Assembly: GCA_021462855.1 (NCBI GenBank)
Contig: JAJTXQ010000029.1
Span: forward strand, 1-55,505
Source: Dehalococcoidia bacterium
Lineage (GTDB): Bacteria > Chloroflexota > Dehalococcoidia > DSTF01 > JACRBR01
Direction: 5' to 3'
DNA: 55,505 nucleotides
In this document: piece by piece, positions 1-55,505 of the stretch
Position numbering within the stretch: the stretch's first letter is position 1
How the letters are laid out: the number at the start of each line of letters is the position of its first letter
Program-made: the position numbers and the translations under genes
Notes under the pieces: generated by a model
What the model was told of the DNA's origin: nothing
The model's database searches: none
What the model saw: only the letters and a program-made list of their open reading frames with translations

Positions 1-50
1 AGCGGACGACCCCGGCCTCGGTCGCCGAGACCATCATCAACCTCAACTAA
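1..50 (+). CDS. arlB: Archaellin 1, C-terminal fragment (partial)
   Basis: Reading from base 3, the frame encodes RTTPASVAETIINLN followed by TAA at 48-50. The complete archaellin ending at 829 finishes RTTPASVDETIINMN, so 13 of the last 15 residues are identical. This is therefore the end of a tandem paralogue whose body lies to the left of the window. Synonymous codon differences between the two ends show that this is an old duplication and not an assembly echo. The gene is closed by a strong hairpin terminator starting 23 bases after the stop. Confidence 0.85.
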   Translation, partial: RTTPASVAETIINLN

Positions 51-72
51 CACAGGTCCACAAGACGCACGA

Positions 73-109
73 GACGGTGCCCCTGCTCCGGCGGGGGCAC
101 CGTCGTTTT
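73..109 (+). terminator. Intrinsic terminator after archaellin 1
   Basis: A perfect 11-bp stem (bases 73-83 with 94-104) closes a 10-base loop and is followed by G and four T. It sits between the two archaellin genes. Transcription of the first filament gene should therefore stop or be reduced here, and the rest of the locus would depend on read-through or on a promoter in 110-253. A second small hairpin (GGGTGC/GCACCC, 128-141) lies in that gap. I see no convincing -35/-10 pair there. Confidence 0.85.
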
Positions 110-253
110 CCCATGCGCGGCGTGGCAGGGTGCTGGCACCCGGCCCTAACGGGTGCGCTCACCGTGCGAAAAGCGGGTGCCGCGCGCCGAATCTTCTCCG
201 AATGGAAGCCGCCCGGGATGGCGGCACGGAGTCTCACCAGGGAGGGAGTCGCA

Positions 254-829
254 ATGAAGCGCATCTGGAACCGGGCGCGAAGCCTGCGCGAGGACCAGGG
301 GATCACCGGCCTCGAGACGGCGATCGTGCTCATCGCGTTTGTCGTCGTGGCGGCGGTCTTCGCGTTCGTGGTCCTGAGCACCGGCCTCTTCAGCTCCGAG
401 CGGGGCAAGGAGACGGTGTACGCGGGCCTCGCCAAAACGCGCGGCACGATGACCCTCTCCAGCAGCGTCATCGGCACGTCCGACGGCACGGAGCTCACGG
501 GCATTGACTTCAACGTGGTCCTCGCCGCCGGCGGCGATGCGGTGAACCTCGACCCGAACGCCACGTCGAACCGCACGGTCATGAGCTACATCGACAACGC
601 GAACAACGTCGCGGACCTGACCTACACGGCATCCGACATCACGGGCGACGGTGACGGGCTGCTCGAACCCGGCGAGCTGTTCACGATCGGCATCACCGGT
701 CTTGGCGCCTACAACATCGTCGAGAACACGACGTTCACGATCGAGGTTAAGCCGCCGACGGGCTCGTACCTGGTGCTCCAGCGCACGACGCCCGCCTCGG
801 TCGACGAGACGATCATCAACATGAATTAG
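254..829 (+). CDS. arlB: Archaellin (archaeal-type flagellin), complete
   Basis: This is a 191-residue filament subunit. The N-terminus has the class III (type IV prepilin-like) signal of archaellins: a basic leader, then REDQG, cleavage after Gly16, and a mature start ITGLETAIVLIAF with a long hydrophobic helix to about residue 45 that would form the filament core. The rest is a beta-rich globular domain with Thr, Gly and Asp-rich loops, as expected for the exposed part. ATG 254 is chosen because GGGAGGGAG precedes it at good spacing and it begins the basic leader. It needs a PibD/ArlK-type prepilin peptidase, which is not in this window. It is the second of two tandem archaellins and is followed by the arlCDE-like gene. 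Family assignment is strong from the N-terminus; the globular domain is divergent. Confidence 0.88.
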   Translation: MKRIWNRARSLREDQGITGLETAIVLIAFVVVAAVFAFVVLSTGLFSSERGKETVYAGLAKTRGTMTLSSSVIGTSDGTELTGIDFNVVLAAGGDAVNLDPNATSNRTVMSYIDNANNVADLTYTASDITGDGDGLLEPGELFTIGITGLGAYNIVENTTFTIEVKPPTGSYLVLQRTTPASVDETIINMN

Positions 830-906
830 TCCGTCGCCGGCGGACGGCGGCGGCGGGTCGTCCGGCGGCGGGCGACCGGCACCGATCTTCGAAAGGCAGG
901 AATGCC

Positions 907-1554
907 GTGGAAGCCCAGCAGCTGGCATCGAAGGTAGCGCAACTCGAAACGCGCGTCGCTACGCTCGAGGACGAGGGCAAGATCATCAAAGGTGAGGTGA
1001 AGCAGATCCTCACCGAGATCCGCAGCGCCATCCTCGTGCGCGATAACCCGTTCGAGGGCGCCGGCGACGTCCGCGCGCCGCAGCCTGCCGAGACGCACGT
1101 GGCCGCGCCGCAGGTCGTCGTCGTGCACGAGCCGGCGAAGCCCTCGCCTGCGCCAGACCAGCCGCACGCGGCCACGCCGCCCGCGCCAGAAGCGCCGCCG
1201 AAGGAGCCGATCATGCTCAGGCCGCAGCCGGCCGCCGCAGTAGCACTGGCGCCGCTCCCCGAACCGGAGCAGCCACAGTGGAGCTTGCTGACGATCGCCG
1301 GGCTGTCCGCCTGGGCGGAAGACGCGATGCGCCGCCTCGGCGCGCTGCGGCTGGAGATCCTGCTCGACATGTGCCAGGCAGCCGGCCACCTGACGCCGGA
1401 GGCGCGCCAGGCGCTGTCGCGGATCACCGAGCTCGACCTGCCGGAGCCGGCGGCCCAACCCTCGAACAACGAGACGGTCGTCATCCTCCGCCAGCTCGAA
1501 GCGCTGGTGCACGACGGCGATGGCATCGACGGCCGGCTGCAGACGCGCGCGTAA
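907..1554 (+). CDS. ArlC/D/E-like archaellum switch/adaptor protein
   Basis: This is a 215-residue soluble protein with a GTG start preceded by AAAGGCAGG. Residues 1-45 form a coiled coil (regular Leu/Val heptads), residues 52-122 are a Pro/Ala-rich linker, and residues 124-180 form a helical domain (WSLLTIAGLSAW, then LRLEILLDMC and HLTPEARQALSRI) that resembles the conserved C-terminal FlaD/FlaE domain. In archaea ArlC, D and E form the cytosolic switch ring linking chemotaxis input to the motor. One protein with a coiled coil plus a D/E-type domain suggests a fused or minimal version. Its position between archaellin and ArlG/ArlF supports the call. The sequence similarity is modest, so the label rests on architecture and context together. 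Confidence 0.65.
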   Translation: MEAQQLASKVAQLETRVATLEDEGKIIKGEVKQILTEIRSAILVRDNPFEGAGDVRAPQPAETHVAAPQVVVVHEPAKPSPAPDQPHAATPPAPEAPPKEPIMLRPQPAAAVALAPLPEPEQPQWSLLTIAGLSAWAEDAMRRLGALRLEILLDMCQAAGHLTPEARQALSRITELDLPEPAAQPSNNETVVILRQLEALVHDGDGIDGRLQTRA

Positions 1555-1582
1555 CGACACCGGCCACTGAAGGAGCGGCGAC

Positions 1583-2059
1583 ATCGACAAGGCAATCACC
1601 ACGATCATGCTGACCATTGCGGCGATCGTCTCGATCGTGGCGGTGGTGAACGCCGTGCTTCCTTCCGTCGGCCGCACGAGCGGTGCGCTGATCTCGGCGT
1701 CCAACGTGGTCGAGGACCGCATCGCCAGCCAGATCGAGATCGTGCACGCCACCGGCGAGGACGGCGACCCCGACGCGAGCGTATGGGTCAAGAACACCGG
1801 CGCGTCCACGATCGCGCCGCTCACGCGCGTCGACGTGTTCTTCGGGCCGGCCGGCGACTTCCAGCGCGTGCCGTACGGCGGCGCCGGCTGCACCGCTCCC
1901 TGCTGGGAATACACGATCGAGAACGCGACCGACTGGGAGCCGACATCGACGGTCAACATCGTCGTGCACGCCGACACCAACCTGGCGACCGGCACGACCT
2001 ACTACGTGAAAGTGGTGATGCCCAACGGCATCGCCGATTCCAAGTTCTTCACGGTCTAG
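1583..2059 (+). CDS. arlG: ArlG/ArlF-family archaellum stator protein (ArlG-like)
   Basis: This 158-residue protein has one N-terminal membrane helix (TIMLTIAAIVSIVAVVNAVL) and a beta-sandwich ectodomain with the phrase VWVKNTGASTI, then RVDVFFG, typical of the ArlF/ArlG fold. In archaea these proteins form the static part that anchors the motor outside the membrane. The first ATG in frame is at 1607, but a clean AAGGAG at 1570-1575 lies seven bases before an in-frame ATC at 1583 and 31 bases before the ATG. Starting at ATC also gives a short charged end (M-D-K) ahead of the helix, so I annotate a rare AUC start; 1607 is the alternative. Which of the two stator genes is G and which is F is uncertain. 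Confidence 0.65.
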   Translation: MDKAITTIMLTIAAIVSIVAVVNAVLPSVGRTSGALISASNVVEDRIASQIEIVHATGEDGDPDASVWVKNTGASTIAPLTRVDVFFGPAGDFQRVPYGGAGCTAPCWEYTIENATDWEPTSTVNIVVHADTNLATGTTYYVKVVMPNGIADSKFFTV

Positions 2060-2071
2060 CGGAGAGGACGC

Positions 2072-2581
2072 ATGGAGAGCGGCCTGCCTGCGCTGATGAT
2101 CGCCGCCATCATGATGCTCTCTACCGTCATGATGGCTCGCGGCGGCTACCTGGGCGCCGACTCGATCGGCCAATCCCTGCGTGAGTCCGAGGCGCGTTAC
2201 GGCCAGCAGAACCGCACCGGCCTGACCGTGACCAACGCGACGGTCGACGGCACGGGCGCCAACATCACGATCAGCATCCGCAACGACGGCGCGACGCCGA
2301 TCGCCGACTTCAGCGCCATGGACGTCGTGGTGCAGTACTTCGACGAGACGGGCACGCGCCGCGACACGTGGCTCCCGTACACGTCCGGCGCGCTCGCCTC
2401 GAACACGTGGACGGCCACGGCGTTCGGCAACGACGTGTTCGAGCCCGGCATCCTCAACGGCGGCGAGACGATGGACGTTGCGATCCGCGTCAACCCCGTC
2501 GTCGGCCCGGCGACCACGAACTGGGCGACGATCGGCACCGAGCGCGGCGTCACAGTCCAGACGTACTTCAACAGGCCGTAG
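2072..2581 (+). CDS. arlF: ArlF-family archaellum stator protein (ArlF-like)
   Basis: This 169-residue protein has an N-terminal hydrophobic helix (residues 5-22) followed by an extracytoplasmic beta domain. ITISIRNDGATPI, MDVVVQYF and FEPGILNGGETMDVAIRV recall the ArlF/ArlG sandwich (strand, KN-x-G turn, late PGE/GGE turn). Archaeal ArlF binds the S-layer and acts with ArlG as the stator. It starts 13 bases after the previous stop with GGAGAGGAC upstream and ends two bases before arlJ, so it is clearly in the same operon. The F/G assignment is by analogy only. If this bacterium lacks an S-layer, the outer partner would have to be something else, such as peptidoglycan. Confidence 0.65.
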   Translation: MESGLPALMIAAIMMLSTVMMARGGYLGADSIGQSLRESEARYGQQNRTGLTVTNATVDGTGANITISIRNDGATPIADFSAMDVVVQYFDETGTRRDTWLPYTSGALASNTWTATAFGNDVFEPGILNGGETMDVAIRVNPVVGPATTNWATIGTERGVTVQTYFNRP

Positions 2582-2583
2582 CG

Positions 2584-4179
2584 ATGGCCATCTTCACGCG
2601 ATTCATGCCCGGTTCGACAAAAGGCAGCCCGCGCAGCGCGGCCGTCGAGGACGCGGCCAACTGGCAGCGCGCCACCTCGCTCTTTCGCCCCGAGCCGATG
2701 GAGTACGACCTTGTCGCGCAGCTGACGTACATGTCCGCCCTGGCGACGGCGAACGTCGGACGCGAGAACCTGTTCCAGAAGACCGCCGAGCTCGGCTACT
2801 CGACCTCGGGCTATTTCCAGCGCGTGCACCTGGTGGCGCAACGGCTGAACTACGACTACGCGCGCGCCTGCCAGCTCGTCGCCGACGCGACGGAGAACGA
2901 GGCGGTGCGCAGCCTGCTGCTCCGCTTCTCGAGCTCCCTTTCGTCGGGTGAGCACGAGTCGGTGTTCCTGGCGCGCGAGACGGAGATCCAGCTCGAACAG
3001 TACTCGCGCAAATACGAGCGCGACCTGGAGTCGCTGCGCAAGTGGACCGACGCGTACGTCGCGCTCATGGTCTCGGTGACGCTCGTCGTCGTCGTCTCCA
3101 TGGTGTCGATGATGATCTACTCCGTCGGCACCGTCTTCATCCTCGGGCTGGCGTTCATGATGATCGCCATCGCCGCACTCGGCGACTGGGTCATCTACCG
3201 CACCGCGCCCGTCGAACCAAAGACGCACCGCCGCCGCGAGAAATCGAAAACGCAGGACCAGATGTTCGCCGTGGCGAAGATCCTGCTGCCGGTGGGCGCA
3301 GTGCTGGGCGCGGCGGTCGCGCTGATCTTCAGCGTCGGCGCCGGCCTCGTCGCCGCGGCCGTCGCGATCGCGCCCGTCGGCCTGCTGGCGTTCATCGACG
3401 ACAAGCGCATCGACCAGCAGGACCGCGACCTGTCGACGTTCCTGCGCTCGCTCGGCGCGATCGTCGGCGCCATCGGCACGACCGTGACCGAGGGCATGGA
3501 GCGCGTGAACCAGCGCTCGCTCGCATCGCTCGAGCAGGGCGTGCGGCGGCTGCACATCCGCCTGCGGTCGGGCATCCGCCCCGACCTGTGCTGGGATCGC
3601 TTCGTCAGCGAAACCGGCAGCGAGCTGTGCGACCGCTCGGTGTCGACGTTCTGGGACACCATCAAGCTCGGCGGCGACCCCGACCAGATCGGCTTCCTGT
3701 CATCGCTCTTCGCGCTCAAGATCTCGCTGATGCGCGAGAACCGGAAGCTCGTCTCGCAGACCTTCATGTACCTGATGGTGCCGCTGCATGCCGTGCTGAT
3801 CGGCGTCCTGCTGTTCGTGACCGAGGTCATGGTGGTGTTCGCGACGCAGCTCAACAATGTGCAGGATCAGGCGATGATCAACACGGACCCCACCGCCACC
3901 GGCGGCATCGACGTGACGAGCGTGCTCGCGTTCGCCGCGCCGAACGTCGGCTTCCTGCGGGGGTTCGCGCTCGTCGTGACCCTGTTCCTGACGGTGGTCG
4001 ACACGTGGTCGCCGCACGTGACCGCCGGCGGCCACCACCACAAGGTGTGGCTCTACGCCGCAGTGATGATGATTTTCTCGGGGGTTTGCCTGATGGGGAT
4101 TCCCCACGTTGTCGGCGGCCTGTTCGAGAGCGTGTCGGGTGGCATCGAAACCACCGCCGCCGGCCCGACGACAAACTAG
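2584..4179 (+). CDS. arlJ: Archaellum assembly platform protein ArlJ
   Basis: This 531-residue polytopic membrane protein belongs to the type II/IV secretion platform family (TadC/GspF-like) in its archaeal FlaJ form. A cytoplasmic helical domain (about 40-155) precedes membrane segments at about 158-206, a second hydrophobic pair at 230-272, a second helical T2SSF-like domain (278-390), and further membrane segments at about 393-423, 455-473 and 486-515. The two-domain layout and length match ArlJ. In archaea it couples the ArlI ATPase to filament assembly and rotation. ATG 2584 follows the ArlF stop directly. The partner ATPase ArlI and regulator ArlH, often next to arlJ in archaea, are not adjacent here. 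Confidence 0.82.
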   Translation: MAIFTRFMPGSTKGSPRSAAVEDAANWQRATSLFRPEPMEYDLVAQLTYMSALATANVGRENLFQKTAELGYSTSGYFQRVHLVAQRLNYDYARACQLVADATENEAVRSLLLRFSSSLSSGEHESVFLARETEIQLEQYSRKYERDLESLRKWTDAYVALMVSVTLVVVVSMVSMMIYSVGTVFILGLAFMMIAIAALGDWVIYRTAPVEPKTHRRREKSKTQDQMFAVAKILLPVGAVLGAAVALIFSVGAGLVAAAVAIAPVGLLAFIDDKRIDQQDRDLSTFLRSLGAIVGAIGTTVTEGMERVNQRSLASLEQGVRRLHIRLRSGIRPDLCWDRFVSETGSELCDRSVSTFWDTIKLGGDPDQIGFLSSLFALKISLMRENRKLVSQTFMYLMVPLHAVLIGVLLFVTEVMVVFATQLNNVQDQAMINTDPTATGGIDVTSVLAFAAPNVGFLRGFALVVTLFLTVVDTWSPHVTAGGHHHKVWLYAAVMMIFSGVCLMGIPHVVGGLFESVSGGIETTAAGPTTN

Positions 4180-4191
4180 GCAGGAGGCACG

Positions 4192-4689
4192 ATGCCGAAT
4201 CCATTCCGCAGGACGCCGAATGAAGGACCGCCGCATGGCGCGCTCGACGCGCCGGACGCGCGGGACGATCAGCCGCAACGGCGCCCCGGGCCAAACTGGG
4301 GCGTGTACTCGGACTACGTGCCGCAGTCGGCGCGGCCGCCCGAGTTCCAGCGTCTTGCGCCGTTCAACTTCGACGAAGAACCCGGCGACGGGCCCGACGA
4401 GGACATCGAGTTCCTCACATCGCTCGCGCGCCAGGTCGATGGGCCGCCCGCCGGTGCGCGGTCCGAACGCCGCGCGCCGCGCGTCACGCCGCCGCCCGCG
4501 CAGAACGTGTACGAGCCGATCGTACCGGCGGAGCGCGACGCCATGCAGGCGTTCCACGACTACGCCGCACGCGGCGCCGACCACACGCCGACGCCCGCCA
4601 CGCTGCGCGTCGACAGCGTCGAAATCGGCGACCTCGTCGAGGACCTCGCCGACACGATCGCCGCGCTCCGCCGGCGGCGCGCCGCCTGA
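4192..4689 (+). CDS. Unknown soluble protein in archaellum operon
   Basis: This is a 165-residue protein I do not recognise. It has no signal peptide or membrane segment. The first two thirds are Pro, Arg and Asp-rich and probably disordered. A short acidic patch (FDEEPGDGPDEDIEFL, about 63-78) and a C-terminal segment with DSVEIGDLVEDLADTIAALRRRR look helical. AGGAGG precedes ATG 4192. It lies 12 bases after arlJ and six before the amidase, so it is probably co-transcribed with the archaellum. Its place suggests a cytosolic accessory or adaptor role for the motor, but that is inference from position only. Confidence 0.75.
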   Translation: MPNPFRRTPNEGPPHGALDAPDARDDQPQRRPGPNWGVYSDYVPQSARPPEFQRLAPFNFDEEPGDGPDEDIEFLTSLARQVDGPPAGARSERRAPRVTPPPAQNVYEPIVPAERDAMQAFHDYAARGADHTPTPATLRVDSVEIGDLVEDLADTIAALRRRRAA

Positions 4690-4695
4690 CCCGCC

Positions 4696-5703
4696 ATGTC
4701 GCGCTGGGCGTACGGCGTCCTCGTCACCGCAATGGTGCTCTGGTCGGCGATGACCGTCGTCGCCGGCTGGTACGCGCTGCGCGGCGGCGGCGACGACGCC
4801 TCGGCCGCGGCCGATACGCGCCCGTCGGACCCCGAGGCGCCAGGCGATGCCCCGGCGCTCACGGGCCGCGAGATCATCACGCGCCCGGGTGCGCGCTCAC
4901 CGGAGGCAGCCGCCGAGGCGACGCCCCGGCCGGCGACCGGGCGCATCGAGCCGGTGCCGGCGTACGCGCTCGGCGCCGGCGGCGACACGCGCGTACGCTC
5001 GCTCGATGTAGAGGGGCCACGCCCGCAAGAAGCCGCGCCGCGCGCGAAGGGCGTCGTGGTGCTCGACCCGGGCCACGGCCGCGGCGACCCCGGCGCCGTC
5101 GCGCACTTCGATGACGGCTCGTACTACACCGAGGCGGAGTCGAACCTCACCAACGCCGAAATGCTGCGCGACCGCCTCGTGGCGATGGGCTACGACGTGT
5201 ACCTGACGCGCGAGGGCGCGGGACGCGGGCCCGGAGGGCCGTTACCGCGCCAGTTCATCGTGTCCGACCTGTTCGCCCGCGTTGCGCTCGCCCGCGCGGT
5301 GGAAGCCGATGTGTATCTCGCGCTCCACGGCAACGGCGCCACCGTGGGCTCGATCTCCGGGCCGGAGACGTGGTACTGCGGCAAACACGAGGAGGGCGCG
5401 GCCAACGAGCGGCTCGCCACCGTGGTCCAGCAGGCGATGGTCGACGCCCTCCACGAGTACGGCTACGACCCGCCGGACCGCGGCATCAAGGAGGACGCGT
5501 CGGCTCACCACTCCGGGGGCTTCTGCCAGTTCGTCGTCACGCGCGAAACGCCCGTGCCGGCGGCGCTGCTCGAGTTCCTGTTCCTCTCGAACGCCGCCGA
5601 TGCGCAGGTGCTGATCGACCCGCGCGCGCACGAGTTGCTCGCCGACCACCTGGTGCGCGCGCTCGACGAGTTCATGCAGGAGCGGGGCGCCGAAGGCGAT
5701 TGA
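4696..5703 (+). CDS. Membrane-anchored N-acetylmuramoyl-L-alanine amidase
   Basis: This 335-residue zinc amidase (Amidase_3 fold) cleaves the bond between MurNAc and the stem peptide. Residues 7-27 form a signal-anchor helix, 28-118 are a flexible Pro/Ala-rich linker, and the catalytic domain follows: VVVLDPGHG (His127), TEAESNL (Glu148), LALHGNG (His211) and ALLEFLFLSN (Glu293) match the zinc ligands and catalytic Glu of AmiC/CwlV-type enzymes. It begins six bases after the unknown gene of the archaellum operon. A wall hydrolase in this operon would logically open peptidoglycan for the archaellum shaft, as dedicated hydrolases do for bacterial flagella. General cell-separation amidase is the alternative. 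Confidence 0.88.
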   Translation: MSRWAYGVLVTAMVLWSAMTVVAGWYALRGGGDDASAAADTRPSDPEAPGDAPALTGREIITRPGARSPEAAAEATPRPATGRIEPVPAYALGAGGDTRVRSLDVEGPRPQEAAPRAKGVVVLDPGHGRGDPGAVAHFDDGSYYTEAESNLTNAEMLRDRLVAMGYDVYLTREGAGRGPGGPLPRQFIVSDLFARVALARAVEADVYLALHGNGATVGSISGPETWYCGKHEEGAANERLATVVQQAMVDALHEYGYDPPDRGIKEDASAHHSGGFCQFVVTRETPVPAALLEFLFLSNAADAQVLIDPRAHELLADHLVRALDEFMQERGAEGD

Positions 5704-5734
5704 TGATGATGCGTTGCGCGCGTACGCTGGCGAG

Positions 5735-6652
5735 GTGAAGGTCGTGGTGCTCGGCAGCTTCAACATGGACCTGGTGATGCGCGCAGAGCGTCTGCCGCGC
5801 CGCGGCGAGACGGTGCAGGGCGCGTTCGCGATGCACCTAGGAGGCAAGGGTTTCAACCACGCCGTCGCCGCGCGCCGCCTCGGGGCGGACGTCGAGATCC
5901 TGGGGCGCGTCGGCGACGACCCGTTCGGACGCCAGTTTCTCGATGCGCTCGATGCCGCGGGCATCGGCCGGCGCGGCGTGACGGTGGACGCCGGCGAGGG
6001 CACAGGCATCGCCAGCATCGTCATCGAGTCCGACGGCGCGAACACGATCATCCAGGCGCCGCGCGCCAACCGCCGCCTGTCGCCCGACGACATCGCGCGC
6101 GAGGACGCGTCGTTCGATGACGCACGGGTGGCGATGCTCCAGCTGGAGACTTCGATGCCGGCGGCGACCGCGTTCGCGCGGGCGGCGCGGCGGGCCGGCG
6201 CGCTTGTGCTGCTCAACCCGGCGCCGGCCGCGCCCGTGCCCGATGAGCTGCTCGCCGCATCGGACATCATCGTCGCCAACGAGCTCGAAGCCGAGACGCT
6301 GACGGGCGCCCCGGCGGACACGGTCGATGCGGCGTGCGAGGCCGCGCGCAAGCTGCTCGATGCTGGCGCGACGGCCGCCGTCGTGACCCTCGGCGCGCGC
6401 GGCGCCGTCGCCGTCACGCGAGACGAGCGCCATCACCAACCGGCGCCCGCGGTCGATGCCGTGGACACCGTCGGCGCGGGCGACGCGTTCTGCGCCGCGC
6501 TCGCGATCCGCATCGGCGCGCGTGCACCGCTGCGCGATGCCCTCACGTTCGCCGTCACCGCCGGGTCGCTTGCCACGATGCGGCACGGAGCCGAGCCATC
6601 GATGCCCTTCGCTCACGACGTCGAAGCCGCCATGCGGACCACGAAAGGGTAG
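5735..6652 (+). CDS. Ribokinase-like PfkB-family sugar kinase
   Basis: This 305-residue kinase phosphorylates a sugar or nucleoside with ATP. It starts VVLGSFNMDLV, has the substrate loop GGKGFNHAVAARRLG (ribokinases usually have GGKGANQAVAA), and the anion-hole/catalytic motif DTVGAGDAF near the end. The start GTG 5735 is preferred over an upstream TTG (5714) because a TACGCT -10 hexamer (5723-5728) ends exactly six bases before it, which would give a leaderless mRNA. It is followed four bases later by a sugar-phosphate isomerase-like SIS protein, so the pair may handle a pentose. Ribose as substrate is likely but not certain given the altered loop. Confidence 0.85.
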   Translation: MKVVVLGSFNMDLVMRAERLPRRGETVQGAFAMHLGGKGFNHAVAARRLGADVEILGRVGDDPFGRQFLDALDAAGIGRRGVTVDAGEGTGIASIVIESDGANTIIQAPRANRRLSPDDIAREDASFDDARVAMLQLETSMPAATAFARAARRAGALVLLNPAPAAPVPDELLAASDIIVANELEAETLTGAPADTVDAACEAARKLLDAGATAAVVTLGARGAVAVTRDERHHQPAPAVDAVDTVGAGDAFCAALAIRIGARAPLRDALTFAVTAGSLATMRHGAEPSMPFAHDVEAAMRTTKG

Positions 6653-6656
6653 TGCC

Positions 6657-7283
6657 ATGACATTCGACCGCGACCACGAGCGCCACATCCTCCTCGCGCG
6701 GGAGGTGATCCGAACCGAGGCGCGCGCCCTGCAGGAAGCGGCGGCGGCGATCGACCACTCGTTCGTGGAAGCGGTCGAGCTGATCGCGGCGTGCCACGGC
6801 ACGGTGATCGTCACGGGCGTAGGCAAGTCGGGCCACGTCGGCCGCAAGATCGCGGCAACGCTGGCGTCGACCGGCACACCGGCGATGTTCCTGCACGCCG
6901 GCGAGGGGGTGCACGGCGACCTCGGCGCGGTCCGTAAGGGCGACGCGGTCATCGCCATCTCGCACAGCGGCGAAACGCCCGAGATCGTGGCGCTGCTGCC
7001 GATGCTGAAGCGGTTCGACCTGCCGGTCATCGCCATCACCGACAACCTGCGCTCGACGCTCTCGCTCGTCGCGAACATTGTGATCGCGCCGGGCGATGCC
7101 GCCAGCGCCGACCCCATCAGCCTCGCGCCGACGGCCAGCGCCGCCGCGGCGATGGCGATCGGAGACGCGATCGCGCTCGCGGTCGCGCAGCATCGCGGCT
7201 ATACGCCGGCCGACTTCGAGCATCACCCCGGGGGTGCGCTCGGCAAGCTGATGGACTCCGTGTACCGGCTGAAGAGCGCCTAG
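6657..7283 (+). CDS. SIS-domain sugar-phosphate isomerase, KdsD/GutQ-like without CBS domains
   Basis: This 208-residue protein consists of a single SIS domain: VIVTGVGKSGHVGRKIAATLASTGTPAMFLHAGE, HGDLG, and ISHSGETPE follow the arabinose-5-phosphate isomerase pattern closely, ending with GYTPADFEHHPGGALGK as in KdsD. Full-length KdsD/KpsF proteins carry two CBS domains (about 320 residues) after this point; here the stop comes straight after. ATG 6657 follows the kinase stop by four bases, so the two are co-transcribed. D-arabinose 5-phosphate feeds Kdo synthesis in Gram-negatives, but no Kdo genes are seen here; another ketose/aldose phosphate is possible. Confidence 0.82.
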   Translation: MTFDRDHERHILLAREVIRTEARALQEAAAAIDHSFVEAVELIAACHGTVIVTGVGKSGHVGRKIAATLASTGTPAMFLHAGEGVHGDLGAVRKGDAVIAISHSGETPEIVALLPMLKRFDLPVIAITDNLRSTLSLVANIVIAPGDAASADPISLAPTASAAAAMAIGDAIALAVAQHRGYTPADFEHHPGGALGKLMDSVYRLKSA

Positions 7284-8050
7284 ATCCCGTTGTCGCGCAG
7301 GAACGCCAGCACGGCCTCGTTGAACTGCGCCGGTTGGTACAGGTTCACGGCGTGTCCTGCCTGCTCAATGACGGCCTTGCGCGCGTTCGGGATCTTCGCC
7401 GCCATGTACTCGCCGCCGGCCTTGTACCGCTCATCGTCTGCGCCGAGCACGATCAGCGTCGGCACATCGATCCGCTCCAGGTGCTCCATCACCTTCGCAT
7501 CGCGCTGCGTGAGGATGCCGCGGCCGGCAAACGCCAGCCCCTGCGCCGAGCGCTGGTACCGCTTCGTCGCATCGATCTCGATGCCGCGGCCGAGGCCGTC
7601 GAGCCCCCGCTCCTCGAACCGCTTCGCGTAGCCGATGGAGAAGTCGTTCCAGCCGGCGCGCGCCTCGTCCTTGCGGTAGCCCGGGCCGGTGTTGCACAGG
7701 ATGAGCGCCCGCACCATCTCCGGGTGCGCCAGCTGGAACTCGAGCGACAGGTAGCCACCCAGCGAAAGCCCGCCGACCACCGCGCGACTGATCCCGAGAT
7801 GGCGCAGCAGCGACGCCATGTCCTCGATCGTCAGCTTCTCGGTGTACTGCTCCTGCGACGGCGGGCTGTCCGTGCCGCCGTGCCCGCGCATGTCCCAGCC
7901 GATGACGCGGTAGGCGCTCAGCGCCTCGAACTGCGGGTTCCACATCTGCAGCGATGCGGCGAACGCGTGGGTGAGCAGGATCGGCGCACCCGCCGGGTCG
8001 CCGTGCTCCTCGTAGTTGACGTGGATCCCGTTGAGTTCAACGACCGGCAT
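7280..8050 (-). CDS. Alpha/beta hydrolase
   Basis: This 256-residue alpha/beta hydrolase is close to 3-oxoadipate enol-lactonase-like enzymes. The oxyanion-hole strand is LLTHAFAAS, the nucleophile elbow is GGLSLGGYL, the acid is in VLGADDERY, and the catalytic His is in EQAGHAVNLYQP. ATG 8050 is chosen over the upstream start because AGGCAGGGGAC precedes it and the protein then begins with MPVVELNGIHVNYEEHG. It is convergent with, and overlaps by four bases, the SIS gene. The substrate cannot be told from sequence. Confidence 0.85.
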   Translation of the reverse strand: MPVVELNGIHVNYEEHGDPAGAPILLTHAFAASLQMWNPQFEALSAYRVIGWDMRGHGGTDSPPSQEQYTEKLTIEDMASLLRHLGISRAVVGGLSLGGYLSLEFQLAHPEMVRALILCNTGPGYRKDEARAGWNDFSIGYAKRFEERGLDGLGRGIEIDATKRYQRSAQGLAFAGRGILTQRDAKVMEHLERIDVPTLIVLGADDERYKAGGEYMAAKIPNARKAVIEQAGHAVNLYQPAQFNEAVLAFLRDNGI

Positions 8051-8130
8051 GTCCCCTGCCTTGCTTCGCGCGCGACGGCGCATCTTCGCGCACGACAGGG
8101 CGGCGCACAAACCCGCGCTACACTGGCGCG

Positions 8131-9291
8131 ATGACCCGCCCGGCCGATGAATTCGCCTCCATCACCGAGTCGGCGCCGCTCGTCGCCGAGCTCCGCGAAC
8201 GCATCCGCAGCGGCGGGCCGGTGACGTTCCGCGCGTTCATGGAGGCGGCGCTCTACCACCCGCGCCACGGCTACTACCGCACGCAGGACGCGCCGACGAG
8301 CCGTGGCGGCGATTATGTCACGAGCCCGGAGGTCCACCCCATCTTCGGCGCGCTCGTCGCCAGGCAGCTCATCGAGATGTACGACGCGATGTCTCGCCCG
8401 GTGCGCTTCGATGTCGTCGAGCAGGGCGCCGGACGAGGCGTGCTCGCGCGCGACATCCTGCGCTCGCCGGCCGCGCACGATGATGCGTTCGGCCGCGCGC
8501 TCGTCTACACCATCATCGAGCCGGTCGCGCGGCTGCGCGAGATCCAGCGCGCCACGCTCGCCGACGCCGGCATCGACGCGGCGCGGGTGCGCTGGGCCGG
8601 CGCGCTGCCGTCGCGCATCGAGGGCTGCCTGCTGACCAACGAGCTGCTCGACGCGTTCCCCGTGCACCGCGTCGTCCGCCGCGACGGCGACCTGCGGGAG
8701 GTCTGTGTCGGGCTCGATGGCGACAGCTTTGTCGACGTCGAATGCGCGCCGTCGACGCCCGCGCTGGCGGCGTACTTCGACGAGATCGGCATCGTGCCCG
8801 GCGACGGCTGCGTCGCCGAGGTGAACCTCGACACGCCGCTCTGGATCGAGGGGGTCGCCGCGGCGGTCGAGCGCGGCTACGTGCTGACGTTCGACTACGG
8901 CTACGAGGCGACAGCGCTGTACGCCCCGTGGCGCCGCGACGGCACGCTGCTCTGCTTCTATCGCCAGTCGGCGAGCAGCGCCCCCTACCAGCGCATCGGC
9001 AAGCAGGACATGACGGCGAGCGTTGACTTCACCACGCTGCGCCGCGCCGGCGAGCGCGCCGGCCTCCGCACGCTCGCCACGACGGACCAGTCGTCGTTCC
9101 TCGTCAGGCTGGGCATCGGCGAAGGCGTTGCGAGCGTCGCCCGCGACCGGCCCGGCGAACTCGCCGAGTACTTCGCCCGGCGCAACGTCGTGCTCGACCT
9201 CATCGACCCGGGCAAGCTCGGACGGATCACGGTGCTGCTCCAGGGCAAGGGCGTGCCCGACACCGCCCTGCGGGGCTTCCGCGATGACTGA
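8131..9291 (+). CDS. MidA/NDUFAF7-family SAM-dependent methyltransferase
   Basis: This 386-residue protein of the COG1565 family (DUF185) is homologous to NDUFAF7/MidA, which dimethylates an arginine of a complex I subunit in mitochondria. Recognisable parts are FMEAALYHPRHGYY near the N-terminus, GDYVTSPEVHPIFGALVARQL, and the SAM-binding segment VVEQGAGRGVLARDIL. Start ATG 8131 lies six bases after TACACT (8119-8124), so the mRNA is probably leaderless. A role in respiratory complex I maturation in this organism is inferred from the eukaryotic homologue only. Confidence 0.85.
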   Translation: MTRPADEFASITESAPLVAELRERIRSGGPVTFRAFMEAALYHPRHGYYRTQDAPTSRGGDYVTSPEVHPIFGALVARQLIEMYDAMSRPVRFDVVEQGAGRGVLARDILRSPAAHDDAFGRALVYTIIEPVARLREIQRATLADAGIDAARVRWAGALPSRIEGCLLTNELLDAFPVHRVVRRDGDLREVCVGLDGDSFVDVECAPSTPALAAYFDEIGIVPGDGCVAEVNLDTPLWIEGVAAAVERGYVLTFDYGYEATALYAPWRRDGTLLCFYRQSASSAPYQRIGKQDMTASVDFTTLRRAGERAGLRTLATTDQSSFLVRLGIGEGVASVARDRPGELAEYFARRNVVLDLIDPGKLGRITVLLQGKGVPDTALRGFRDD

Positions 9292-9405
9292 CGCCGCCCG
9301 GCGACTGTCCCCGGCGTCGTCGTCGCCCTCGCCATCCACGCCTGGACAGGCGCGCCGTGGCATCCGCGTCCGCCCGCACGGCTTTGCGCACCCCCGGCGC
9401 GTTCT

Positions 9406-9433
9406 TTGGACAGCCGCGCGCAGACGGTAGAAT
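9406..9433 (+). promoter_or_regulatory. Sigma70-type promoter for the GNAT-PhzF operon
   Basis: TTGGAC at 9406-9411 and TAGAAT at 9428-9433 are separated by 16 bases. The start site would be near 9440, giving a leader of about 50 bases with CGGAGG before GTG 9493. The 200-base gap after the MidA gene holds nothing else that I can read. Confidence 0.55.
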
Positions 9434-9492
9434 CAGCGACCAACCCGCGGCCAGGAGCGGGCCGTATCGCCCGCCGCGCTCGGAGGCCCCGC

Positions 9493-9987
9493 GTGAGCGA
9501 CACGACCATCCGTCCGATCGACTTTGACCGCGATGTCCACGCGCTCAACTCGTTCCTCAACGAGCGCGACCGGATGCGCCTCGACCACTGCAGAGTCGCG
9601 GTCGATGACGGCGACTGCTTCATCTTCGTCGCCGAACAGGCTGGCAACGTCGTCGGCTGGGTCGTCGTCCACACGTCCTACCGCGACGACCAGGACTGGG
9701 TCCCGGACCCGGACGGCCGTTCCTTCCAGCAGGGCGACAATGCGTACGTCGAGAACATCGAGGTCACGGCGCGGGCGCGCAGCGGCGGTGTCGGGCGCAT
9801 GCTGCTGGAGGCGGCGCAGGCGGAGGCGCGCGGCCGCGGCAAGACGTCGCTCTGGCTGCACACGAGCGAGAACAACGTGATGGCGCACAGGGTCTTCGAC
9901 CGCGCGGGCTGGAAGCACGAACGCACGGTCAACCCGCCGTGGCGCCCGAACATCCGCATGCGCATCTACAGGAAGGCGCTGGCATGA
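9493..9987 (+). CDS. GNAT-family N-acetyltransferase
   Basis: This 164-residue acetyltransferase has the acetyl-CoA core NAYVENIEVTARARSGGVGRMLLEAAQAEARGRG (motif A with the R/Q-x-x-G-x-G/A-type loop), followed by LWLHTSENNVMAHRVFDRAGW, typical of GNAT motif B. GTG 9493 is used because CGGAGG precedes it and the protein then begins SDTTIRPIDF. The stop overlaps the next start in ATGA, so it heads a tightly coupled four-gene operon. The acceptor substrate is unknown. Confidence 0.85.
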   Translation: MSDTTIRPIDFDRDVHALNSFLNERDRMRLDHCRVAVDDGDCFIFVAEQAGNVVGWVVVHTSYRDDQDWVPDPDGRSFQQGDNAYVENIEVTARARSGGVGRMLLEAAQAEARGRGKTSLWLHTSENNVMAHRVFDRAGWKHERTVNPPWRPNIRMRIYRKALA

Positions 9988-10190
9988 AGAGAACGTTCCT
10001 CCGCGCGCTGCTCGTGAACGCCGCGCTCCAGTTCGCGGTCACGCGCCATCGCGCCGGTCACGCGATCTACGAGGGCGAGGCGGAGGCGATGTGGCTTCGC
10101 TACCCCGCCGTCGTGCTGCTCAACACGATCTCCTGGACGCTGCTGCTCGCGATCGCGGGCCGCGCCGCGCGCACCATCCGCGCCGGATGA
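9984..10190 (+). CDS. Small membrane protein of unknown function
   Basis: This 68-residue protein has one clear hydrophobic helix near the C-terminus (YPAVVLLNTISWTLLLAIAG) and a weaker N-terminal one (FLRALLVNAALQFAV). I do not recognise a family. It overlaps the upstream GNAT gene (ATGA) and the downstream PhzF gene (ATGA), so translation is coupled on both sides. That spacing, more than its sequence, is the argument that it is a real gene. Confidence 0.65.
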   Translation: MKRTFLRALLVNAALQFAVTRHRAGHAIYEGEAEAMWLRYPAVVLLNTISWTLLLAIAGRAARTIRAG

Positions 10191-11053
10191 TCCGGCGGCG
10201 CATCCGCCACGTCGACGCGTTCACCGAAACGCCGCTCGAAGGCAACCCCGCCGCCGTCGTCGACGGCGACGGCATCGCGCCGGACGTGATGCAGCGCATC
10301 GCGCGCAACCAGAAGCTTTCCGAGACGGTGTTCCTCCTGCCGCCGGAGTCCGCCGAGGACCACGCCCGCATGCGCATCTTCACGCCGGTCGTCGAGCTGC
10401 CGTTTGCCGGGCACCCGACCGTCGCCGCCGCGCACGTGCTGGTCAGTGAAGCGCTCGTGCCACTCCCGCCGGACGCGACGCTGCGCCTCGAGTGCGGCGC
10501 GGGCGTCATCCCCGTGCACGTCGCCGGCGACCCGCCGCTGTACACGATGACCCAGGTCGCGCCGGCGTTCGCGCCCGCAACCGCCACCCACGGCGAGATC
10601 GCGCGCTGGGTCGGGCTTGCGGCCGCGGATGTCGTCCTCGCCGAGGTCGTGGACACCGGCATACCGTGGCTCGTCGTGCAACTCGCATCGCTCGAAGCGA
10701 TGATGCGCGTCCGGCCCGATTTCTCGGCGATGGGCGATGCCGAGGTGTCGTACTTCTGCATCGGCGCGCAGTCACCCGGCGTGCAGGTCCATGTGCGGAC
10801 GTTCGTCCCGGGCGGCGGCATTCCCGAGGACCCCGTCACCGGCAGCGCGAACGGCTGCATCGGCGCGCTCGTCGCGAAGCACGCGCTGCTGCCGGAGACC
10901 GCCGGCGAGATCGCCTACGCCGCCGAGCAGGGCGCCGAGATGGGCCAGCCCGGCCGCGTGTCCGTGCGCGTCAGCGACGGCGGCCGCACCGTGCGCGTCG
11001 GCGGCCATGCCGTCACGGTGCTGACCGGCGAGATCACGGTCCCCGAGGGATGA
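10187..11053 (+). CDS. PhzF-family isomerase/epimerase-like protein
   Basis: This 288-residue protein of the PhzF (diaminopimelate epimerase fold) family shows the HVDAFTETPLEGNPAAVV start, NQKLSETVFLLP (the catalytic Glu region), RIFTPVVELPFAGHPTVAAAHVL, and EDPVTGSANGCIG in the second half, all hallmark segments. PhzF itself isomerises trans-2,3-dihydro-3-hydroxyanthranilate in phenazine synthesis, but most family members are of unknown substrate and no phenazine genes are nearby. It starts inside the stop of the small membrane protein and its own stop overlaps the next start. Confidence 0.9.
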   Translation: MIRRRIRHVDAFTETPLEGNPAAVVDGDGIAPDVMQRIARNQKLSETVFLLPPESAEDHARMRIFTPVVELPFAGHPTVAAAHVLVSEALVPLPPDATLRLECGAGVIPVHVAGDPPLYTMTQVAPAFAPATATHGEIARWVGLAAADVVLAEVVDTGIPWLVVQLASLEAMMRVRPDFSAMGDAEVSYFCIGAQSPGVQVHVRTFVPGGGIPEDPVTGSANGCIGALVAKHALLPETAGEIAYAAEQGAEMGQPGRVSVRVSDGGRTVRVGGHAVTVLTGEITVPEG

Positions 11054-11646
11054 GCGTCGCGGCGATCCTCATCGCGGCCGCGGCGACGACGCCCGGCTTC
11101 GACGCGCCGCTCCCGTTGCTGCCGTTCGGCGACGACGAGACGCTCGCCGAGTTCCACGTGCGGCAGATCCTCGACGCGGGCGTACGCGACATCGAGATCG
11201 TGCTCGGCGACGACGCCGCGCGCATCATCCCGCTGATCGCGCGCGATAACGTCGAGCCGGTGCCATCATCGACCGCGGCGGGGCCTGCTGCGTGGCTGCG
11301 CGCGGGCGCGGGCGCGACGCTCCGCGGCGCCGGTACGGCGCTCGTCATCGACATCGCGACGCCGCGCACGGCCGCGTTCCTCCGCGCGCTGCTCGACGCG
11401 CACGCGGCGGCCGGAGCCGACGTCACCCGCCCGTCGCACGCAGGCACGCCCGGCGAACCCTGGGTCACCGCCGAACCCGCGCTCGCCGCCCTCCGCAACG
11501 CCCGCGGCGACGCACCGACGCTCGCCGCCGCGGTCGAGCGCTGCACCGGCGTTGCGCGCGTCGCCGAAACCCGCGACGCGCAGGCGTTGCTCCGGATCGA
11601 TTCGCTGGAGTCGTACGAGTCGATTCGCGCGGCGCTCGGCGGCTGA
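11050..11646 (+). CDS. Degenerate MobA-like nucleotidyltransferase fold protein
   Basis: This 198-residue protein resembles the NTP-transferase (MobA/IspD-like) fold: AAILIAAAATTPGFDAPLPLLPFGDDETLAEFHVRQILDAGVRDIEIVLGD has the spacing of the usual first half. The signature GxSxRMGxxK nucleotide-binding loop is replaced by AATTPGFDAP, so catalysis is doubtful. It may be a regulatory or inactive relative. It overlaps the PhzF gene by four bases and ends the operon that starts with the GNAT gene. Confidence 0.55.
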   Translation: MSVAAILIAAAATTPGFDAPLPLLPFGDDETLAEFHVRQILDAGVRDIEIVLGDDAARIIPLIARDNVEPVPSSTAAGPAAWLRAGAGATLRGAGTALVIDIATPRTAAFLRALLDAHAAAGADVTRPSHAGTPGEPWVTAEPALAALRNARGDAPTLAAAVERCTGVARVAETRDAQALLRIDSLESYESIRAALGG

Positions 11647-11756
11647 CGGCGCCTGAGTGCCAGGACCACATGACCGGGCGTAGGGGCAGTGAAGCGGGGC
11701 AGCTGCGCGCTCGGGGCCCTTCGCATCGCACACAGAGGTCTTATTTGCGGGGCCGG

Positions 11757-12935
11757 TCACACCACCGGTTCGGGCAACAGGCGCGCGAACACTTCGTTGC
11801 TCAGCAGCAAGCCCCGCGGCGTGAGACGCACGTGCGTCGCCGTGCGCTCGATGATGCCGTTGGCGACGAACTCGTCGAGCACGGCGCCGTACACGTCGTC
11901 GACCGCTCGGCCGTGGCGCGCGCGGAACGCAGCGAGCGACACGCCGTCCAGCAAGCGCAGACCGAGGATCATCGTGTCGGCCATCGCCGTCTCGGGCGTC
12001 ACCGTCTCGCCGGCGACGACGTGGCGCATCGACCGGCGCTCGCCCCCTTCGGCCAGCGATTCGCCGACGAGCTCGACGTAGCGGTTCGGCAGCAGCACGT
12101 TCGAGAAGCGCACGCCGTCGAAGTACGAATGCGCGCCCGCCCCGAGGCCGAGATATTCGCGGTTCTGCCAGTACACCAGGTTGTGACGGCAGCGGTGGCC
12201 CGGGCGGGCCCAGTTCGAGATCTCGTAGTGCTCGCGCCCCGCGCCCGCCATGCGCTCGCACGTCCACTCGTAGTGGTCGGCCTGTGCGTCCGGGTCCGGC
12301 GGCGTCACGCGGCCGCGGGCGACATCGCGCGCGAGCGCCGTGCCGTCCTCGATCGTCAGCGCGTACATCGAAAGGTGCTCCGGCCCGAGCCGCAGCGCCT
12401 CCTCGAGGTTGCGCTTCCACGCTTCGAGCGGTTGCTCCGGCAGCCCGTAGATCAGGTCGAGGTTGACGTTGTCGAAGCCGGCCTCACGCGCGGCCGCGAA
12501 CGCCTCCCGCGCGTCGTCGCCGGAATGGATGCGGTCCAGCGCCACCAGCTCCTCGTCGTCGAACGACTGCACGCCGATGGAGATGCGGTTGAAGCCGGCG
12601 TCCCGCAACGCGCGCAGGTACTCCGTCGTAATGCTGCCCGGGTTCGCCTCCAGCGCGACCTCAGCGTCCGGCGCGACATCGAACGTCGCGCGCAGCCCTT
12701 CGAGGATCTTGCGCATCTCCTCGGGCGGGTTGAGGCTCGGCGTGCCGCCCCCGAAAAACACGGGGTCGATGCGCCGGCCGCGCGCAGCCGCGCGCCACAG
12801 CGACGCCTCGCGCAGTAGCACGTCGCCGTACTCGGGGATCATGTGCTCGTGGCCGGCGTACGAGTTGAAGTCGCAGTAGCCGCACTTCGCCGTACAGAAC
12901 GGGATGTGGATATAGAGTCCGATGGGTTCGCGCAC
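11757..12935 (-). CDS. hemW: HemW-family radical SAM protein
   Basis: This 392-residue radical SAM protein, often misnamed oxygen-independent coproporphyrinogen III oxidase, carries CTAKCGYC (Cys14, Cys18, Cys21) after LYIHIPF. Further typical segments are FFGGGTPSL, LEANPGSI, RISIGVQSFDD and NVNLDLIYGLPEQ. HemW binds haem and is thought to act as a haem chaperone to respiratory enzymes. I prefer GTG 12935 (MREPIGLYIHIPFC) over GTG 12950 because a TAGGAT hexamer (12941-12946, minus strand) sits five bases upstream and homologues begin close to this point. Confidence 0.85.
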   Translation of the reverse strand: MREPIGLYIHIPFCTAKCGYCDFNSYAGHEHMIPEYGDVLLREASLWRAAARGRRIDPVFFGGGTPSLNPPEEMRKILEGLRATFDVAPDAEVALEANPGSITTEYLRALRDAGFNRISIGVQSFDDEELVALDRIHSGDDAREAFAAAREAGFDNVNLDLIYGLPEQPLEAWKRNLEEALRLGPEHLSMYALTIEDGTALARDVARGRVTPPDPDAQADHYEWTCERMAGAGREHYEISNWARPGHRCRHNLVYWQNREYLGLGAGAHSYFDGVRFSNVLLPNRYVELVGESLAEGGERRSMRHVVAGETVTPETAMADTMILGLRLLDGVSLAAFRARHGRAVDDVYGAVLDEFVANGIIERTATHVRLTPRGLLLSNEVFARLLPEPVV

Positions 12936-12965
12936 GTCTGATCCTAGCACGCGCCGTGCGCCCGG

Positions 12966-13847
12966 CTACGTTGCCGCGGCGAGCCAACCGGCAGCAAGCG
13001 CCACCGCGCCGATGCCGAGCAGCGCAAACGCTGCTGTCGCCCGCCCGCGCACCGAAAGCGCCGCGCTCACGGCCAGCACGATCAGCCCGGCGGCGAGCGT
13101 CGGCGCATACACGCGCCAGTCGTAGCGCACGAGGGGCGCGATCGCCGCGCTCAGCGCGAGCGCCCCGCCGAACGCCGCCCACGCCACGGCCGCCGCGCCG
13201 CGTTCACCAAGCGCGTGCGCCATGCCGCGCACGCCCTGCGCCGCGTCCTCCTCGATGTCCGGCGCCGTGTTCGCCAGGTGGATCGCCACGCCGACCAGCG
13301 AGCCGAGCGGCATGAGCCACCACAGCACGTCTTCCCACGCGCCCAGCGCCGCCCACACCCACATCGGCAGCAGCGGGATGGCGAGCGCGAAGGGCAGCGC
13401 GCTCAGCGGCGTCCGCTTGAGGCGCAGGTCGTACACGAGGCCGCACGCTGTCCCGGCCACCGTGAGCGCGAACCCCGCCGCGCCAAGCGTCGCCGCCAGC
13501 CCCAGCATCGCGACAAGCAGCGATGCCGCGAGCGCCCGCGCCTCGCCCGGATGAACCGTGCCCGCAACAAGCGGCTTCCACGGCTTGGTCGCGGCGTCCA
13601 ACTCACGGTCACACAGGTCATTGACTATCCCGATCGCGGCCTGCGCGCAGAACATCACGGCCATCATGCGCGTCAGAAGCCACGCCGGCGGCGCGCCACC
13701 GGATGCGACAAACGACAGCGCGGCGACCGCGCACGTGTTGAGCAATGTCGGGAACGGGTGGATGATCCGCGCCGCCCGGGCGGCGTCGCGCCAGCGCGCC
13801 GGCGAGTGCGCGAGCGGTGGCGCGATGCGGCGAGGCGGCGCGTTCAT
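12966..13847 (-). CDS. UbiA-family prenyltransferase
   Basis: This 293-residue membrane enzyme has about eight hydrophobic helices. The first Asp-rich motif is NDLCDRELD (Asn76 to Asp84) and the second region has LANTAPDIEED, the pattern for Mg-prenyl diphosphate binding in UbiA enzymes. Members attach isoprenoid chains to aromatic or other acceptors (quinones, haem O, chlorophylls, archaeal-type lipids). The acceptor here is not evident. GGAGCTGCC precedes the ATG. It lies 30 bases upstream of hemW on the same strand and may be transcribed with it. Confidence 0.82.
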   Translation of the reverse strand: MNAPPRRIAPPLAHSPARWRDAARAARIIHPFPTLLNTCAVAALSFVASGGAPPAWLLTRMMAVMFCAQAAIGIVNDLCDRELDAATKPWKPLVAGTVHPGEARALAASLLVAMLGLAATLGAAGFALTVAGTACGLVYDLRLKRTPLSALPFALAIPLLPMWVWAALGAWEDVLWWLMPLGSLVGVAIHLANTAPDIEEDAAQGVRGMAHALGERGAAAVAWAAFGGALALSAAIAPLVRYDWRVYAPTLAAGLIVLAVSAALSVRGRATAAFALLGIGAVALAAGWLAAAT

Positions 13848-13943
13848 GGCAGCTCCGGGCGCTACCCCGCATCGTACTACGCCGTCCGAAGCGCGACATG
13901 GAACGACGCCGCATAAACTTGTCGGCGTGTATCGGTGACCCCC

Positions 13944-13973
13944 TTGACAGCCTTTCGGACAACGTCATATCGT
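13944..13973 (+). promoter_or_regulatory. Promoter of the pyrE-like leader transcript
   Basis: Consensus TTGACA (13944-13949) and TATCGT (13968-13973) are spaced by 18 bases. The start site would be near 13980, 288 bases before the orotate phosphoribosyltransferase start. This is one of the best -35 boxes in the window. Between 13848 and 13943 I see nothing beyond the start region of the divergent UbiA gene. Confidence 0.6.
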
Positions 13974-14032
13974 GGATCCAGCCCGATCCGGACGGGCCAT
14001 GAGCAAATCCTAGTTCAGCCAGGAGGTGCCTC

Positions 14033-14074
14033 ATGAACAACCGCATCCGCTGGGGTGTCTGGCAGGTTGACTGA
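14033..14074 (+). CDS. Putative 13-residue leader peptide with two Trp
   Basis: ATG AAC AAC ... TGA encodes MNNRIRWGVWQVD, preceded by a near-perfect AGGAGGTGCCTC ribosome-binding site at 14021-14027. TGG codons lie at 14051-14053 and 14060-14062. A strong hairpin begins four bases after the stop and a terminator-like hairpin precedes the next gene. This layout is that of an attenuation leader peptide. Two Trp in 13 residues is suggestive of a tryptophan sensor, but the downstream gene looks like pyrimidine salvage or synthesis, so the signal is uncertain. Confidence 0.5.
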   Translation: MNNRIRWGVWQVD

Positions 14075-14077
14075 GCG

Positions 14078-14102
14078 GCCCTGTCTGGCACTCAGGCAGG
14101 GC
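14078..14102 (+). promoter_or_regulatory. Leader hairpin directly after the leader peptide
   Basis: A 10-bp stem (14078-14087 with 14093-14102, one G-U) closes a five-base loop. The 3' arm sequence CAGGCAGG occurs again at 14111-14118, so the 5' arm has an alternative partner. A ribosome halted in the leader peptide would cover part of this stem. Confidence 0.5.
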
Positions 14103-14228
14103 GCGCCGACCAGGCAGGCTCCACGTTGCGATAGGCATCCGGGACGTCTGATGAACGTATTTCCCAGCCATCGAGGGGGTTACCCATCCGGCAGCCTGCA
14201 CGACATCCGGAGTTGAAAACGCTCCCAG

Positions 14229-14256
14229 AAAGGCCCTCCCTCGCGGAAGGCCTTTT
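14229..14256 (+). terminator. Attenuator-type terminator before the pyrE-like gene
   Basis: Bases 14229-14239 pair with 14245-14255 (10 pairs, one C-A mismatch) around loop CTCGC, followed by a short T run. It ends 11 bases before the start codon, so it can only act to stop leader transcripts. Upstream CGAGGGGG (14172-14179) can pair with 14236-14243, which would break this hairpin. The two forms are mutually exclusive, as in classical attenuators. Confidence 0.55.
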
Positions 14257-14267
14257 CCGTTGACCGA

Positions 14268-14921
14268 ATGAGCGAAGCGCCACTCACCAGTCAATCGAAC
14301 CTCTGGCTCGCCGAGACGCTCTGGCGCCTCGGGGCTGTGCAGTTCGGCGACTTCACGCTCGGGCGCACGACCGTCCACTCGCCGATCTACGTGAACCTGC
14401 GCCTGCTCATCGCCCACCCCACCGCCCTGGCCCGCGCGGCGCACATCCTGCAGCAAGAGGTCCAGACGTTGCAGGCGATGCGCAACCCGCAAGTCGAGCC
14501 GTTCGACATCGTGTGCGGGGTCCCGTTCGGGGGCCTCATCATCGGGCAGGCGTACTCGCTCGCGTCGAAGACGCCGCTCATCTACCCGCATCCGCGCACC
14601 GACGACCTCGGCACCGACGTCGAAGGCATCTACCACCCGAGCCAGACGGCGCTGATCATGGACGACCTGATCACCGGCGGCGGCAGTATCGTCCTCGCGG
14701 CGAACCGCCTGCGCGATGAGGGGCTGTTCGTCCGCGATGCCGTCGTGCTGTTCGACCGCCAGTCCGGCGGCCGCGCGCGGCTCGAAGAGGCGGGCATTCG
14801 CCTGGTGGCGGTGCTGACGATGGAGGTGCTGCTCACCTACCTGAAGATGAGCGGCAAGATCGCCGGCGACTGGTATCGCCGAAGCATGGAGTTCCTCGAG
14901 TCGGGGCAAGGACGCGCCTAG
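14268..14921 (+). CDS. pyrE: Orotate phosphoribosyltransferase-like protein
   Basis: This 217-residue type I phosphoribosyltransferase transfers phosphoribosyl from PRPP to orotate in UMP synthesis. The PRPP loop is TALIMDDLITGGGS (127-140), with SPIYVNLRLLIAHP near the N-terminus and FDIVCGVPFGGLIIGQAYSLASKTPLIYPH as in PyrE-type proteins. The orotate specificity is inferred from the overall pattern. The gene is preceded by a 290-base leader with a short peptide and terminator, and its stop overlaps the convergent HTH gene by four bases. Confidence 0.8.
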   Translation: MSEAPLTSQSNLWLAETLWRLGAVQFGDFTLGRTTVHSPIYVNLRLLIAHPTALARAAHILQQEVQTLQAMRNPQVEPFDIVCGVPFGGLIIGQAYSLASKTPLIYPHPRTDDLGTDVEGIYHPSQTALIMDDLITGGGSIVLAANRLRDEGLFVRDAVVLFDRQSGGRARLEEAGIRLVAVLTMEVLLTYLKMSGKIAGDWYRRSMEFLESGQGRA

Positions 14922-15133
14922 AGCAGGCGGCGGATCGGCTTGCGGCCGGGCCGCGGGTCGTAGTTGGACTTGAACATCTCGAGCTTGTCGCGCTCGATCA
15001 GGTACTTCCCCGCGAAGAGCACCGCCGGCACCTTCTTCTGTTTGATCAGCCGGCGCAGACTCTGCGGGTGGATTCCGAGCAGACGCGCCGCTTCAACCAG
15101 GTCCAGGTAGTTCTCGAACGGGCTCGTGACCAT
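14918..15133 (-). CDS. Small excisionase/MerR-type DNA-binding protein
   Basis: This 71-residue protein matches the helix-turn-helix excisionase-type domain: YLDLVEAARLLGIHPQSLRRLIKQKKVPAVLFAGKYLIERDKLEMF, with the recognition helix and the wing that reads KVPAVLFAGKYLI. It ends in a basic tail. Such proteins bind DNA as small regulators or recombination directionality factors; no integrase is nearby, so a regulator is more likely. ATG 15133 is chosen; an in-frame GTG at 15142 directly abuts a TAGTAT hexamer. Confidence 0.75.
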   Translation of the reverse strand: MVTSPFENYLDLVEAARLLGIHPQSLRRLIKQKKVPAVLFAGKYLIERDKLEMFKSNYDPRPGRKPIRRLL

Positions 15134-15223
15134 GGCGCCCACATACTAAGATGCGTTATCAGATGACTAAATATAGCACGCCGGTCAACCACAGTGGAAG
15201 TTTCCTCGGCACACGGTCTTATG
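15134..15223 (-). promoter_or_regulatory. AT-rich promoter/operator region upstream of the HTH gene
   Basis: This short region is much richer in A+T than its surroundings. On the minus strand it holds TATATT and TAGTAT hexamers suitable as -10 boxes. AGATG occurs twice, 13 bases apart from start to start (on the plus strand at 15149 and 15162), and may be an operator half-site pair for the HTH protein. It is also the only gap after the selB stop. Confidence 0.35.
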
Positions 15224-17071
15224 TCAAAGCAGGACGTGCGCGTCGCCCACCCGGCGCGTCACTCGCTCACGGCCCATCTGCTCCAGCAGCGCCTGCGCGT
15301 AACGACGGCTCGTCCCGAACAGGTCACGCGCCTCGGCGATCGTGATCGCGCCCCGCGCGGCGATGTGCGCCCGCACGCGCTCCTGCATCGATGCGTATGC
15401 CGCCGCCTCGAACACGATGCCGTCACCGGCATCGACGACCGCGCCTGTATCCGAGAGATACGCCAGCAGGTCCGCGTCGATCGTCGCATCCGACGGTGGC
15501 TTCGCCGGCGTGGCCCGAAGCGCCGCAAGATACGCGTCGGCCTGCGCCCGCTGCTCGTCCGTCGGCGCCGGCGCGAAGTCCGCGAGCGCCGCCTGCGCGC
15601 CCGAGAGCCGCACGTCGCTCCACGCGTGCGCCAGCAGCGAGAACGCGCGCGCATCATCGAAGCCGGCCCGCCCGCGCAGTTCTTCGAGCGGCATGCCCGT
15701 GCGTAGCGGGTGCGCCGCGTGATACGCCCGCAGGGCGTCGATGCAACGTCCGTGCGCCCGGACGACGAATTCGCGCGTCGCGTAGCGCGCCACGTCGCCG
15801 CCGCCGAACACCTGCACGTCGCCCTTTGCAGCGAGCGCGGACAACTCGCCGGCCACGGTGGGCGGCTCCAGCAGCGCCTCCCGCTCCAGCCAGGCCCGGT
15901 CGGCCAGCGGATGGGACGCGACCGCCCGCAGCAGCGTCTCGGCGGGCGATGCGGCGAGCCGCGCGTCCAGGGACGCGAGCGTCGCCGCGTCGTTGCGGCG
16001 GTGCCGTCGCGGCGCCGTGTCAACGACGATGCCGCCGGCGACGGTGTCATTCGCCGTGCGCAACACAAAGCGATCGCCTCGCACGACGGCCACCGGCGCA
16101 TCGAGCCGGAGCTGGGCCCACGCCTCGCCGCCCGCGCGCAGCTCGTCGGCATCGAGCAGGCGCAGCTGCGCGGCCGCTTCGGCCGCTCCCGTGTGGAACG
16201 TGACGCGCATATTGTGCCGGAGCGCGTGCGCCAGCGACGCTACGGCGCGCACCCGGGCATCGAGCACGTCCGCCGGCAGCAGCCAGCCGGGCGATGCGAG
16301 CACCATGCCCCGGCGCAGGTCATCCTTTCCCACGCCGGCGAGGTTCAGCGCCGTGCGCGTGCCGGGCGGTGCGCGCTCAACCGCGTCCCGATGCGACTGC
16401 ACGCCGCGCACGCGCGCCCGCAGTCCGCCGGGTTGCACCTCCATCTCGTCACCTGCGGCAATCGAACCGCCGATGAGCGTGCCCGTCACGACTGTGCCAA
16501 ACCCGTCGATCGTGAACACGCGGTCGATCGGCAGCCGGGCACGGCCGATGTCGCGTTTCGGCGGCAGCGCGGCGACGGCGTCGTCAAGCGCGCGCCGCAG
16601 ATCCTCGAGCCCTGCGCCGGTGACCGCCGAGCAGGCGACGACCGGCGCGCCCTCCAGCGTGGTGCCATCGAGCGTCCGCTCGACATCAGCACGCACGAGA
16701 TCAAGCCAGCCGTCGCCGGCGAGGTCGCGCTTCGTAAGCGCCACGACGCCCCGGCCGACGCCGAGCAGGTCGAGGATCGCGAGATGCTCGCGCGTCTGCG
16801 GCATCACGCCGTCGTCGGCGGCGATGGCCAGCAGCGCCACGTCGATCCCGCCGGCGCCCGCGAGCATGTTCTTGATGAAACGCTCGTGCCCCGGCACGTC
16901 GACGATGCTGACGGTACGCCCGGAAGGCAGCGTCAGCCACGCGAAACCGAGGTCGATCGTCATCCCGCGCTGCTTCTCCTCGCGCAGGCGGTCCGGGTCG
17001 ATGCCCGTCAGCGCCTGGACGAGCAGCGACTTTCCGTGGTCAACGTGGCCGGCGGTGCCGATGACGTACAT
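15224..17071 (-). CDS. selB: Selenocysteine-specific elongation factor SelB
   Basis: This 615-residue translational GTPase delivers Sec-tRNA to UGA codons marked by a SECIS hairpin. The G domain has GHVDHGKS (8-15), [19 protein letters not shown] and TKRDL; EF-Tu-like beta domains follow; and the last third contains the winged-helix repeats that bind SECIS RNA, ending with [26 protein letters not shown]. The length is typical for SelB. No selA, selD, tRNA-Sec or clear selenoprotein is visible in this window. It lies back to back with the HDAC-family gene, with only 56 bases between them. Confidence 0.92.
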
Positions 17072-17127
17072 GCGCCCGTGCGGTCCTCGCTTGCTGGTGC
17101 TGCGGTGCCATCTTACCCTTTGCGGGC

Positions 17128-18159
17128 ATGACGGCCGGATTCGTCTACGACCCCGTCTTCCTCGACCACGACACCGGCACGCACCCGGAGAACGCCAGCC
17201 GCATGACGGCGACGATGGCGCTCCTCGAAGAGGCGCGCCTGCCCGGCGCGCTGCGCCGCATCGCCGCCCGCGCGGCGACCGCGGATGAGCTCACGCTCGT
17301 GCACGACCCGCGCTATGTCGATGCCGTGCGCCGCGCGGCCGAGCAGGGTGGCGGCTGGGCGGACCCGGACACGCTCATCACGCCGCGTTCGTTCGACGTC
17401 GCGGCGATGGTCGTCGGCGGCACGCTCAACGCACTCGATGTGGTGCTGGCCGGGGAAGTGCGATCGGCGTACTGCCTCGTGCGGCCGCCAGGACATCACG
17501 CGGGGCCCGCGCAGGCGATGGGGTTCTGCCTCTTCAACCACGTCGCTGTCGCGGCGGCGTACGCGCGCGCCCGCCACGGCCTCGCGCGCGTCGCCATCGT
17601 CGACTTCGACGTGCACCACGGCAACGGCACGCAGGACGCGTTCTACGCCGACCCGGGCGTGCTGTACATCTCGACACACGAGTTCCCGTTCTACCCCGGC
17701 ACCGGCGCCGCGACCGAAACCGGCGACGGCGACGCGCGCGGCGCCACGATCAACATCCCGATGCCGCACGGCTCCGGCGACGCCGAGCACACAGAGGCGT
17801 TCCGCCGCATCGTCGTGCCGGCGCTCGCGCGTTACCGCCCGGAGCTCATCCTCGTTTCGGCCGGCTTCGACGCGCACTTCGCCGACGACATCGCCCTGCA
17901 GCAGCTCAGCGTCGACGGCTATGGCGCCCTGGTGTCGATGGTCCTCGAAGCGGCCGACCTGCTGTGCGGCGGGCGCGTCGTGATGGCGCAGGAAGGCGGC
18001 TACCATCTCGTCGCGCTGCCGTGGTGCGTGCGCCGCAGCATCGAGCTGCTCGCCGGCGTGCCGCCCACCGCCGACCCGCTCGGCGCGATCGAGACGTCGC
18101 CTCCCGCGCCGTTCGCCGCCATGCTCGACGAGGTCGCGCGCATCCACGCGCTCGCATGA
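17128..18159 (+). CDS. Histone deacetylase/AcuC-family deacylase
   Basis: This 343-residue zinc-dependent deacylase carries the active-site signature RPPGHHAGP (119-127), [11 protein letters not shown] (Asp161 and His163 as zinc ligands) and SAGFDAH later in the chain. Bacterial members deacetylate polyamines or lysines of enzymes such as acetyl-CoA synthetase. A deoxyhypusine-synthase-like gene elsewhere in the window hints at polyamine chemistry, but linkage is weak. It has its own start 56 bases from divergent selB and ends at a hairpin shared with secF. Confidence 0.9.
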
Positions 18160-18164
18160 CACGG

Positions 18165-18190
18165 GACGGCCCCGCTGTCGCGGGGCCGTC
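18165..18190. terminator. Bidirectional hairpin between HDAC and secF
   Basis: A perfect 11-bp GC-rich stem (18165-18175 with 18180-18190) and four-base loop lie between two converging genes. There is no T run on either side, so it is a weak intrinsic terminator or an mRNA end stabiliser. Confidence 0.65.
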
Positions 18191-18213
18191 GGTAGGGCTT
18201 CGTTCGCGCGCCG

Positions 18214-19224
18214 TCAGTCGGCGGCCGCGGCCTCCCCGGCGCGCGACGCAGCGCGTCTCCCGGTGATCCGCCGCCACAGCCGGGGGATGTCTCCCTGCTG
18301 CCACGTAACGAGGAACATGCTGGCGATAAACACCGAGCTATACGTCCCTGTCGTCACGCCGATCAACAGGCACAGCAGGAAGTCGCGGATGCTTTCACCG
18401 CCGAGCAGCAGCAGCGCCAGCACCGAGAAGATCAGCGTCAACGACGTGTTGAACGACCGGCCCATCGTCTGCAACAGGCTGTGGTTCACGGCCGCCGGGA
18501 AGCTCGGGATCGTGCCGCGCGACACGTTCTCGCGGATGCGGTCGAAGACCACGATCGAGTCGTGGACACTGAAGCCCACGACCGTCAGCAAACCCGTGAT
18601 AAAGAACGTGTCGACCTCGACATCGAAGAACTTGCCGAGGATCGAGAATGCGCCGATCACGAGCAACACGTCGTGCGAGAGCGCGACGATCGCCGACACG
18701 CCGAAGCGCAGCGAGTTGGGCACATTGCGGAACGACCACGCGATGTACAGCGTGATCGCCAGCGCCGAGACGGCGACAGCGACCGCGGCGTTCCGGCCGA
18801 TCTCGCGGGAGACCGCCGCCGAAACCGACGAGAACTCCAGGAACTGCGTTGTCTTGTTCCCCTGCGCGTCGACGAAGCCGCCGAAGTGGCCGGCCAGCTC
18901 CGTCTCGATGCGCTCGCGCTCGGACGGTGGCGCGGGCCCGACCGGCGGCGCCGCGGTCGCGCCCTCGATCTCGTCGGTCTGGACGAGGAACGTGTTGTCG
19001 CCGGTGCTCTGGATGCGCGCTTCGCCGAGCCCCAGGCCGGCGACCAGGTCCTCGACCGCGCCCTTTGACGCGGGCTCGGCGTAGCGGAACGAGAACGTCG
19101 TGCCCGACGTGAACTCGATACCCGGCTTGAGCCGCGGCGGAATGAGCAGCGAGATGATCCCCGGGATCAGCAGGACGATCGATGCCGCGAAGAACCAGTT
19201 GCGCTTCGCTACGAGATCAAGCAT
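18214..19224 (-). CDS. secF: Protein translocase subunit SecF
   Basis: This 336-residue membrane protein works with SecD to use proton motive force for late steps of Sec export. N-terminal DLVAKRNWFFAASIVLLIPG is the first membrane helix, GIEFTSGTTFSFRY matches the SecF periplasmic start, and VVGFSVHDSIVVFDRIREN is the conserved membrane motif of SecF. The track start further upstream is rejected because the true homologous start ATG 19224 lies eight bases inside the secD end, giving the usual coupled overlap. C-terminal tail is Ala/Arg-rich. Confidence 0.93.
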   Translation of the reverse strand: MLDLVAKRNWFFAASIVLLIPGIISLLIPPRLKPGIEFTSGTTFSFRYAEPASKGAVEDLVAGLGLGEARIQSTGDNTFLVQTDEIEGATAAPPVGPAPPSERERIETELAGHFGGFVDAQGNKTTQFLEFSSVSAAVSREIGRNAAVAVAVSALAITLYIAWSFRNVPNSLRFGVSAIVALSHDVLLVIGAFSILGKFFDVEVDTFFITGLLTVVGFSVHDSIVVFDRIRENVSRGTIPSFPAAVNHSLLQTMGRSFNTSLTLIFSVLALLLLGGESIRDFLLCLLIGVTTGTYSSVFIASMFLVTWQQGDIPRLWRRITGRRAASRAGEAAAAD

Positions 19225-20908
19225 CGGCCACCTCCGCACCCGCAATGCTCGCCGACGCGCGGCGCGATGTGGAGTCCTCCGGTTTATCGTCGGTCCAGAG
19301 CCACAGCCAGCGTCGGAGCGGCGTGTTCGTCGCCAGCCGCAGGAACGTGCGCGAGACCGTGATCGCCGAGAACAGGCTGACAAAGACGCCGATCGCCAGC
19401 GTCAGCGCGAAGCCCTTGATCAGGCTGGAGCCGAACTGGTTGCCCATCCAGTACAGGATCGCCGTCGTGATCAGCGTCGATACGTTGCTGTCGCGGATCG
19501 ATGACCATGCGCGGTCGAAGCCGGCGTTCACTGAAGGAATGAGGCTGCGCCCGTTGCGCAGTTCTTCCTTCGTCCGCTCGAAGATCAGGATGTTCGCATC
19601 GACCGCCATGCCGATGGAAAGCACGAACGCGGCGATGCCCGCGAGCGTCAGCGTCACCGGCCCGGAGCCGGGGATGCCGATCTTGAAGATCGCCAGCAAT
19701 ACCGCCGCGTACACGACGAGCGCGAGGCTCGCGATGACGCCGGGCAGCCGGTAGTAGAGGATCATGAACGCCATCACGACGATCATCGCGACGAGACCCG
19801 CCTGCACCGAGTGCAGCACCGCCTCATCGCCGAGCGTCGCATCGACGTCCTGCTGCTGGATGATTCGCAGCGGCACCGGGAACGCGCCGTTGTTCAGGAA
19901 CGTGCGCAGCCGCTTCGCGTCGGACAGCGTCAATCCGGTGGTCTGGCCCGTGTCGGTGATCTGCGCGTTCACGGTCGGCGCGATCACAGTGCCGTCGCGG
20001 CCACGGATCGGCTCACCATCGAGGAACGTCGCCAGCGGCAGGCCGATGATCCGTTGCGTGAGCGAGCCGAACACCTTCTCGCCGTCCTTCGTCATGTTGA
20101 ACAGCAGGATCGGGTTCCCGAAGGTGTCGAACACGACCTGGCTGTTCGACTTCAGGAAGTTGCCCGTCATGATCTGCGAGGCGCCGTTGAGGTCACCCCG
20201 CGCCGGCGTCCAGATCACCGCCTCGGTGTTGGGGATCGCCGTCTGGTAGGTCGGCTCAATGCGCACGACATCGCCGTTGGCGTCGCGGGCGATATTGCCG
20301 TCCGGCCCGCGCAGAGCGATACGCCCCGCGTCGTCGGCGTCGGGCTCGCAGGTGCCGGGCTTGTAGTACACCTGCTGCGCCTGCGACGACAGCGCCATCG
20401 GCCCGCCCTGGCCGCCCTGCCCGCCCTGCTGCAGCGGCTCGCAGAACATCAGCACGGCAGGACGCGTGATGTCGCGCGCCGTCTGCGAGCTCACGCCCGG
20501 CAGCTCGACGATCAGCCGGTCCTCGCCGGAACGCTGCACGAGCGACTCCGACACGCCAAACGGGTTGATGCGGCTCTCGATGATCGATTTCGACGCGTCG
20601 AGCGCGGAATCGACATCGATGTCCGGCTGCCCCTGCAGGTCGGCCTGGAGCACGATGCGCGAGCCGCCCTGCAGGTCGAGCCCGAGGATCATGCCCTTGC
20701 AGTTGCGCGCCGGGTTTTCATCGCTCTTGTCGGTCGTGTGGCACGGCAGCTCGAGGCCGAGGATCTCGCCCGGCACGCCGCGGCCCGACGGCAAGTTCAG
20801 GAAGTCCGGGAAGTAGCGGTCCGGCTCATCGGGCCACACGGCGTAGATCGCTCCCGCGGCCACCACGAAGATGAGCAGCACGAAGATCCTGTCCCACCAC
20901 CTGCGCAT
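19217..20908 (-). CDS. secD: Protein translocase subunit SecD
   Basis: This 563-residue protein has an N-terminal membrane helix, the LGLDLQGGSRIVLQ motif diagnostic of SecD, a large periplasmic region that contains Gly/Gln-rich loops (LQQGGQGGQGGPM), and five further helices with GMAVDANILIFERTKEELRNG, the SecD membrane motif. It begins inside the stop codon of yajC and overlaps secF by eight bases, so yajC-secD-secF form one translationally coupled unit. Confidence 0.94.
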   Translation of the reverse strand: MRRWWDRIFVLLIFVVAAGAIYAVWPDEPDRYFPDFLNLPSGRGVPGEILGLELPCHTTDKSDENPARNCKGMILGLDLQGGSRIVLQADLQGQPDIDVDSALDASKSIIESRINPFGVSESLVQRSGEDRLIVELPGVSSQTARDITRPAVLMFCEPLQQGGQGGQGGPMALSSQAQQVYYKPGTCEPDADDAGRIALRGPDGNIARDANGDVVRIEPTYQTAIPNTEAVIWTPARGDLNGASQIMTGNFLKSNSQVVFDTFGNPILLFNMTKDGEKVFGSLTQRIIGLPLATFLDGEPIRGRDGTVIAPTVNAQITDTGQTTGLTLSDAKRLRTFLNNGAFPVPLRIIQQQDVDATLGDEAVLHSVQAGLVAMIVVMAFMILYYRLPGVIASLALVVYAAVLLAIFKIGIPGSGPVTLTLAGIAAFVLSIGMAVDANILIFERTKEELRNGRSLIPSVNAGFDRAWSSIRDSNVSTLITTAILYWMGNQFGSSLIKGFALTLAIGVFVSLFSAITVSRTFLRLATNTPLRRWLWLWTDDKPEDSTSRRASASIAGAEVADA

Positions 20909-21228
20909 TAGCGTCCCTCTTCCCTGCGGTTGTACGAGTACACCGTCTGCCCTTCGGCCACGCGCTGCGCGATCGCCGATGCCAGCGCGTGCACCTCCAC
21001 CCCGTTCCCGAGGTCAAGCACGATCTGCACCGGCCCCGCTTCCGGGATGTGGATGTCCTTGACCGTCGCCAGGAATCCGGAGGTCGTCAGCACTTCATCG
21101 CCGATCTGCAGCTTCTTGATGTCCAACTGCTGCCGCTTCTGCTCCACCTGCTGCGGCCGCAGGATCACGAGATAGAACACGATGATCACGCCGACGATGA
21201 CGATGAAGCCGAGTTCCGCCGCGTTCAC
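20908..21228 (-). CDS. yajC: Preprotein translocase accessory subunit YajC
   Basis: This 106-residue protein has one N-terminal membrane helix (LGFIVIVGVIIVFYLVIL) followed by RPQQVEQKRQQL and the small barrel domain LQIGDEVLTTSGFLATVKDI typical of YajC. GTG 21228 overlaps the stop of the upstream CCA gene (GTGA), which fixes the start; the longer open frame upstream is a shadow of that gene. It stands directly before secD, its classical partner. Confidence 0.92.
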   Translation of the reverse strand: MNAAELGFIVIVGVIIVFYLVILRPQQVEQKRQQLDIKKLQIGDEVLTTSGFLATVKDIHIPEAGPVQIVLDLGNGVEVHALASAIAQRVAEGQTVYSYNRREEGR

Positions 21229-22706
21229 TGCCGCTCTCCGCCGCTCGCCCGGCGCCGCACCCATGCGAGCGCCTGCGCACGGTCCGTGACCTCGCCGGTC
21301 GCCTGCGCCTCGCGGAGCGATTCCAGCAGCCGGCCGACTTCCGGGCCCTCGGCGAGCCCGAGCGCGGCCATTATGTCGCGTCCGTCCAGGAGCCGGGGCG
21401 CACGAACTATACCCTCTTCCTCCTGAGAACGCACGAGCACGCTGTTCATATACCCCGCCTGGCGCATCCATCCTTCTCGTGTCATCGAAGGCCCCCGCGC
21501 CGCCGCCGCATCGACCAGCGCGAGCACCAGCGCCGCCGGCATCGCGTCGCCCAGATCGCGGCAGAACCGGTACAGCGCGCGCCGTGTCGGCGCCTGCCCC
21601 ACGGCGGCCAACTGCACCGGCCGCAGGTGCTCCCGCACCAGCAGCGACACGAACGCCACCTCGCGCGCCGAACACCGCAGGCCGCGCAGCACCCGCGCGG
21701 CGACCGTCGCCCCCTCGTCCGCGTGGCCAAAGAAGCGGATGCGCCCGTCGGCCTGGCGCGCCTTCGTCTGCGGCTTGGCGACATCGTGGAGCAGCGCAGC
21801 CAGCTTCAGCATCGCGCCGCGCGTCCGTCCCTCCGACATCTCCTCATCGAAGTACGCCCGCAGCCACGCGGCGCGATCTCCGAACGCCGCCCAGGCGGCC
21901 CCGGCGAGCCACGCATCAGGGCCGCGAGGCGCCTCGGCGAGCAGCAGGTCGGCGACGCGGACGGCCTGCAGGTTGTGCTCGAGGACGTCGTACGCGTGGA
22001 ACTGTTCCGGTTGCGCGACGCCGCGCCCGCGGGCGACATCGGGTAGCAGCGCGTCGAGCAGCGCCGCGTCGTCGAGCAGGCGCAGCGCTTCGTACGCATC
22101 GTCCAGCGCGAGGATGCGCGCGAGCTCGTCGCGCCGCCGCTCGGCCGCGGCCTCGTTCACGCGCGGCGCGCGCTCGCGGATCGCCGCAAGCGTGGCCGGC
22201 TCGATCGTGAACCGCAGTTCGGAAGCGATGCGCACGCCGCGCAGCAGCCGCAGCGGATCCTCGTCGAGCACGCCTGGCGATGTCATGCGCACGACGCCCG
22301 CAGCGAGGTCGGCGGCGCCGCCCGCCGGATCGATGATGTCGCCGCCGGCGAGCGGCGCCGCCATCGCGTCGATCGTGAAGTCGCGGCGGCGCAGGTCGTC
22401 GTCGATCGTCCCCTGCAGCGCCGCCACGTCGATGTATCGAACGCCGCCGCTATCGAGCGCGACGCGCGCGATCGCGTGGACATCGTCGAGTTCCACGAAG
22501 TGGCCGTCCAGCGCATCCGCGAGCGACCGCGCGAACGCCAGCGCGTCGCCGTCGACGGCGATATCGAGGTCCCGCATCGTCGCGCCGCGCAGCGCGTCGC
22601 GCACGCTTCCGCCAACCGCCAACGGGCGCAGCCCGCGCTCCACCGCCACCGCATCGATGCGCGCGAGCAGCGGCGCGAGCGCGTCCGGCAACCGCACCGT
22701 CGTCAC
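21225..22706 (-). CDS. CCA tRNA nucleotidyltransferase/poly(A) polymerase-family protein
   Basis: This 493-residue class II nucleotidyltransferase has the head GGSVRDALRG with the catalytic DLDIAVDG, then RRRDFTIDAMA and DEDPLRLLRGVRIASELRF of the neck, and an HD-like region (LLHDVAKPQTK with FFGHADEG) in the C-terminal half. The HD domain means it may also have phosphatase or phosphodiesterase activity. Whether it adds CCA or A tails cannot be told; the one tRNA gene in this window already encodes CCA. It overlaps yajC by four bases and follows fmdB by six. Confidence 0.88.
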   Translation of the reverse strand: MTTVRLPDALAPLLARIDAVAVERGLRPLAVGGSVRDALRGATMRDLDIAVDGDALAFARSLADALDGHFVELDDVHAIARVALDSGGVRYIDVAALQGTIDDDLRRRDFTIDAMAAPLAGGDIIDPAGGAADLAAGVVRMTSPGVLDEDPLRLLRGVRIASELRFTIEPATLAAIRERAPRVNEAAAERRRDELARILALDDAYEALRLLDDAALLDALLPDVARGRGVAQPEQFHAYDVLEHNLQAVRVADLLLAEAPRGPDAWLAGAAWAAFGDRAAWLRAYFDEEMSEGRTRGAMLKLAALLHDVAKPQTKARQADGRIRFFGHADEGATVAARVLRGLRCSAREVAFVSLLVREHLRPVQLAAVGQAPTRRALYRFCRDLGDAMPAALVLALVDAAAARGPSMTREGWMRQAGYMNSVLVRSQEEEGIVRAPRLLDGRDIMAALGLAEGPEVGRLLESLREAQATGEVTDRAQALAWVRRRASGGERQ

Positions 22707-22712
22707 GCGGCG

Positions 22713-23078
22713 CTAGAAGTCGTCGTCGCCACCGTCGAGGCCGTCTTCGTCGCCCATCAGGTCATCGGGCGATTCGCCGGCCTCCATGCGGCCGACCATC
22801 TCCTCGAACTCCGGGCCCATGTCCTCGCCAGTCTCCTCGGCCATCTGCCGCGCCCAGCGCGCCATCGCCCGCGGGTCGTTCTCGTCGATGTCCTCGAAGC
22901 TCGACGGGTCGTTGATGTCGATGCTGCTGCCACGGTGCACGGCGAACTTCGAGAGCAGCCGCGCCAGGCGCGCGCTCCCGCAGTGCTCGCACGCGGCGTT
23001 CACTTCGGAGTTGACGCTGCGCACGAAGACCGATGTGCGCCGCTTGCAGGCGAGGCAGCGATACTCGTAGATCGGCAT
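22713..23078 (-). CDS. FmdB-family zinc ribbon protein
   Basis: This 121-residue protein begins MPIYEYRCLACKRR and has a second CEHCGS pair, the four-Cys zinc ribbon of the FmdB/CxxC_CXXC_SSSS family. The remainder is acidic, with a C-terminal Asp-rich tail (DGLDGGDDDF). Family function is regulatory but poorly defined. ATG 23078 is set by the MPIYEYRC start found across the family; a TATCGC hexamer ends six bases before it. Confidence 0.85.
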   Translation of the reverse strand: MPIYEYRCLACKRRTSVFVRSVNSEVNAACEHCGSARLARLLSKFAVHRGSSIDINDPSSFEDIDENDPRAMARWARQMAEETGEDMGPEFEEMVGRMEAGESPDDLMGDEDGLDGGDDDF

Positions 23079-23122
23079 GCCGTAGCGATACCAGACGGCC
23101 CGCCCCGTGGCAACGCGCGGCG

Positions 23123-23557
23123 TCACTCGCCGGGCCGCACGGCGTCCTCGATGTGTTCGACGCGGAGCACCTTGCCGTCGCGCGCCATCTCGACCGTGAC
23201 GGCGTCGATGCGCATCGGCAGCACGGCGTACTCCGGGTGCTGCTCCGCGTACCAGCGCGCAGCAAGCAGCACCTTCGCCGCCTTGCGCCGGTTGATCGAC
23301 AGCGCGGCCATGCCCGCCGCGCCGCCGCGCCGCGTGCGGACCTCGACGAACACGACGGTATCGCCGTCACGCGCGACGAGGTCCGCCTCCGCCTCCGCCA
23401 CGCGATAGTTGCGGCCGATGATCCGGTAGCCCTTCGCCTCGAGGTGCGCCGCGGCGACGCGCTCGCCGAAGTCGCCGAGCGCCTTCCGCTCGGTCGGTGC
23501 CCTGCCGGGACGTCGCTCCGCCAACGCGCTCTCCGCTGTGCTATGCTCCGCCATCAT
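23123..23557 (-). CDS. YraN-family (UPF0102) endonuclease-like protein
   Basis: This 144-residue protein has ALGDFGERVAAAHLEAKGYRIIGRNYR then EADLVARDGDTVVFVEVRTRR, the E-D-ExK-like pattern of the restriction-endonuclease fold seen in YraN. It ends with INRRKAAKVLLAARWY and MRIDAVTVE, as in the family. Its function in bacteria is unknown, with a role near DNA or Holliday junctions suggested. Start is ATG 23557 or the adjacent ATG 23554. It heads the YraN-FmdB-CCA-YajC-SecDF strand. Confidence 0.87.
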   Translation of the reverse strand: MMAEHSTAESALAERRPGRAPTERKALGDFGERVAAAHLEAKGYRIIGRNYRVAEAEADLVARDGDTVVFVEVRTRRGGAAGMAALSINRRKAAKVLLAARWYAEQHPEYAVLPMRIDAVTVEMARDGKVLRVEHIEDAVRPGE

Positions 23558-23574
23558 ACGCCGGAGGAGGCCCC

Positions 23575-23622
23575 ATGACGACGAACACGCCAGCGACGCG
23601 CCCCGGAGCCCGAGCCGCCTGA
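23575..23622 (+). CDS. Putative 15-residue Thr-rich leader peptide
   Basis: ATG 23575 is preceded by GGAGGAGG (23563-23570) and by a TATGCT hexamer at 23542-23547, and encodes MTTNTPATRPGARAA before TGA. Four ACG (Thr) codons occur in the first eight. It is divergent from yraN and 112 bases before the start of a nucleotidyltransferase gene. A hairpin (GCTCGG/CCGAGC) follows. It could be a regulatory leader or chance; only the strong ribosome-binding site supports it. Confidence 0.35.
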   Translation: MTTNTPATRPGARAA

Positions 23623-23734
23623 TCCCCTGACACCGCGCTCGGACCCGGGTCGCTCCTTCCCGAGCCGAACAGATCATCACGCACGCACGCCCGTCGCCGG
23701 GACGATGCGTGCTACGCACCGCAAGGAGCATCCC

Positions 23735-24403
23735 TTGCCTTCGACGCACACACCGGACATCCCCGCCGCCATCGCGCGCGTGACGCGCATCATGGCTGGC
23801 TACCGCGGCGCATGGGCGCTGTGCGGCGGTTGGGCCGTCGACGCGTCACTCGGCGCACCGTCGCGCGACCACGCGGACATCGACATCGCCGTGTTCTGCG
23901 GCGATGAAGCGCTCGTCCTCGAACATCTCGAAGGCTGGCAGCTCGTCGCGCACGACCCCACCGTCGCCGACGATACGGCCGACCCGTGGACCGGCCGGCC
24001 GCTCGTGCTTCCCGCGCACGTCCACGCGAGGCCGCCGGGCGACGGCGCGTTGCCCGACCGCGTCGACGGCGCGGCGCAACAGGGTTTCGAGCTCGACATC
24101 CAGTTCAACGCGCGCGATGGCGGCGCCTGGGTGTTCAGCCGCGAGCCGCGCATCATGCTGCCGCTCGGACGTTGCATCGTGCCGTCGCCGTGGGGCGTCC
24201 CGGCCGTCAGCGCCGAGGTGGCGCTCTTCTACAAGGCCGCCGAGACGCGCCGGCGCGACGAACGCGACTTCGCGAACCTGTTTCCGCATCTCGGCGCCGA
24301 AACGCTGGCGTGGTTGCGGGAGGCGATCGCGCTCGCGTGCCCATCGCACCACTGGCTGAACTGGCTGCGCGCGGCGCCGGGGACGGAGACGGCGGTGCGT
24401 TGA
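23735..24403 (+). CDS. Aminoglycoside-adenylyltransferase-like nucleotidyltransferase
   Basis: This 222-residue protein contains ALCGGWAVDASLGAPSRDHADIDIAVF, the GGWAxD...R.H.DIDI core of the MNT-type nucleotidyltransferase superfamily that includes ANT(2'')-like enzymes. Later ELDIQFNARDGGAWVFSREP and VPAVSAEVALFYKA agree with that group. TTG 23735 is chosen because AAGGAG lies six bases before it; ATG 23705 is the alternative. A role in drug modification is not implied; many such chromosomal genes have unknown substrates. Confidence 0.75.
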   Translation: MPSTHTPDIPAAIARVTRIMAGYRGAWALCGGWAVDASLGAPSRDHADIDIAVFCGDEALVLEHLEGWQLVAHDPTVADDTADPWTGRPLVLPAHVHARPPGDGALPDRVDGAAQQGFELDIQFNARDGGAWVFSREPRIMLPLGRCIVPSPWGVPAVSAEVALFYKAAETRRRDERDFANLFPHLGAETLAWLREAIALACPSHHWLNWLRAAPGTETAVR

Positions 24404-24424
24404 CGGCGGGCGCGCCCGCGGCGG

Positions 24425-25111
24425 TTAGCCGAGCGCGAGCGCCGGTTCGGGCGTTAACCCGGCCCGCAACGGCACGGTGATGCCGCGCGCCTCGAGCGCG
24501 GCGCGCACCGGCGCGAACAGGCGGCGGTGGATGGGGCACGGACCGTGTTCATCGAGCGCGCGCTTGTGGTCGGGCGTCGCGTAGCCGCGGTTCTGGTCGA
24601 AGCCGTACGCCGGATACTCCGGGTGATAGCGCGACATGATCGCGTCACGCTCGACCTTCGCGACGATCGACGCCGCGGCGATCGACGCGACCAGCGCATC
24701 GCCATGGATGATCGCGCGGTGCCGGTGCTCGGGGAGCGACACGGCATCGATGAGCAGCATGTCGGGCCGGCGCGGGAGCGCGGCGATCGCGCGGCGCATC
24801 GCCAGCTTCGTGGCATCGATCAAGCCCAACTCGTCGATCTCCTCGTGCGATGCGGCGCCGGCCGCCGCCGGCATCGACGCGTGGATCTCGGTGGCCAGCC
24901 GTTCGCGCGCGGCCGCGTCGAGCATCTTGCTGTCGCGCAGTTCCGCCCACCACATCGCCGCGCGCGAGGGTTCGAGGATGACGGCGCCGGCGACGACGGG
25001 GCCGGCGAGTGGCCCGCGGCCCGCTTCGTCGACGCCGGCGACGTGCCGGAAGCCGCGCCGCCAGGCGGCGATCTCTGCGTTGAGGCTGGGCACGGCGGAG
25101 AACACGCCCAT
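24425..25111 (-). CDS. rnhB: Ribonuclease HII
   Basis: This 228-residue RNase HII removes ribonucleotides from DNA-RNA hybrids. The motif GVDEAGRGPLAGPVVAGAVIL (from 27) supplies the Asp-Glu pair Asp28/Glu29, LLIDAVSLPEH supplies the third acid region, and ASIVAKVERDAIM with YPAYGFDQNRGYATPDHKRAL is standard. A TAGCAT hexamer lies seven bases upstream of the ATG, suggesting a near-leaderless mRNA. Confidence 0.93.
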   Translation of the reverse strand: MGVFSAVPSLNAEIAAWRRGFRHVAGVDEAGRGPLAGPVVAGAVILEPSRAAMWWAELRDSKMLDAAARERLATEIHASMPAAAGAASHEEIDELGLIDATKLAMRRAIAALPRRPDMLLIDAVSLPEHRHRAIIHGDALVASIAAASIVAKVERDAIMSRYHPEYPAYGFDQNRGYATPDHKRALDEHGPCPIHRRLFAPVRAALEARGITVPLRAGLTPEPALALG

Positions 25112-25161
25112 CGGCGCGATGCTACCATCGCCGATCGCCGTTGTAAACGGCCGCGTGCGGC

Positions 25162-25638
25162 CTACTTCCGGCCGAACGGCCAGCGGCGCTTCTTCGGCGG
25201 CTCCGGCACGGTTTCGGCGCCAGCAGCCCGCGCCACGGCGCGGTCCATGCGCCGCTGCAGCATCACCAGCGCCTCTGCGACATCGAGCGCGGCGCCCGGA
25301 TCCCCGGCGATCGCCGGGAACAGCGCGCGCGCCGTCTCGGTGAACCGCGCGACGTCGCTCGGCGCGCCCTCGCGCATGTGGTGCACGCGCAGCTCCGTCA
25401 CGCTGCCACGGATCGCCGACACGAGCCGCGGGTACTGCACCTCGTCCAACTCGATGACCGCTGACGCGGCGTCGAGGCTGTTGCCGAGCGCTGTCTTCAC
25501 CGCGCGCAGCCCGTGCGCCGGGTCGAGCGGCGTCTTCGTCCCGGGGTCGAGTTCCGAACCCGGCCGCCCGAGATGGTAGACGAGCGCGAGGTACACGAGG
25601 CGCGGTTCATCGTGCGTCAGATGGAGCGCGAGTTTCAC
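25162..25638 (-). CDS. Hypothetical protein
   Basis: This 158-residue protein begins VKLALHLTHDEPRLVYLALVYHLGRPGSELDPGT and ends in a basic tail (PPKKRRWPFGRK). It is mostly alpha-helical, with no membrane segment or known motif that I recognise. GTG 25638 is preferred because upstream residues look like non-coding read-through. It lies between rnhB and the bS22 gene on the same strand. A small perfect hairpin overlaps its stop. Confidence 0.65.
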   Translation of the reverse strand: MKLALHLTHDEPRLVYLALVYHLGRPGSELDPGTKTPLDPAHGLRAVKTALGNSLDAASAVIELDEVQYPRLVSAIRGSVTELRVHHMREGAPSDVARFTETARALFPAIAGDPGAALDVAEALVMLQRRMDRAVARAAGAETVPEPPKKRRWPFGRK

Positions 25639-25713
25639 CCGGACACTGTAGCGCGGACACGACAAACCCCGGGCGGTCCCGGGGTCGTGCCGCATTGCTC
25701 GTGCGTGTGGCCG

Positions 25714-25812
25714 CTAGCCCTTGTGCTTGCGTTGCCAGCGCGTCTTCTTGAGCATCTTGCGGTGCTTGTGCTTCCGCATCTTCTTGCGGCGCTTCTTCAC
25801 CACCGAACTCAT
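25714..25812 (-). CDS. Small basic ribosomal protein bS22 (COX24/AURKAIP1-type)
   Basis: This 32-residue protein starts MSSVVKKRRKKMRKHKHRKM and ends KHKG; over half the residues are Lys or Arg. The SVVKKRRKKMRKHKHRK pattern is that of the tiny bS22 protein known from mycobacterial 30S subunits and of the mitochondrial mS38 core. AGAGGAGG precedes the ATG at good spacing. Being so short it is easily missed by gene callers. A structured leader lies upstream. Confidence 0.88.
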   Translation of the reverse strand: MSSVVKKRRKKMRKHKHRKMLKKTRWQRKHKG

Positions 25813-25923
25813 GCGCGTGCCTCCTCTCGATCATGGTTGCAGGGACGAAGCCCTTGCTCCGCCCGTCGTGACGGACGGCGCGCGCCGTCCCTACACCCCG
25901 GTCGGGGGACGGCCGTCACTATA
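25813..25923 (-). promoter_or_regulatory. Promoter and structured leader of the bS22 gene
   Basis: On the minus strand TATAGT (25918-25923) is a good -10 box without a clear -35. The leader of about 98 bases contains a perfect 18-bp palindrome (25873-25890, arms GGACGGCGC/GCGCCGTCC) and a further GC hairpin around 25896-25907. Long, folded leaders in ribosomal protein genes often carry autoregulation; that is inference here. Confidence 0.4.
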
Positions 25924-26010
25924 GCCGAGCCGGCGCGCTCGCACGAGTGCACCACCCCGGCACGCCGCGCCGCCCGCTCCCACTGGGCGCAAGGCGCAGA
26001 TAGCCTCGCC

Positions 26011-26114
26011 TTGCCGTTACCTCAACGGACACTAGAATACCAGCAGCGATGTAGGGCGGAGGGCAGACCGCACTTGCGCCGCGGGCGTAGCGATGCGCCC
26101 GCTGCGCGTTTTTC
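26011..26114 (+). ncRNA. Possible short RNA with its own promoter and terminator
   Basis: TTGCCG (26011-26016) and TAGAAT (26033-26038), 16 bases apart, would start a transcript near 26045. It would end at a GC-rich hairpin (26076-26087 with 26096-26107, one mismatch) followed by a run of five T by 26114. The predicted RNA is about 70 bases with no ORF. It could be a small RNA or an attenuated leader of the MOSC gene that starts at 26161. The rest of 25924-26010 holds nothing I can identify. Confidence 0.35.
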
Positions 26115-26160
26115 CTCCCCGGTGTTGCGGCGGCCTGGCCGCAGCGGGCATCATGCGCGC

Positions 26161-26691
26161 ATGAACGCAACCGTCCTCGCCGTCCACAGCAAGGAATCAG
26201 CCGGGATCCCGAAGCGCACGCGAGACAGCATCACGCTCGTGGCGGCGCACGGCGTCGACGGCGACTGGCACGCCGGCCCGTTGTCGAAGCACGGGTCGAA
26301 GAAGGGCCAGCCAAACCGCCGCCAGGTGCACCTGATACACGCCGAGCTGTTCGATGAGCTCGCGCCGATCGGCATCGCCGTGGAACCCGGGAAGATGGGC
26401 GAGAACATCACTACGCGCGGGCTGCCGATCCTCGACCTCGCGCCGGGCACGCGCCTGCACCTCGGCGAGAGCGCGGTGATCGAGGTCACTGGCGTGCGCA
26501 ACCCGTGCAACACGCTCGACGCGATCGATGAGCGGCTGCTCGGCCAGGTCGCACAGAAGCAGGCCGACGGCAGCATCATCCGCAAGGCGGGCGTGATGGC
26601 GGTCGTCGTCGCGGGCGGCGTGGTGCGCGCCGGCGATGCGATCCGCGTCGAAGTTCCCGTTGATGCCGCCGGAACGTTGCAGCCAGTCTGA
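26161..26691 (+). CDS. MOSC-domain protein
   Basis: This 176-residue protein is a single MOSC domain, related to the C-terminal domain of molybdenum-cofactor sulfurase and to YiiM/MarC proteins. Typical segments are GVDGDWHAGPLSKHG, RRQVHLIHAELFDEL, GKMGENITTRGL and the sulfur-carrying Cys in VTGVRNPCNTLD. It may transfer sulfur or hydroxylamino substrates to Mo centres. ATG 26161 is chosen: the open frame upstream crosses a terminator and is non-coding. Confidence 0.88.
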   Translation: MNATVLAVHSKESAGIPKRTRDSITLVAAHGVDGDWHAGPLSKHGSKKGQPNRRQVHLIHAELFDELAPIGIAVEPGKMGENITTRGLPILDLAPGTRLHLGESAVIEVTGVRNPCNTLDAIDERLLGQVAQKQADGSIIRKAGVMAVVVAGGVVRAGDAIRVEVPVDAAGTLQPV

Positions 26692-26716
26692 CAGTACGAG
26701 CTACCTCACCGGGCGG

Positions 26717-27913
26717 CTATTCGAACTCCCACGCGCGCCCGTTCTTGAACTCGCGGAGGATGCGCCTCGCGACGACCATCCGGTGCACCTCGTCCGGCCC
26801 GTCGTAGATGCGGGCGGCGCGTGCCTGCCGGTACATCCCTTCGAGCGGCGTGTCACCGCTGACGCCGCGCGCGCCGTGCACCTGGATCGCGCGGTCGATC
26901 ACGTCGTGCAGCACCTTCGCGCCGAAGAACTTGATGATCGAGATCTCGACGCGCGCCTCGTCGCCCTCGTCGATCTTCTGCGCCGCCCACATCGTCAGCA
27001 GCCGCGATGCCTGGATCTCGGCCGCTGAGTCGGCGATCCAGTTCTGCACCGTCTGCTTGTCCGCGAGCGTGCTGCCGAACGCCTCTCGCTTGAGCGCGTA
27101 TTCACACATCAGCTCGAACGCGCGCTGCATCTGGCCGAGCCAGCGCATGCAGTGGTGGATGCGTCCCGGCCCCAGCCGCTTCTGCGCGATGCGGAAGCCA
27201 TCGCCGACCTCGCCGAGCGTGTTCGTGACCGGTACGCGAACGTTGTCGTAGACGATCTCGCAGTGCGCGCCCTCCGTCTCGCCCATCACCGGCACGGGGC
27301 GAACAATGTTGAACCCCGGCGTGTCCGCCGGCACGATGATCTGGCTCATGCGCCCGTGCGGCGCCGCTTCCGGGTCCGTCACCGCCATCACGATCGCGAA
27401 CGACGCGCCGATGGCGCCGCTCGTGAACCACTTGTGGCCGTTGATCACCCACTCGTCGCCATCACGGACAGCGCGCGTGCGCAGGCCCGTCGGGTCAGCG
27501 CCGGAAACCTCCGGCTCGGTCATCGAGAAGCACGAGCGGATGTCGCCCGCCACGAGCGGCTTGAGCCAGCGCTGCTTCTGGTCGGTGGTGCCGAACATGT
27601 GCAGGATCTCGGCGTTGCCCGTGTCGGGCGCGGCGCAGCCGAACGCGCGCGGCGCGAACGGGCTTCGGCCGAGGATCTCGTTCACGTAGGCATACGGCAG
27701 GAAGCCCTGGCCCGTGCCGCCCGCCTCCGGCCCGATGAACATCGCCCACATGCCGGTCGCCTTCGCCTGGGCCTGCAGGTCCTTCATCAGCGCCGAGGCG
27801 TTGGCGTCGTGTTCGCTCAGCGCCGGCTCGTTCGGGATGATCTTCTCGTCGAGAAACGCCTTCGCCTTACGGCGCATCTCCTTGATCTCGGGCGACACGT
27901 TGAAGTCCGCCAT
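26717..27913 (-). CDS. Acyl-CoA dehydrogenase
   Basis: This 398-residue flavoenzyme introduces a double bond into an acyl-CoA and passes electrons to ETF. Hallmarks are CFSMTEPEVSGADPTGLRTRAV, WVINGHKWFTSGA, QKRLGPGRIHHCMRWLGQMQRAFE, and IKFFGAKVLHDVIDRAIQVHGARGVSGDTPL. GGAGG precedes the ATG. It is the last of three same-strand genes with a kinase-like protein and a LarA-like protein, and etfBA is encoded elsewhere in the window. The substrate chain is unknown. Confidence 0.92.
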   Translation of the reverse strand: MADFNVSPEIKEMRRKAKAFLDEKIIPNEPALSEHDANASALMKDLQAQAKATGMWAMFIGPEAGGTGQGFLPYAYVNEILGRSPFAPRAFGCAAPDTGNAEILHMFGTTDQKQRWLKPLVAGDIRSCFSMTEPEVSGADPTGLRTRAVRDGDEWVINGHKWFTSGAIGASFAIVMAVTDPEAAPHGRMSQIIVPADTPGFNIVRPVPVMGETEGAHCEIVYDNVRVPVTNTLGEVGDGFRIAQKRLGPGRIHHCMRWLGQMQRAFELMCEYALKREAFGSTLADKQTVQNWIADSAAEIQASRLLTMWAAQKIDEGDEARVEISIIKFFGAKVLHDVIDRAIQVHGARGVSGDTPLEGMYRQARAARIYDGPDEVHRMVVARRILREFKNGRAWEFE

Positions 27914-27992
27914 CGGCCGTCCTCCGTCTGGCTGCGCTGTGAGCTGGTGCGCGAAGGATACCGCGGCCGGCGGCGGCGGTCATCGCCGCGGG

Positions 27993-29099
27993 TCAGGCGC
28001 TGAGCGAGAGCGCGTCGTTGTCGATGATCGCGGCGCTCAGCCGTTCGAAGATCGCATCGAACAGGTCGACCGCACGCTGGTTCGTCTGCTCGAGCGTCGA
28101 CCCGCTGACGATCATCAACGCCAGCGCGATGAGCAAGCACCGCCGGTAGTCGAGGTGCAACTGCTCGACGCTGTAGCCGTGCACGCCGCCCGCGACAAGG
28201 GCGGCGTGGTATTCCGCCAGCACGCCGTCCTGGTGTTGCCGCCGCTGCGCCACCGGCATGCACGTGCCGAGGAAGTACGCGCACTCGTACGCGCCCCACG
28301 TGCGGCACGGCGTCTGCCAGTCGACCACGGCGATGCGGTAGGGCGCGCCGGCATGGCCGAAGAAGATGTTGTCCATGCGGAAGTCGCCGTGCCCCAGCGT
28401 CAGCGTCTCCCCGGCGATCGAGTCGATGATGCGCATCACATCGTCGCCGAGGCGGGGCAGCGCGGCGGCGATCGACGCGTCGACGCGCGGGCCGAACGCA
28501 TCGATGAACACGGGAAGCGCGCGCAGGTAGTTGTTGGTCATCGAGTTCGCGACGAGGTCGGCGCCCTCTGGCAGCCACGGGATGTCGGAAAAGCGCGGGC
28601 TGTTCCACCAGCGCGCGTGCATCTTCGCCGCTTCGCACAGCGCCAGCGAGGCCTGCTCGCGCGTGCATCCCGCGAGCTGGTCGCCGATGTCACCGCTCGC
28701 CGACAGGTCTTCGAGGAGCAGCACGTACAGGTCGCGCTCCGGCTCCATGGCGCAGTAGTAGCATTCCGCCGCCCGCATGCCGACGGCGCTGCCGACATCG
28801 GTGTAGAAGCGCACCTCGCGTTCGTACATGCCATAGAGGTTGGCGATCTCGCGCGCGCCCGGATCGGGCGACGGGAACTTCGCGATGAGCGTCGGCGGCG
28901 CGCCGGCGGCATCGCCGTCGTAGCGCATGCGCAATCGCACAATGTGTCCGACGAACCCCACGCCCTCGCCCACGCGCTCGAAGTCGAAGCGGGCCACGGT
29001 CGCGCCCGGCGCCAGGCGCCCGCCGGCGTGCAGCGCGCCGGTCAGCCATTGCTTCGTCAGGTCGTCGGGCGTCGCCGGGATCGCCGTCGGCGCGTTCAT
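27993..29099 (-). CDS. Aminoglycoside/choline-kinase-like phosphotransferase
   Basis: This 368-residue protein of the APH/ecdysteroid-kinase-like superfamily has an N-lobe with LIAKFPS, ERDLYVLLLEDLSA as hinge, and a C-lobe with LGHGDFRMDNIFF (catalytic loop) and AVVDWQTPCRTWGAYECAYFLG (metal-binding Asp). Members of this group commonly lie beside acyl-CoA dehydrogenases in Actinobacteria and Chloroflexota, as here, but their substrate is unknown. It starts four bases from the LarA-like stop. Confidence 0.82.
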   Translation of the reverse strand: MNAPTAIPATPDDLTKQWLTGALHAGGRLAPGATVARFDFERVGEGVGFVGHIVRLRMRYDGDAAGAPPTLIAKFPSPDPGAREIANLYGMYEREVRFYTDVGSAVGMRAAECYYCAMEPERDLYVLLLEDLSASGDIGDQLAGCTREQASLALCEAAKMHARWWNSPRFSDIPWLPEGADLVANSMTNNYLRALPVFIDAFGPRVDASIAAALPRLGDDVMRIIDSIAGETLTLGHGDFRMDNIFFGHAGAPYRIAVVDWQTPCRTWGAYECAYFLGTCMPVAQRRQHQDGVLAEYHAALVAGGVHGYSVEQLHLDYRRCLLIALALMIVSGSTLEQTNQRAVDLFDAIFERLSAAIIDNDALSLSA

Positions 29100-29102
29100 C
29101 CC

Positions 29103-30473
29103 TCAGTTCACGCAGACGATCGAACAGCCGGCGCCGTGCTGCCGCTCTGCCTCGGCGATCGCCTGCTCCACCGTGGGTGCGTAGTCAAAGCCGGCGTGCT
29201 GTGGCACGGCCGGGTCGAGCGCGCCGGCCACGATCACGCGCGACGCGTGTTTCATGCGCCGCAGCGGGTGCGTTGCCAGGATGCCGTGCACCGGGTGGAA
29301 TGCCACGCCGTTGCGGTATCGGTCGATATACCCGGCGTGCGTCGTGAACTCGTCCGTGTAGCGCGCCATGATCTCGTACGGGTCGCGCGTGACCGGCAGC
29401 ACGCGCTCCCACACGTCGCGATATGACGGGTGGTGCTCGTCGTCCCACGTCTCCGGCACCGGCGTCGCAAGGATCACCGTGCACCCCGGCCTGCCCAGCG
29501 CCTCGATGTATCCGCCGAGGTAGCCGAGCCCGGACGAGATCAGCGTCAGGATCGGGTTCATGCCGCCGAAGATGGCGTACGGGCTCCACGCCGGCAATCC
29601 GTATACGACGACATCCGCCGGCTCCGCCTGCGAGCGGCGCGGCGGATTGCGCGACGCCATCACCTCGAGCGCCGCCGCGCGCGTCTCGCTGACGCCGCCC
29701 GCCCACACCCGCGCGACGCGCGTCGGGCCGGCGAGCACGCACTCGATCTTGTAGAAGCGCTTGCCCATCGACCGCTCGATGTGCGCACCCATCTCGTTCA
29801 ACACATCGTGCATGCGATTGCGCAGCACCGACATCGACATCCCGTCCGGGTGGTGCGTGTGCCGGATCGAACGCCACGTGGACAGCCCAACGGCAATCGA
29901 CTTCCATCCGCCGCTGAACCCCAGGTGCAGCCCGGCGTTGATGTACACGCACAGGTCGGCCTCGACGGCGTGCCGGCTCAGCTCGACGTCGTAACCGCGC
30001 TCGGTCGTGCCGAAGTTGACGATGTTGTCGCGGTCCTCGGCATCGTGGCAGGACAGTCGGTCGCCGAACCGCTCGACGAGCCCCGCGCCGATCGTCGTCG
30101 CGATCTCGTCGCGCGTGAACTTTCGGTGCAGCGCGTTCGCGCAGATCAGCCGCACGTCCTGCTCGGCCACACCCGCCCCGGCAAGCTGCGCGAGCACCGC
30201 CTCGATCGCGTCACCGCGGATCGGGCCGAACGACGTCACCGTCGGGTCGTCGAACGCGATCACCACGCGCGCGCCCGGCTTCACCAGGTCGCGGATCGGC
30301 GGCAGCCCGAGGGGCGCGTCCAGCGCATCGCGGACGGCCGCCGCCTGGTCCGGCGCCGGCGCCAGCCCGCCGCCGGCACCCGCACCGCCGCTCCGCGAGA
30401 CGACCCGTGCGCGGTCGGGCAGTTCGACCTCGACCGTGCCGTCGCCGAAGGGCAGCGTCTGCGCGATGCTCAT
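29103..30473 (-). CDS. LarA-family (DUF2088) nickel-pincer-type racemase/epimerase
   Basis: This 456-residue protein resembles lactate racemase LarA. FDDPTVTSFGP near 75, ANALHRKFTRDEI (His116) and the key HLGFSGGWKSIAVGLSTWRSIRH (His183, Lys191) correspond to the LarA segments that hold the nickel-pincer nucleotide; the Lys that bonds the cofactor is present. LarA homologues act on varied 2-hydroxy acids. ATG 30473 is preferred over GTG 30479 since TATCAC lies seven bases upstream. It is first in a three-gene set with the kinase-like protein and the acyl-CoA dehydrogenase. Confidence 0.8.
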   Translation of the reverse strand: MSIAQTLPFGDGTVEVELPDRARVVSRSGGAGAGGGLAPAPDQAAAVRDALDAPLGLPPIRDLVKPGARVVIAFDDPTVTSFGPIRGDAIEAVLAQLAGAGVAEQDVRLICANALHRKFTRDEIATTIGAGLVERFGDRLSCHDAEDRDNIVNFGTTERGYDVELSRHAVEADLCVYINAGLHLGFSGGWKSIAVGLSTWRSIRHTHHPDGMSMSVLRNRMHDVLNEMGAHIERSMGKRFYKIECVLAGPTRVARVWAGGVSETRAAALEVMASRNPPRRSQAEPADVVVYGLPAWSPYAIFGGMNPILTLISSGLGYLGGYIEALGRPGCTVILATPVPETWDDEHHPSYRDVWERVLPVTRDPYEIMARYTDEFTTHAGYIDRYRNGVAFHPVHGILATHPLRRMKHASRVIVAGALDPAVPQHAGFDYAPTVEQAIAEAERQHGAGCSIVCVN

Positions 30474-30534
30474 GTCCACGGTGATACCACGCGCCGGGCC
30501 CGATCGGCCAGCGTCCCGGCGGCCCCGCGGTTGC

Positions 30535-30540
30535 TAGAAT
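30535..30540 (+). promoter_or_regulatory. -10 box of the PIG-L gene
   Basis: TAGAAT at 30535-30540 lies 20 bases before the ATG with an AGGAGG between them. No -35 is recognisable. It is back to back with the LarA-like start, so the 87-base gap holds both promoters. Confidence 0.4.
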
Positions 30541-30560
30541 CCCCGTGGGGAGGAGGACCG

Positions 30561-31382
30561 ATGACTGGTGGACTGCTCGCGATCTTCGCGCACCCGGATG
30601 ACGAGACGTTCGGCGTCGGCGGGACGATGGCGCACTACGCCGCCCGCGGCGTGCCCGTGACGATGGTCAGTGCCACCCGCGGCGAGGTCGGCGAGATCGC
30701 GCCCGGGACCGAGGCGACGCCCGAGACGCTCGGCGCGTTCCGCGAGCAGGAGCTCCGCGACGCGATGGCGATCCTCGGGGTGCGCGACGTGCGCTTCCTC
30801 GGCTACCGCGACTCGGGCATGCACGGCACCGCCGAAAACGGCAACCCGCTCAGCTACATCAACGCCGACCGCGACGAAGCGGTGAGTTCGATCGTCCGGA
30901 TCATCCGCGAGCGCCGGCCGGACGTGATCGTCACGTGGGACGCGAGCGGAGGTTACGGGCACCCGGACCACATCGCCGTCCACGAGCACGCGACGGCCGC
31001 GTTCCACGCCGCCGCCGACCCGTCGCAGTTCGCCGCCGACGGCGAACCGTGGCGCACGCCGCTGCTCTACTACAACGCCATCCCCGTCGGCCTCTTCCTC
31101 GAGTTGCTCGCGGAGATGAACGAGGGGCAGGAACCTTCGTTTTCGGAAGATGAGCGGCTGAACGCGCTCCCGCGCGTGGTCCCGAACTGCGTCATCGACA
31201 TCAACGCGCACTTCGAGGAGAAGGAGCGCGCGCTCATGATGCACCGCACGCAGATCTCCGATATTGAACCGTTCATGAAGCTGCCCGAGCCGACGCGGCG
31301 GCGGTTCTTCGGCCGCGAGTTCTTCTACCGCGCGCATCCTCCGCTCGCGGACGGCGCGACCATCGACGACCTGTTCGCCTGA
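30561..31382 (+). CDS. PIG-L/LmbE-family N-deacetylase
   Basis: This 273-residue zinc deacetylase has the family signature LAIFAHPDDETFGVGGTMAHYAARG, then TRGEVGEI and GGYGHPDHIAVHEHA for the third zinc ligand and active site. The layout matches MshB/Mca-type enzymes that act on GlcNAc-inositol and mycothiol conjugates; whether this organism makes such thiols is not shown. GGAGGACCG precedes ATG 30561. It runs to 31382 in its own frame and shows no neighbour in an operon. Confidence 0.88.
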   Translation: MTGGLLAIFAHPDDETFGVGGTMAHYAARGVPVTMVSATRGEVGEIAPGTEATPETLGAFREQELRDAMAILGVRDVRFLGYRDSGMHGTAENGNPLSYINADRDEAVSSIVRIIRERRPDVIVTWDASGGYGHPDHIAVHEHATAAFHAAADPSQFAADGEPWRTPLLYYNAIPVGLFLELLAEMNEGQEPSFSEDERLNALPRVVPNCVIDINAHFEEKERALMMHRTQISDIEPFMKLPEPTRRRFFGREFFYRAHPPLADGATIDDLFA

Positions 31383-31557
31383 GGCGGGCGCAGACGGGCG
31401 CGGCCGCGGACCACGTCCTAGCCGCGCGCCGCCTGCCGCCCTGGGACCGCGCCGGCGTCCCCATCTAGCCGGCGCCGATGCCGCTGGCGCCGGCGGACTG
31501 ACGGTTGCGTTGGCGCCGCCGCCGCCGGCGACGCCTGCGCCTCCGCTGTCACTCCGC

Positions 31558-31591
31558 CGCCGGCCGGGGTCTCCGGTCTCCCCGGCCGGCG
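31558..31591. repeat. Strong hairpin downstream of the HTH gene
   Basis: A 12-bp perfect GC stem (31558-31569 with 31580-31591) encloses a 10-base loop. It lies between the PIG-L gene and the convergent HTH gene. No T run follows on either strand. It may be a terminator-like end for the HTH mRNA. The rest of 31383-31631 shows no supported gene; an open frame from 31648 down to 31418 on the minus strand is discussed under findings. Confidence 0.5.
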
Positions 31592-31631
31592 CGCCGACGT
31601 CGCGCTGACGATCTTCTCGATGGCGAGGCGC

Positions 31632-31847
31632 TTATCGAGAATCAGCATTCAGCGACTTGAGCTCCTGCCGCACGATCTGGCTGACGCGCTGGCGCGTCAC
31701 GCCGAAGTGCTCCGCAAGCCTCGACTGCAACCCCCAGCGGCGGCCGTTGCCGGCGACGCCGCGCCTGATGAGGACCCTGGCCGCGATCCGCATCTTCTCG
31801 GTCCGCGTCAGTTCCTCGTCTTCCATGCCGATGAGTGCGCTGGTCAT
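31632..31847 (-). CDS. Small helix-turn-helix regulator
   Basis: This 71-residue protein has an unmistakable HTH: LIRRGVAGNGRRWGLQSRLAEHFGVTRQRVSQIVRQEL, with helix-turn-helix LQSRLAEHFGVTRQRVSQIV resembling AraC/sigma region-4-like or phage regulators. ATG 31847 is used because GGAGACGGGGGC precedes it; a GTG at 31865 is also in frame. The target is unknown. Repeats upstream (see regulatory feature) suggest self-regulation. Confidence 0.7.
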   Translation of the reverse strand: MTSALIGMEDEELTRTEKMRIAARVLIRRGVAGNGRRWGLQSRLAEHFGVTRQRVSQIVRQELKSLNADSR

Positions 31848-31864
31848 CCTTGCCCCCGTCTCCA

Positions 31865-31882
31865 CGTCCGCCTCCGCGGACG
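31865..31882 (-). promoter_or_regulatory. Hairpin in the HTH gene leader
   Basis: A 7-bp perfect stem (CGTCCGC at 31865-31871 with GCGGACG at 31876-31882) lies within the leader of the HTH gene, about 20 bases before its start codon. It could affect translation or be an operator. Confidence 0.35.
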
Positions 31883-31947
31883 GTGAACGCCCGCTGCTAG
31901 CGGGCCATGCCCTGGTCCCTGCATCCGCGCGGTGTCAGGTGGCGCCG

Positions 31948-31990
31948 ACTTTACACGCGGCCTCTCACGCCGCGATTGCGCGCCTCTCAC
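31948..31990 (-). promoter_or_regulatory. Promoter with direct-repeat operator of the HTH gene
   Basis: On the minus strand TAAAGT (31948-31953) is a plausible -10 box. Upstream of it a 9-base repeat (GTGAGAGGC on the minus strand) occurs at 31960-31968 and 31982-31990, exactly 22 bases apart, two helical turns. That is the geometry of a dimer or tandem operator near the -35 region. Confidence 0.4.
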
Positions 31991-32084
31991 CAACTATTTC
32001 GAACCTGGACCACAACCAACCCTTAACGACAAAACAGCGATGACAACCGGCCACGCTGCCTCTCCTTTGCGCTACCATCGCCGC

Positions 32085-32930
32085 ATGACGCGGCATCCGC
32101 TGCTCCCCGCCCTGGCGACGCTCGTCGCGCTCACGGTCAGCGCGTGCAGCGGCGGCACATCCGAGCCCACGCCCACGCCGCCGCCGCCAACCGCCACCGA
32201 TGCGCCCGCGACGCTCACGCCGTTTCCGACGTTCACCGCCACGCCAGCGATCGGCGCCGGCGCGGCGATCATCGTCGGCGGCGACGTCCGCGTCCGCGCG
32301 GCGCCGACCACCGCGTCCGAGGTCGTCCGCACGCTCGGCGACATGGAGGCCGTGACAATCGATGCGGCTGTGGAGGGCGAGGACTGGCTGATCGGCGCGC
32401 AGACGTGGGTGCCGGCGCGACCGCCGTGGACGCGCACCTGGTTCCGCCTGACCGACGGCACGTTCATCTACGCCGCGTTCGTCTTCATCCTCCAGCCCGG
32501 CGAGGCATCACCGCTCGACGATGCCGCCGGAGCGGAGAAATGGGTCGATGTCAACGTCACCACGCAGACGGCGACGGCGATGGTCGGCGACCGCGCCGTG
32601 TACACCGCGGCCGTCTCGACCGGCGCGGCGCCGTTTGCCAGCCCGCTCGGCTCGCCCCGCGTCGAGCCCGACGGCCGCCTCGCCGTCGAGCGCATGACCG
32701 CGACACAGGCCGGCTACTCACCCGCCCAGGCGCGCTACGACGTCGAGCGCGTGCTGTTCACGCAGTACTACGACCGTGGCGGCAACGCGCTGCACCTGAA
32801 CTACTGGCGCCCGGCGTCGGTCTTCGGCCGGACCGCCACGAGCCACGGCTGCGTCGGCATGCAGCTGCACGATGCGCAGTACTTCTGGCTGTTCGGATTC
32901 GCAGGCATGAGGGTGGAGATCCACGCCTGA
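32085..32930 (+). CDS. Lipoprotein L,D-transpeptidase (YkuD) with SH3-like domain
   Basis: This 281-residue exported protein cross-links or anchors to peptidoglycan. It has a lipoprotein signal with lipobox VSAC (Cys21), a Thr-Pro-rich linker (25-50), an SH3-like segment with VRVRAAPTTASEVVRTLG, and the YkuD catalytic region that ends HLNYW...TSHGCVGM (His254, Cys256 in SHGC). ATG 32085 lies six bases after TACCAT (32073-32078), so the mRNA appears leaderless. It supports a monoderm or at least peptidoglycan-containing cell wall. Confidence 0.9.
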   Translation: MTRHPLLPALATLVALTVSACSGGTSEPTPTPPPPTATDAPATLTPFPTFTATPAIGAGAAIIVGGDVRVRAAPTTASEVVRTLGDMEAVTIDAAVEGEDWLIGAQTWVPARPPWTRTWFRLTDGTFIYAAFVFILQPGEASPLDDAAGAEKWVDVNVTTQTATAMVGDRAVYTAAVSTGAAPFASPLGSPRVEPDGRLAVERMTATQAGYSPAQARYDVERVLFTQYYDRGGNALHLNYWRPASVFGRTATSHGCVGMQLHDAQYFWLFGFAGMRVEIHA

Positions 32931-33006
32931 ACGGGTCTTCCGGCACTTTCCCATAACGCTGCGGTCGCCAATCCTGTAGGGACTTCGGCCACACAGGAGA
33001 ACATGC

Positions 33007-34242
33007 ATGTACGTCGACCTCGATCTGAACCTCACCGATGAACAAAAGGCGATCAAGCAGCGCGCACACGAATTCGCACGCGACGTCATGCGCCCGGCAG
33101 CGATCGAGCTCGACAAGCAATCACCCGAGGACGTGATCGCCGAGGGCTCGCGCATGTGGGCCGTGTTCCGCGAGGCGTACAGCGAGGGCTGGCACATCCG
33201 CGGCTTCCCGGAGGCGCTGGGCGGCACGAACCTCGGCGCGCTCGAGTCCCACATCGTGAACGAGGAGTTCGGCTGGGGCGCCGCCGGGCTCGCGATCGCG
33301 CTCAGCGTGACGTCGTTTCCGTTCCACTTTGCCGCAAGCTCGCCTGACCCGCGCATCATGGACGAGATCGTGCGGCCGTTCGCCGAGGACCGCAAAGGCC
33401 GCTACATCGGCTGCTGGGCGATCACCGAACCGGGCCACGGCTCGGACACGCTGATGCCGGGCACGCGCTACTTCAAGGACCCCGACGTGTTCTACGGCCT
33501 CACCGCCACGCCCGATGGCGACGAGTTCGTGCTCAACGGCCAGAAGTCCGCTTGGGTGAGCAACGGCACCATCGCCACACACGCGCTCGCATTCCTCGGC
33601 GTCGACCGCGCGCGCGGCATGGCCGGCGGCGGCGTCGCTATCGTTCCGCTCGACCTGCCGGGCGTGACCAAGGGGCCGCCGCTCAACAAGCTCGGCCAGC
33701 GCGAGCTCAACCAGGGCGAGATCTACTTCGACAACGTCCGTATCCCCAAGTCGTTCATGCTCGTCCCGCCCGATGCGTACAACTTCGCCATCGAATCGGT
33801 GCTCGCCGGCGCGAACGCATACATGGGTTCCGCGTTCACGGGCGTCGCCCGCGCGGCGTTCGAGGAGGCGCTCGTCTACACGCAGAACCGCGTGCAGGGC
33901 GGCGTGCCGATCAGCGAGCACCAACTCGTGCAGAAGAAGCTTTTCGACATGTTCACGCGCGTCGAGGCCGCTCGCGCGCTCTCGCGCAACGCGCTCGTGT
34001 TCAACTCGAAGACGTTCCCGTCGATGGTCCAGTACTCCATCGCGTCGAAGGTGTACTGCACGCAGACGGCGTTCGACGTGGCATCCGACGCGCTCCAGCT
34101 GCACGGCGGCTACGGCCTGACGAAGGAGATGCACATCGAGAAGGTGTTCCGCGACGCGCGCGCGTCGATGATCGAGGACGGATCGAACGACATCCTCTCG
34201 CTCACCGCCGCGCACAAGATCATCGAGCAGTACGTGCCGTAA
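33007..34242 (+). CDS. Acyl-CoA dehydrogenase
   Basis: This 411-residue flavoprotein is a second acyl-CoA dehydrogenase, only distantly like the one at 26717. It shows LTDEQKAIKQRAHEFARDVM at the start, CWAITEPGHGSD, FVLNGQKSAWVSNGTIA, ANAYMGSAFTGVARAAFEEAL, and DALQLHGGYGLTKEMHIEKVFRDARA. CAGGAGAACATGC precedes ATG 33007. Electrons would go to EtfAB encoded at 41813-43604. Substrate unknown. Confidence 0.92.
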   Translation: MYVDLDLNLTDEQKAIKQRAHEFARDVMRPAAIELDKQSPEDVIAEGSRMWAVFREAYSEGWHIRGFPEALGGTNLGALESHIVNEEFGWGAAGLAIALSVTSFPFHFAASSPDPRIMDEIVRPFAEDRKGRYIGCWAITEPGHGSDTLMPGTRYFKDPDVFYGLTATPDGDEFVLNGQKSAWVSNGTIATHALAFLGVDRARGMAGGGVAIVPLDLPGVTKGPPLNKLGQRELNQGEIYFDNVRIPKSFMLVPPDAYNFAIESVLAGANAYMGSAFTGVARAAFEEALVYTQNRVQGGVPISEHQLVQKKLFDMFTRVEAARALSRNALVFNSKTFPSMVQYSIASKVYCTQTAFDVASDALQLHGGYGLTKEMHIEKVFRDARASMIEDGSNDILSLTAAHKIIEQYVP

Positions 34243-34306
34243 CGGCTGCCGGCGCGGTCCTTGACGCCGTGCGACCGTACGCCGCCCGATGGCGTCGGCG
34301 CCGGCG

Positions 34307-34312
34307 TACACT
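34307..34312 (+). promoter_or_regulatory. -10 box of the HAD gene
   Basis: TACACT at 34307-34312 precedes a 45-base leader with GGGAGG ahead of ATG 34364. No clear -35 is seen. Confidence 0.35.
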
Positions 34313-34363
34313 TCAACGAGATCGGAGCGCGCACCTGGGGCGCGACAGCGGGAGGTTGGCGAG

Positions 34364-35050
34364 ATGTATCCTTTGGTCTTCATGATCGACTTTGACAACA
34401 CCATCTGCGACAACGATGGCGTGAAGAAGGACATGGAGGCGCGGCTGCTCGAGATCCTCGGCGACCGCCTCGCCGCGCGCTTCTGGGAGCTGTACGAAGC
34501 CGTGCGCAAGGATCTCGACGTCATCGACTTCTACGAGACGATGCGCCGCCTCGGCGCAGAGTTCCCGGACGACGCCGCGCGCGTCGACCGCGCGACCGAT
34601 TGCCTGATGGACTGGGACTTCACCGTGCGTATGTACCCTCGCGCGCTCGAGACCGTCGAACATCTGAAGTCGATGGGCAAGTGCATCGTCGTATCGGATG
34701 GCGACCCCGTGTTCCAGCCCAGCAAGATCTGGCAGAGCGGCGTCACGCAGGCTGTCGACGGCCACGTCCTGATCTTCGTCCACAAGGAGAAGTTCCTGCC
34801 ATCGGTCGAGCGGCGTTTCCGCGCCGAGCACTTCGCGCTGATCGATGACAAGCCGGGCATCCTCATGCGCTCAAAAGCGGCGCTCGGCGACCGCCTCACC
34901 ACGGTGCAAGTGCTCCAGGGCAAGTACGCACTCGACCCGAAGCACGCCGTGGACTACAAGCCCGACATCGTCGTGAAGGACTTCAAGGACCTGCTCAACT
35001 GCTCGGTCGATGACTTCCTGCTGAAGAAGAAGGCCGGCGCCAGCGCGTAG
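34364..35050 (+). CDS. HAD-superfamily hydrolase
   Basis: This 228-residue phosphatase-fold protein has FMIDFDNTICDND (nucleophile Asp9, Asp11), IVVSDGDPVFQP (motif II region), and FALIDDKPG (acidic motif). Cap-type helices lie between 20 and 90. ATG 34364 is set by GGGAGGTTGGCGAG; the track extends upstream without support. HAD members hydrolyse diverse phosphate esters. It lies 49 bases upstream of the deoxyhypusine-synthase-like gene, which has its own -10. Confidence 0.85.
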   Translation: MYPLVFMIDFDNTICDNDGVKKDMEARLLEILGDRLAARFWELYEAVRKDLDVIDFYETMRRLGAEFPDDAARVDRATDCLMDWDFTVRMYPRALETVEHLKSMGKCIVVSDGDPVFQPSKIWQSGVTQAVDGHVLIFVHKEKFLPSVERRFRAEHFALIDDKPGILMRSKAALGDRLTTVQVLQGKYALDPKHAVDYKPDIVVKDFKDLLNCSVDDFLLKKKAGASA

Positions 35051-35099
35051 CGGCGCGCCGCGCATACCACGCCGCGGCGCGAACCGATACGCTGTCCGC

Positions 35100-36176
35100 A
35101 TGCCCGAACAGAGCGACTTCCTTGTCACGCCTGTCAAACGCTTCGAGCCGTCCGGCGGCGCGTCGCTGCGCGACTTCGTGCGCGCGCTCGGGCAGACGGG
35201 CGGCCAGCCGCGCCGCCTCGCCACCGCCGTCGAGCTGTGGGATCGCATGCTCGAACGTAACCGCGTCGTCTTCTGCTCCATCGCCGGCGCGCCCGTGCCG
35301 ATGGGCTTCGGCCCGGCGATCGCGTCCTTCATCGAGCGGCGGCGGATCGATGTGCTCGACATCACCGGCGCGCAGCTCACGCACGACATGCTCGAGATCA
35401 TCGGCAGCCTGCATTACCAGGGGAAGGTGGCGTCCGACGACGCCGCGCTCGCCGAGGTCGACGTCAACCGGTTCTGGGACACGTTCGGCAACGAGGCTGA
35501 CTACCGCCGCGTCGAGCCGATGATCTTCGACCTCGCGCGCACGCTTCCCGACCGGCCGCTGACGACGCGCGAATACATCTACCGCATGGGAGTGCACTTC
35601 AAGTCGATCGGCTCGCAGCACGGCATCCTCATCGCCGCGGCGGACGCCGGCACGCCGGTGTACTGCCCGGCGATCGGCGACAGCGTGCTGGGCATGGACC
35701 TCGGCTTCTTCCGCGCCGAGGAGCGCAAGTCGATCGTCTTCGACGTGGTGCAGGACGTGCTCGAGATGACGGCGATCGTCCTGCTCGCCGAGGAGCTTGG
35801 CCTGCGCACCTCGACCGTCATCTTCGGCGGCGGCGCGCCGCGCAACCACATCCAGCAGTCACAGATCGGCACGTACATGTTCGTCGCGAAGGGCAAGGGC
35901 CACGCCGAGGCCGTGCGCTTCAGCGTCGAGCCGGTAGAGACGGGCGGTCTCTCGGGTTCGACGATCTCCGAAGGCATCAGCTGGAAGAAGTTCGACCCGA
36001 ACGTCGAGTCAGCGGAAGTATTCCTCGACTCCAACCTCTCCATTGCGATCACATCGTCGCTCGTCGGCTCGCGCGACCCGGCGCGCTGCTTCTCGTTCCG
36101 CCACGAGGACGATGGCACGCTGACCGCGATCTACGACGGTACGAGCTACAACCTCTCGCAGAAGTTCGGCTTCTGA
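35100..36176 (+). CDS. Deoxyhypusine synthase-like protein
   Basis: This 358-residue protein has the Rossmann-like fold of deoxyhypusine synthase. It shows VVFCSIAGAPVPMGFGPAIASFIERRRIDVLDITGAQLTHDM for the NAD region, TPVYCPAIGDSVLGMDLGFF, and EGISWKKFDPN whose Lys297 aligns with the catalytic Lys of the SWGK motif. In eukaryotes and archaea the enzyme modifies eIF5A with spermidine; bacteria lack eIF5A, and bacterial relatives may make homospermidine or deoxyhypusine-like products. TACGCT (35088-35093) ends six bases before the ATG, pointing to a leaderless mRNA. Confidence 0.82.
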   Translation: MPEQSDFLVTPVKRFEPSGGASLRDFVRALGQTGGQPRRLATAVELWDRMLERNRVVFCSIAGAPVPMGFGPAIASFIERRRIDVLDITGAQLTHDMLEIIGSLHYQGKVASDDAALAEVDVNRFWDTFGNEADYRRVEPMIFDLARTLPDRPLTTREYIYRMGVHFKSIGSQHGILIAAADAGTPVYCPAIGDSVLGMDLGFFRAEERKSIVFDVVQDVLEMTAIVLLAEELGLRTSTVIFGGGAPRNHIQQSQIGTYMFVAKGKGHAEAVRFSVEPVETGGLSGSTISEGISWKKFDPNVESAEVFLDSNLSIAITSSLVGSRDPARCFSFRHEDDGTLTAIYDGTSYNLSQKFGF

Positions 36177-36185
36177 CGCCGGGCG

Positions 36186-37202
36186 CTACCGCGTCGCGAG
36201 CTGATCGAGGACGCGCGTCAACTCCTCGTCGCTGAAGATCGCCTCCAGCCGCGCGAGCACCGTGCCGTCCGACCCCATGAAGAACGTGTACGGCTCGGAG
36301 GGCAGGTTCCACTCGCGGACCGCCGGCCGGTACACCTGCGCCTGGAAGTCCTGCCAGACCTCGATGTGGATGAAGTCGATGCGATCCTGGTACTTCGGCA
36401 CCTGCCCGAGCAGCACCTCGAGCACGGGGCCGCAGAAGCGCGACTCGCAGAACGCCGGCGTGCTGAACTGCACGACGAGCGGCCGCCCCTTCCCGAGCAC
36501 GTCGGCGATCACCTTGTCGTGCAGCGGGCAGATCGGGTCGCGCGAGCACAGGCTCGCCGTGTCGGGGTTCGTCGCCGCGGTGTCGTGTGCGCTCGCGGGC
36601 GGTTTCGTGCCCAGGCCCGGTGTCTTCGACTGCGCCAGCACCTCGAACGGCACCTGCACGGTCGATGGCTCGCCGCCCCCCGCGGGCGTGGCCGTAATCT
36701 CCGCACCCCACTTGCCGACGGCGTTGAACGGCGTCGTCGCGACGTAGAACGACACGGCCTCCTGCGTCGCCGCCTCGCCGCTGGAGTGGTCGTGCGCGTG
36801 CGCGTCCTCCACGTTCAGTTCGAAGTAGTCGAGATCGCCCTCGCCGCGCAGCGTCCCGGTTACACCATCCTCCGCCATCTGGAAGAACTTCGTGTGCACC
36901 TTCGCGTCCTTGAGCAGCCGGCCTTTGTTGTCGAGCAGCCCGACCGCGAACCGGTTGTTCTCGTTGACGACGTACTCCGAGGTGAGCAAGTTCGGCGTGA
37001 ACGATGCGCCGGCGCCCGGCGTCGCGCCAGCCATCGTGGGCAGCGCCGTCGACGCGGCCATCGTCGCCGTCGGGTCGTCGCCGTCATCCTCATCGCCGCC
37101 GCCACAGGCAAGCGCGGCGAGCGCCGCGGCACCGGCGCCGGCCGCGGCCGCGCTCCGCAAGAACGCGCGGCGGGATGTGCGGGATTGCAGGTTGCGGGGC
37201 AT
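36186..37202 (-). CDS. Tat-exported lipoprotein with thioredoxin-like domain
   Basis: This 338-residue protein carries a twin-arginine signal (SRTSRRAFLR) ending in a lipobox LAAL-AC (Cys33), a Thr/Ala-rich linker, a beta-sandwich middle domain, and a thioredoxin-like C-terminal region with STPAFCESRFCGPVLEVL (a CxxxxC pair rather than CxxC) and TFFMGSDGTVLARLE. Lipid-anchored thioredoxin-fold proteins of this sort often serve in assembly or redox repair outside the membrane; the wide Cys spacing is unusual. AGAGGAG precedes the ATG. Confidence 0.78.
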   Translation of the reverse strand: MPRNLQSRTSRRAFLRSAAAAGAGAAALAALACGGGDEDDGDDPTATMAASTALPTMAGATPGAGASFTPNLLTSEYVVNENNRFAVGLLDNKGRLLKDAKVHTKFFQMAEDGVTGTLRGEGDLDYFELNVEDAHAHDHSSGEAATQEAVSFYVATTPFNAVGKWGAEITATPAGGGEPSTVQVPFEVLAQSKTPGLGTKPPASAHDTAATNPDTASLCSRDPICPLHDKVIADVLGKGRPLVVQFSTPAFCESRFCGPVLEVLLGQVPKYQDRIDFIHIEVWQDFQAQVYRPAVREWNLPSEPYTFFMGSDGTVLARLEAIFSDEELTRVLDQLATR

Positions 37203-37272
37203 CTCGATCTCCTCTGCTTATGTCTCAAGCTAAGGTACGGCTGGCACGGCGGCAAGGTTCACGCCCGGCCGG

Positions 37273-37875
37273 TCACAGGCGCCGCAGCCACACGATGCGA
37301 TATGCGCCGCGGATCGCGCTCTCCTCGCCAAGCTGCTCCACGGGCAGCCCTTCGGTCATGGCGCCGAAACGACGGGTGATCTCGGTGCCCGCAGCGCCCG
37401 TCACCGTATTCAGCGCGCGGCGGAGCGGCGTTGCCCCGCGCTCCGGCGCGAACTTGTCGAAGATCGCGATCCGCCCGCGCGGGCGCAGCACGCGGCACGC
37501 CTCCGCCAGCACCGACCGCCCGTCCGGCGCTACGGAAAGGATCAGGTGCAGCACCGCCGCGTCAAACGCCCCGTCGTGGAATGGCATGCGCTGCGCGTCG
37601 CCGAACAGCAGCGAAGGCACGGTCCCCCCGCCGGCACGTCGCGCGCGGGCGAGCATCTCCGGCGTCAGGTCAAGACCGGCGACGCGAGCGACCGGCGGCA
37701 GCAATGGCAGGTCGAGGCCCGTGCCCACGCCCGGCAGCACGACCGCGTCGCGCGGCCGTAGCGCCATGCCATCGATGCTGCGCCGGCGCGCGTCACGAAA
37801 CATCGGCCCGAGCAGGCGGTCGTACACCGGCGCCCACCGCCGGTACACGGCTCGCAGCCGCGCGTGCTCGCTCAT
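37273..37875 (-). CDS. Class I SAM-dependent methyltransferase (UbiE-like)
   Basis: This 200-residue methyltransferase has YRRWAPVYDRLLGP at the start, LPGVGTGLDLPLLPPVARVAGLDLTPEMLARAR (motif I and II), GDAQRMPFHDGAFDAAVLHLILSVAPDG and VLRPRGRIAIFDKF. The glycine-rich loop is PGVGTG where most have GxGtG. ATG 37875 overlaps the stop of the upstream transporter (ATGA), so the two are coupled. The acceptor is unknown; UbiE-like enzymes methylate quinones or metals and small acids. Confidence 0.85.
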   Translation of the reverse strand: MSEHARLRAVYRRWAPVYDRLLGPMFRDARRRSIDGMALRPRDAVVLPGVGTGLDLPLLPPVARVAGLDLTPEMLARARRAGGGTVPSLLFGDAQRMPFHDGAFDAAVLHLILSVAPDGRSVLAEACRVLRPRGRIAIFDKFAPERGATPLRRALNTVTGAAGTEITRRFGAMTEGLPVEQLGEESAIRGAYRIVWLRRL

Positions 37876-38495
37876 CCGTCCGTCTCCTCGTACGCCCCGC
37901 GCAGCCCCTCGATCCCCTCCTTGACGATCCACGGCAACATGACGAGCGCGGCGACGACGTCGGCGAGGTGCCAGCCGGCGACCGCGTTCAGCGCGAGCCC
38001 GGCGAACAGGGACACCGACAGATACGAGCAGATCAGGGTCTCGTGCGACTCCGCGACGAGCGCGGGCGACCCGAGGCGGACCGCGTTCCGCCGCTTGAGC
38101 AAGCCGATCGCCGGCATCGTAATCGATGACGCCACCGCCAGCGCGAGCCCGATGCCGGACGCCTCGGGCTCGGCGTCCGTCGCGAACACGTACGCCGCAT
38201 CGCCGGCGATGTACGCAGCGAGCGCGATGAACGTCGCCCCGACGACCGCATGCGCGATGCGCTCCCGCGATGCGTCGCGCTCGGCGCCCAGGCGCCAGAT
38301 CAGCACGGCCGCCGCCGTCACCTCGATGAAGCTGTCGATGCCAAACCCGACCAGCGCGACACTTTCTGCCGCCGCGCCGGACGTCACGGCCACCGCACCC
38401 TCGACGACGTTCCACGCGATGGTCAGCCAGAGCAGCGCGATCGCGAGCGGGCGCGACCCGGCCGGCGCCAATGCCGATGTGACCGCCGATCCCAC
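37872..38495 (-). CDS. Cation diffusion facilitator-like transporter
   Basis: This 207-residue membrane protein has about six hydrophobic helices and CDF-like elements: FGIDSFIEVTAAAVLIW (motif with Asp and Glu) and SHETLICSYLSVSLFAGLALN. The C-terminal cytoplasmic domain of full CDF proteins is absent. GTG 38495 is chosen because the frame upstream of it reads into the ligase gene region. It may export a metal ion, or form part of a two-gene unit with the methyltransferase, with which it overlaps. Confidence 0.78.
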   Translation of the reverse strand: MGSAVTSALAPAGSRPLAIALLWLTIAWNVVEGAVAVTSGAAAESVALVGFGIDSFIEVTAAAVLIWRLGAERDASRERIAHAVVGATFIALAAYIAGDAAYVFATDAEPEASGIGLALAVASSITMPAIGLLKRRNAVRLGSPALVAESHETLICSYLSVSLFAGLALNAVAGWHLADVVAALVMLPWIVKEGIEGLRGAYEETDG

Positions 38496-38521
38496 GCCGG
38501 CAGTGTACGCGGCGCGCGCCG

Positions 38522-41308
38522 CTACGCCGGTTCGATCAACGCGCGCAGGTCCTGTTTCGACGAGAGGATGTCCTTCCACAGGTCGCCGATCTTCGCCAGC
38601 CGCGCCGGCATCGTGTCGATGTTGAAATCCGTCGGGTACACGTGCGCCAGCTCGTCCCACGTCACGGGCGCCGACGCTCCCGCTCCCGGCGACGGGCGGA
38701 GCGAGTACTGCGCCGCCAGCGTCTTGCCGCGTGTGTTCTGGTTGTGGTCGAAGAAGACCTTTCCCGTGCGCTTCACGACGGCCCACTCCATCGTCAGGTC
38801 ATCCGGGTGCATCTGCATCATGTGCCGGCCGACCGCCTCGCTCGCAGCGCGGATCTCGTCGTACGTGTACTGCCGGAGCACCGGCACGTAGATGTGCAGG
38901 CCGGTCTTTCCGGTCGTCTTCACGAACGACGACAGCCGCAGCTGCTGGAGCAATTCCTTCAGCGAGAACGCGATCTCGCGCGTCTTCTCGAACGCCCGCC
39001 TGTTCAGCGCCGGCTCCTCGCCCTCCTTTTCCGTCCCCGCGTAAATGTACGGGTCGAGGTCGAACACCATGTAGTCCGGGTAATTCAGCACGCTCGCGTC
39101 GATGTTCTCCTCCGACCCGGCGAACGTCGTCGGGAGCTCTCGCGCGTCCGGTTGCGGATCCACGCGCGCCATCCATGCGTGCAGCTCGATGTCGGCAAGC
39201 TGGGCGAGCCAGATCAGCGTCTCGAAGTTATTGCAGAGGATGTAGTCGCCATCGGCGTCGTTGTGCGCCGAGTACAGCGACACCCGCTCGACGTGGAAGT
39301 CCTTCGGGAACGCTTGCGGCCAGTGCTTCTGGTAGAACGACTTGCCGTCGATGCCGTTCGGATACCGCGTCAGCGTGAGCGGCCGGTCGCGCAGGTGCGG
39401 CAGCACGTACGGCGCGACCGACGCGTAGTAGCGGATGAGGTCACGCTTCGTGCGCGCGGGCCTGCCCTCGTGCGCGGGCCAGAAGACCTTCGACAGGTTG
39501 CTGAGTTTCAGCCGCGCGTCGCCGATCTCGAGCACCAGGTCGTCCTTGGCCGCGGCGTCGAGCTGCTCGACCACCGACGCGGCCAGCGCGTCCACGGTCG
39601 TCGCGTCGCGCGCCGGCGCCGATGCGGCGATTTCGGCCGCAGCCGCACGCGGCTCCTCCCGCCGCACCGACTTCGGCTCGACGTCCGTCCTCAGTCCGAG
39701 GAATACTGGCGCGCGCAGGTTGCCATCGCGCGTCCACGACGCGAACTTCACCCGGGCGACGAGCTCGGGTTCTACCCACAGGCAGCGCGCCGCCTTGCCG
39801 CCGGCCCAGCGCCCACCGATCACCGTCGGCGGGTTCACGAACGGCGACCTCTCGACGCTGAGCTCACGCAGCTGCTTCGTAATGGACGCCAGCGCCTTGT
39901 CATCGAACCCCGAGCCGACGCTCGACGCAAAGCGCAGCTCGCCTCCATCGTAATAGCCGACGAGCAGCCCGCCGAACGTCTTGTTGCGCGAGCCCTCGCC
40001 CTCGGTATAGCCGCCGATGACGAACTCCTGCTCGCAGACGTCCTTCACCTTGAGCCAGAGCTTGCTGCGCGTGTCCGGCTCGTACAGGCTGTCCGCCCGC
40101 TTGGCGACGATCCCTTCGAATCCTAGCTCGCGCGACGCCTCGTGCATCGCCTCGCCGTCGTCCCGCACGTATTCGACGACCTGCGCGTGCGGCCCCGTCT
40201 CGAATGAGCGGCGCAGCAACGTCTTCCGCTCGGCCAGCGGCACCGCGCGCAGGTCGTAGCCATCGAGGTACAGCAGGTCGAACGCGTAGTAGTACACCGG
40301 CGTCGCCTCCGCCGCGCGCGCCACATCAGCAGGACGCGAGAGGTTGATGCGCGACTGGATCTCCTGGAAATCCGGCACGCCCGCCTCATTGAGCGCGACG
40401 ATCTCGCCGTCGAACACCGCCGATTGCACCGGCTGCGTCGCGAGCGCATCAACGATCTCCGGATACTGCTTGTTCGCCGCGTTGCCGCGCCGCGTGCGCA
40501 GGTCGATCTTGCCATCGCGGACGAACGCGAGCGTGCGCACGCCGTCGAGTTTCGGCTCGAACAGCCAGCCCGGCTTCGCGAACGCCCGGTCGACGAGCGT
40601 CAGCAGCATCGGCCGCATGCGCTTCGCATCCGGGAACGGCGCATCCTTCGCGGCAGCGTGCGGCGCGCCGCCGCGGTCCGCCGCCATCGCCGGCATGCGG
40701 CCTTCCTGCAGGTCCTTGATGCTCAGGCCGCTGACGACGGACTTGTCGTCCTCCAGCACGTCGCGCGTCGACGCGTGCTCGTCGCGATGCTTGATCAGCA
40801 GCCACGCCTTCGGGTCACGCGTGCGCACGAGCGTCCACGAACCCCGCAGCTTGTGTCCGCGCAGCGTGAACGAGACCTTGCCGGCCTCGATCTCCGCGCG
40901 CATCCGTCCGCTGCCGCCCTCCTTGTCGCCCCACGAGAACACGCCGTCTTCGTCCGGCGAGTACGTGCCGCGGTCCCAGACGATCACCTCGCCCGCGCCG
41001 TAGTTGCCCTTCGGAATGATGCCCTCGAACCCGCCGTAGTCGAACGGATGGTCCTCGACGTGCGCGGCCATGCGCTTGTCCTTTGGGTTCAGCGACGGCC
41101 CCTTTGGCACGGCCCAGGAGACGAGCACGCCGTCAACCTCGAGCCGGAAGTCCCAGTGCATGCGCGTCGCGCGGTGCTGCTGCACGACGAACGTCAGGTC
41201 GCCGGCCCCGGCGGGCGCGCCTGCCTCGGGCTCGGGCGTGCGCGAAAAGTCGCGCTTCTGCCGATAGCGCAGCAGCGCGTCGAGGTCCGGCGCCGGTTTC
41301 TCAGGCAT
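38522..41308 (-). CDS. ligD: Multifunctional DNA ligase D
   Basis: This 928-residue NHEJ enzyme carries three modules in the order phosphoesterase, ligase, polymerase. Residues 35-190: H45, H51, D53, R55, H87 and Y91 match the catalytic residues of the 3'-phosphoesterase. Residues about 230-555: EPKLDGVR with adenylated Lys253, and LYEPDTRSKLWLKVKD. From about 600: polymerase with YPDYMVFDLDP and KTGLHIYVPV. The domain order is as in Pseudomonas LigD, not in mycobacteria. No Ku gene is next to it. CACAAT lies five bases upstream of the ATG. Confidence 0.93.
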   Translation of the reverse strand: MPEKPAPDLDALLRYRQKRDFSRTPEPEAGAPAGAGDLTFVVQQHRATRMHWDFRLEVDGVLVSWAVPKGPSLNPKDKRMAAHVEDHPFDYGGFEGIIPKGNYGAGEVIVWDRGTYSPDEDGVFSWGDKEGGSGRMRAEIEAGKVSFTLRGHKLRGSWTLVRTRDPKAWLLIKHRDEHASTRDVLEDDKSVVSGLSIKDLQEGRMPAMAADRGGAPHAAAKDAPFPDAKRMRPMLLTLVDRAFAKPGWLFEPKLDGVRTLAFVRDGKIDLRTRRGNAANKQYPEIVDALATQPVQSAVFDGEIVALNEAGVPDFQEIQSRINLSRPADVARAAEATPVYYYAFDLLYLDGYDLRAVPLAERKTLLRRSFETGPHAQVVEYVRDDGEAMHEASRELGFEGIVAKRADSLYEPDTRSKLWLKVKDVCEQEFVIGGYTEGEGSRNKTFGGLLVGYYDGGELRFASSVGSGFDDKALASITKQLRELSVERSPFVNPPTVIGGRWAGGKAARCLWVEPELVARVKFASWTRDGNLRAPVFLGLRTDVEPKSVRREEPRAAAAEIAASAPARDATTVDALAASVVEQLDAAAKDDLVLEIGDARLKLSNLSKVFWPAHEGRPARTKRDLIRYYASVAPYVLPHLRDRPLTLTRYPNGIDGKSFYQKHWPQAFPKDFHVERVSLYSAHNDADGDYILCNNFETLIWLAQLADIELHAWMARVDPQPDARELPTTFAGSEENIDASVLNYPDYMVFDLDPYIYAGTEKEGEEPALNRRAFEKTREIAFSLKELLQQLRLSSFVKTTGKTGLHIYVPVLRQYTYDEIRAASEAVGRHMMQMHPDDLTMEWAVVKRTGKVFFDHNQNTRGKTLAAQYSLRPSPGAGASAPVTWDELAHVYPTDFNIDTMPARLAKIGDLWKDILSSKQDLRALIEPA

Positions 41309-41346
41309 GCGTCATTGTGCGCGCGCCGGAACGGACGCGGCAACGG

Positions 41347-41748
41347 CTACGCTGGCGCGGGCGGCACGCCGCGGATGGCGAGATTGAGCCGGAACGAGCC
41401 GTCCGTCAACATCCCCGACGCGTCGATGCCTCCATGGGTGCCCTCGTACTGGCCGCTGCCCCCATCGATCTCGAACACCAGGCGGAGCATATGGCCGCCG
41501 GCGCCGTCATCGGCCGACTCCTGCACGCTCGCGTTCGTAAGCGTCGCGAAGATCTCCGAGCCGTCCTCGCGCGCGAGCGTCAGGTCGCCCTCGCCGGCGA
41601 AGTCGCGCAGCCCGAGGTTCCACGCCACCGTGCCCGTAAGCGCCCAGGCGCCGTCCTCGCTCGACCCTTCGATCGCAACGGTCTGCGTGCCGTTGAGAAG
41701 CTCCTCGCGCTCGACGACATCGCCGCTGACCTGGAACAGGATGTCCAT
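41347..41748 (-). CDS. Hypothetical beta-barrel-like protein
   Basis: This 133-residue protein begins MDILFQVSGDVVEREELLNGT and consists of regular beta strands (WALTGTVAWNLGLRDFAGEGDLTL, GGHMLRLVFEIDGGSGQYEGTHGGIDASG). The GSGQYEGTHGG piece recalls small secreted or lipocalin-like barrel families, but I do not assign one. TATGGT (41755-41760) ends six bases before the ATG. The hexamer touches a perfect 30-base palindrome that closes etfA transcription. Confidence 0.6.
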   Translation of the reverse strand: MDILFQVSGDVVEREELLNGTQTVAIEGSSEDGAWALTGTVAWNLGLRDFAGEGDLTLAREDGSEIFATLTNASVQESADDGAGGHMLRLVFEIDGGSGQYEGTHGGIDASGMLTDGSFRLNLAIRGVPPAPA

Positions 41749-41759
41749 ACCGCAACCAT

Positions 41760-41789
41760 AGCGAAGGCGGGCCCGGGCCCGCCTTCGCT
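41760..41789. terminator. 30-base perfect palindrome downstream of etfA
   Basis: A GC-rich fully palindromic 30 bases (15-bp arms) sits 24 bases beyond the etfA stop on the minus strand. It can form a strong terminator hairpin for etfBA. Its far end shares the first base of the -10 hexamer for the 41748 gene. Confidence 0.75.
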
Positions 41790-41812
41790 CATCGTGTGTT
41801 CCCGCGTGCCGG

Positions 41813-42775
41813 TTAGCCCTCGGCCTTCACCTTCTTGATGGCCTCGACGAGCGCCGGCAATACCGTCGCGAAGTCGCCGACGATGCCGAAACGCGCGGCC
41901 TTGAAGATGTTCGCGTCGGCGTCCTTGTTGATCGCGACGATGTTCTTCGAGCCGGAGCAGCCCGCCATGTGCTGGCTCGCGCCGGAAATCGCGACGGCGA
42001 CGTACAGCGTCGGGCTCACGACCTTGCCGGTCAGCCCGACCTGCTCCGACACCGGCCGCCAGCCAAGGTCCGCCACTGCCCGCGACGCGCCGACCGCGCC
42101 GTTGAGCAGCTTCGCGAGCTCCTCGACCTTCGCGAACCCCTCCGGACCGCCGAGCCCGCGCCCGCCGGCGATGACGACGTCCGCGTCCTCGAGCCGCACG
42201 CCTTCCGACGTCGCCGCCGTGCGCGCCGTCACCTTCGTGCGTACGCCCGATGCGTCGAACGCCACCTTCTCGACCGCGCCGGCGCTGCCGCCCTCGACCG
42301 GATCTTGCGACTTCGGCCGCACGGTCGCGATCGCCGGCGTCGTGCTGAAGCCGTTGACCGCGCGCGCGTTGCCGCCGTATGCCGGCCGCGTCGTGTGCAG
42401 CCCGCCGTCCTTCATCTCGAGCGCGATCGTGTCCATCGCCACCGCGGTGCCGAGCTTGAAGGCGAGCGCCGGCGCGAGGTCGCGGCCGATGTTCGTCTGG
42501 CCCATCAGCACGATCGCCGGGTCCGCCTTCTGCGCGACGGCCGCCGCCGCCTGCGTATAGGCGTCGTTCGTGTACTGCGCGAGCGCCGGGTCGTCGACCA
42601 CGTACACCTTCTCCGCGCCTGTAATCTTGCCCGCCGCCGCCTCGACGCCCGAGCCGAGCAGCATCGCCGACACCGGACCGGCGCCCAGCCGCTGCGCCGC
42701 GCCGATCAGCTCCTTCGTCACCGTGACGATCTCCCCGCCTTCAGCCTCGGCGAGGATCAGTACTCCGTTTGGCAT
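41813..42775 (-). CDS. etfA: Electron transfer flavoprotein alpha subunit
   Basis: This 320-residue subunit carries the FAD-binding C-terminal domain: GGRGLGGPEGF, SRAVADLGWRPVSEQVGLTGKVVSPTLYVAVAISGASQHMAGCSGSKNIVAINKDADANIFKAARFGIVGD is canonical. With EtfB it moves electrons from acyl-CoA dehydrogenases to the quinone pool. The gene follows etfB by 34 bases. The two acyl-CoA dehydrogenases in this window are plausible donors. Confidence 0.95.
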   Translation of the reverse strand: MPNGVLILAEAEGGEIVTVTKELIGAAQRLGAGPVSAMLLGSGVEAAAGKITGAEKVYVVDDPALAQYTNDAYTQAAAAVAQKADPAIVLMGQTNIGRDLAPALAFKLGTAVAMDTIALEMKDGGLHTTRPAYGGNARAVNGFSTTPAIATVRPKSQDPVEGGSAGAVEKVAFDASGVRTKVTARTAATSEGVRLEDADVVIAGGRGLGGPEGFAKVEELAKLLNGAVGASRAVADLGWRPVSEQVGLTGKVVSPTLYVAVAISGASQHMAGCSGSKNIVAINKDADANIFKAARFGIVGDFATVLPALVEAIKKVKAEG

Positions 42776-42809
42776 GTGACTCTCCGTTCGTTCCGGCCGC
42801 CGCGGCGGA

Positions 42810-43604
42810 CTAGATCAGCTTCGCTTCCTTGAGCCGCCGCGCGAGCGCCATCGCCTGCTCTTCCGGCGTGTCGCCCTCCATCAGCTCGACCTTCGTGTCG
42901 ACGACCGGCACGTACAGCGCCTCGAGCGTCAGCTTCGGCGCGAGCGCGCCCGCGTCGAGGCCGACGTCAGCGGCCGCCCACGTGTTCATCGGCTTCTTCG
43001 TCGCCGCCATGATCTGCTGCAGCTTCGGGTAGCGCGGCTCGCCGAGCTCGTTCGACACGGTCACGACCGCGGGCAGCGGCGACTCCACCGTCTCGACGGC
43101 ATCCGGCAGCACGCGCTCGACCGTCACGTTGCCGCCGCTCACGGTCACCGACTTGGCGAACGTCACGACCGGCGCGCCGATGATCTCGGCGATGTACGTG
43201 CCGGTGACGCCGAGGTCCCAGTCCACCGCCTGCCGCCCGGTCAGCACCAGGTCGACGTCTCCGAGCTTCTTGATCGCCGCGGCGAGGACGTTCGCGGTGC
43301 CCAGGCTGTCGAGGTTGTTGAACACGTCATCGGTGAGCAGCGCGCCTTCGTCGGCGCCCATCGCGAGACCGTTCTTGATCGCGTCGCGCGCGGTCGCCGG
43401 GCCCAGGCTCATCACCGTCACCTTCGTCGAAGCGTCAGCGTCCTTGATGCGCATCGCCGCCTCGACGGCGATCGCGTCGAACTGGCTCACCACGGGTGCA
43501 ACGCCCGCCGGTGGCACCACCTTCTTCGCCCCCTCATCGACCTTGAAGCTCGATGGCGGGATGTCCCAGTCTGGTACCTGCTTCACGCAGACGACAATAT
43601 GCAA
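42810..43604 (-). CDS. etfB: Electron transfer flavoprotein beta subunit
   Basis: This 264-residue AMP-binding subunit begins with HIVVCVKQVPD and has LTGRQAVDWDLGVTGTYIAEIIGAP, AVVTVSNELGEPRYPKLQQIMAATKKPM, the beta-subunit recognition segment. The start is a TTG at 43604 with GGAGG nine bases upstream. It precedes etfA on the same strand and heads that operon; the 144-base gap upstream contains only short hairpins. Confidence 0.95.
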   Translation of the reverse strand: MHIVVCVKQVPDWDIPPSSFKVDEGAKKVVPPAGVAPVVSQFDAIAVEAAMRIKDADASTKVTVMSLGPATARDAIKNGLAMGADEGALLTDDVFNNLDSLGTANVLAAAIKKLGDVDLVLTGRQAVDWDLGVTGTYIAEIIGAPVVTFAKSVTVSGGNVTVERVLPDAVETVESPLPAVVTVSNELGEPRYPKLQQIMAATKKPMNTWAAADVGLDAGALAPKLTLEALYVPVVDTKVELMEGDTPEEQAMALARRLKEAKLI

Positions 43605-43748
43605 CTTCGTCCCTCCTCTGCTGGGCAGAATGTGCGATTACGTCCTGGGCCAGGGTGTTGCCAGCAGGCGCGAGGCGCAATCAGGCCCCCTGAGGCCGCA
43701 TAAAGGTACATAAGGCCCAATCTACGATCCAGACGGCCGAACGGCCCT

Positions 43749-44789
43749 TTATGCCGGCGCGCGGAGCCTCCGCACGACATCGCGCGCGGCTTCGATGAAC
43801 GCCGCGTCCGCCGACTCCGCGTACTCCCGCAGGCACGCCTCGGTGAACTTGATCGCGTGTTCGTCGCGCGCCGCGACCGCCTGTTCGACCAGGTCGGCGC
43901 GATCGAACGTCGCGGGCGCGATGTCGCCCGGCAATGGCGCCGCCGGCATGCGCGCGTACGCCGCATACACCGCAGCGCACGCCTGCCACGCGTATCGCAG
44001 CGCCCCGCGCGCGTCCTCCTCCGCGAAGTATGGCGCGAGCGTCCGCAGCGACGCCGGCGCGGTCACGGTGTGGATGAACGCGATCGCCGCGGTATCAGCG
44101 TTGGCGAGGTACTGCCGCACGAACGTCCGCGTGAGGCTGGCGATGAACGCGCCGGCATCCACTGTGTCATCGACGAGGTTGATCGCCGGCGCGAACGTCT
44201 CGGCCGGCACCCCGCCGACGACCTTGAAGATCAGCCCGCGGCGCGGCGCATCCGCCGGCATGCGCTGGACGCGCGCGATCGCGTCCGACGGCAGCAACGC
44301 GCCGCCCGCGCCCGGCGCCCCCGGCAGCGGCTGGTAGCGCGCCGCGAAGTAGGCCAGCCCCTCCGCCAGCTCGCGGACGCGCCCGCGTGTCTCGCCGCGT
44401 TCCAGCGAGCGCACGGCATGCGCGGTGCGCAGCACGCCGTGCGTCGCGCCGGCCATGATGCCCGGCATGAGCCGCGGCCCCCACGTCGCAACGGCATCGC
44501 GCCACGGGTGCACTTCGAGTTCGCGCGCAAAGAACGCGCTCCAGTCCGCCGCCCGCGCGATGTCGCCAAGCGCCTCGCGCCAGTTCGTCGGGTCGATCGG
44601 GTTGCGCGCGGACGGCGCATCGCCGAGCCGGTCGATGTACCACCGCGCCCAGCGCTCGACTTCCTCGCCGCGCCCGAGCGCGACGAGCGCCTCGGCCGCC
44701 ATCGGCCCGTGGTTCGAAAGCCCGGGGCCGAATTCTGGCCCGCGTGTCGCGAACCGCTCCAGCGCGCCGTCCAGAGCATCGTCGTGCAT
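43749..44789 (-). CDS. Questin oxidase-like protein (DUF4243)
   Basis: This 346-residue protein resembles the questin oxidase family of fungal Baeyer-Villiger monooxygenases such as GedK: LSNHGPMAAEALVALGRG near the N-terminus and a helix-rich body with FIHTVTAPASLRTLAPYF. Bacterial relatives exist but substrates are unknown. TAGACT (44796-44801) ends six bases before the ATG. No aromatic polyketide genes are in the window, so another substrate is likely. Confidence 0.72.
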   Translation of the reverse strand: MHDDALDGALERFATRGPEFGPGLSNHGPMAAEALVALGRGEEVERWARWYIDRLGDAPSARNPIDPTNWREALGDIARAADWSAFFARELEVHPWRDAVATWGPRLMPGIMAGATHGVLRTAHAVRSLERGETRGRVRELAEGLAYFAARYQPLPGAPGAGGALLPSDAIARVQRMPADAPRRGLIFKVVGGVPAETFAPAINLVDDTVDAGAFIASLTRTFVRQYLANADTAAIAFIHTVTAPASLRTLAPYFAEEDARGALRYAWQACAAVYAAYARMPAAPLPGDIAPATFDRADLVEQAVAARDEHAIKFTEACLREYAESADAAFIEAARDVVRRLRAPA

Positions 44790-44826
44790 GCACAGAGTCT
44801 ATCGCCCCGGCCCGACGGCCGGCGTG

Positions 44827-45951
44827 TCAAGCGGGCATCATGTTCAGCGCATCGATCAGCTGGCGGATGCGCCCGAAGTTGTGCGTCGCGTGCCAGGCAA
44901 TGCGCTCGGCATCGAGCGAGTCGTTGTCCGTGCGCTCGGCCGGCGTCGCCTGGATCCGCTCTATCCGCCCGCGCGCGATCACGTCGGCGAAGTTGCGGTT
45001 CAGCGTCGCGAGTTGCTCCTTGCCGGGCGCGCGACGCAACCGCAGCACCAGCCGCTCGCCGACGTAGCGCGCCGACTGGTAGTTCGCGTAGAACCGCTCG
45101 ATGATCTGCACCGCGTCCGCGGCATCGCTCGCCTGCTCGAACAGCGACAAGTCCTCCGGCGAACAGAGCCCGCGTTCGATCAGGTGCTCGCGTACGAAGA
45201 CGAGCCAGTCATCCCAGTACGTGTTGCCCGGCGGCGCAAGCAGCACGACGGGCCGGAGCGATGTCTTGCCCGTCTGCATCAGCGTCAGCAGCTCGAACGC
45301 CTCGTCGAGCGTGCCATAGCCGCCCGGCAGCAGCACGAAGGCATCGGACTCCTTCATGTACATGATCTTGCGGGTGAAGAAGTACTTGAAGTCGATGAGC
45401 TTCGGGTCGCCGGCGATGAACCCGTTCGCGCCCTGCTCCATCGGCAGCTTGATGCCGACGCCAAAGCTCTCCGACGCCCCGGCGCCCTCGTGCCCCGCGG
45501 CCATGACACCCGGTCCCGCGCCGGTGATCACCATCCACCCGCGTGCGACGATCGCCGCCGCGAAGTCGCGTGAGATCGCGTAGTCGGGGTCATCGACCGG
45601 TGTGCGCGCGGACCCGAACATGCTCACCTTCCGCCGCCCGCGATACGGCGCGAAGATGCGGAACGCGCGCCCCAGCTCCCGCATCGACCGCGCGACGAGC
45701 TTCATCTCCGCGCGGTTGGCCGTGCGCGACGTGCGGAACATGGTCTCGACCGCCTGCGCGAGCAGGTCGGCATCCGCCACGTTCACCGACGCGACGAGCT
45801 CTGCGATCTTCACATCGAGCGTGCGGTCGCCGGAGCCGGTGCGCCGGCGCATGCGCTGCCGCGTCGGGCTGGTGCGCTGCGACAGCGGCTCCAGCGGCTC
45901 GACCGGCGTCACCGCATCGATGTTCTCCTGCCGCCGGTTGATGTTCTCCAT
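44827..45951 (-). CDS. LOG-family Rossmann-fold protein with N-terminal extension
   Basis: This 374-residue protein belongs to the TIGR00730/LOG family of nucleotide-ribose phosphoribohydrolases. The core (from about 107) has FGSARTP, ITGAGPGVMAAGHEGA and the signature LPGGYGTLDEAFE (208-220). About 105 residues precede the core, basic at first and then helical, which is longer than minimal LOG proteins. Typical bacterial members hydrolyse AMP or are pyrimidine/purine 5'-nucleotide nucleosidases. GATGAT lies six bases before the ATG. Confidence 0.88.
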   Translation of the reverse strand: MENINRRQENIDAVTPVEPLEPLSQRTSPTRQRMRRRTGSGDRTLDVKIAELVASVNVADADLLAQAVETMFRTSRTANRAEMKLVARSMRELGRAFRIFAPYRGRRKVSMFGSARTPVDDPDYAISRDFAAAIVARGWMVITGAGPGVMAAGHEGAGASESFGVGIKLPMEQGANGFIAGDPKLIDFKYFFTRKIMYMKESDAFVLLPGGYGTLDEAFELLTLMQTGKTSLRPVVLLAPPGNTYWDDWLVFVREHLIERGLCSPEDLSLFEQASDAADAVQIIERFYANYQSARYVGERLVLRLRRAPGKEQLATLNRNFADVIARGRIERIQATPAERTDNDSLDAERIAWHATHNFGRIRQLIDALNMMPA

Positions 45952-46025
45952 GGGGGAATCATCGGCGCTGCGCCCCCTCGCGGCAACCGATGACGCGCCA
46001 GTTCATGCCGCTGGCGCGCATCCGC

Positions 46026-46031
46026 TATCCT
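46026..46031 (+). promoter_or_regulatory. -10 box before tRNA-Arg
   Basis: TATCCT (46026-46031) ends eight bases before the mature tRNA start. A weak -35 (TTCATG at 46002) is 18 bases upstream. Confidence 0.4.
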
Positions 46032-46039
46032 GAAGCAGC

Positions 46040-46114
46040 GCCCCCGTAGCTCAGAGGATAGAGCAGAGGTTTCCTAAACCTTGTGCGCAGGTTCGAGTCC
46101 TGCCGGGGGTACCA
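46040..46114 (+). tRNA. tRNA-Arg (anticodon CCU)
   Basis: A full cloverleaf folds here: acceptor stem GCCCCCG with CGGGGGT (one G-U), D stem GCTC/GAGC, anticodon stem GAGGT/ACCTT with loop TTCCTAA, and T arm GCAGG-TTCGAGT-CCTGC. The loop places CCT at the anticodon, so it reads AGG (Arg), a rare codon in such a GC-rich genome. The 3' CCA is encoded in DNA. Confidence 0.95.
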
Positions 46115-46209
46115 CGCTCCTGCGCCCCGGCCGGTGCGGCGACGCGCTTCGCGATGTACGCTGCCGGTAGCGCCGCGCCTCCGCACTCGCGCGGCCCGCA
46201 GGAGGCGAC

Positions 46210-46725
46210 ATGCTCACATCGATCCGCACCATCCGCCGCCGGGCGCTGCTCGCTACGGCCGCGCTCGCGGCCCTGGCGCTGTTCGCCGCATCGTGCGAAC
46301 TCGTCGGCGAAGGCGACCTGCACATCTCCAACGATCTCAGCGGGCTCGGCGCCGACAACACCATCCTGCGCGCCTACGAAGCCGACACCGGCGAGCCTGT
46401 GCCGCCCGCCGGCTACCTCAGCCTGTTCGTCCGCGGCGACGACTTCGGCACACCGCCGTCCTACGGCATGGACGGCTACCTCTTCCTCGTCGCGACCGAC
46501 GACGCATGTCCCGAGTCGGAGGGCGCGCCCGAGTCGTTCGAGCTGGCCGATGTCGATATCCACGGCATCGTCACCGTGATCGATGGCAGCGTGAACCAGT
46601 TCGTCTTTGTCCCGGACAACAGCGCGACGAAGAAGGACCAGTGGGCGCTGATCGCGCCGGTCGAGCTCGATGGCTTCCCGGACGAGCACCTGGCGTACCG
46701 CTGCGGCACCGTCACCTGGAGCTGA
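46210..46725 (+). CDS. Lipoprotein of unknown function
   Basis: This 171-residue protein has a basic N-terminus, a hydrophobic signal and a lipobox FAASC (Cys29). The mature part is a small acidic beta-rich domain with no family that I recognise. GCAGGAGGCGAC precedes ATG 46210. It lies directly downstream of the tRNA gene and upstream of another exported or membrane protein. Function cannot be inferred. Confidence 0.75.
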   Translation: MLTSIRTIRRRALLATAALAALALFAASCELVGEGDLHISNDLSGLGADNTILRAYEADTGEPVPPAGYLSLFVRGDDFGTPPSYGMDGYLFLVATDDACPESEGAPESFELADVDIHGIVTVIDGSVNQFVFVPDNSATKKDQWALIAPVELDGFPDEHLAYRCGTVTWS

Positions 46726-46933
46726 GCGCAGCGCGCGCGATACACACGCACGCCCTGCGGTCAAGCCCTTGACAGCGACAAGTGATCTGCGCGTCAATCA
46801 CATGCATCGCGCAGGCCCGGCCGTTGTCACCGTCGCCGCGCGATGAACGATGTAAAGCCAGTCCGCGCGATCCCTGCTCGCACTCTGCTAGCATCGGATC
46901 GGTACAGAGGGCATGCACGTCAGGGATGACGCA

Positions 46934-47863
46934 ATGGCAATCGAATCGGCGGGCGCGCGCCCGCGGACGCTTCCCAACATCTTCCGCAAGGTCTCGGGCC
47001 GGGCGACGGCCGACAGCGACGCCGGCGAGCGCGGCGCGGCGCGCGACGCAGCGCACGCTCCCGGTGCCGAAGCGCCGCGCGAGCCAGCGGCCTACTTCCC
47101 GGCGCACGTCGTTTTCATCTCGGGCGCCAATGCCGGCGAGCGCGCGGCGATCGGCGACGCGCCGCTGATCCTGGGCGCGCGCGGCAAGCGCAACGGCCGC
47201 GCGCGCGTGACACGCGCCGCCGGCGCCTTCGTCCTGCGCCAGCTCGATGCGGGCGCCGTCGCGTCGGTGAACGGCGAGCCGGTCGGCGACCGCGCGGTCC
47301 TCCTCGCGCCCGGCGACGTGATCGTGGTGGATGGTGAAACGATGCGATTCGAGAACGCCGCGGCGACCGCACGCGTCCCGCGCCGCACGCAGCCGCGCGG
47401 CGGCATGGTGCGGCGCGCCATGCCCGGCATGGCGGCAGCGCTCGGCATCGTCGCCGTCGCGTTCGCGGCGGCTGGCGGCTACCTGTTCGTCGATCGCGGC
47501 AATCCGGCCACGCCGGGGGCGCGCGAAGCCGCGATATCCGCGACGTCGCTCGAACCGCAGATCGTCGCCATCCGCTCCGGGACCGGACGCGCAAGCGTCG
47601 AAGCCGGCGCCGCCGCGTTTGAGCTGCGCGTCACCGTGACGGCGGCCGACGGCGTTACCTGGTTCTGGTGCTTCGATGACGACCCCTCGCTCGGCGATGG
47701 CGGCGGCCGCTTCTGCCGCGCCCGCATCCCCGCCGACGGTGCGACGACGATCGCAGCGCACGACGTCCGCATCGCGCCGCCGGCCGACGGCTCCGCGTTC
47801 GTGGACCTCTATTGCAGCGGCGACTGTACGTGGCAGGTCGAGACGGAAGCTGCGCGACCGTAG
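46934..47863 (+). CDS. Membrane protein with degenerate FHA-like domain
   Basis: This 309-residue protein has an N-terminal low-complexity segment (1-55), an FHA-like beta domain (about 58-135: VVFISGANAGERAAIGDAPLILGARG then SVNGEPVGDRAVLLAPGDVIVVDGETMRFE), one membrane helix (about 158-178), and an extracytoplasmic domain with four Cys (WFWCFDDD, FCRARI, YCSGDCTW). The usual phosphothreonine-binding Arg and Ser-x-x-His are missing, so ligand binding may be lost. ATG 46934 is preferred over 46913. A TTGACA (46769) upstream lacks a good -10. Confidence 0.65.
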   Translation: MAIESAGARPRTLPNIFRKVSGRATADSDAGERGAARDAAHAPGAEAPREPAAYFPAHVVFISGANAGERAAIGDAPLILGARGKRNGRARVTRAAGAFVLRQLDAGAVASVNGEPVGDRAVLLAPGDVIVVDGETMRFENAAATARVPRRTQPRGGMVRRAMPGMAAALGIVAVAFAAAGGYLFVDRGNPATPGAREAAISATSLEPQIVAIRSGTGRASVEAGAAAFELRVTVTAADGVTWFWCFDDDPSLGDGGGRFCRARIPADGATTIAAHDVRIAPPADGSAFVDLYCSGDCTWQVETEAARP

Positions 47864-47896
47864 GCAATCCGCTCCGGTTGCAGATGGGCTGCAGCG

Positions 47897-48994
47897 TCAG
47901 CCCGTGAACCCGAGCCGCTCGGCGACGCGCATGGCGAAGAGGTCGGTCATCCCGGCGATGTAGTCGGCGACGCGGCGCGCCAGCGCATCCTCCGCACGGG
48001 TGTACTCCGACGCCGCCACCTCGTCGGGATGCGCCAGGTAGTGACGCCAGAGGAACTCGATGACCCGGCGCGCGCGGTCAGCTTCCGCGAGGCGCTCCTC
48101 CCACAAGTACACGCGGTCGAACATGAAGTCACGCAGCGCGTCGGCCGCCGCCGCGACGCCCGCGCTCATCTCGATCGTCGCGCCTGGCGGTAGCACGCCG
48201 TCGGCGCGCCCGGCCCGTGCCGCATCCCACGAGGCGTCGACGACATCGCTCACGAGCGTGTCGATGCGCGCCGCGTGCGTCTCGCCGAGCGCCGCGGTCG
48301 CCGCTCGCGGCAGGTCCTCCGGCCGCAGCACGCCCGCGCGCACCGCATCCGCGATGTCGTGGTTGATGTAGGCGACGAAGTCCGACAGCCGGACGATCTG
48401 CCCCTCGAGCGTCGACGCCAGCGGGTCGCCCCACTCGCCGGCCGACCAGTACCGCTCCGACAACTCCTCGAAGATCCCCGAGCGCGGCTTGGAGTGCTTA
48501 AGGATGCCCTCGCGCACCTCCCACGTCAGGTTCAGGCCTTCACCGCCCGCTTCGAGCAGGTCGATGATGCGCACGCTCTGCTCGTTGTGGCGAAAGCCGT
48601 CAGGGAGCAACGCGCCGAGCGCCTGTTCGCCGGCGTGCCCGAACGGCGTGTGGCCCAGGTCGTGGCCGAGCGCGATCGCCTCCGTAAGGTCCTCGTTCAG
48701 GTCGAGTCCGCGCGCGATCGTGCGCGCGATCTGCGCGACCTCCAGCGTATGCGTGAGCCGCGTGACGAAGTGGTCGCCCGTCGGCGCGATGAACACCTGC
48801 GTCTTGTGCTTCAGCCGCCGGAACGCCTTGCAGTGGATGATCCGGTCGCGGTCGCGCTGGTACTCCGTGCGCATGTCCGACGGCGGCTCGTCGCGCTGGC
48901 GCCCGCGCGACGCCGCGCTGCGCATCGCCGCCGGCGCAAGCTGCGCCTCCCGCGCTTCGAGGCGGCGCCGCACGCCCTCGTGTGGTCTGCCCAT
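47897..48994 (-). CDS. dGTPase-like HD-domain triphosphohydrolase
   Basis: This 365-residue protein has HCKAFRRLKHKTQVFI, RLTHTLEVAQIARTIARGLDL and IALGHDLGHTPFGHAGEQAL, the HD metal motif and its flanks as in deoxyguanosine triphosphate triphosphohydrolases. It would control dNTP pools or phage DNA synthesis. ATG 48994 sits six bases after TACAAT (49001-49006 on the minus strand), the most consensus-like of the leaderless -10 boxes in this window. It is divergent from the nitronate monooxygenase gene. Confidence 0.9.
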   Translation of the reverse strand: MGRPHEGVRRRLEAREAQLAPAAMRSAASRGRQRDEPPSDMRTEYQRDRDRIIHCKAFRRLKHKTQVFIAPTGDHFVTRLTHTLEVAQIARTIARGLDLNEDLTEAIALGHDLGHTPFGHAGEQALGALLPDGFRHNEQSVRIIDLLEAGGEGLNLTWEVREGILKHSKPRSGIFEELSERYWSAGEWGDPLASTLEGQIVRLSDFVAYINHDIADAVRAGVLRPEDLPRAATAALGETHAARIDTLVSDVVDASWDAARAGRADGVLPPGATIEMSAGVAAAADALRDFMFDRVYLWEERLAEADRARRVIEFLWRHYLAHPDEVAASEYTRAEDALARRVADYIAGMTDLFAMRVAERLGFTG

Positions 48995-49104
48995 GCGGCG
49001 ATTGTACGCGCGGCAGCGTGTTGCGTGCGAACCGGCGCGAACGTCATGCGGACGGTGCGACGCGACTGCGGGACCGGCGCACGGCCGTCCTTCTCCCACG
49101 TGTC

Positions 49105-49133
49105 TTGATCGCACTCTGACCCACTCCTACACT
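49105..49133 (+). promoter_or_regulatory. Promoter of the nitronate monooxygenase/CoA-transferase operon
   Basis: TTGATC (49105-49110) and TACACT (49128-49133) are 17 bases apart. The start site is expected near 49140, leaving a short leader with AAGGAG at 49164-49169. Confidence 0.6.
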
Positions 49134-49175
49134 GGCCTCACCGTTACGTCAGGTGCCGCCATGAAGGAGCGCGCC

Positions 49176-50351
49176 ATGGGCAGACCTGTCCTCCACACCC
49201 GACTCTGCGACATCCTCGGCATCGAGTACCCCGTGCTCCTCGCCGGCATGGGCGGCGTGGCGACCGCAGAACTCGTCGCCGCCGTGTCCGAAGCCGGCGG
49301 TCTCGGCGTCGTCGGCGCCGCGACGATGCCGCCCGATGAGATCGAACGCCAGGTGCGGCGCATCCGCGACCTCACCTCGAAGCCGTTCGGCGTCGACATC
49401 CTGCTGCCCTCGGGCGTCGCCGCCCCGCCGGCGGCGAAGAACGGCGGCGAAGCGAAGGCCGACGCGCCGCAGCTGCCATCGGACCTGCGCACGCTGCTGC
49501 CGCAGCCGTACCAGGAGTTCATCACCGGCGCCGGCAAGGAGTTCAGTCTCCCCGAGCGCTCCCCCGCGAAGAACGAGGAGTTCAGCCAGGGCATGCGCCG
49601 CATCGGCTTCGGACCGTCGTTTTCGAAGGCGCAGGCCGAGGCGATCCTCGACCTCAAGGTGCCGGTGTTCGCCTCGGGACTCGGAAACCCCGCGCCGTTC
49701 GTCGACGCGTTCCACGCGCAGGGCGGCAAGGTCATCGCGCTCGTCGGCAACGTGAAGAACGCGCGCCGCGTCGCCGACGGCGGCACCGACGTCGTCGTCG
49801 CCCAGGGCACGGAGGCTGGCGGACACACCGGCCGCATCGGCACGATGGCGCTGGTGCCGCAGGTGATCGATGCGGTCGCACCGACCCCCGTGTGCGCCGC
49901 CGGCGGCATCGGCGACGGCCGCGGCATCGCCGGCGCGCTCGCGCTCGGCTGCGATGGCGTGTGGATCGGCACCGCGTTCCTCGTCTCGCGCGAAGCCTCG
50001 TGGCCGGACTTGCTCAAGCAGCGCGTCCTCGCCGCCACGGAAGAGGACACGCGCGTGACGCGGCTCTACTCGGGCAAGACCATGCGCAACATTAACAACC
50101 CGCTGATCGAGTACTGGGAGTCACAGAAGATCGACGCGCTGCCGATGGGCCTGCAGGGCATCGTTTCGGGCGAGATCATGGCGCGCGCGAGAGACGCCGA
50201 CAAGCTCGAGCTGCTGATGAACCCGGCCGGCCAGATCAGCGGCATGCTGCACGAGTCGCGCCCCGCGAAGGATATCCTCGCCGGCATGGTCCGCGAGGCC
50301 GCCGAGATCCTCTCGGCCGGACTCCCGGCGCGCGTGAAGGCGCAGGCATAA
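49176..50351 (+). CDS. Nitronate monooxygenase-family flavoprotein
   Basis: This 391-residue FMN enzyme of the 2-nitropropane dioxygenase group has IEYPVLLAGMGGVATAELVAAVSEAGGLGVVGAATM at the start, VVVAQGTEAGGHTGRIGTMALVPQV and AAGGIGDGRGIAGALALGCDGVWIGTAFL for the FMN phosphate site. Start 49176 is favoured by AAGGAG exactly upstream; ATG 49161 is the alternative. It overlaps the first CoA-transferase by one base and may be functionally linked: related enzymes oxidise alkyl nitronates or act as enoyl reductases. Confidence 0.88.
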   Translation: MGRPVLHTRLCDILGIEYPVLLAGMGGVATAELVAAVSEAGGLGVVGAATMPPDEIERQVRRIRDLTSKPFGVDILLPSGVAAPPAAKNGGEAKADAPQLPSDLRTLLPQPYQEFITGAGKEFSLPERSPAKNEEFSQGMRRIGFGPSFSKAQAEAILDLKVPVFASGLGNPAPFVDAFHAQGGKVIALVGNVKNARRVADGGTDVVVAQGTEAGGHTGRIGTMALVPQVIDAVAPTPVCAAGGIGDGRGIAGALALGCDGVWIGTAFLVSREASWPDLLKQRVLAATEEDTRVTRLYSGKTMRNINNPLIEYWESQKIDALPMGLQGIVSGEIMARARDADKLELLMNPAGQISGMLHESRPAKDILAGMVREAAEILSAGLPARVKAQA

Positions 50352-51637
50352 TGCCGCTCCAGTCAGCGCTCGACGACGTCCGCATCCTTGATCTCGCGGG
50401 CGAGATCGGCATCTACGCGACCAAGCTGCTCGCCGACCTCGGCGCCGATGTCATCCGCATCGAGCCGCCCGGGGGCGACCCGCTGCGCGAGGTCGGCCCG
50501 TTCTGGCACGACGAGACGCGGATCGACCGCAGCCTCTCCTACTTCAACCACACGACGAACCGCCGCAGCATCACGCTCGATCTTGCGAAGCGCGAAGGCC
50601 GCGCGATCTTCGAGCGCCTCGTCGCGACGGCGGACGTCGTCGTCGAGACGTTCGAGCCGGGCTACCTCGATGGGCTCAGCCTCGGGTACGAAAACCTCAC
50701 GCGCATCAAGCCGGACATCATCCTCACCTCGATCACGGGCTTCGGGCAGACCGGGCCACACGCGCACTACCAGTGGTCCGACATCGTCGGCGTGGCGATG
50801 GGCGGCGTGATGACGCTCGCAGGGGAGAAGGATGACCCACCGAACCGCCCGTACGGCAACCAGGGCTACATCTGCGCCGGGATCGACGGCGCGGCCGGCA
50901 CGATGATGGCGCTCGTCCACCGGGACAACACTGGCGAGGGGCAGCACGTCGACGTCTCCATGCAGGAGGCGCTGTCCATCAACCAGGAAACCGCGATGCA
51001 GACGTGGGATATGACGCAGCAGATCCGCACGCGCACGGGCGTCCGCGGCATGATTCCGATCGATATCCCGGGCATCGGCGTGTACCAGTGCAGCGACGGC
51101 GAGGTGTTCGCCTACCTCGGCACCCCCGGCGGCGCGCCGTGGACGGTGATGCTCGAATGGATGACGCGCGAGGGCAAGGCCGAGGACCTCAACGACGAGC
51201 CATACGGCAGCCTGATCGCCGGGCTGAATCTTGGCTTCCTGACCGCGCTGACACGCGAGCCGGAGAAGCTCGGCGAGCGGATCCAGATGCTCAACCACAT
51301 CTACCAGGTATTCGCGCGCTTCTGCGCAACGATGAGCAAGTGGACGCTGTACGAGGAAGGCCAGAAGCAGCGGCTGATGTTCGGCATCGTCTCCACGCCC
51401 GAGGACCTGGTGAAGAACCCGCAACTCGCCGCCCGGGACTGGTACCGCTCGATGCATCACGACCATCTCGGCGCCGACGTCGGCTACGCCGGGCCACCGT
51501 ATCGCCTCTCGGCGACGCCGTGGGCGCTGCGGCGCCGCCCGCCGCTCCCCGGCGAGCACAACCACGAGGTCTACGTCGAAGAACTGGGCTTGCCCGCCGC
51601 GGACGTCGAGGCGCTCGCGGCGGACGGCGTCGTCTAG
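50351..51637 (+). CDS. CaiB/BaiF-family CoA-transferase
   Basis: This 428-residue class III CoA-transferase has VRILDLAGEIGIYATKLLADLGADVIRIEPPGGDPLREVGPF, FNHTTNRRSITLDLAKREGR, and GIDGAAGTMMALVHRDNTGEGQHVDVSMQEA with the catalytic-type Asp. The family moves CoA between acyl groups, often for carnitine, bile acid or aromatic acids. Its ATG overlaps the stop of the nitronate monooxygenase, and a second CoA-transferase follows at 15 bases. Confidence 0.92.
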   Translation: MPLQSALDDVRILDLAGEIGIYATKLLADLGADVIRIEPPGGDPLREVGPFWHDETRIDRSLSYFNHTTNRRSITLDLAKREGRAIFERLVATADVVVETFEPGYLDGLSLGYENLTRIKPDIILTSITGFGQTGPHAHYQWSDIVGVAMGGVMTLAGEKDDPPNRPYGNQGYICAGIDGAAGTMMALVHRDNTGEGQHVDVSMQEALSINQETAMQTWDMTQQIRTRTGVRGMIPIDIPGIGVYQCSDGEVFAYLGTPGGAPWTVMLEWMTREGKAEDLNDEPYGSLIAGLNLGFLTALTREPEKLGERIQMLNHIYQVFARFCATMSKWTLYEEGQKQRLMFGIVSTPEDLVKNPQLAARDWYRSMHHDHLGADVGYAGPPYRLSATPWALRRRPPLPGEHNHEVYVEELGLPAADVEALAADGVV

Positions 51638-51652
51638 CGCCGGGAGGCACCG

Positions 51653-52891
51653 ATGAAGCAACCGCTCGAAGGCATCAAGGTCGCGGACTTCTCCTGGTTC
51701 GGCGCGGGGCCGATCTGCGCCGAGAACCTCGCATCGTTCGGGGCCACCGTCGTCCGCGTCGAGTCGGAGGCGCATGTCGATGGCCTTCGTGCCGTCATGC
51801 CGTTCGCGAAGGACAAGACCGGCTACAACGTCAGCGGGTACTTCAACGCATACAACGCCGGCAAGCTTGGCCTGACGATCAACCTCAACACCGCGCACGG
51901 GATCGCGATCGCGCACAAGCTCATCGCCTGGTGCGACATCTTCATCACCAACCAGACACCCCGCATCCTCGAACGCTGGAAGCTCACCTACGAGGACGTC
52001 GCGCAGATCAACCCCCGGGTCATCGCCGCCTTCCAGCCGATGCAGGGGTTCGACGGACCGCACAAGTACTTCATGGGCTTCGGCGCGGTGCTCGGACCGA
52101 TCACCGGCTACAGCTACCTGAGCGGCTTCCCGCACCGGAAACCGATGGGCCTGGGCACGAATTACCCGGACTACGTCATTAACCCGGGCCACACGCTCAT
52201 CGCGATCCTCGCGGCGCTGCGGCACCGCAACAAGACCGGCGAGGGCCAGTACATCGAGCTCGCTCAGATCGAGTCCTCGGTCGCGCCGCTCGCGCCCGCG
52301 CTCATGGACTACATGGCGAACGGCCGCGTGCAGATGCGCGACGGCAACCGCCTGCCGCACGCCTCGCCGCACGGCGCCTTCCGCTGCAGGGACAACACGT
52401 TCAACAACGCGCCCGAGGACCGCTGGGTCGCCTTCGGCGTGTTCAACGACGAGCAATGGCGCGGCCTGCTCGATGCCATGGGCAACCCGGCGTGGGCCGG
52501 CGACGCGAAGTTCGCGTCCATCGCCGCGCGGAAGCAGCACGAGGACGAGCTCGACGCGCACATCACCCAATGGACGCGCGAGCGGACGGCCGAGGACGCG
52601 ATGGCGCTGCTGCAGTCCAAGGGCGTGCCGGCCGGCGTGGTGCAGAACGCGCGCGACATGCTCGATTCCGACGACCATCTCAAGGCGCGCGGGTACTACG
52701 TCTACCTCGACCACCCGGAGGCGGGCCGTACCGCGTACGATGGTCCGCCGTTCGTCCTCTCGAAAACCCCCGGCACGTTACGCACACCCGCGCCGCTGCT
52801 GGGGCAGCACAACGACTACGTCTGCCGCGAGATCCTCGGCATGACCGAGGACGAGGTCACCGAGGCGGTGATCGAACAAGCGCTGTACTAG
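51653..52891 (+). CDS. CaiB/BaiF-family CoA-transferase
   Basis: This 412-residue class III CoA-transferase is paralogous to its neighbour: GIKVADFSWFGAGPICAENLASFGATVVRVESEAHVDGLR, YNAGKLGLTINLNTAHGIAIAHKLI, and LAALRHRNKTGEGQYIELAQIES. CGGGAGGCACCG precedes the ATG. The two genes together may encode subunits of a heteromeric transferase or serve two substrates. The operon ends at a perfect palindromic terminator 28 bases after the stop. Confidence 0.92.
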   Translation: MKQPLEGIKVADFSWFGAGPICAENLASFGATVVRVESEAHVDGLRAVMPFAKDKTGYNVSGYFNAYNAGKLGLTINLNTAHGIAIAHKLIAWCDIFITNQTPRILERWKLTYEDVAQINPRVIAAFQPMQGFDGPHKYFMGFGAVLGPITGYSYLSGFPHRKPMGLGTNYPDYVINPGHTLIAILAALRHRNKTGEGQYIELAQIESSVAPLAPALMDYMANGRVQMRDGNRLPHASPHGAFRCRDNTFNNAPEDRWVAFGVFNDEQWRGLLDAMGNPAWAGDAKFASIAARKQHEDELDAHITQWTRERTAEDAMALLQSKGVPAGVVQNARDMLDSDDHLKARGYYVYLDHPEAGRTAYDGPPFVLSKTPGTLRTPAPLLGQHNDYVCREILGMTEDEVTEAVIEQALY

Positions 52892-52918
52892 CCAGCGGGG
52901 AGTCGACGATGCGGAATC

Positions 52919-52938
52919 GGGCCGGCGATCGCCGGCCC
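52919..52938. terminator. Perfect 20-base palindrome terminator
   Basis: GGGCCGGCGA and its complement form a 20-base perfect palindrome between two converging genes, followed by GCTTCTTC on the plus strand. It can serve both strands. Confidence 0.75.
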
Positions 52939-52972
52939 GCTTCTTCGTGCCCCCTACGCGCTCGCGTGCGAG

Positions 52973-54622
52973 TTACAGCTCGTCATCGCGCTTGAACACC
53001 GTCTCCCGCAGCGCGACCACCACCGCGACGCCCGCCACGATGCTCAGCACCGAGACGAGCCACGTCGTGCTCCCTCCGGGCATGGCGCCGCCGCCTGTCG
53101 GCGGCAGGCTCGTCGGCGGCCGTCCGGATGTGATCGGCGGCACCGGCGTCGGCGTGCGCGCCGCCGGCGTGCTCACGAGCACAGTGTTCACCCGCGTCGG
53201 TGTTGCCGCAACCACGGTCGGCGTCGACGTGCGGTCGTCACGGTGGGGCGTGCGCGTCCGCGTCGGCGTGGACGTAGGCGGCGTACCTGTGGGCGTCGCC
53301 GTCTTTGTCGGGGTTGCCGTCTTCGTGGGCGTCGGCGTCTTCGTGGCCGTCGGTGTATTGGTCGAAGTGGCGGTCGGCGGCGTTCCGGTCGCCGTCGCCG
53401 TGGCGGTCGCGGTGTTTGTCGCGGTGCCTGTCGGCGTCGCCGTGTTCGTTGCGGTCGGGATCGGTGTCGGCGTCTTCGTCGGCGTTGAGGTCTTCGTCGC
53501 CGTCGGCGTCTTCGTGACCGTCGGCGTCTTCGTCGCGGTCGCCGTCTTCGTAGCCGTCGGCGTGTTGGTCGCCGTTGGAATCAGCGTCGCCGTCTTTGTC
53601 GGCGTCGCCGTCTTCGTGGCCGTGGGCGTCTTCGTCGGCGTGCCGGTCACCGGCGTCGCCGTGTTCGTCGGCGTCTTCGTCGCGGTGTTCGTCGGCGTCT
53701 GCGTCACCGTCGGCGTGCGCGTCTCGATGGCGACCGTCGGCTCCTCCGGCGTCGGCGAGACCGGCGGCGTCGGTATCGGCGTCTGGCAGTTATTGCCATC
53801 GCGGCCGAAGACGAACTGCAGGTCCTTCACGTCGATGTCGAGGTCGGCGGCAACCACCGGTTCGACGTCAAACAGGAAGTAATAGAGCAGCGACCCGAAG
53901 AACGAGTTGAACCGCTCGCTGATCAGCTGCTCATCGACGATGTTCACCCGGCAGTCCTGATTCAGGTCGCCCTCGAGCGCGGCGATGATCAGCAGCGCGT
54001 CGTACAGCCGCGCGAGCGGGATCACGCCGCCTTCGACATCGCGCAGCCACGTGTCGCCGGTGATGGCGTCGAGCAGCACGAGCCGTCCGTTCGCCGACGT
54101 CGGGCGCAGGTTCAGCCCGTCAACGGCGCCGACGCGGAAGCGCGCGAGCACGCCCGTGCCGTACGGTCCCGGCTGCGAACCGCTCGAGGTGCAGTAGTAC
54201 TGCAGGTGCGTCTCGGTGATCGCAGTGAAGCCGCACGATGTCGTCCGGCCCGTGCTGCCGAGGAACGGCCCCTGCTCGATCAGCAGCGTCATCGTGTTCG
54301 GGTCGAACATCACGTCGGACTGGAACGACCCCAGCCCCGGGTCGAACGGGACGCCGGCCACCTTCTGCTCGAGGACTGCATCAGGACCGCCGACATACAC
54401 GCCCGCGCCGGGCGGGTTGAACCACATCCCCGCGCCCGCTGGTGTCTCCTGCGCCAGCGCCGGCGCCGCGCCACCCTCACCTTCCGCCATGCGCGTGCCC
54501 AGGGCCGTCGCCAGCAGCGCGGCCGCGATCACCGAGAGCAACGCGCGACCCGGTGATGCAAGGCGCGGCGGGCGCCCGGCACCCGATGGCGGCGGAGCCT
54601 GTGCGTTCGTTCGTGGTTCCAT
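52973..54622 (-). CDS. Surface protein: cohesin-like and dockerin-like domains, Thr-Pro stalk, LPPTG anchor
   Basis: This 549-residue exported protein has a signal sequence (about 20-58), a cohesin-like beta domain (65-200), and a dockerin-like EF-hand pair ([17 protein letters not shown] and [20 protein letters not shown], 218-278). A Thr-Pro-rich stalk spans about 281-490 and a sorting signal follows: LPPTG (506-510), a hydrophobic helix, then KRDDEL. Sortase would link it to peptidoglycan. ATG 54622 has a perfect GAGGAGG six bases upstream. The frame is also open upstream with no stop, so this ORF is continuous with the preceding one. Confidence 0.8.
53250..53720 (-). repeat. Thr-Pro-coding repeats of the surface-protein stalk
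   Basis: Imperfect repeats of about 9-18 bases encode (T/A)-x-T-(P/K/A) units such as TPTKTA. They use GTCGGCGT-like words on the plus strand. This is coding low complexity, not a CRISPR array: units vary, have no constant spacers and stay in frame. Confidence 0.75.
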
Positions 54623-55505
54623 GTGTCGCCTCCTCGGACGGCGGACGAGTGGTAACGCGCGCAGCCAGGGCCAGGCTGCGGAGAGATGCAGTGCGAACGC
54701 GAGAGCGACCGCGAACACGGTGAGCGCGTAGAGCGCGGTGCGCTCGGCAGGGCGCATGTCGTCGTCGCCTTGCGCCGCGCCGCGCGGCCCGCCTGACGCC
54801 GGCGCTCCCGGCCCGCCGCGCGGCGCTTCAGCGAACCCGCCACCGCCGCCGATCGGCGTTTCGGTGGGCGTCGCGGTGGGCGGCACCGGCGTGTCCGTCG
54901 GCGTATCGGTCGGCAGCGGCGGCACCGGCGTGTCCGTCGGCGTGTCCGGCGGCAATGGCGGCACCGGCGTATCGGTCGGCGTGCTCGTTGGCGGCGCCGG
55001 CGTATCCGTTGGCGTGCTCGTCGGCGGCGCCGGCGTATCCGTTGGCGTGCTTGTCGGCGATGGCGGCACCGGCGTGTCCGTCGGCGTGTTGGTCGGCGAT
55101 GGCGGCACCGGCGTGTCGGTCGGCGTGTCGGTAGGAGCCGGCCCGCCCGGCGTGTCAGTGGGAGTCGGGGTATGCGTTTCGGTCGCCGTGGCCGTCGGCG
55201 TGGCGGTAGGTGTCGGCGTCGGGAACACCGTGTTCGCGACCATCGCATCGAGACAACCCGCGGACGGCTCGACGTTCACCGGGTTGCAGCTCACGAGCTC
55301 CAGGAATCCCGCGTCATCGACGGACGCCTCGAACAGCGTGAGGGCGGAACCGCCCGTGCCCGTCACCGTGAACGGCACGCTCATCACCACGAAGTCGCCG
55401 CTCGGGTAGTTCAGCGATGTCACGTTCACGCACGTGATGTACGCGTCCCCCGTCGCCGGGTCGCCGTCCGCGTGCGGGTCCGCTTCCGGCAGGTCGCCCG
55501 ACGCC
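54623..55505 (-). CDS. Surface-protein ORF (partial at window edge), in frame with the LPPTG protein
   Basis: This frame is open from the window edge to 54623 and on into the next gene. It reads [17 protein letters not shown], a beta domain (residues [21 protein letters not shown]), a Thr-Pro repeat stalk (about 55215 to 54850, unit near TPTDTPVPP), a Gly/Pro linker, and a helix [26 protein letters not shown] followed by a basic RRPRRR stretch. It has no stop before 52973. It is either a fusion partner of the LPPTG protein or an upstream gene that lost its stop. Confidence 0.65.
54850..55215 (-). repeat. Second Thr-Pro-coding repeat block
   Basis: About ten near-repeats encode TDTPVPP-type units of 11-14 residues in the upstream surface-protein ORF. 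The DNA words GGCACCGGCGTGTC and GGCGCCGGCGTATC recur, so recombination could change stalk length. Confidence 0.75.

Follow-up and report, generated by a model that had tools for sequence, protein, structure and literature searches.

Genes of the arl block

The stretch of DNA analyzed here (the window; 55,505 nucleotides) is contig C22 of a Dehalococcoidia (Chloroflexota) MAG with a size of 3.02 Mb, 97.5% completeness and 4.4% estimated contamination. Positions 3 - 5703 carry, all on the forward (+) strand and in this order, the tail of an archaellin gene, arlB, a gene for an ArlCDE-like protein, arlG, arlF, arlJ, a gene for an acidic protein of 165 aa and a gene for an Amidase_3 protein, with intergenic gaps of 2 - 12 bp each from arlG to the amidase gene. 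The region from 1 to 5703 represents the 3' portion of a genuine archaellum (arl) cluster, and the last two genes of the block, i.e., those encoding the acidic protein and the peptidoglycan amidase, are its most informative ones. A tRNA at 46040 - 46111 was the sole Rfam match across the window. In the following, G000 denotes this genome, f1 its family, and f2 to f4 other families of the same order.

The archaellin ArlB (254 - 829, +) begins with the class III leader MKRIWNRARSLREDQG, which ends in G before ITGLE and is followed by ITGLETAIVLIAF. The protein matched PF01917 with 87.8 bits (cut-off 29.5), and its best matches among the archaella in the PDB were the group 9i5h/9sie/9sii (E = 2.5e-34), in which 9SIE and 9SII represent the archaellum of Litorilinea aerophila. 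With these matches to PF01917 and to archaella of solved structure, the refuting outcome that a preliminary description of this DNA had named, i.e., a better match to ordinary type IV pilins, did not occur. That description listed two archaellins with class III signals; one is the complete gene above, while the other (arlB3; 3 - 50, +) is represented in the window only by its C-terminal tail of 48 bp, i.e., the last 15 codons (RTTPASVAETIINLN) and the stop, which is cut by the contig edge and has the same C-terminus as the neighboring archaellins. Contig C26 of the same genome ends with two archaellins, followed by 19 codons from the start of a third. Genome G003, also from f1, carries four archaellins in tandem (locus L034) with the synteny seen here, in the order helicase, sensor protein, response regulator, four arlB genes, CDE, G, F, J, acidic protein and amidase. 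Because this order is found on one contig in G003, C26 and C22 are most likely neighbors that the assembler split at repeats, and the array of this genome probably comprises four archaellins. In several relatives, the genes upstream of the archaellins encode a response regulator of the LuxR type and a large protein that resembles a sensor but has no Pfam match. Contig C33 carries a prepilin peptidase gene (Peptidase_A24, 55 bits) and a lone archaellin gene (L008:7368-7919), located away from the cluster.

The ArlCDE-like protein (907 - 1554, +), whose gene is flanked by arlB and arlG in most relatives as well, consists of an N-terminal coiled coil, a proline-rich linker and a C-terminal helical domain (AlphaFold helices 2 - 44 and 127 - 205). 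Searches with the window protein gave no Pfam, NCBIfam or PDB match and no fold match. PF04659 was weakly matched by 2 of its 43 relatives (best E = 0.007), which were not among the ten family members searched singly. Judged by its position, its coiled coil and helical domain and the very weak family matches, the protein is likely ArlCDE; its position and architecture fit the fused ArlC/D/E-like protein of the preliminary description, although the window protein has no database match of its own.

ArlG (about 1595 - 2059, +) matched NF052591 (E = 1.1e-9) and ArlF (2072 - 2581, +) matched NF052590 (E = 7.7e-6), both with scores below the curated cut-offs; weak as single sequences, these stator matches became clearer when family profiles were compared with solved structures, i.e., Sulfolobus FlaG (5tug; E = 3.1e-15) and FlaF (4p94; E = 5.6e-6). 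The start of arlG is uncertain (1571 - 1607): the conserved IDKAITT begins at 1583, preceded by AAGGAG, with no ATG, GTG or TTG, and the first ATG, at 1607, lies eight codons past that start. For the membrane platform protein ArlJ (2584 - 4179, +), the best model was archaellar ArlJ (NF004703; 456 bits, E = 1e-136, the strict cut-off of 570 being missed). Three archaellar ArlJ/FlaJ models were matched in total, and no TadC/GspF equivalog was matched at E < 0.01, so that the model search places ArlJ on the archaellar side of the suggested ArlJ versus TadC/GspF comparison. Overall, the co-directional block described previously was recovered, with archaellin, ArlG, ArlF and ArlJ all confirmed on one strand, the stators and ArlJ by model searches and the stators also by solved structures.

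As archaeal-type genes were found in a fragmented MAG with an estimated contamination of 4.4%, we considered whether they represent archaeal contamination of the assembly. However, ArlJ homologues occur in 55 of the 393 sampled genomes of the class and in eleven genomes of the order, in Dehalococcoidia records and beside bacterial genes. This linkage in independent genomes refutes contamination, to which we assign a negligible probability. The archaellin, ArlJ, ArlI, ArlH and stator matches in a Dehalococcoidia MAG bear out the presence of an archaellum in a bacterium. The earlier remark that archaella had probably already been noted in some Chloroflexota holds too: those of Chloroflexota, Dehalococcoidia included, have been published with a cryo-EM structure, swimming and an ArlIJ tree in which they are nested inside archaeal ones, in a paper that portrays the archaellum as a complete rotary machine for motility that bacteria received from archaea (PMC12488501), and archaellum genes have been noted in SAR202 isolates (PMC10444878). 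The presence of an archaellum alone is hence not new for this phylum.

Location of arlH and arlI

The window encodes neither ArlH nor ArlI, both of which are indispensable for a motor. Their genes are intact on contig C14, where arlH, arlI and a gene for a second acidic protein follow one another next to acyl-CoA metabolism genes (neighbors read from the sequence). ArlI matched the archaellum-motor model NF058587 with 631 bits (cut-off 550), scored 420 bits against Sulfolobus FlaI as compared to 151 bits against CpaF (a margin of about 270 bits) and keeps its Walker motifs. The KaiC-like ArlH matched NF004723 with 259 bits (cut-off 194) and NF052589 with 180 bits (cut-off 215).

In f2 to f4 and in most of the class, arlH-arlI immediately precede arlJ or share its cluster. 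Within f1, arlH-arlI and arlJ are on different contigs in G000, G003, G004 and G006, with minimum distances of 177 kb in G003 and 40 kb in G004; arlHI lie just upstream in divergent orientation in G002, and no arlI was found in G001 (84% complete). A published survey reported that arl genes are always in one locus (PMC12488501); relative to that survey, the separation of arlH-arlI from arlJ in f1 is new, and the machinery genes here are, unlike in the Chloroflexota description, not all in one locus, a property that does not define archaella generally. Measured against the survey, the absence of arlH and arlI from the locus would also fit a decaying or non-rotary remnant that no longer works. 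Yet another contig carries both genes intact and with their motifs conserved, the same split recurs in G003, G004 and G006, and G002 has the divergent arrangement, which makes decay very improbable. We thus reject this reading, given the intact arlHI on C14, along with contamination, given the linkage in independent genomes. The core parts, i.e., ArlB, ArlI, ArlH, ArlJ, ArlG, ArlF and the prepilin peptidase, are all present and intact in the genome.

Two further observations concern motor genes elsewhere in the class. A tandem pair of arlI genes precedes arlJ in loci L066, L067, L080, L085, L087, L088 and L091. The Walker A and B motifs are intact in most, and the tree points to two or more independent duplications; PMC12488501 makes no mention of an archaellum with a second motor ATPase. 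Genome G126 carries two arl loci (L074 and L098) with different gene orders (H-I-J vs G-F-J-CDE-H-I), which reflect either two systems or contamination.

Proteins encoded downstream of arlJ

The acidic protein that follows ArlJ (4192 - 4689, +; 165 aa) is mostly disordered in the AlphaFold model, with three short helices (70 - 83, 119 - 127 and 145 - 164), the last of which, at the C-terminus, is predicted confidently. It had no Pfam or NCBIfam family match and is undescribed. Its conserved C-terminal motif, VEIGDLVEDLADTIAAL, was traced by a motif scan, a profile and a blind test, and the pattern LLxxF ... V(D/E)xxDLLxEL is common to the copy on C14 (p140), the post-arlJ proteins of f2 and those of other families. 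As alignment quality is low beyond the C-terminal region (mean identity 13%), our conclusions rest on motif position and blind ranking. We trained a profile on f1 and f2 alone and applied it blind to 47 loci of other families, with 40 - 214 ORFs ranked per locus. The ORF directly after arlJ ranked first in 34 of these loci; as each locus has one or two ORFs in the slot, about one first rank would be expected by chance. Because the loci are related to each other, the corresponding binomial value does not amount to a formal probability. In two loci where arlI is the last gene of the cluster (L098 in G126 and L100 in G380), the top profile match was the ORF after arlI. Overall, the acidic protein follows arlJ in most Dehalococcoidia arl loci. 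It starts with a membrane helix in several other families, as read from the sequence, and in f70 the acidic motif, a membrane segment and two LysM domains are fused in one protein.

One explanation for these data is a coupling of motor and wall by the acidic protein, as we infer from gene order and from one type of fusion, the two observations that tie it to ArlJ and the wall. Alternatively, rather than a wall tether it could be a chemotaxis or motor-switch adaptor that functionally replaces archaeal CheF, as its gene adjoins arlJ or arlI, both of them motor genes, in most loci and as CheF is absent in Chloroflexota, where another adaptor has been predicted (PMC12488501). On the other hand, none of the 9 genomes of f1 to f3 that were searched, this genome among them, yielded a chemoreceptor (PF00015), yet f1 and f2 have the protein, and the f70 fusion with a membrane segment and two LysM domains speaks against a switch adaptor; chemoreceptors are present in f4 and f16. 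We consider the chemotaxis or motor-switch reading unlikely.

The last gene of the block (4696 - 5703, +) encodes an N-acetylmuramoyl-L-alanine amidase with an N-terminal hydrophobic membrane anchor, which matched Amidase_3 (PF01520) with 108.5 bits and is the only copy in the genome. Residues H127, E146, H211 and E293, which correspond to the zinc and catalytic residues of the family, are invariant across 8 relatives. Amidase_3 adjoins the arlJ region in all 6 archaellated genomes of f1 and in both of f2, with about 40% identity between the two families; this adjacency may go back to one ancestral event. A literature search for archaellum and amidase found nothing on such a link, and PMC12488501 does not mention an amidase.

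An amidase that is the sole Amidase_3 copy in every archaellated f1 and f2 genome could be a housekeeping cell-separation enzyme, adjacent by chance to an ordinary Chloroflexota archaellum and unrelated to motility, particularly as wall hydrolases are usually needed for division. However, Amidase_3 is present in only 72 of the 393 genomes of the class, which argues against a general requirement, and the block retains the amidase even where arlHI have moved away. Two f1 genomes without arlJ also lack Amidase_3, a joint absence that is weak evidence because these genomes are 72 - 76% complete and the genes are neighbors. Moreover, in other families the same slot is filled by unrelated wall enzymes or LysM proteins, i.e., an M23 protein with a weak SLT match (G014) or an SLT protein (G015) in f4, a LysM protein followed by an M23 peptidase in f36, and the LysM fusion in f70. 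A motif scan of both strands of 55 loci found credible wall-active proteins only about 0.3 - 0.7 kb downstream of arlJ and on the same strand; the strict patterns missed L041 and L081, both of which Pfam placed at the same end. The slot holds no wall enzyme in the archaellated families f51, f16, f47 and f80 or in f3 of the same order, and its other occupants include a secreted TIG/Ig protein (f16) and a prepilin peptidase (f69), while f51 has no co-directional gene there. The TIG/Ig-domain protein of f16 (570 - 590 aa; L044:6473-8233, L064:12159-13922 and further loci) follows the acidic protein and is possibly a surface or bushing component. On balance, a housekeeping role by chance adjacency seems rather doubtful, and we infer instead that the amidase acts for the archaellum. 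The remark of the preliminary description on unusual partners holds as well, although it did not name the acidic protein or the amidase.

A candidate wall-passage module and its relation to known systems

This genome encodes peptidoglycan synthesis, with a dcw cluster on contig C6 (rsmH, ftsI, murF, mraY, murD, ftsW, murG, murC, ddlB, ftsA and ftsZ), and has no match to PilO (PF04350). The best explanation of the combined data, with a probability of roughly 0.6, is that this peptidoglycan-making Dehalococcoidia bacterium has a complete, probably functional rotary archaellum with a bacterial wall-crossing module. By homology, ArlB subunits would be processed by the prepilin peptidase encoded on C33 and would polymerize on ArlJ, with ArlI providing the drive and ArlH the regulation (both encoded on C14). 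The amidase, anchored outside the membrane, would cut peptidoglycan locally to let the stator and filament pass, as FlgJ, a flagellar wall hydrolase dedicated to the passage of a rotary appendage, does for flagella. A dedicated wall hydrolase would be the simplest answer to wall passage without PilO, and it is the solution used by flagella. In the weakest step of this scheme, the acidic protein, as an adaptor in the cytoplasm or at the membrane, would link the ArlI/ArlJ platform with partners bound to the wall.

More tentatively, and at somewhat less than even odds, we propose that on entering peptidoglycan-making bacteria the archaellum gained a wall-passage module, consisting of the conserved, disordered post-arlJ adaptor and, next to it, interchangeable wall hydrolases (amidase, lytic transglycosylase or M23 peptidase) or LysM anchors. 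If true, such a module would account for the operation of a rotary machine of archaeal origin across a bacterial wall in hosts that lack PilN and PilO. PilN/PilO have been proposed as the anchoring of the L. aerophila archaellum, while anchoring in wall-making members without them was called unknown (PMC13319060); the 3' end of arl loci gives named candidate genes for this step, and the conserved, undescribed acidic protein is directly testable. Among Chloroflexota, SAR202 are without peptidoglycan synthesis (PMC10444878).

A plasmid search for archaeal comparison yielded four haloarchaeal records, and the two examined were not archaellum clusters. The ArlCDE-like protein resembles the euryarchaeal ArlCDE switch proteins in gene position and in its coiled coil and helical domain, but is a single fused protein whose sequence hardly matches PF04659. 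With the archaella of L. aerophila and other Chloroflexota, the system shares the arl2-type order B-CDE-G-F and the archaellin, ArlI, ArlJ and ArlH families; it differs from them (PMC12488501) in the separation of arlHI from arlJ, in the acidic protein and amidase, and in that no PilO was found. As in the PilN/PilO-LysM proposal (PMC13319060), a partner acting on the cell wall is encoded near the arl genes for passage through peptidoglycan; in L. aerophila this is a PilO-LysM protein near the locus, whereas here it is a hydrolase directly downstream of arlJ. In its inferred function, i.e., wall hydrolysis for the passage of a rotary appendage, the amidase would parallel FlgJ, although it belongs to an unrelated enzyme family and would serve an unrelated appendage.
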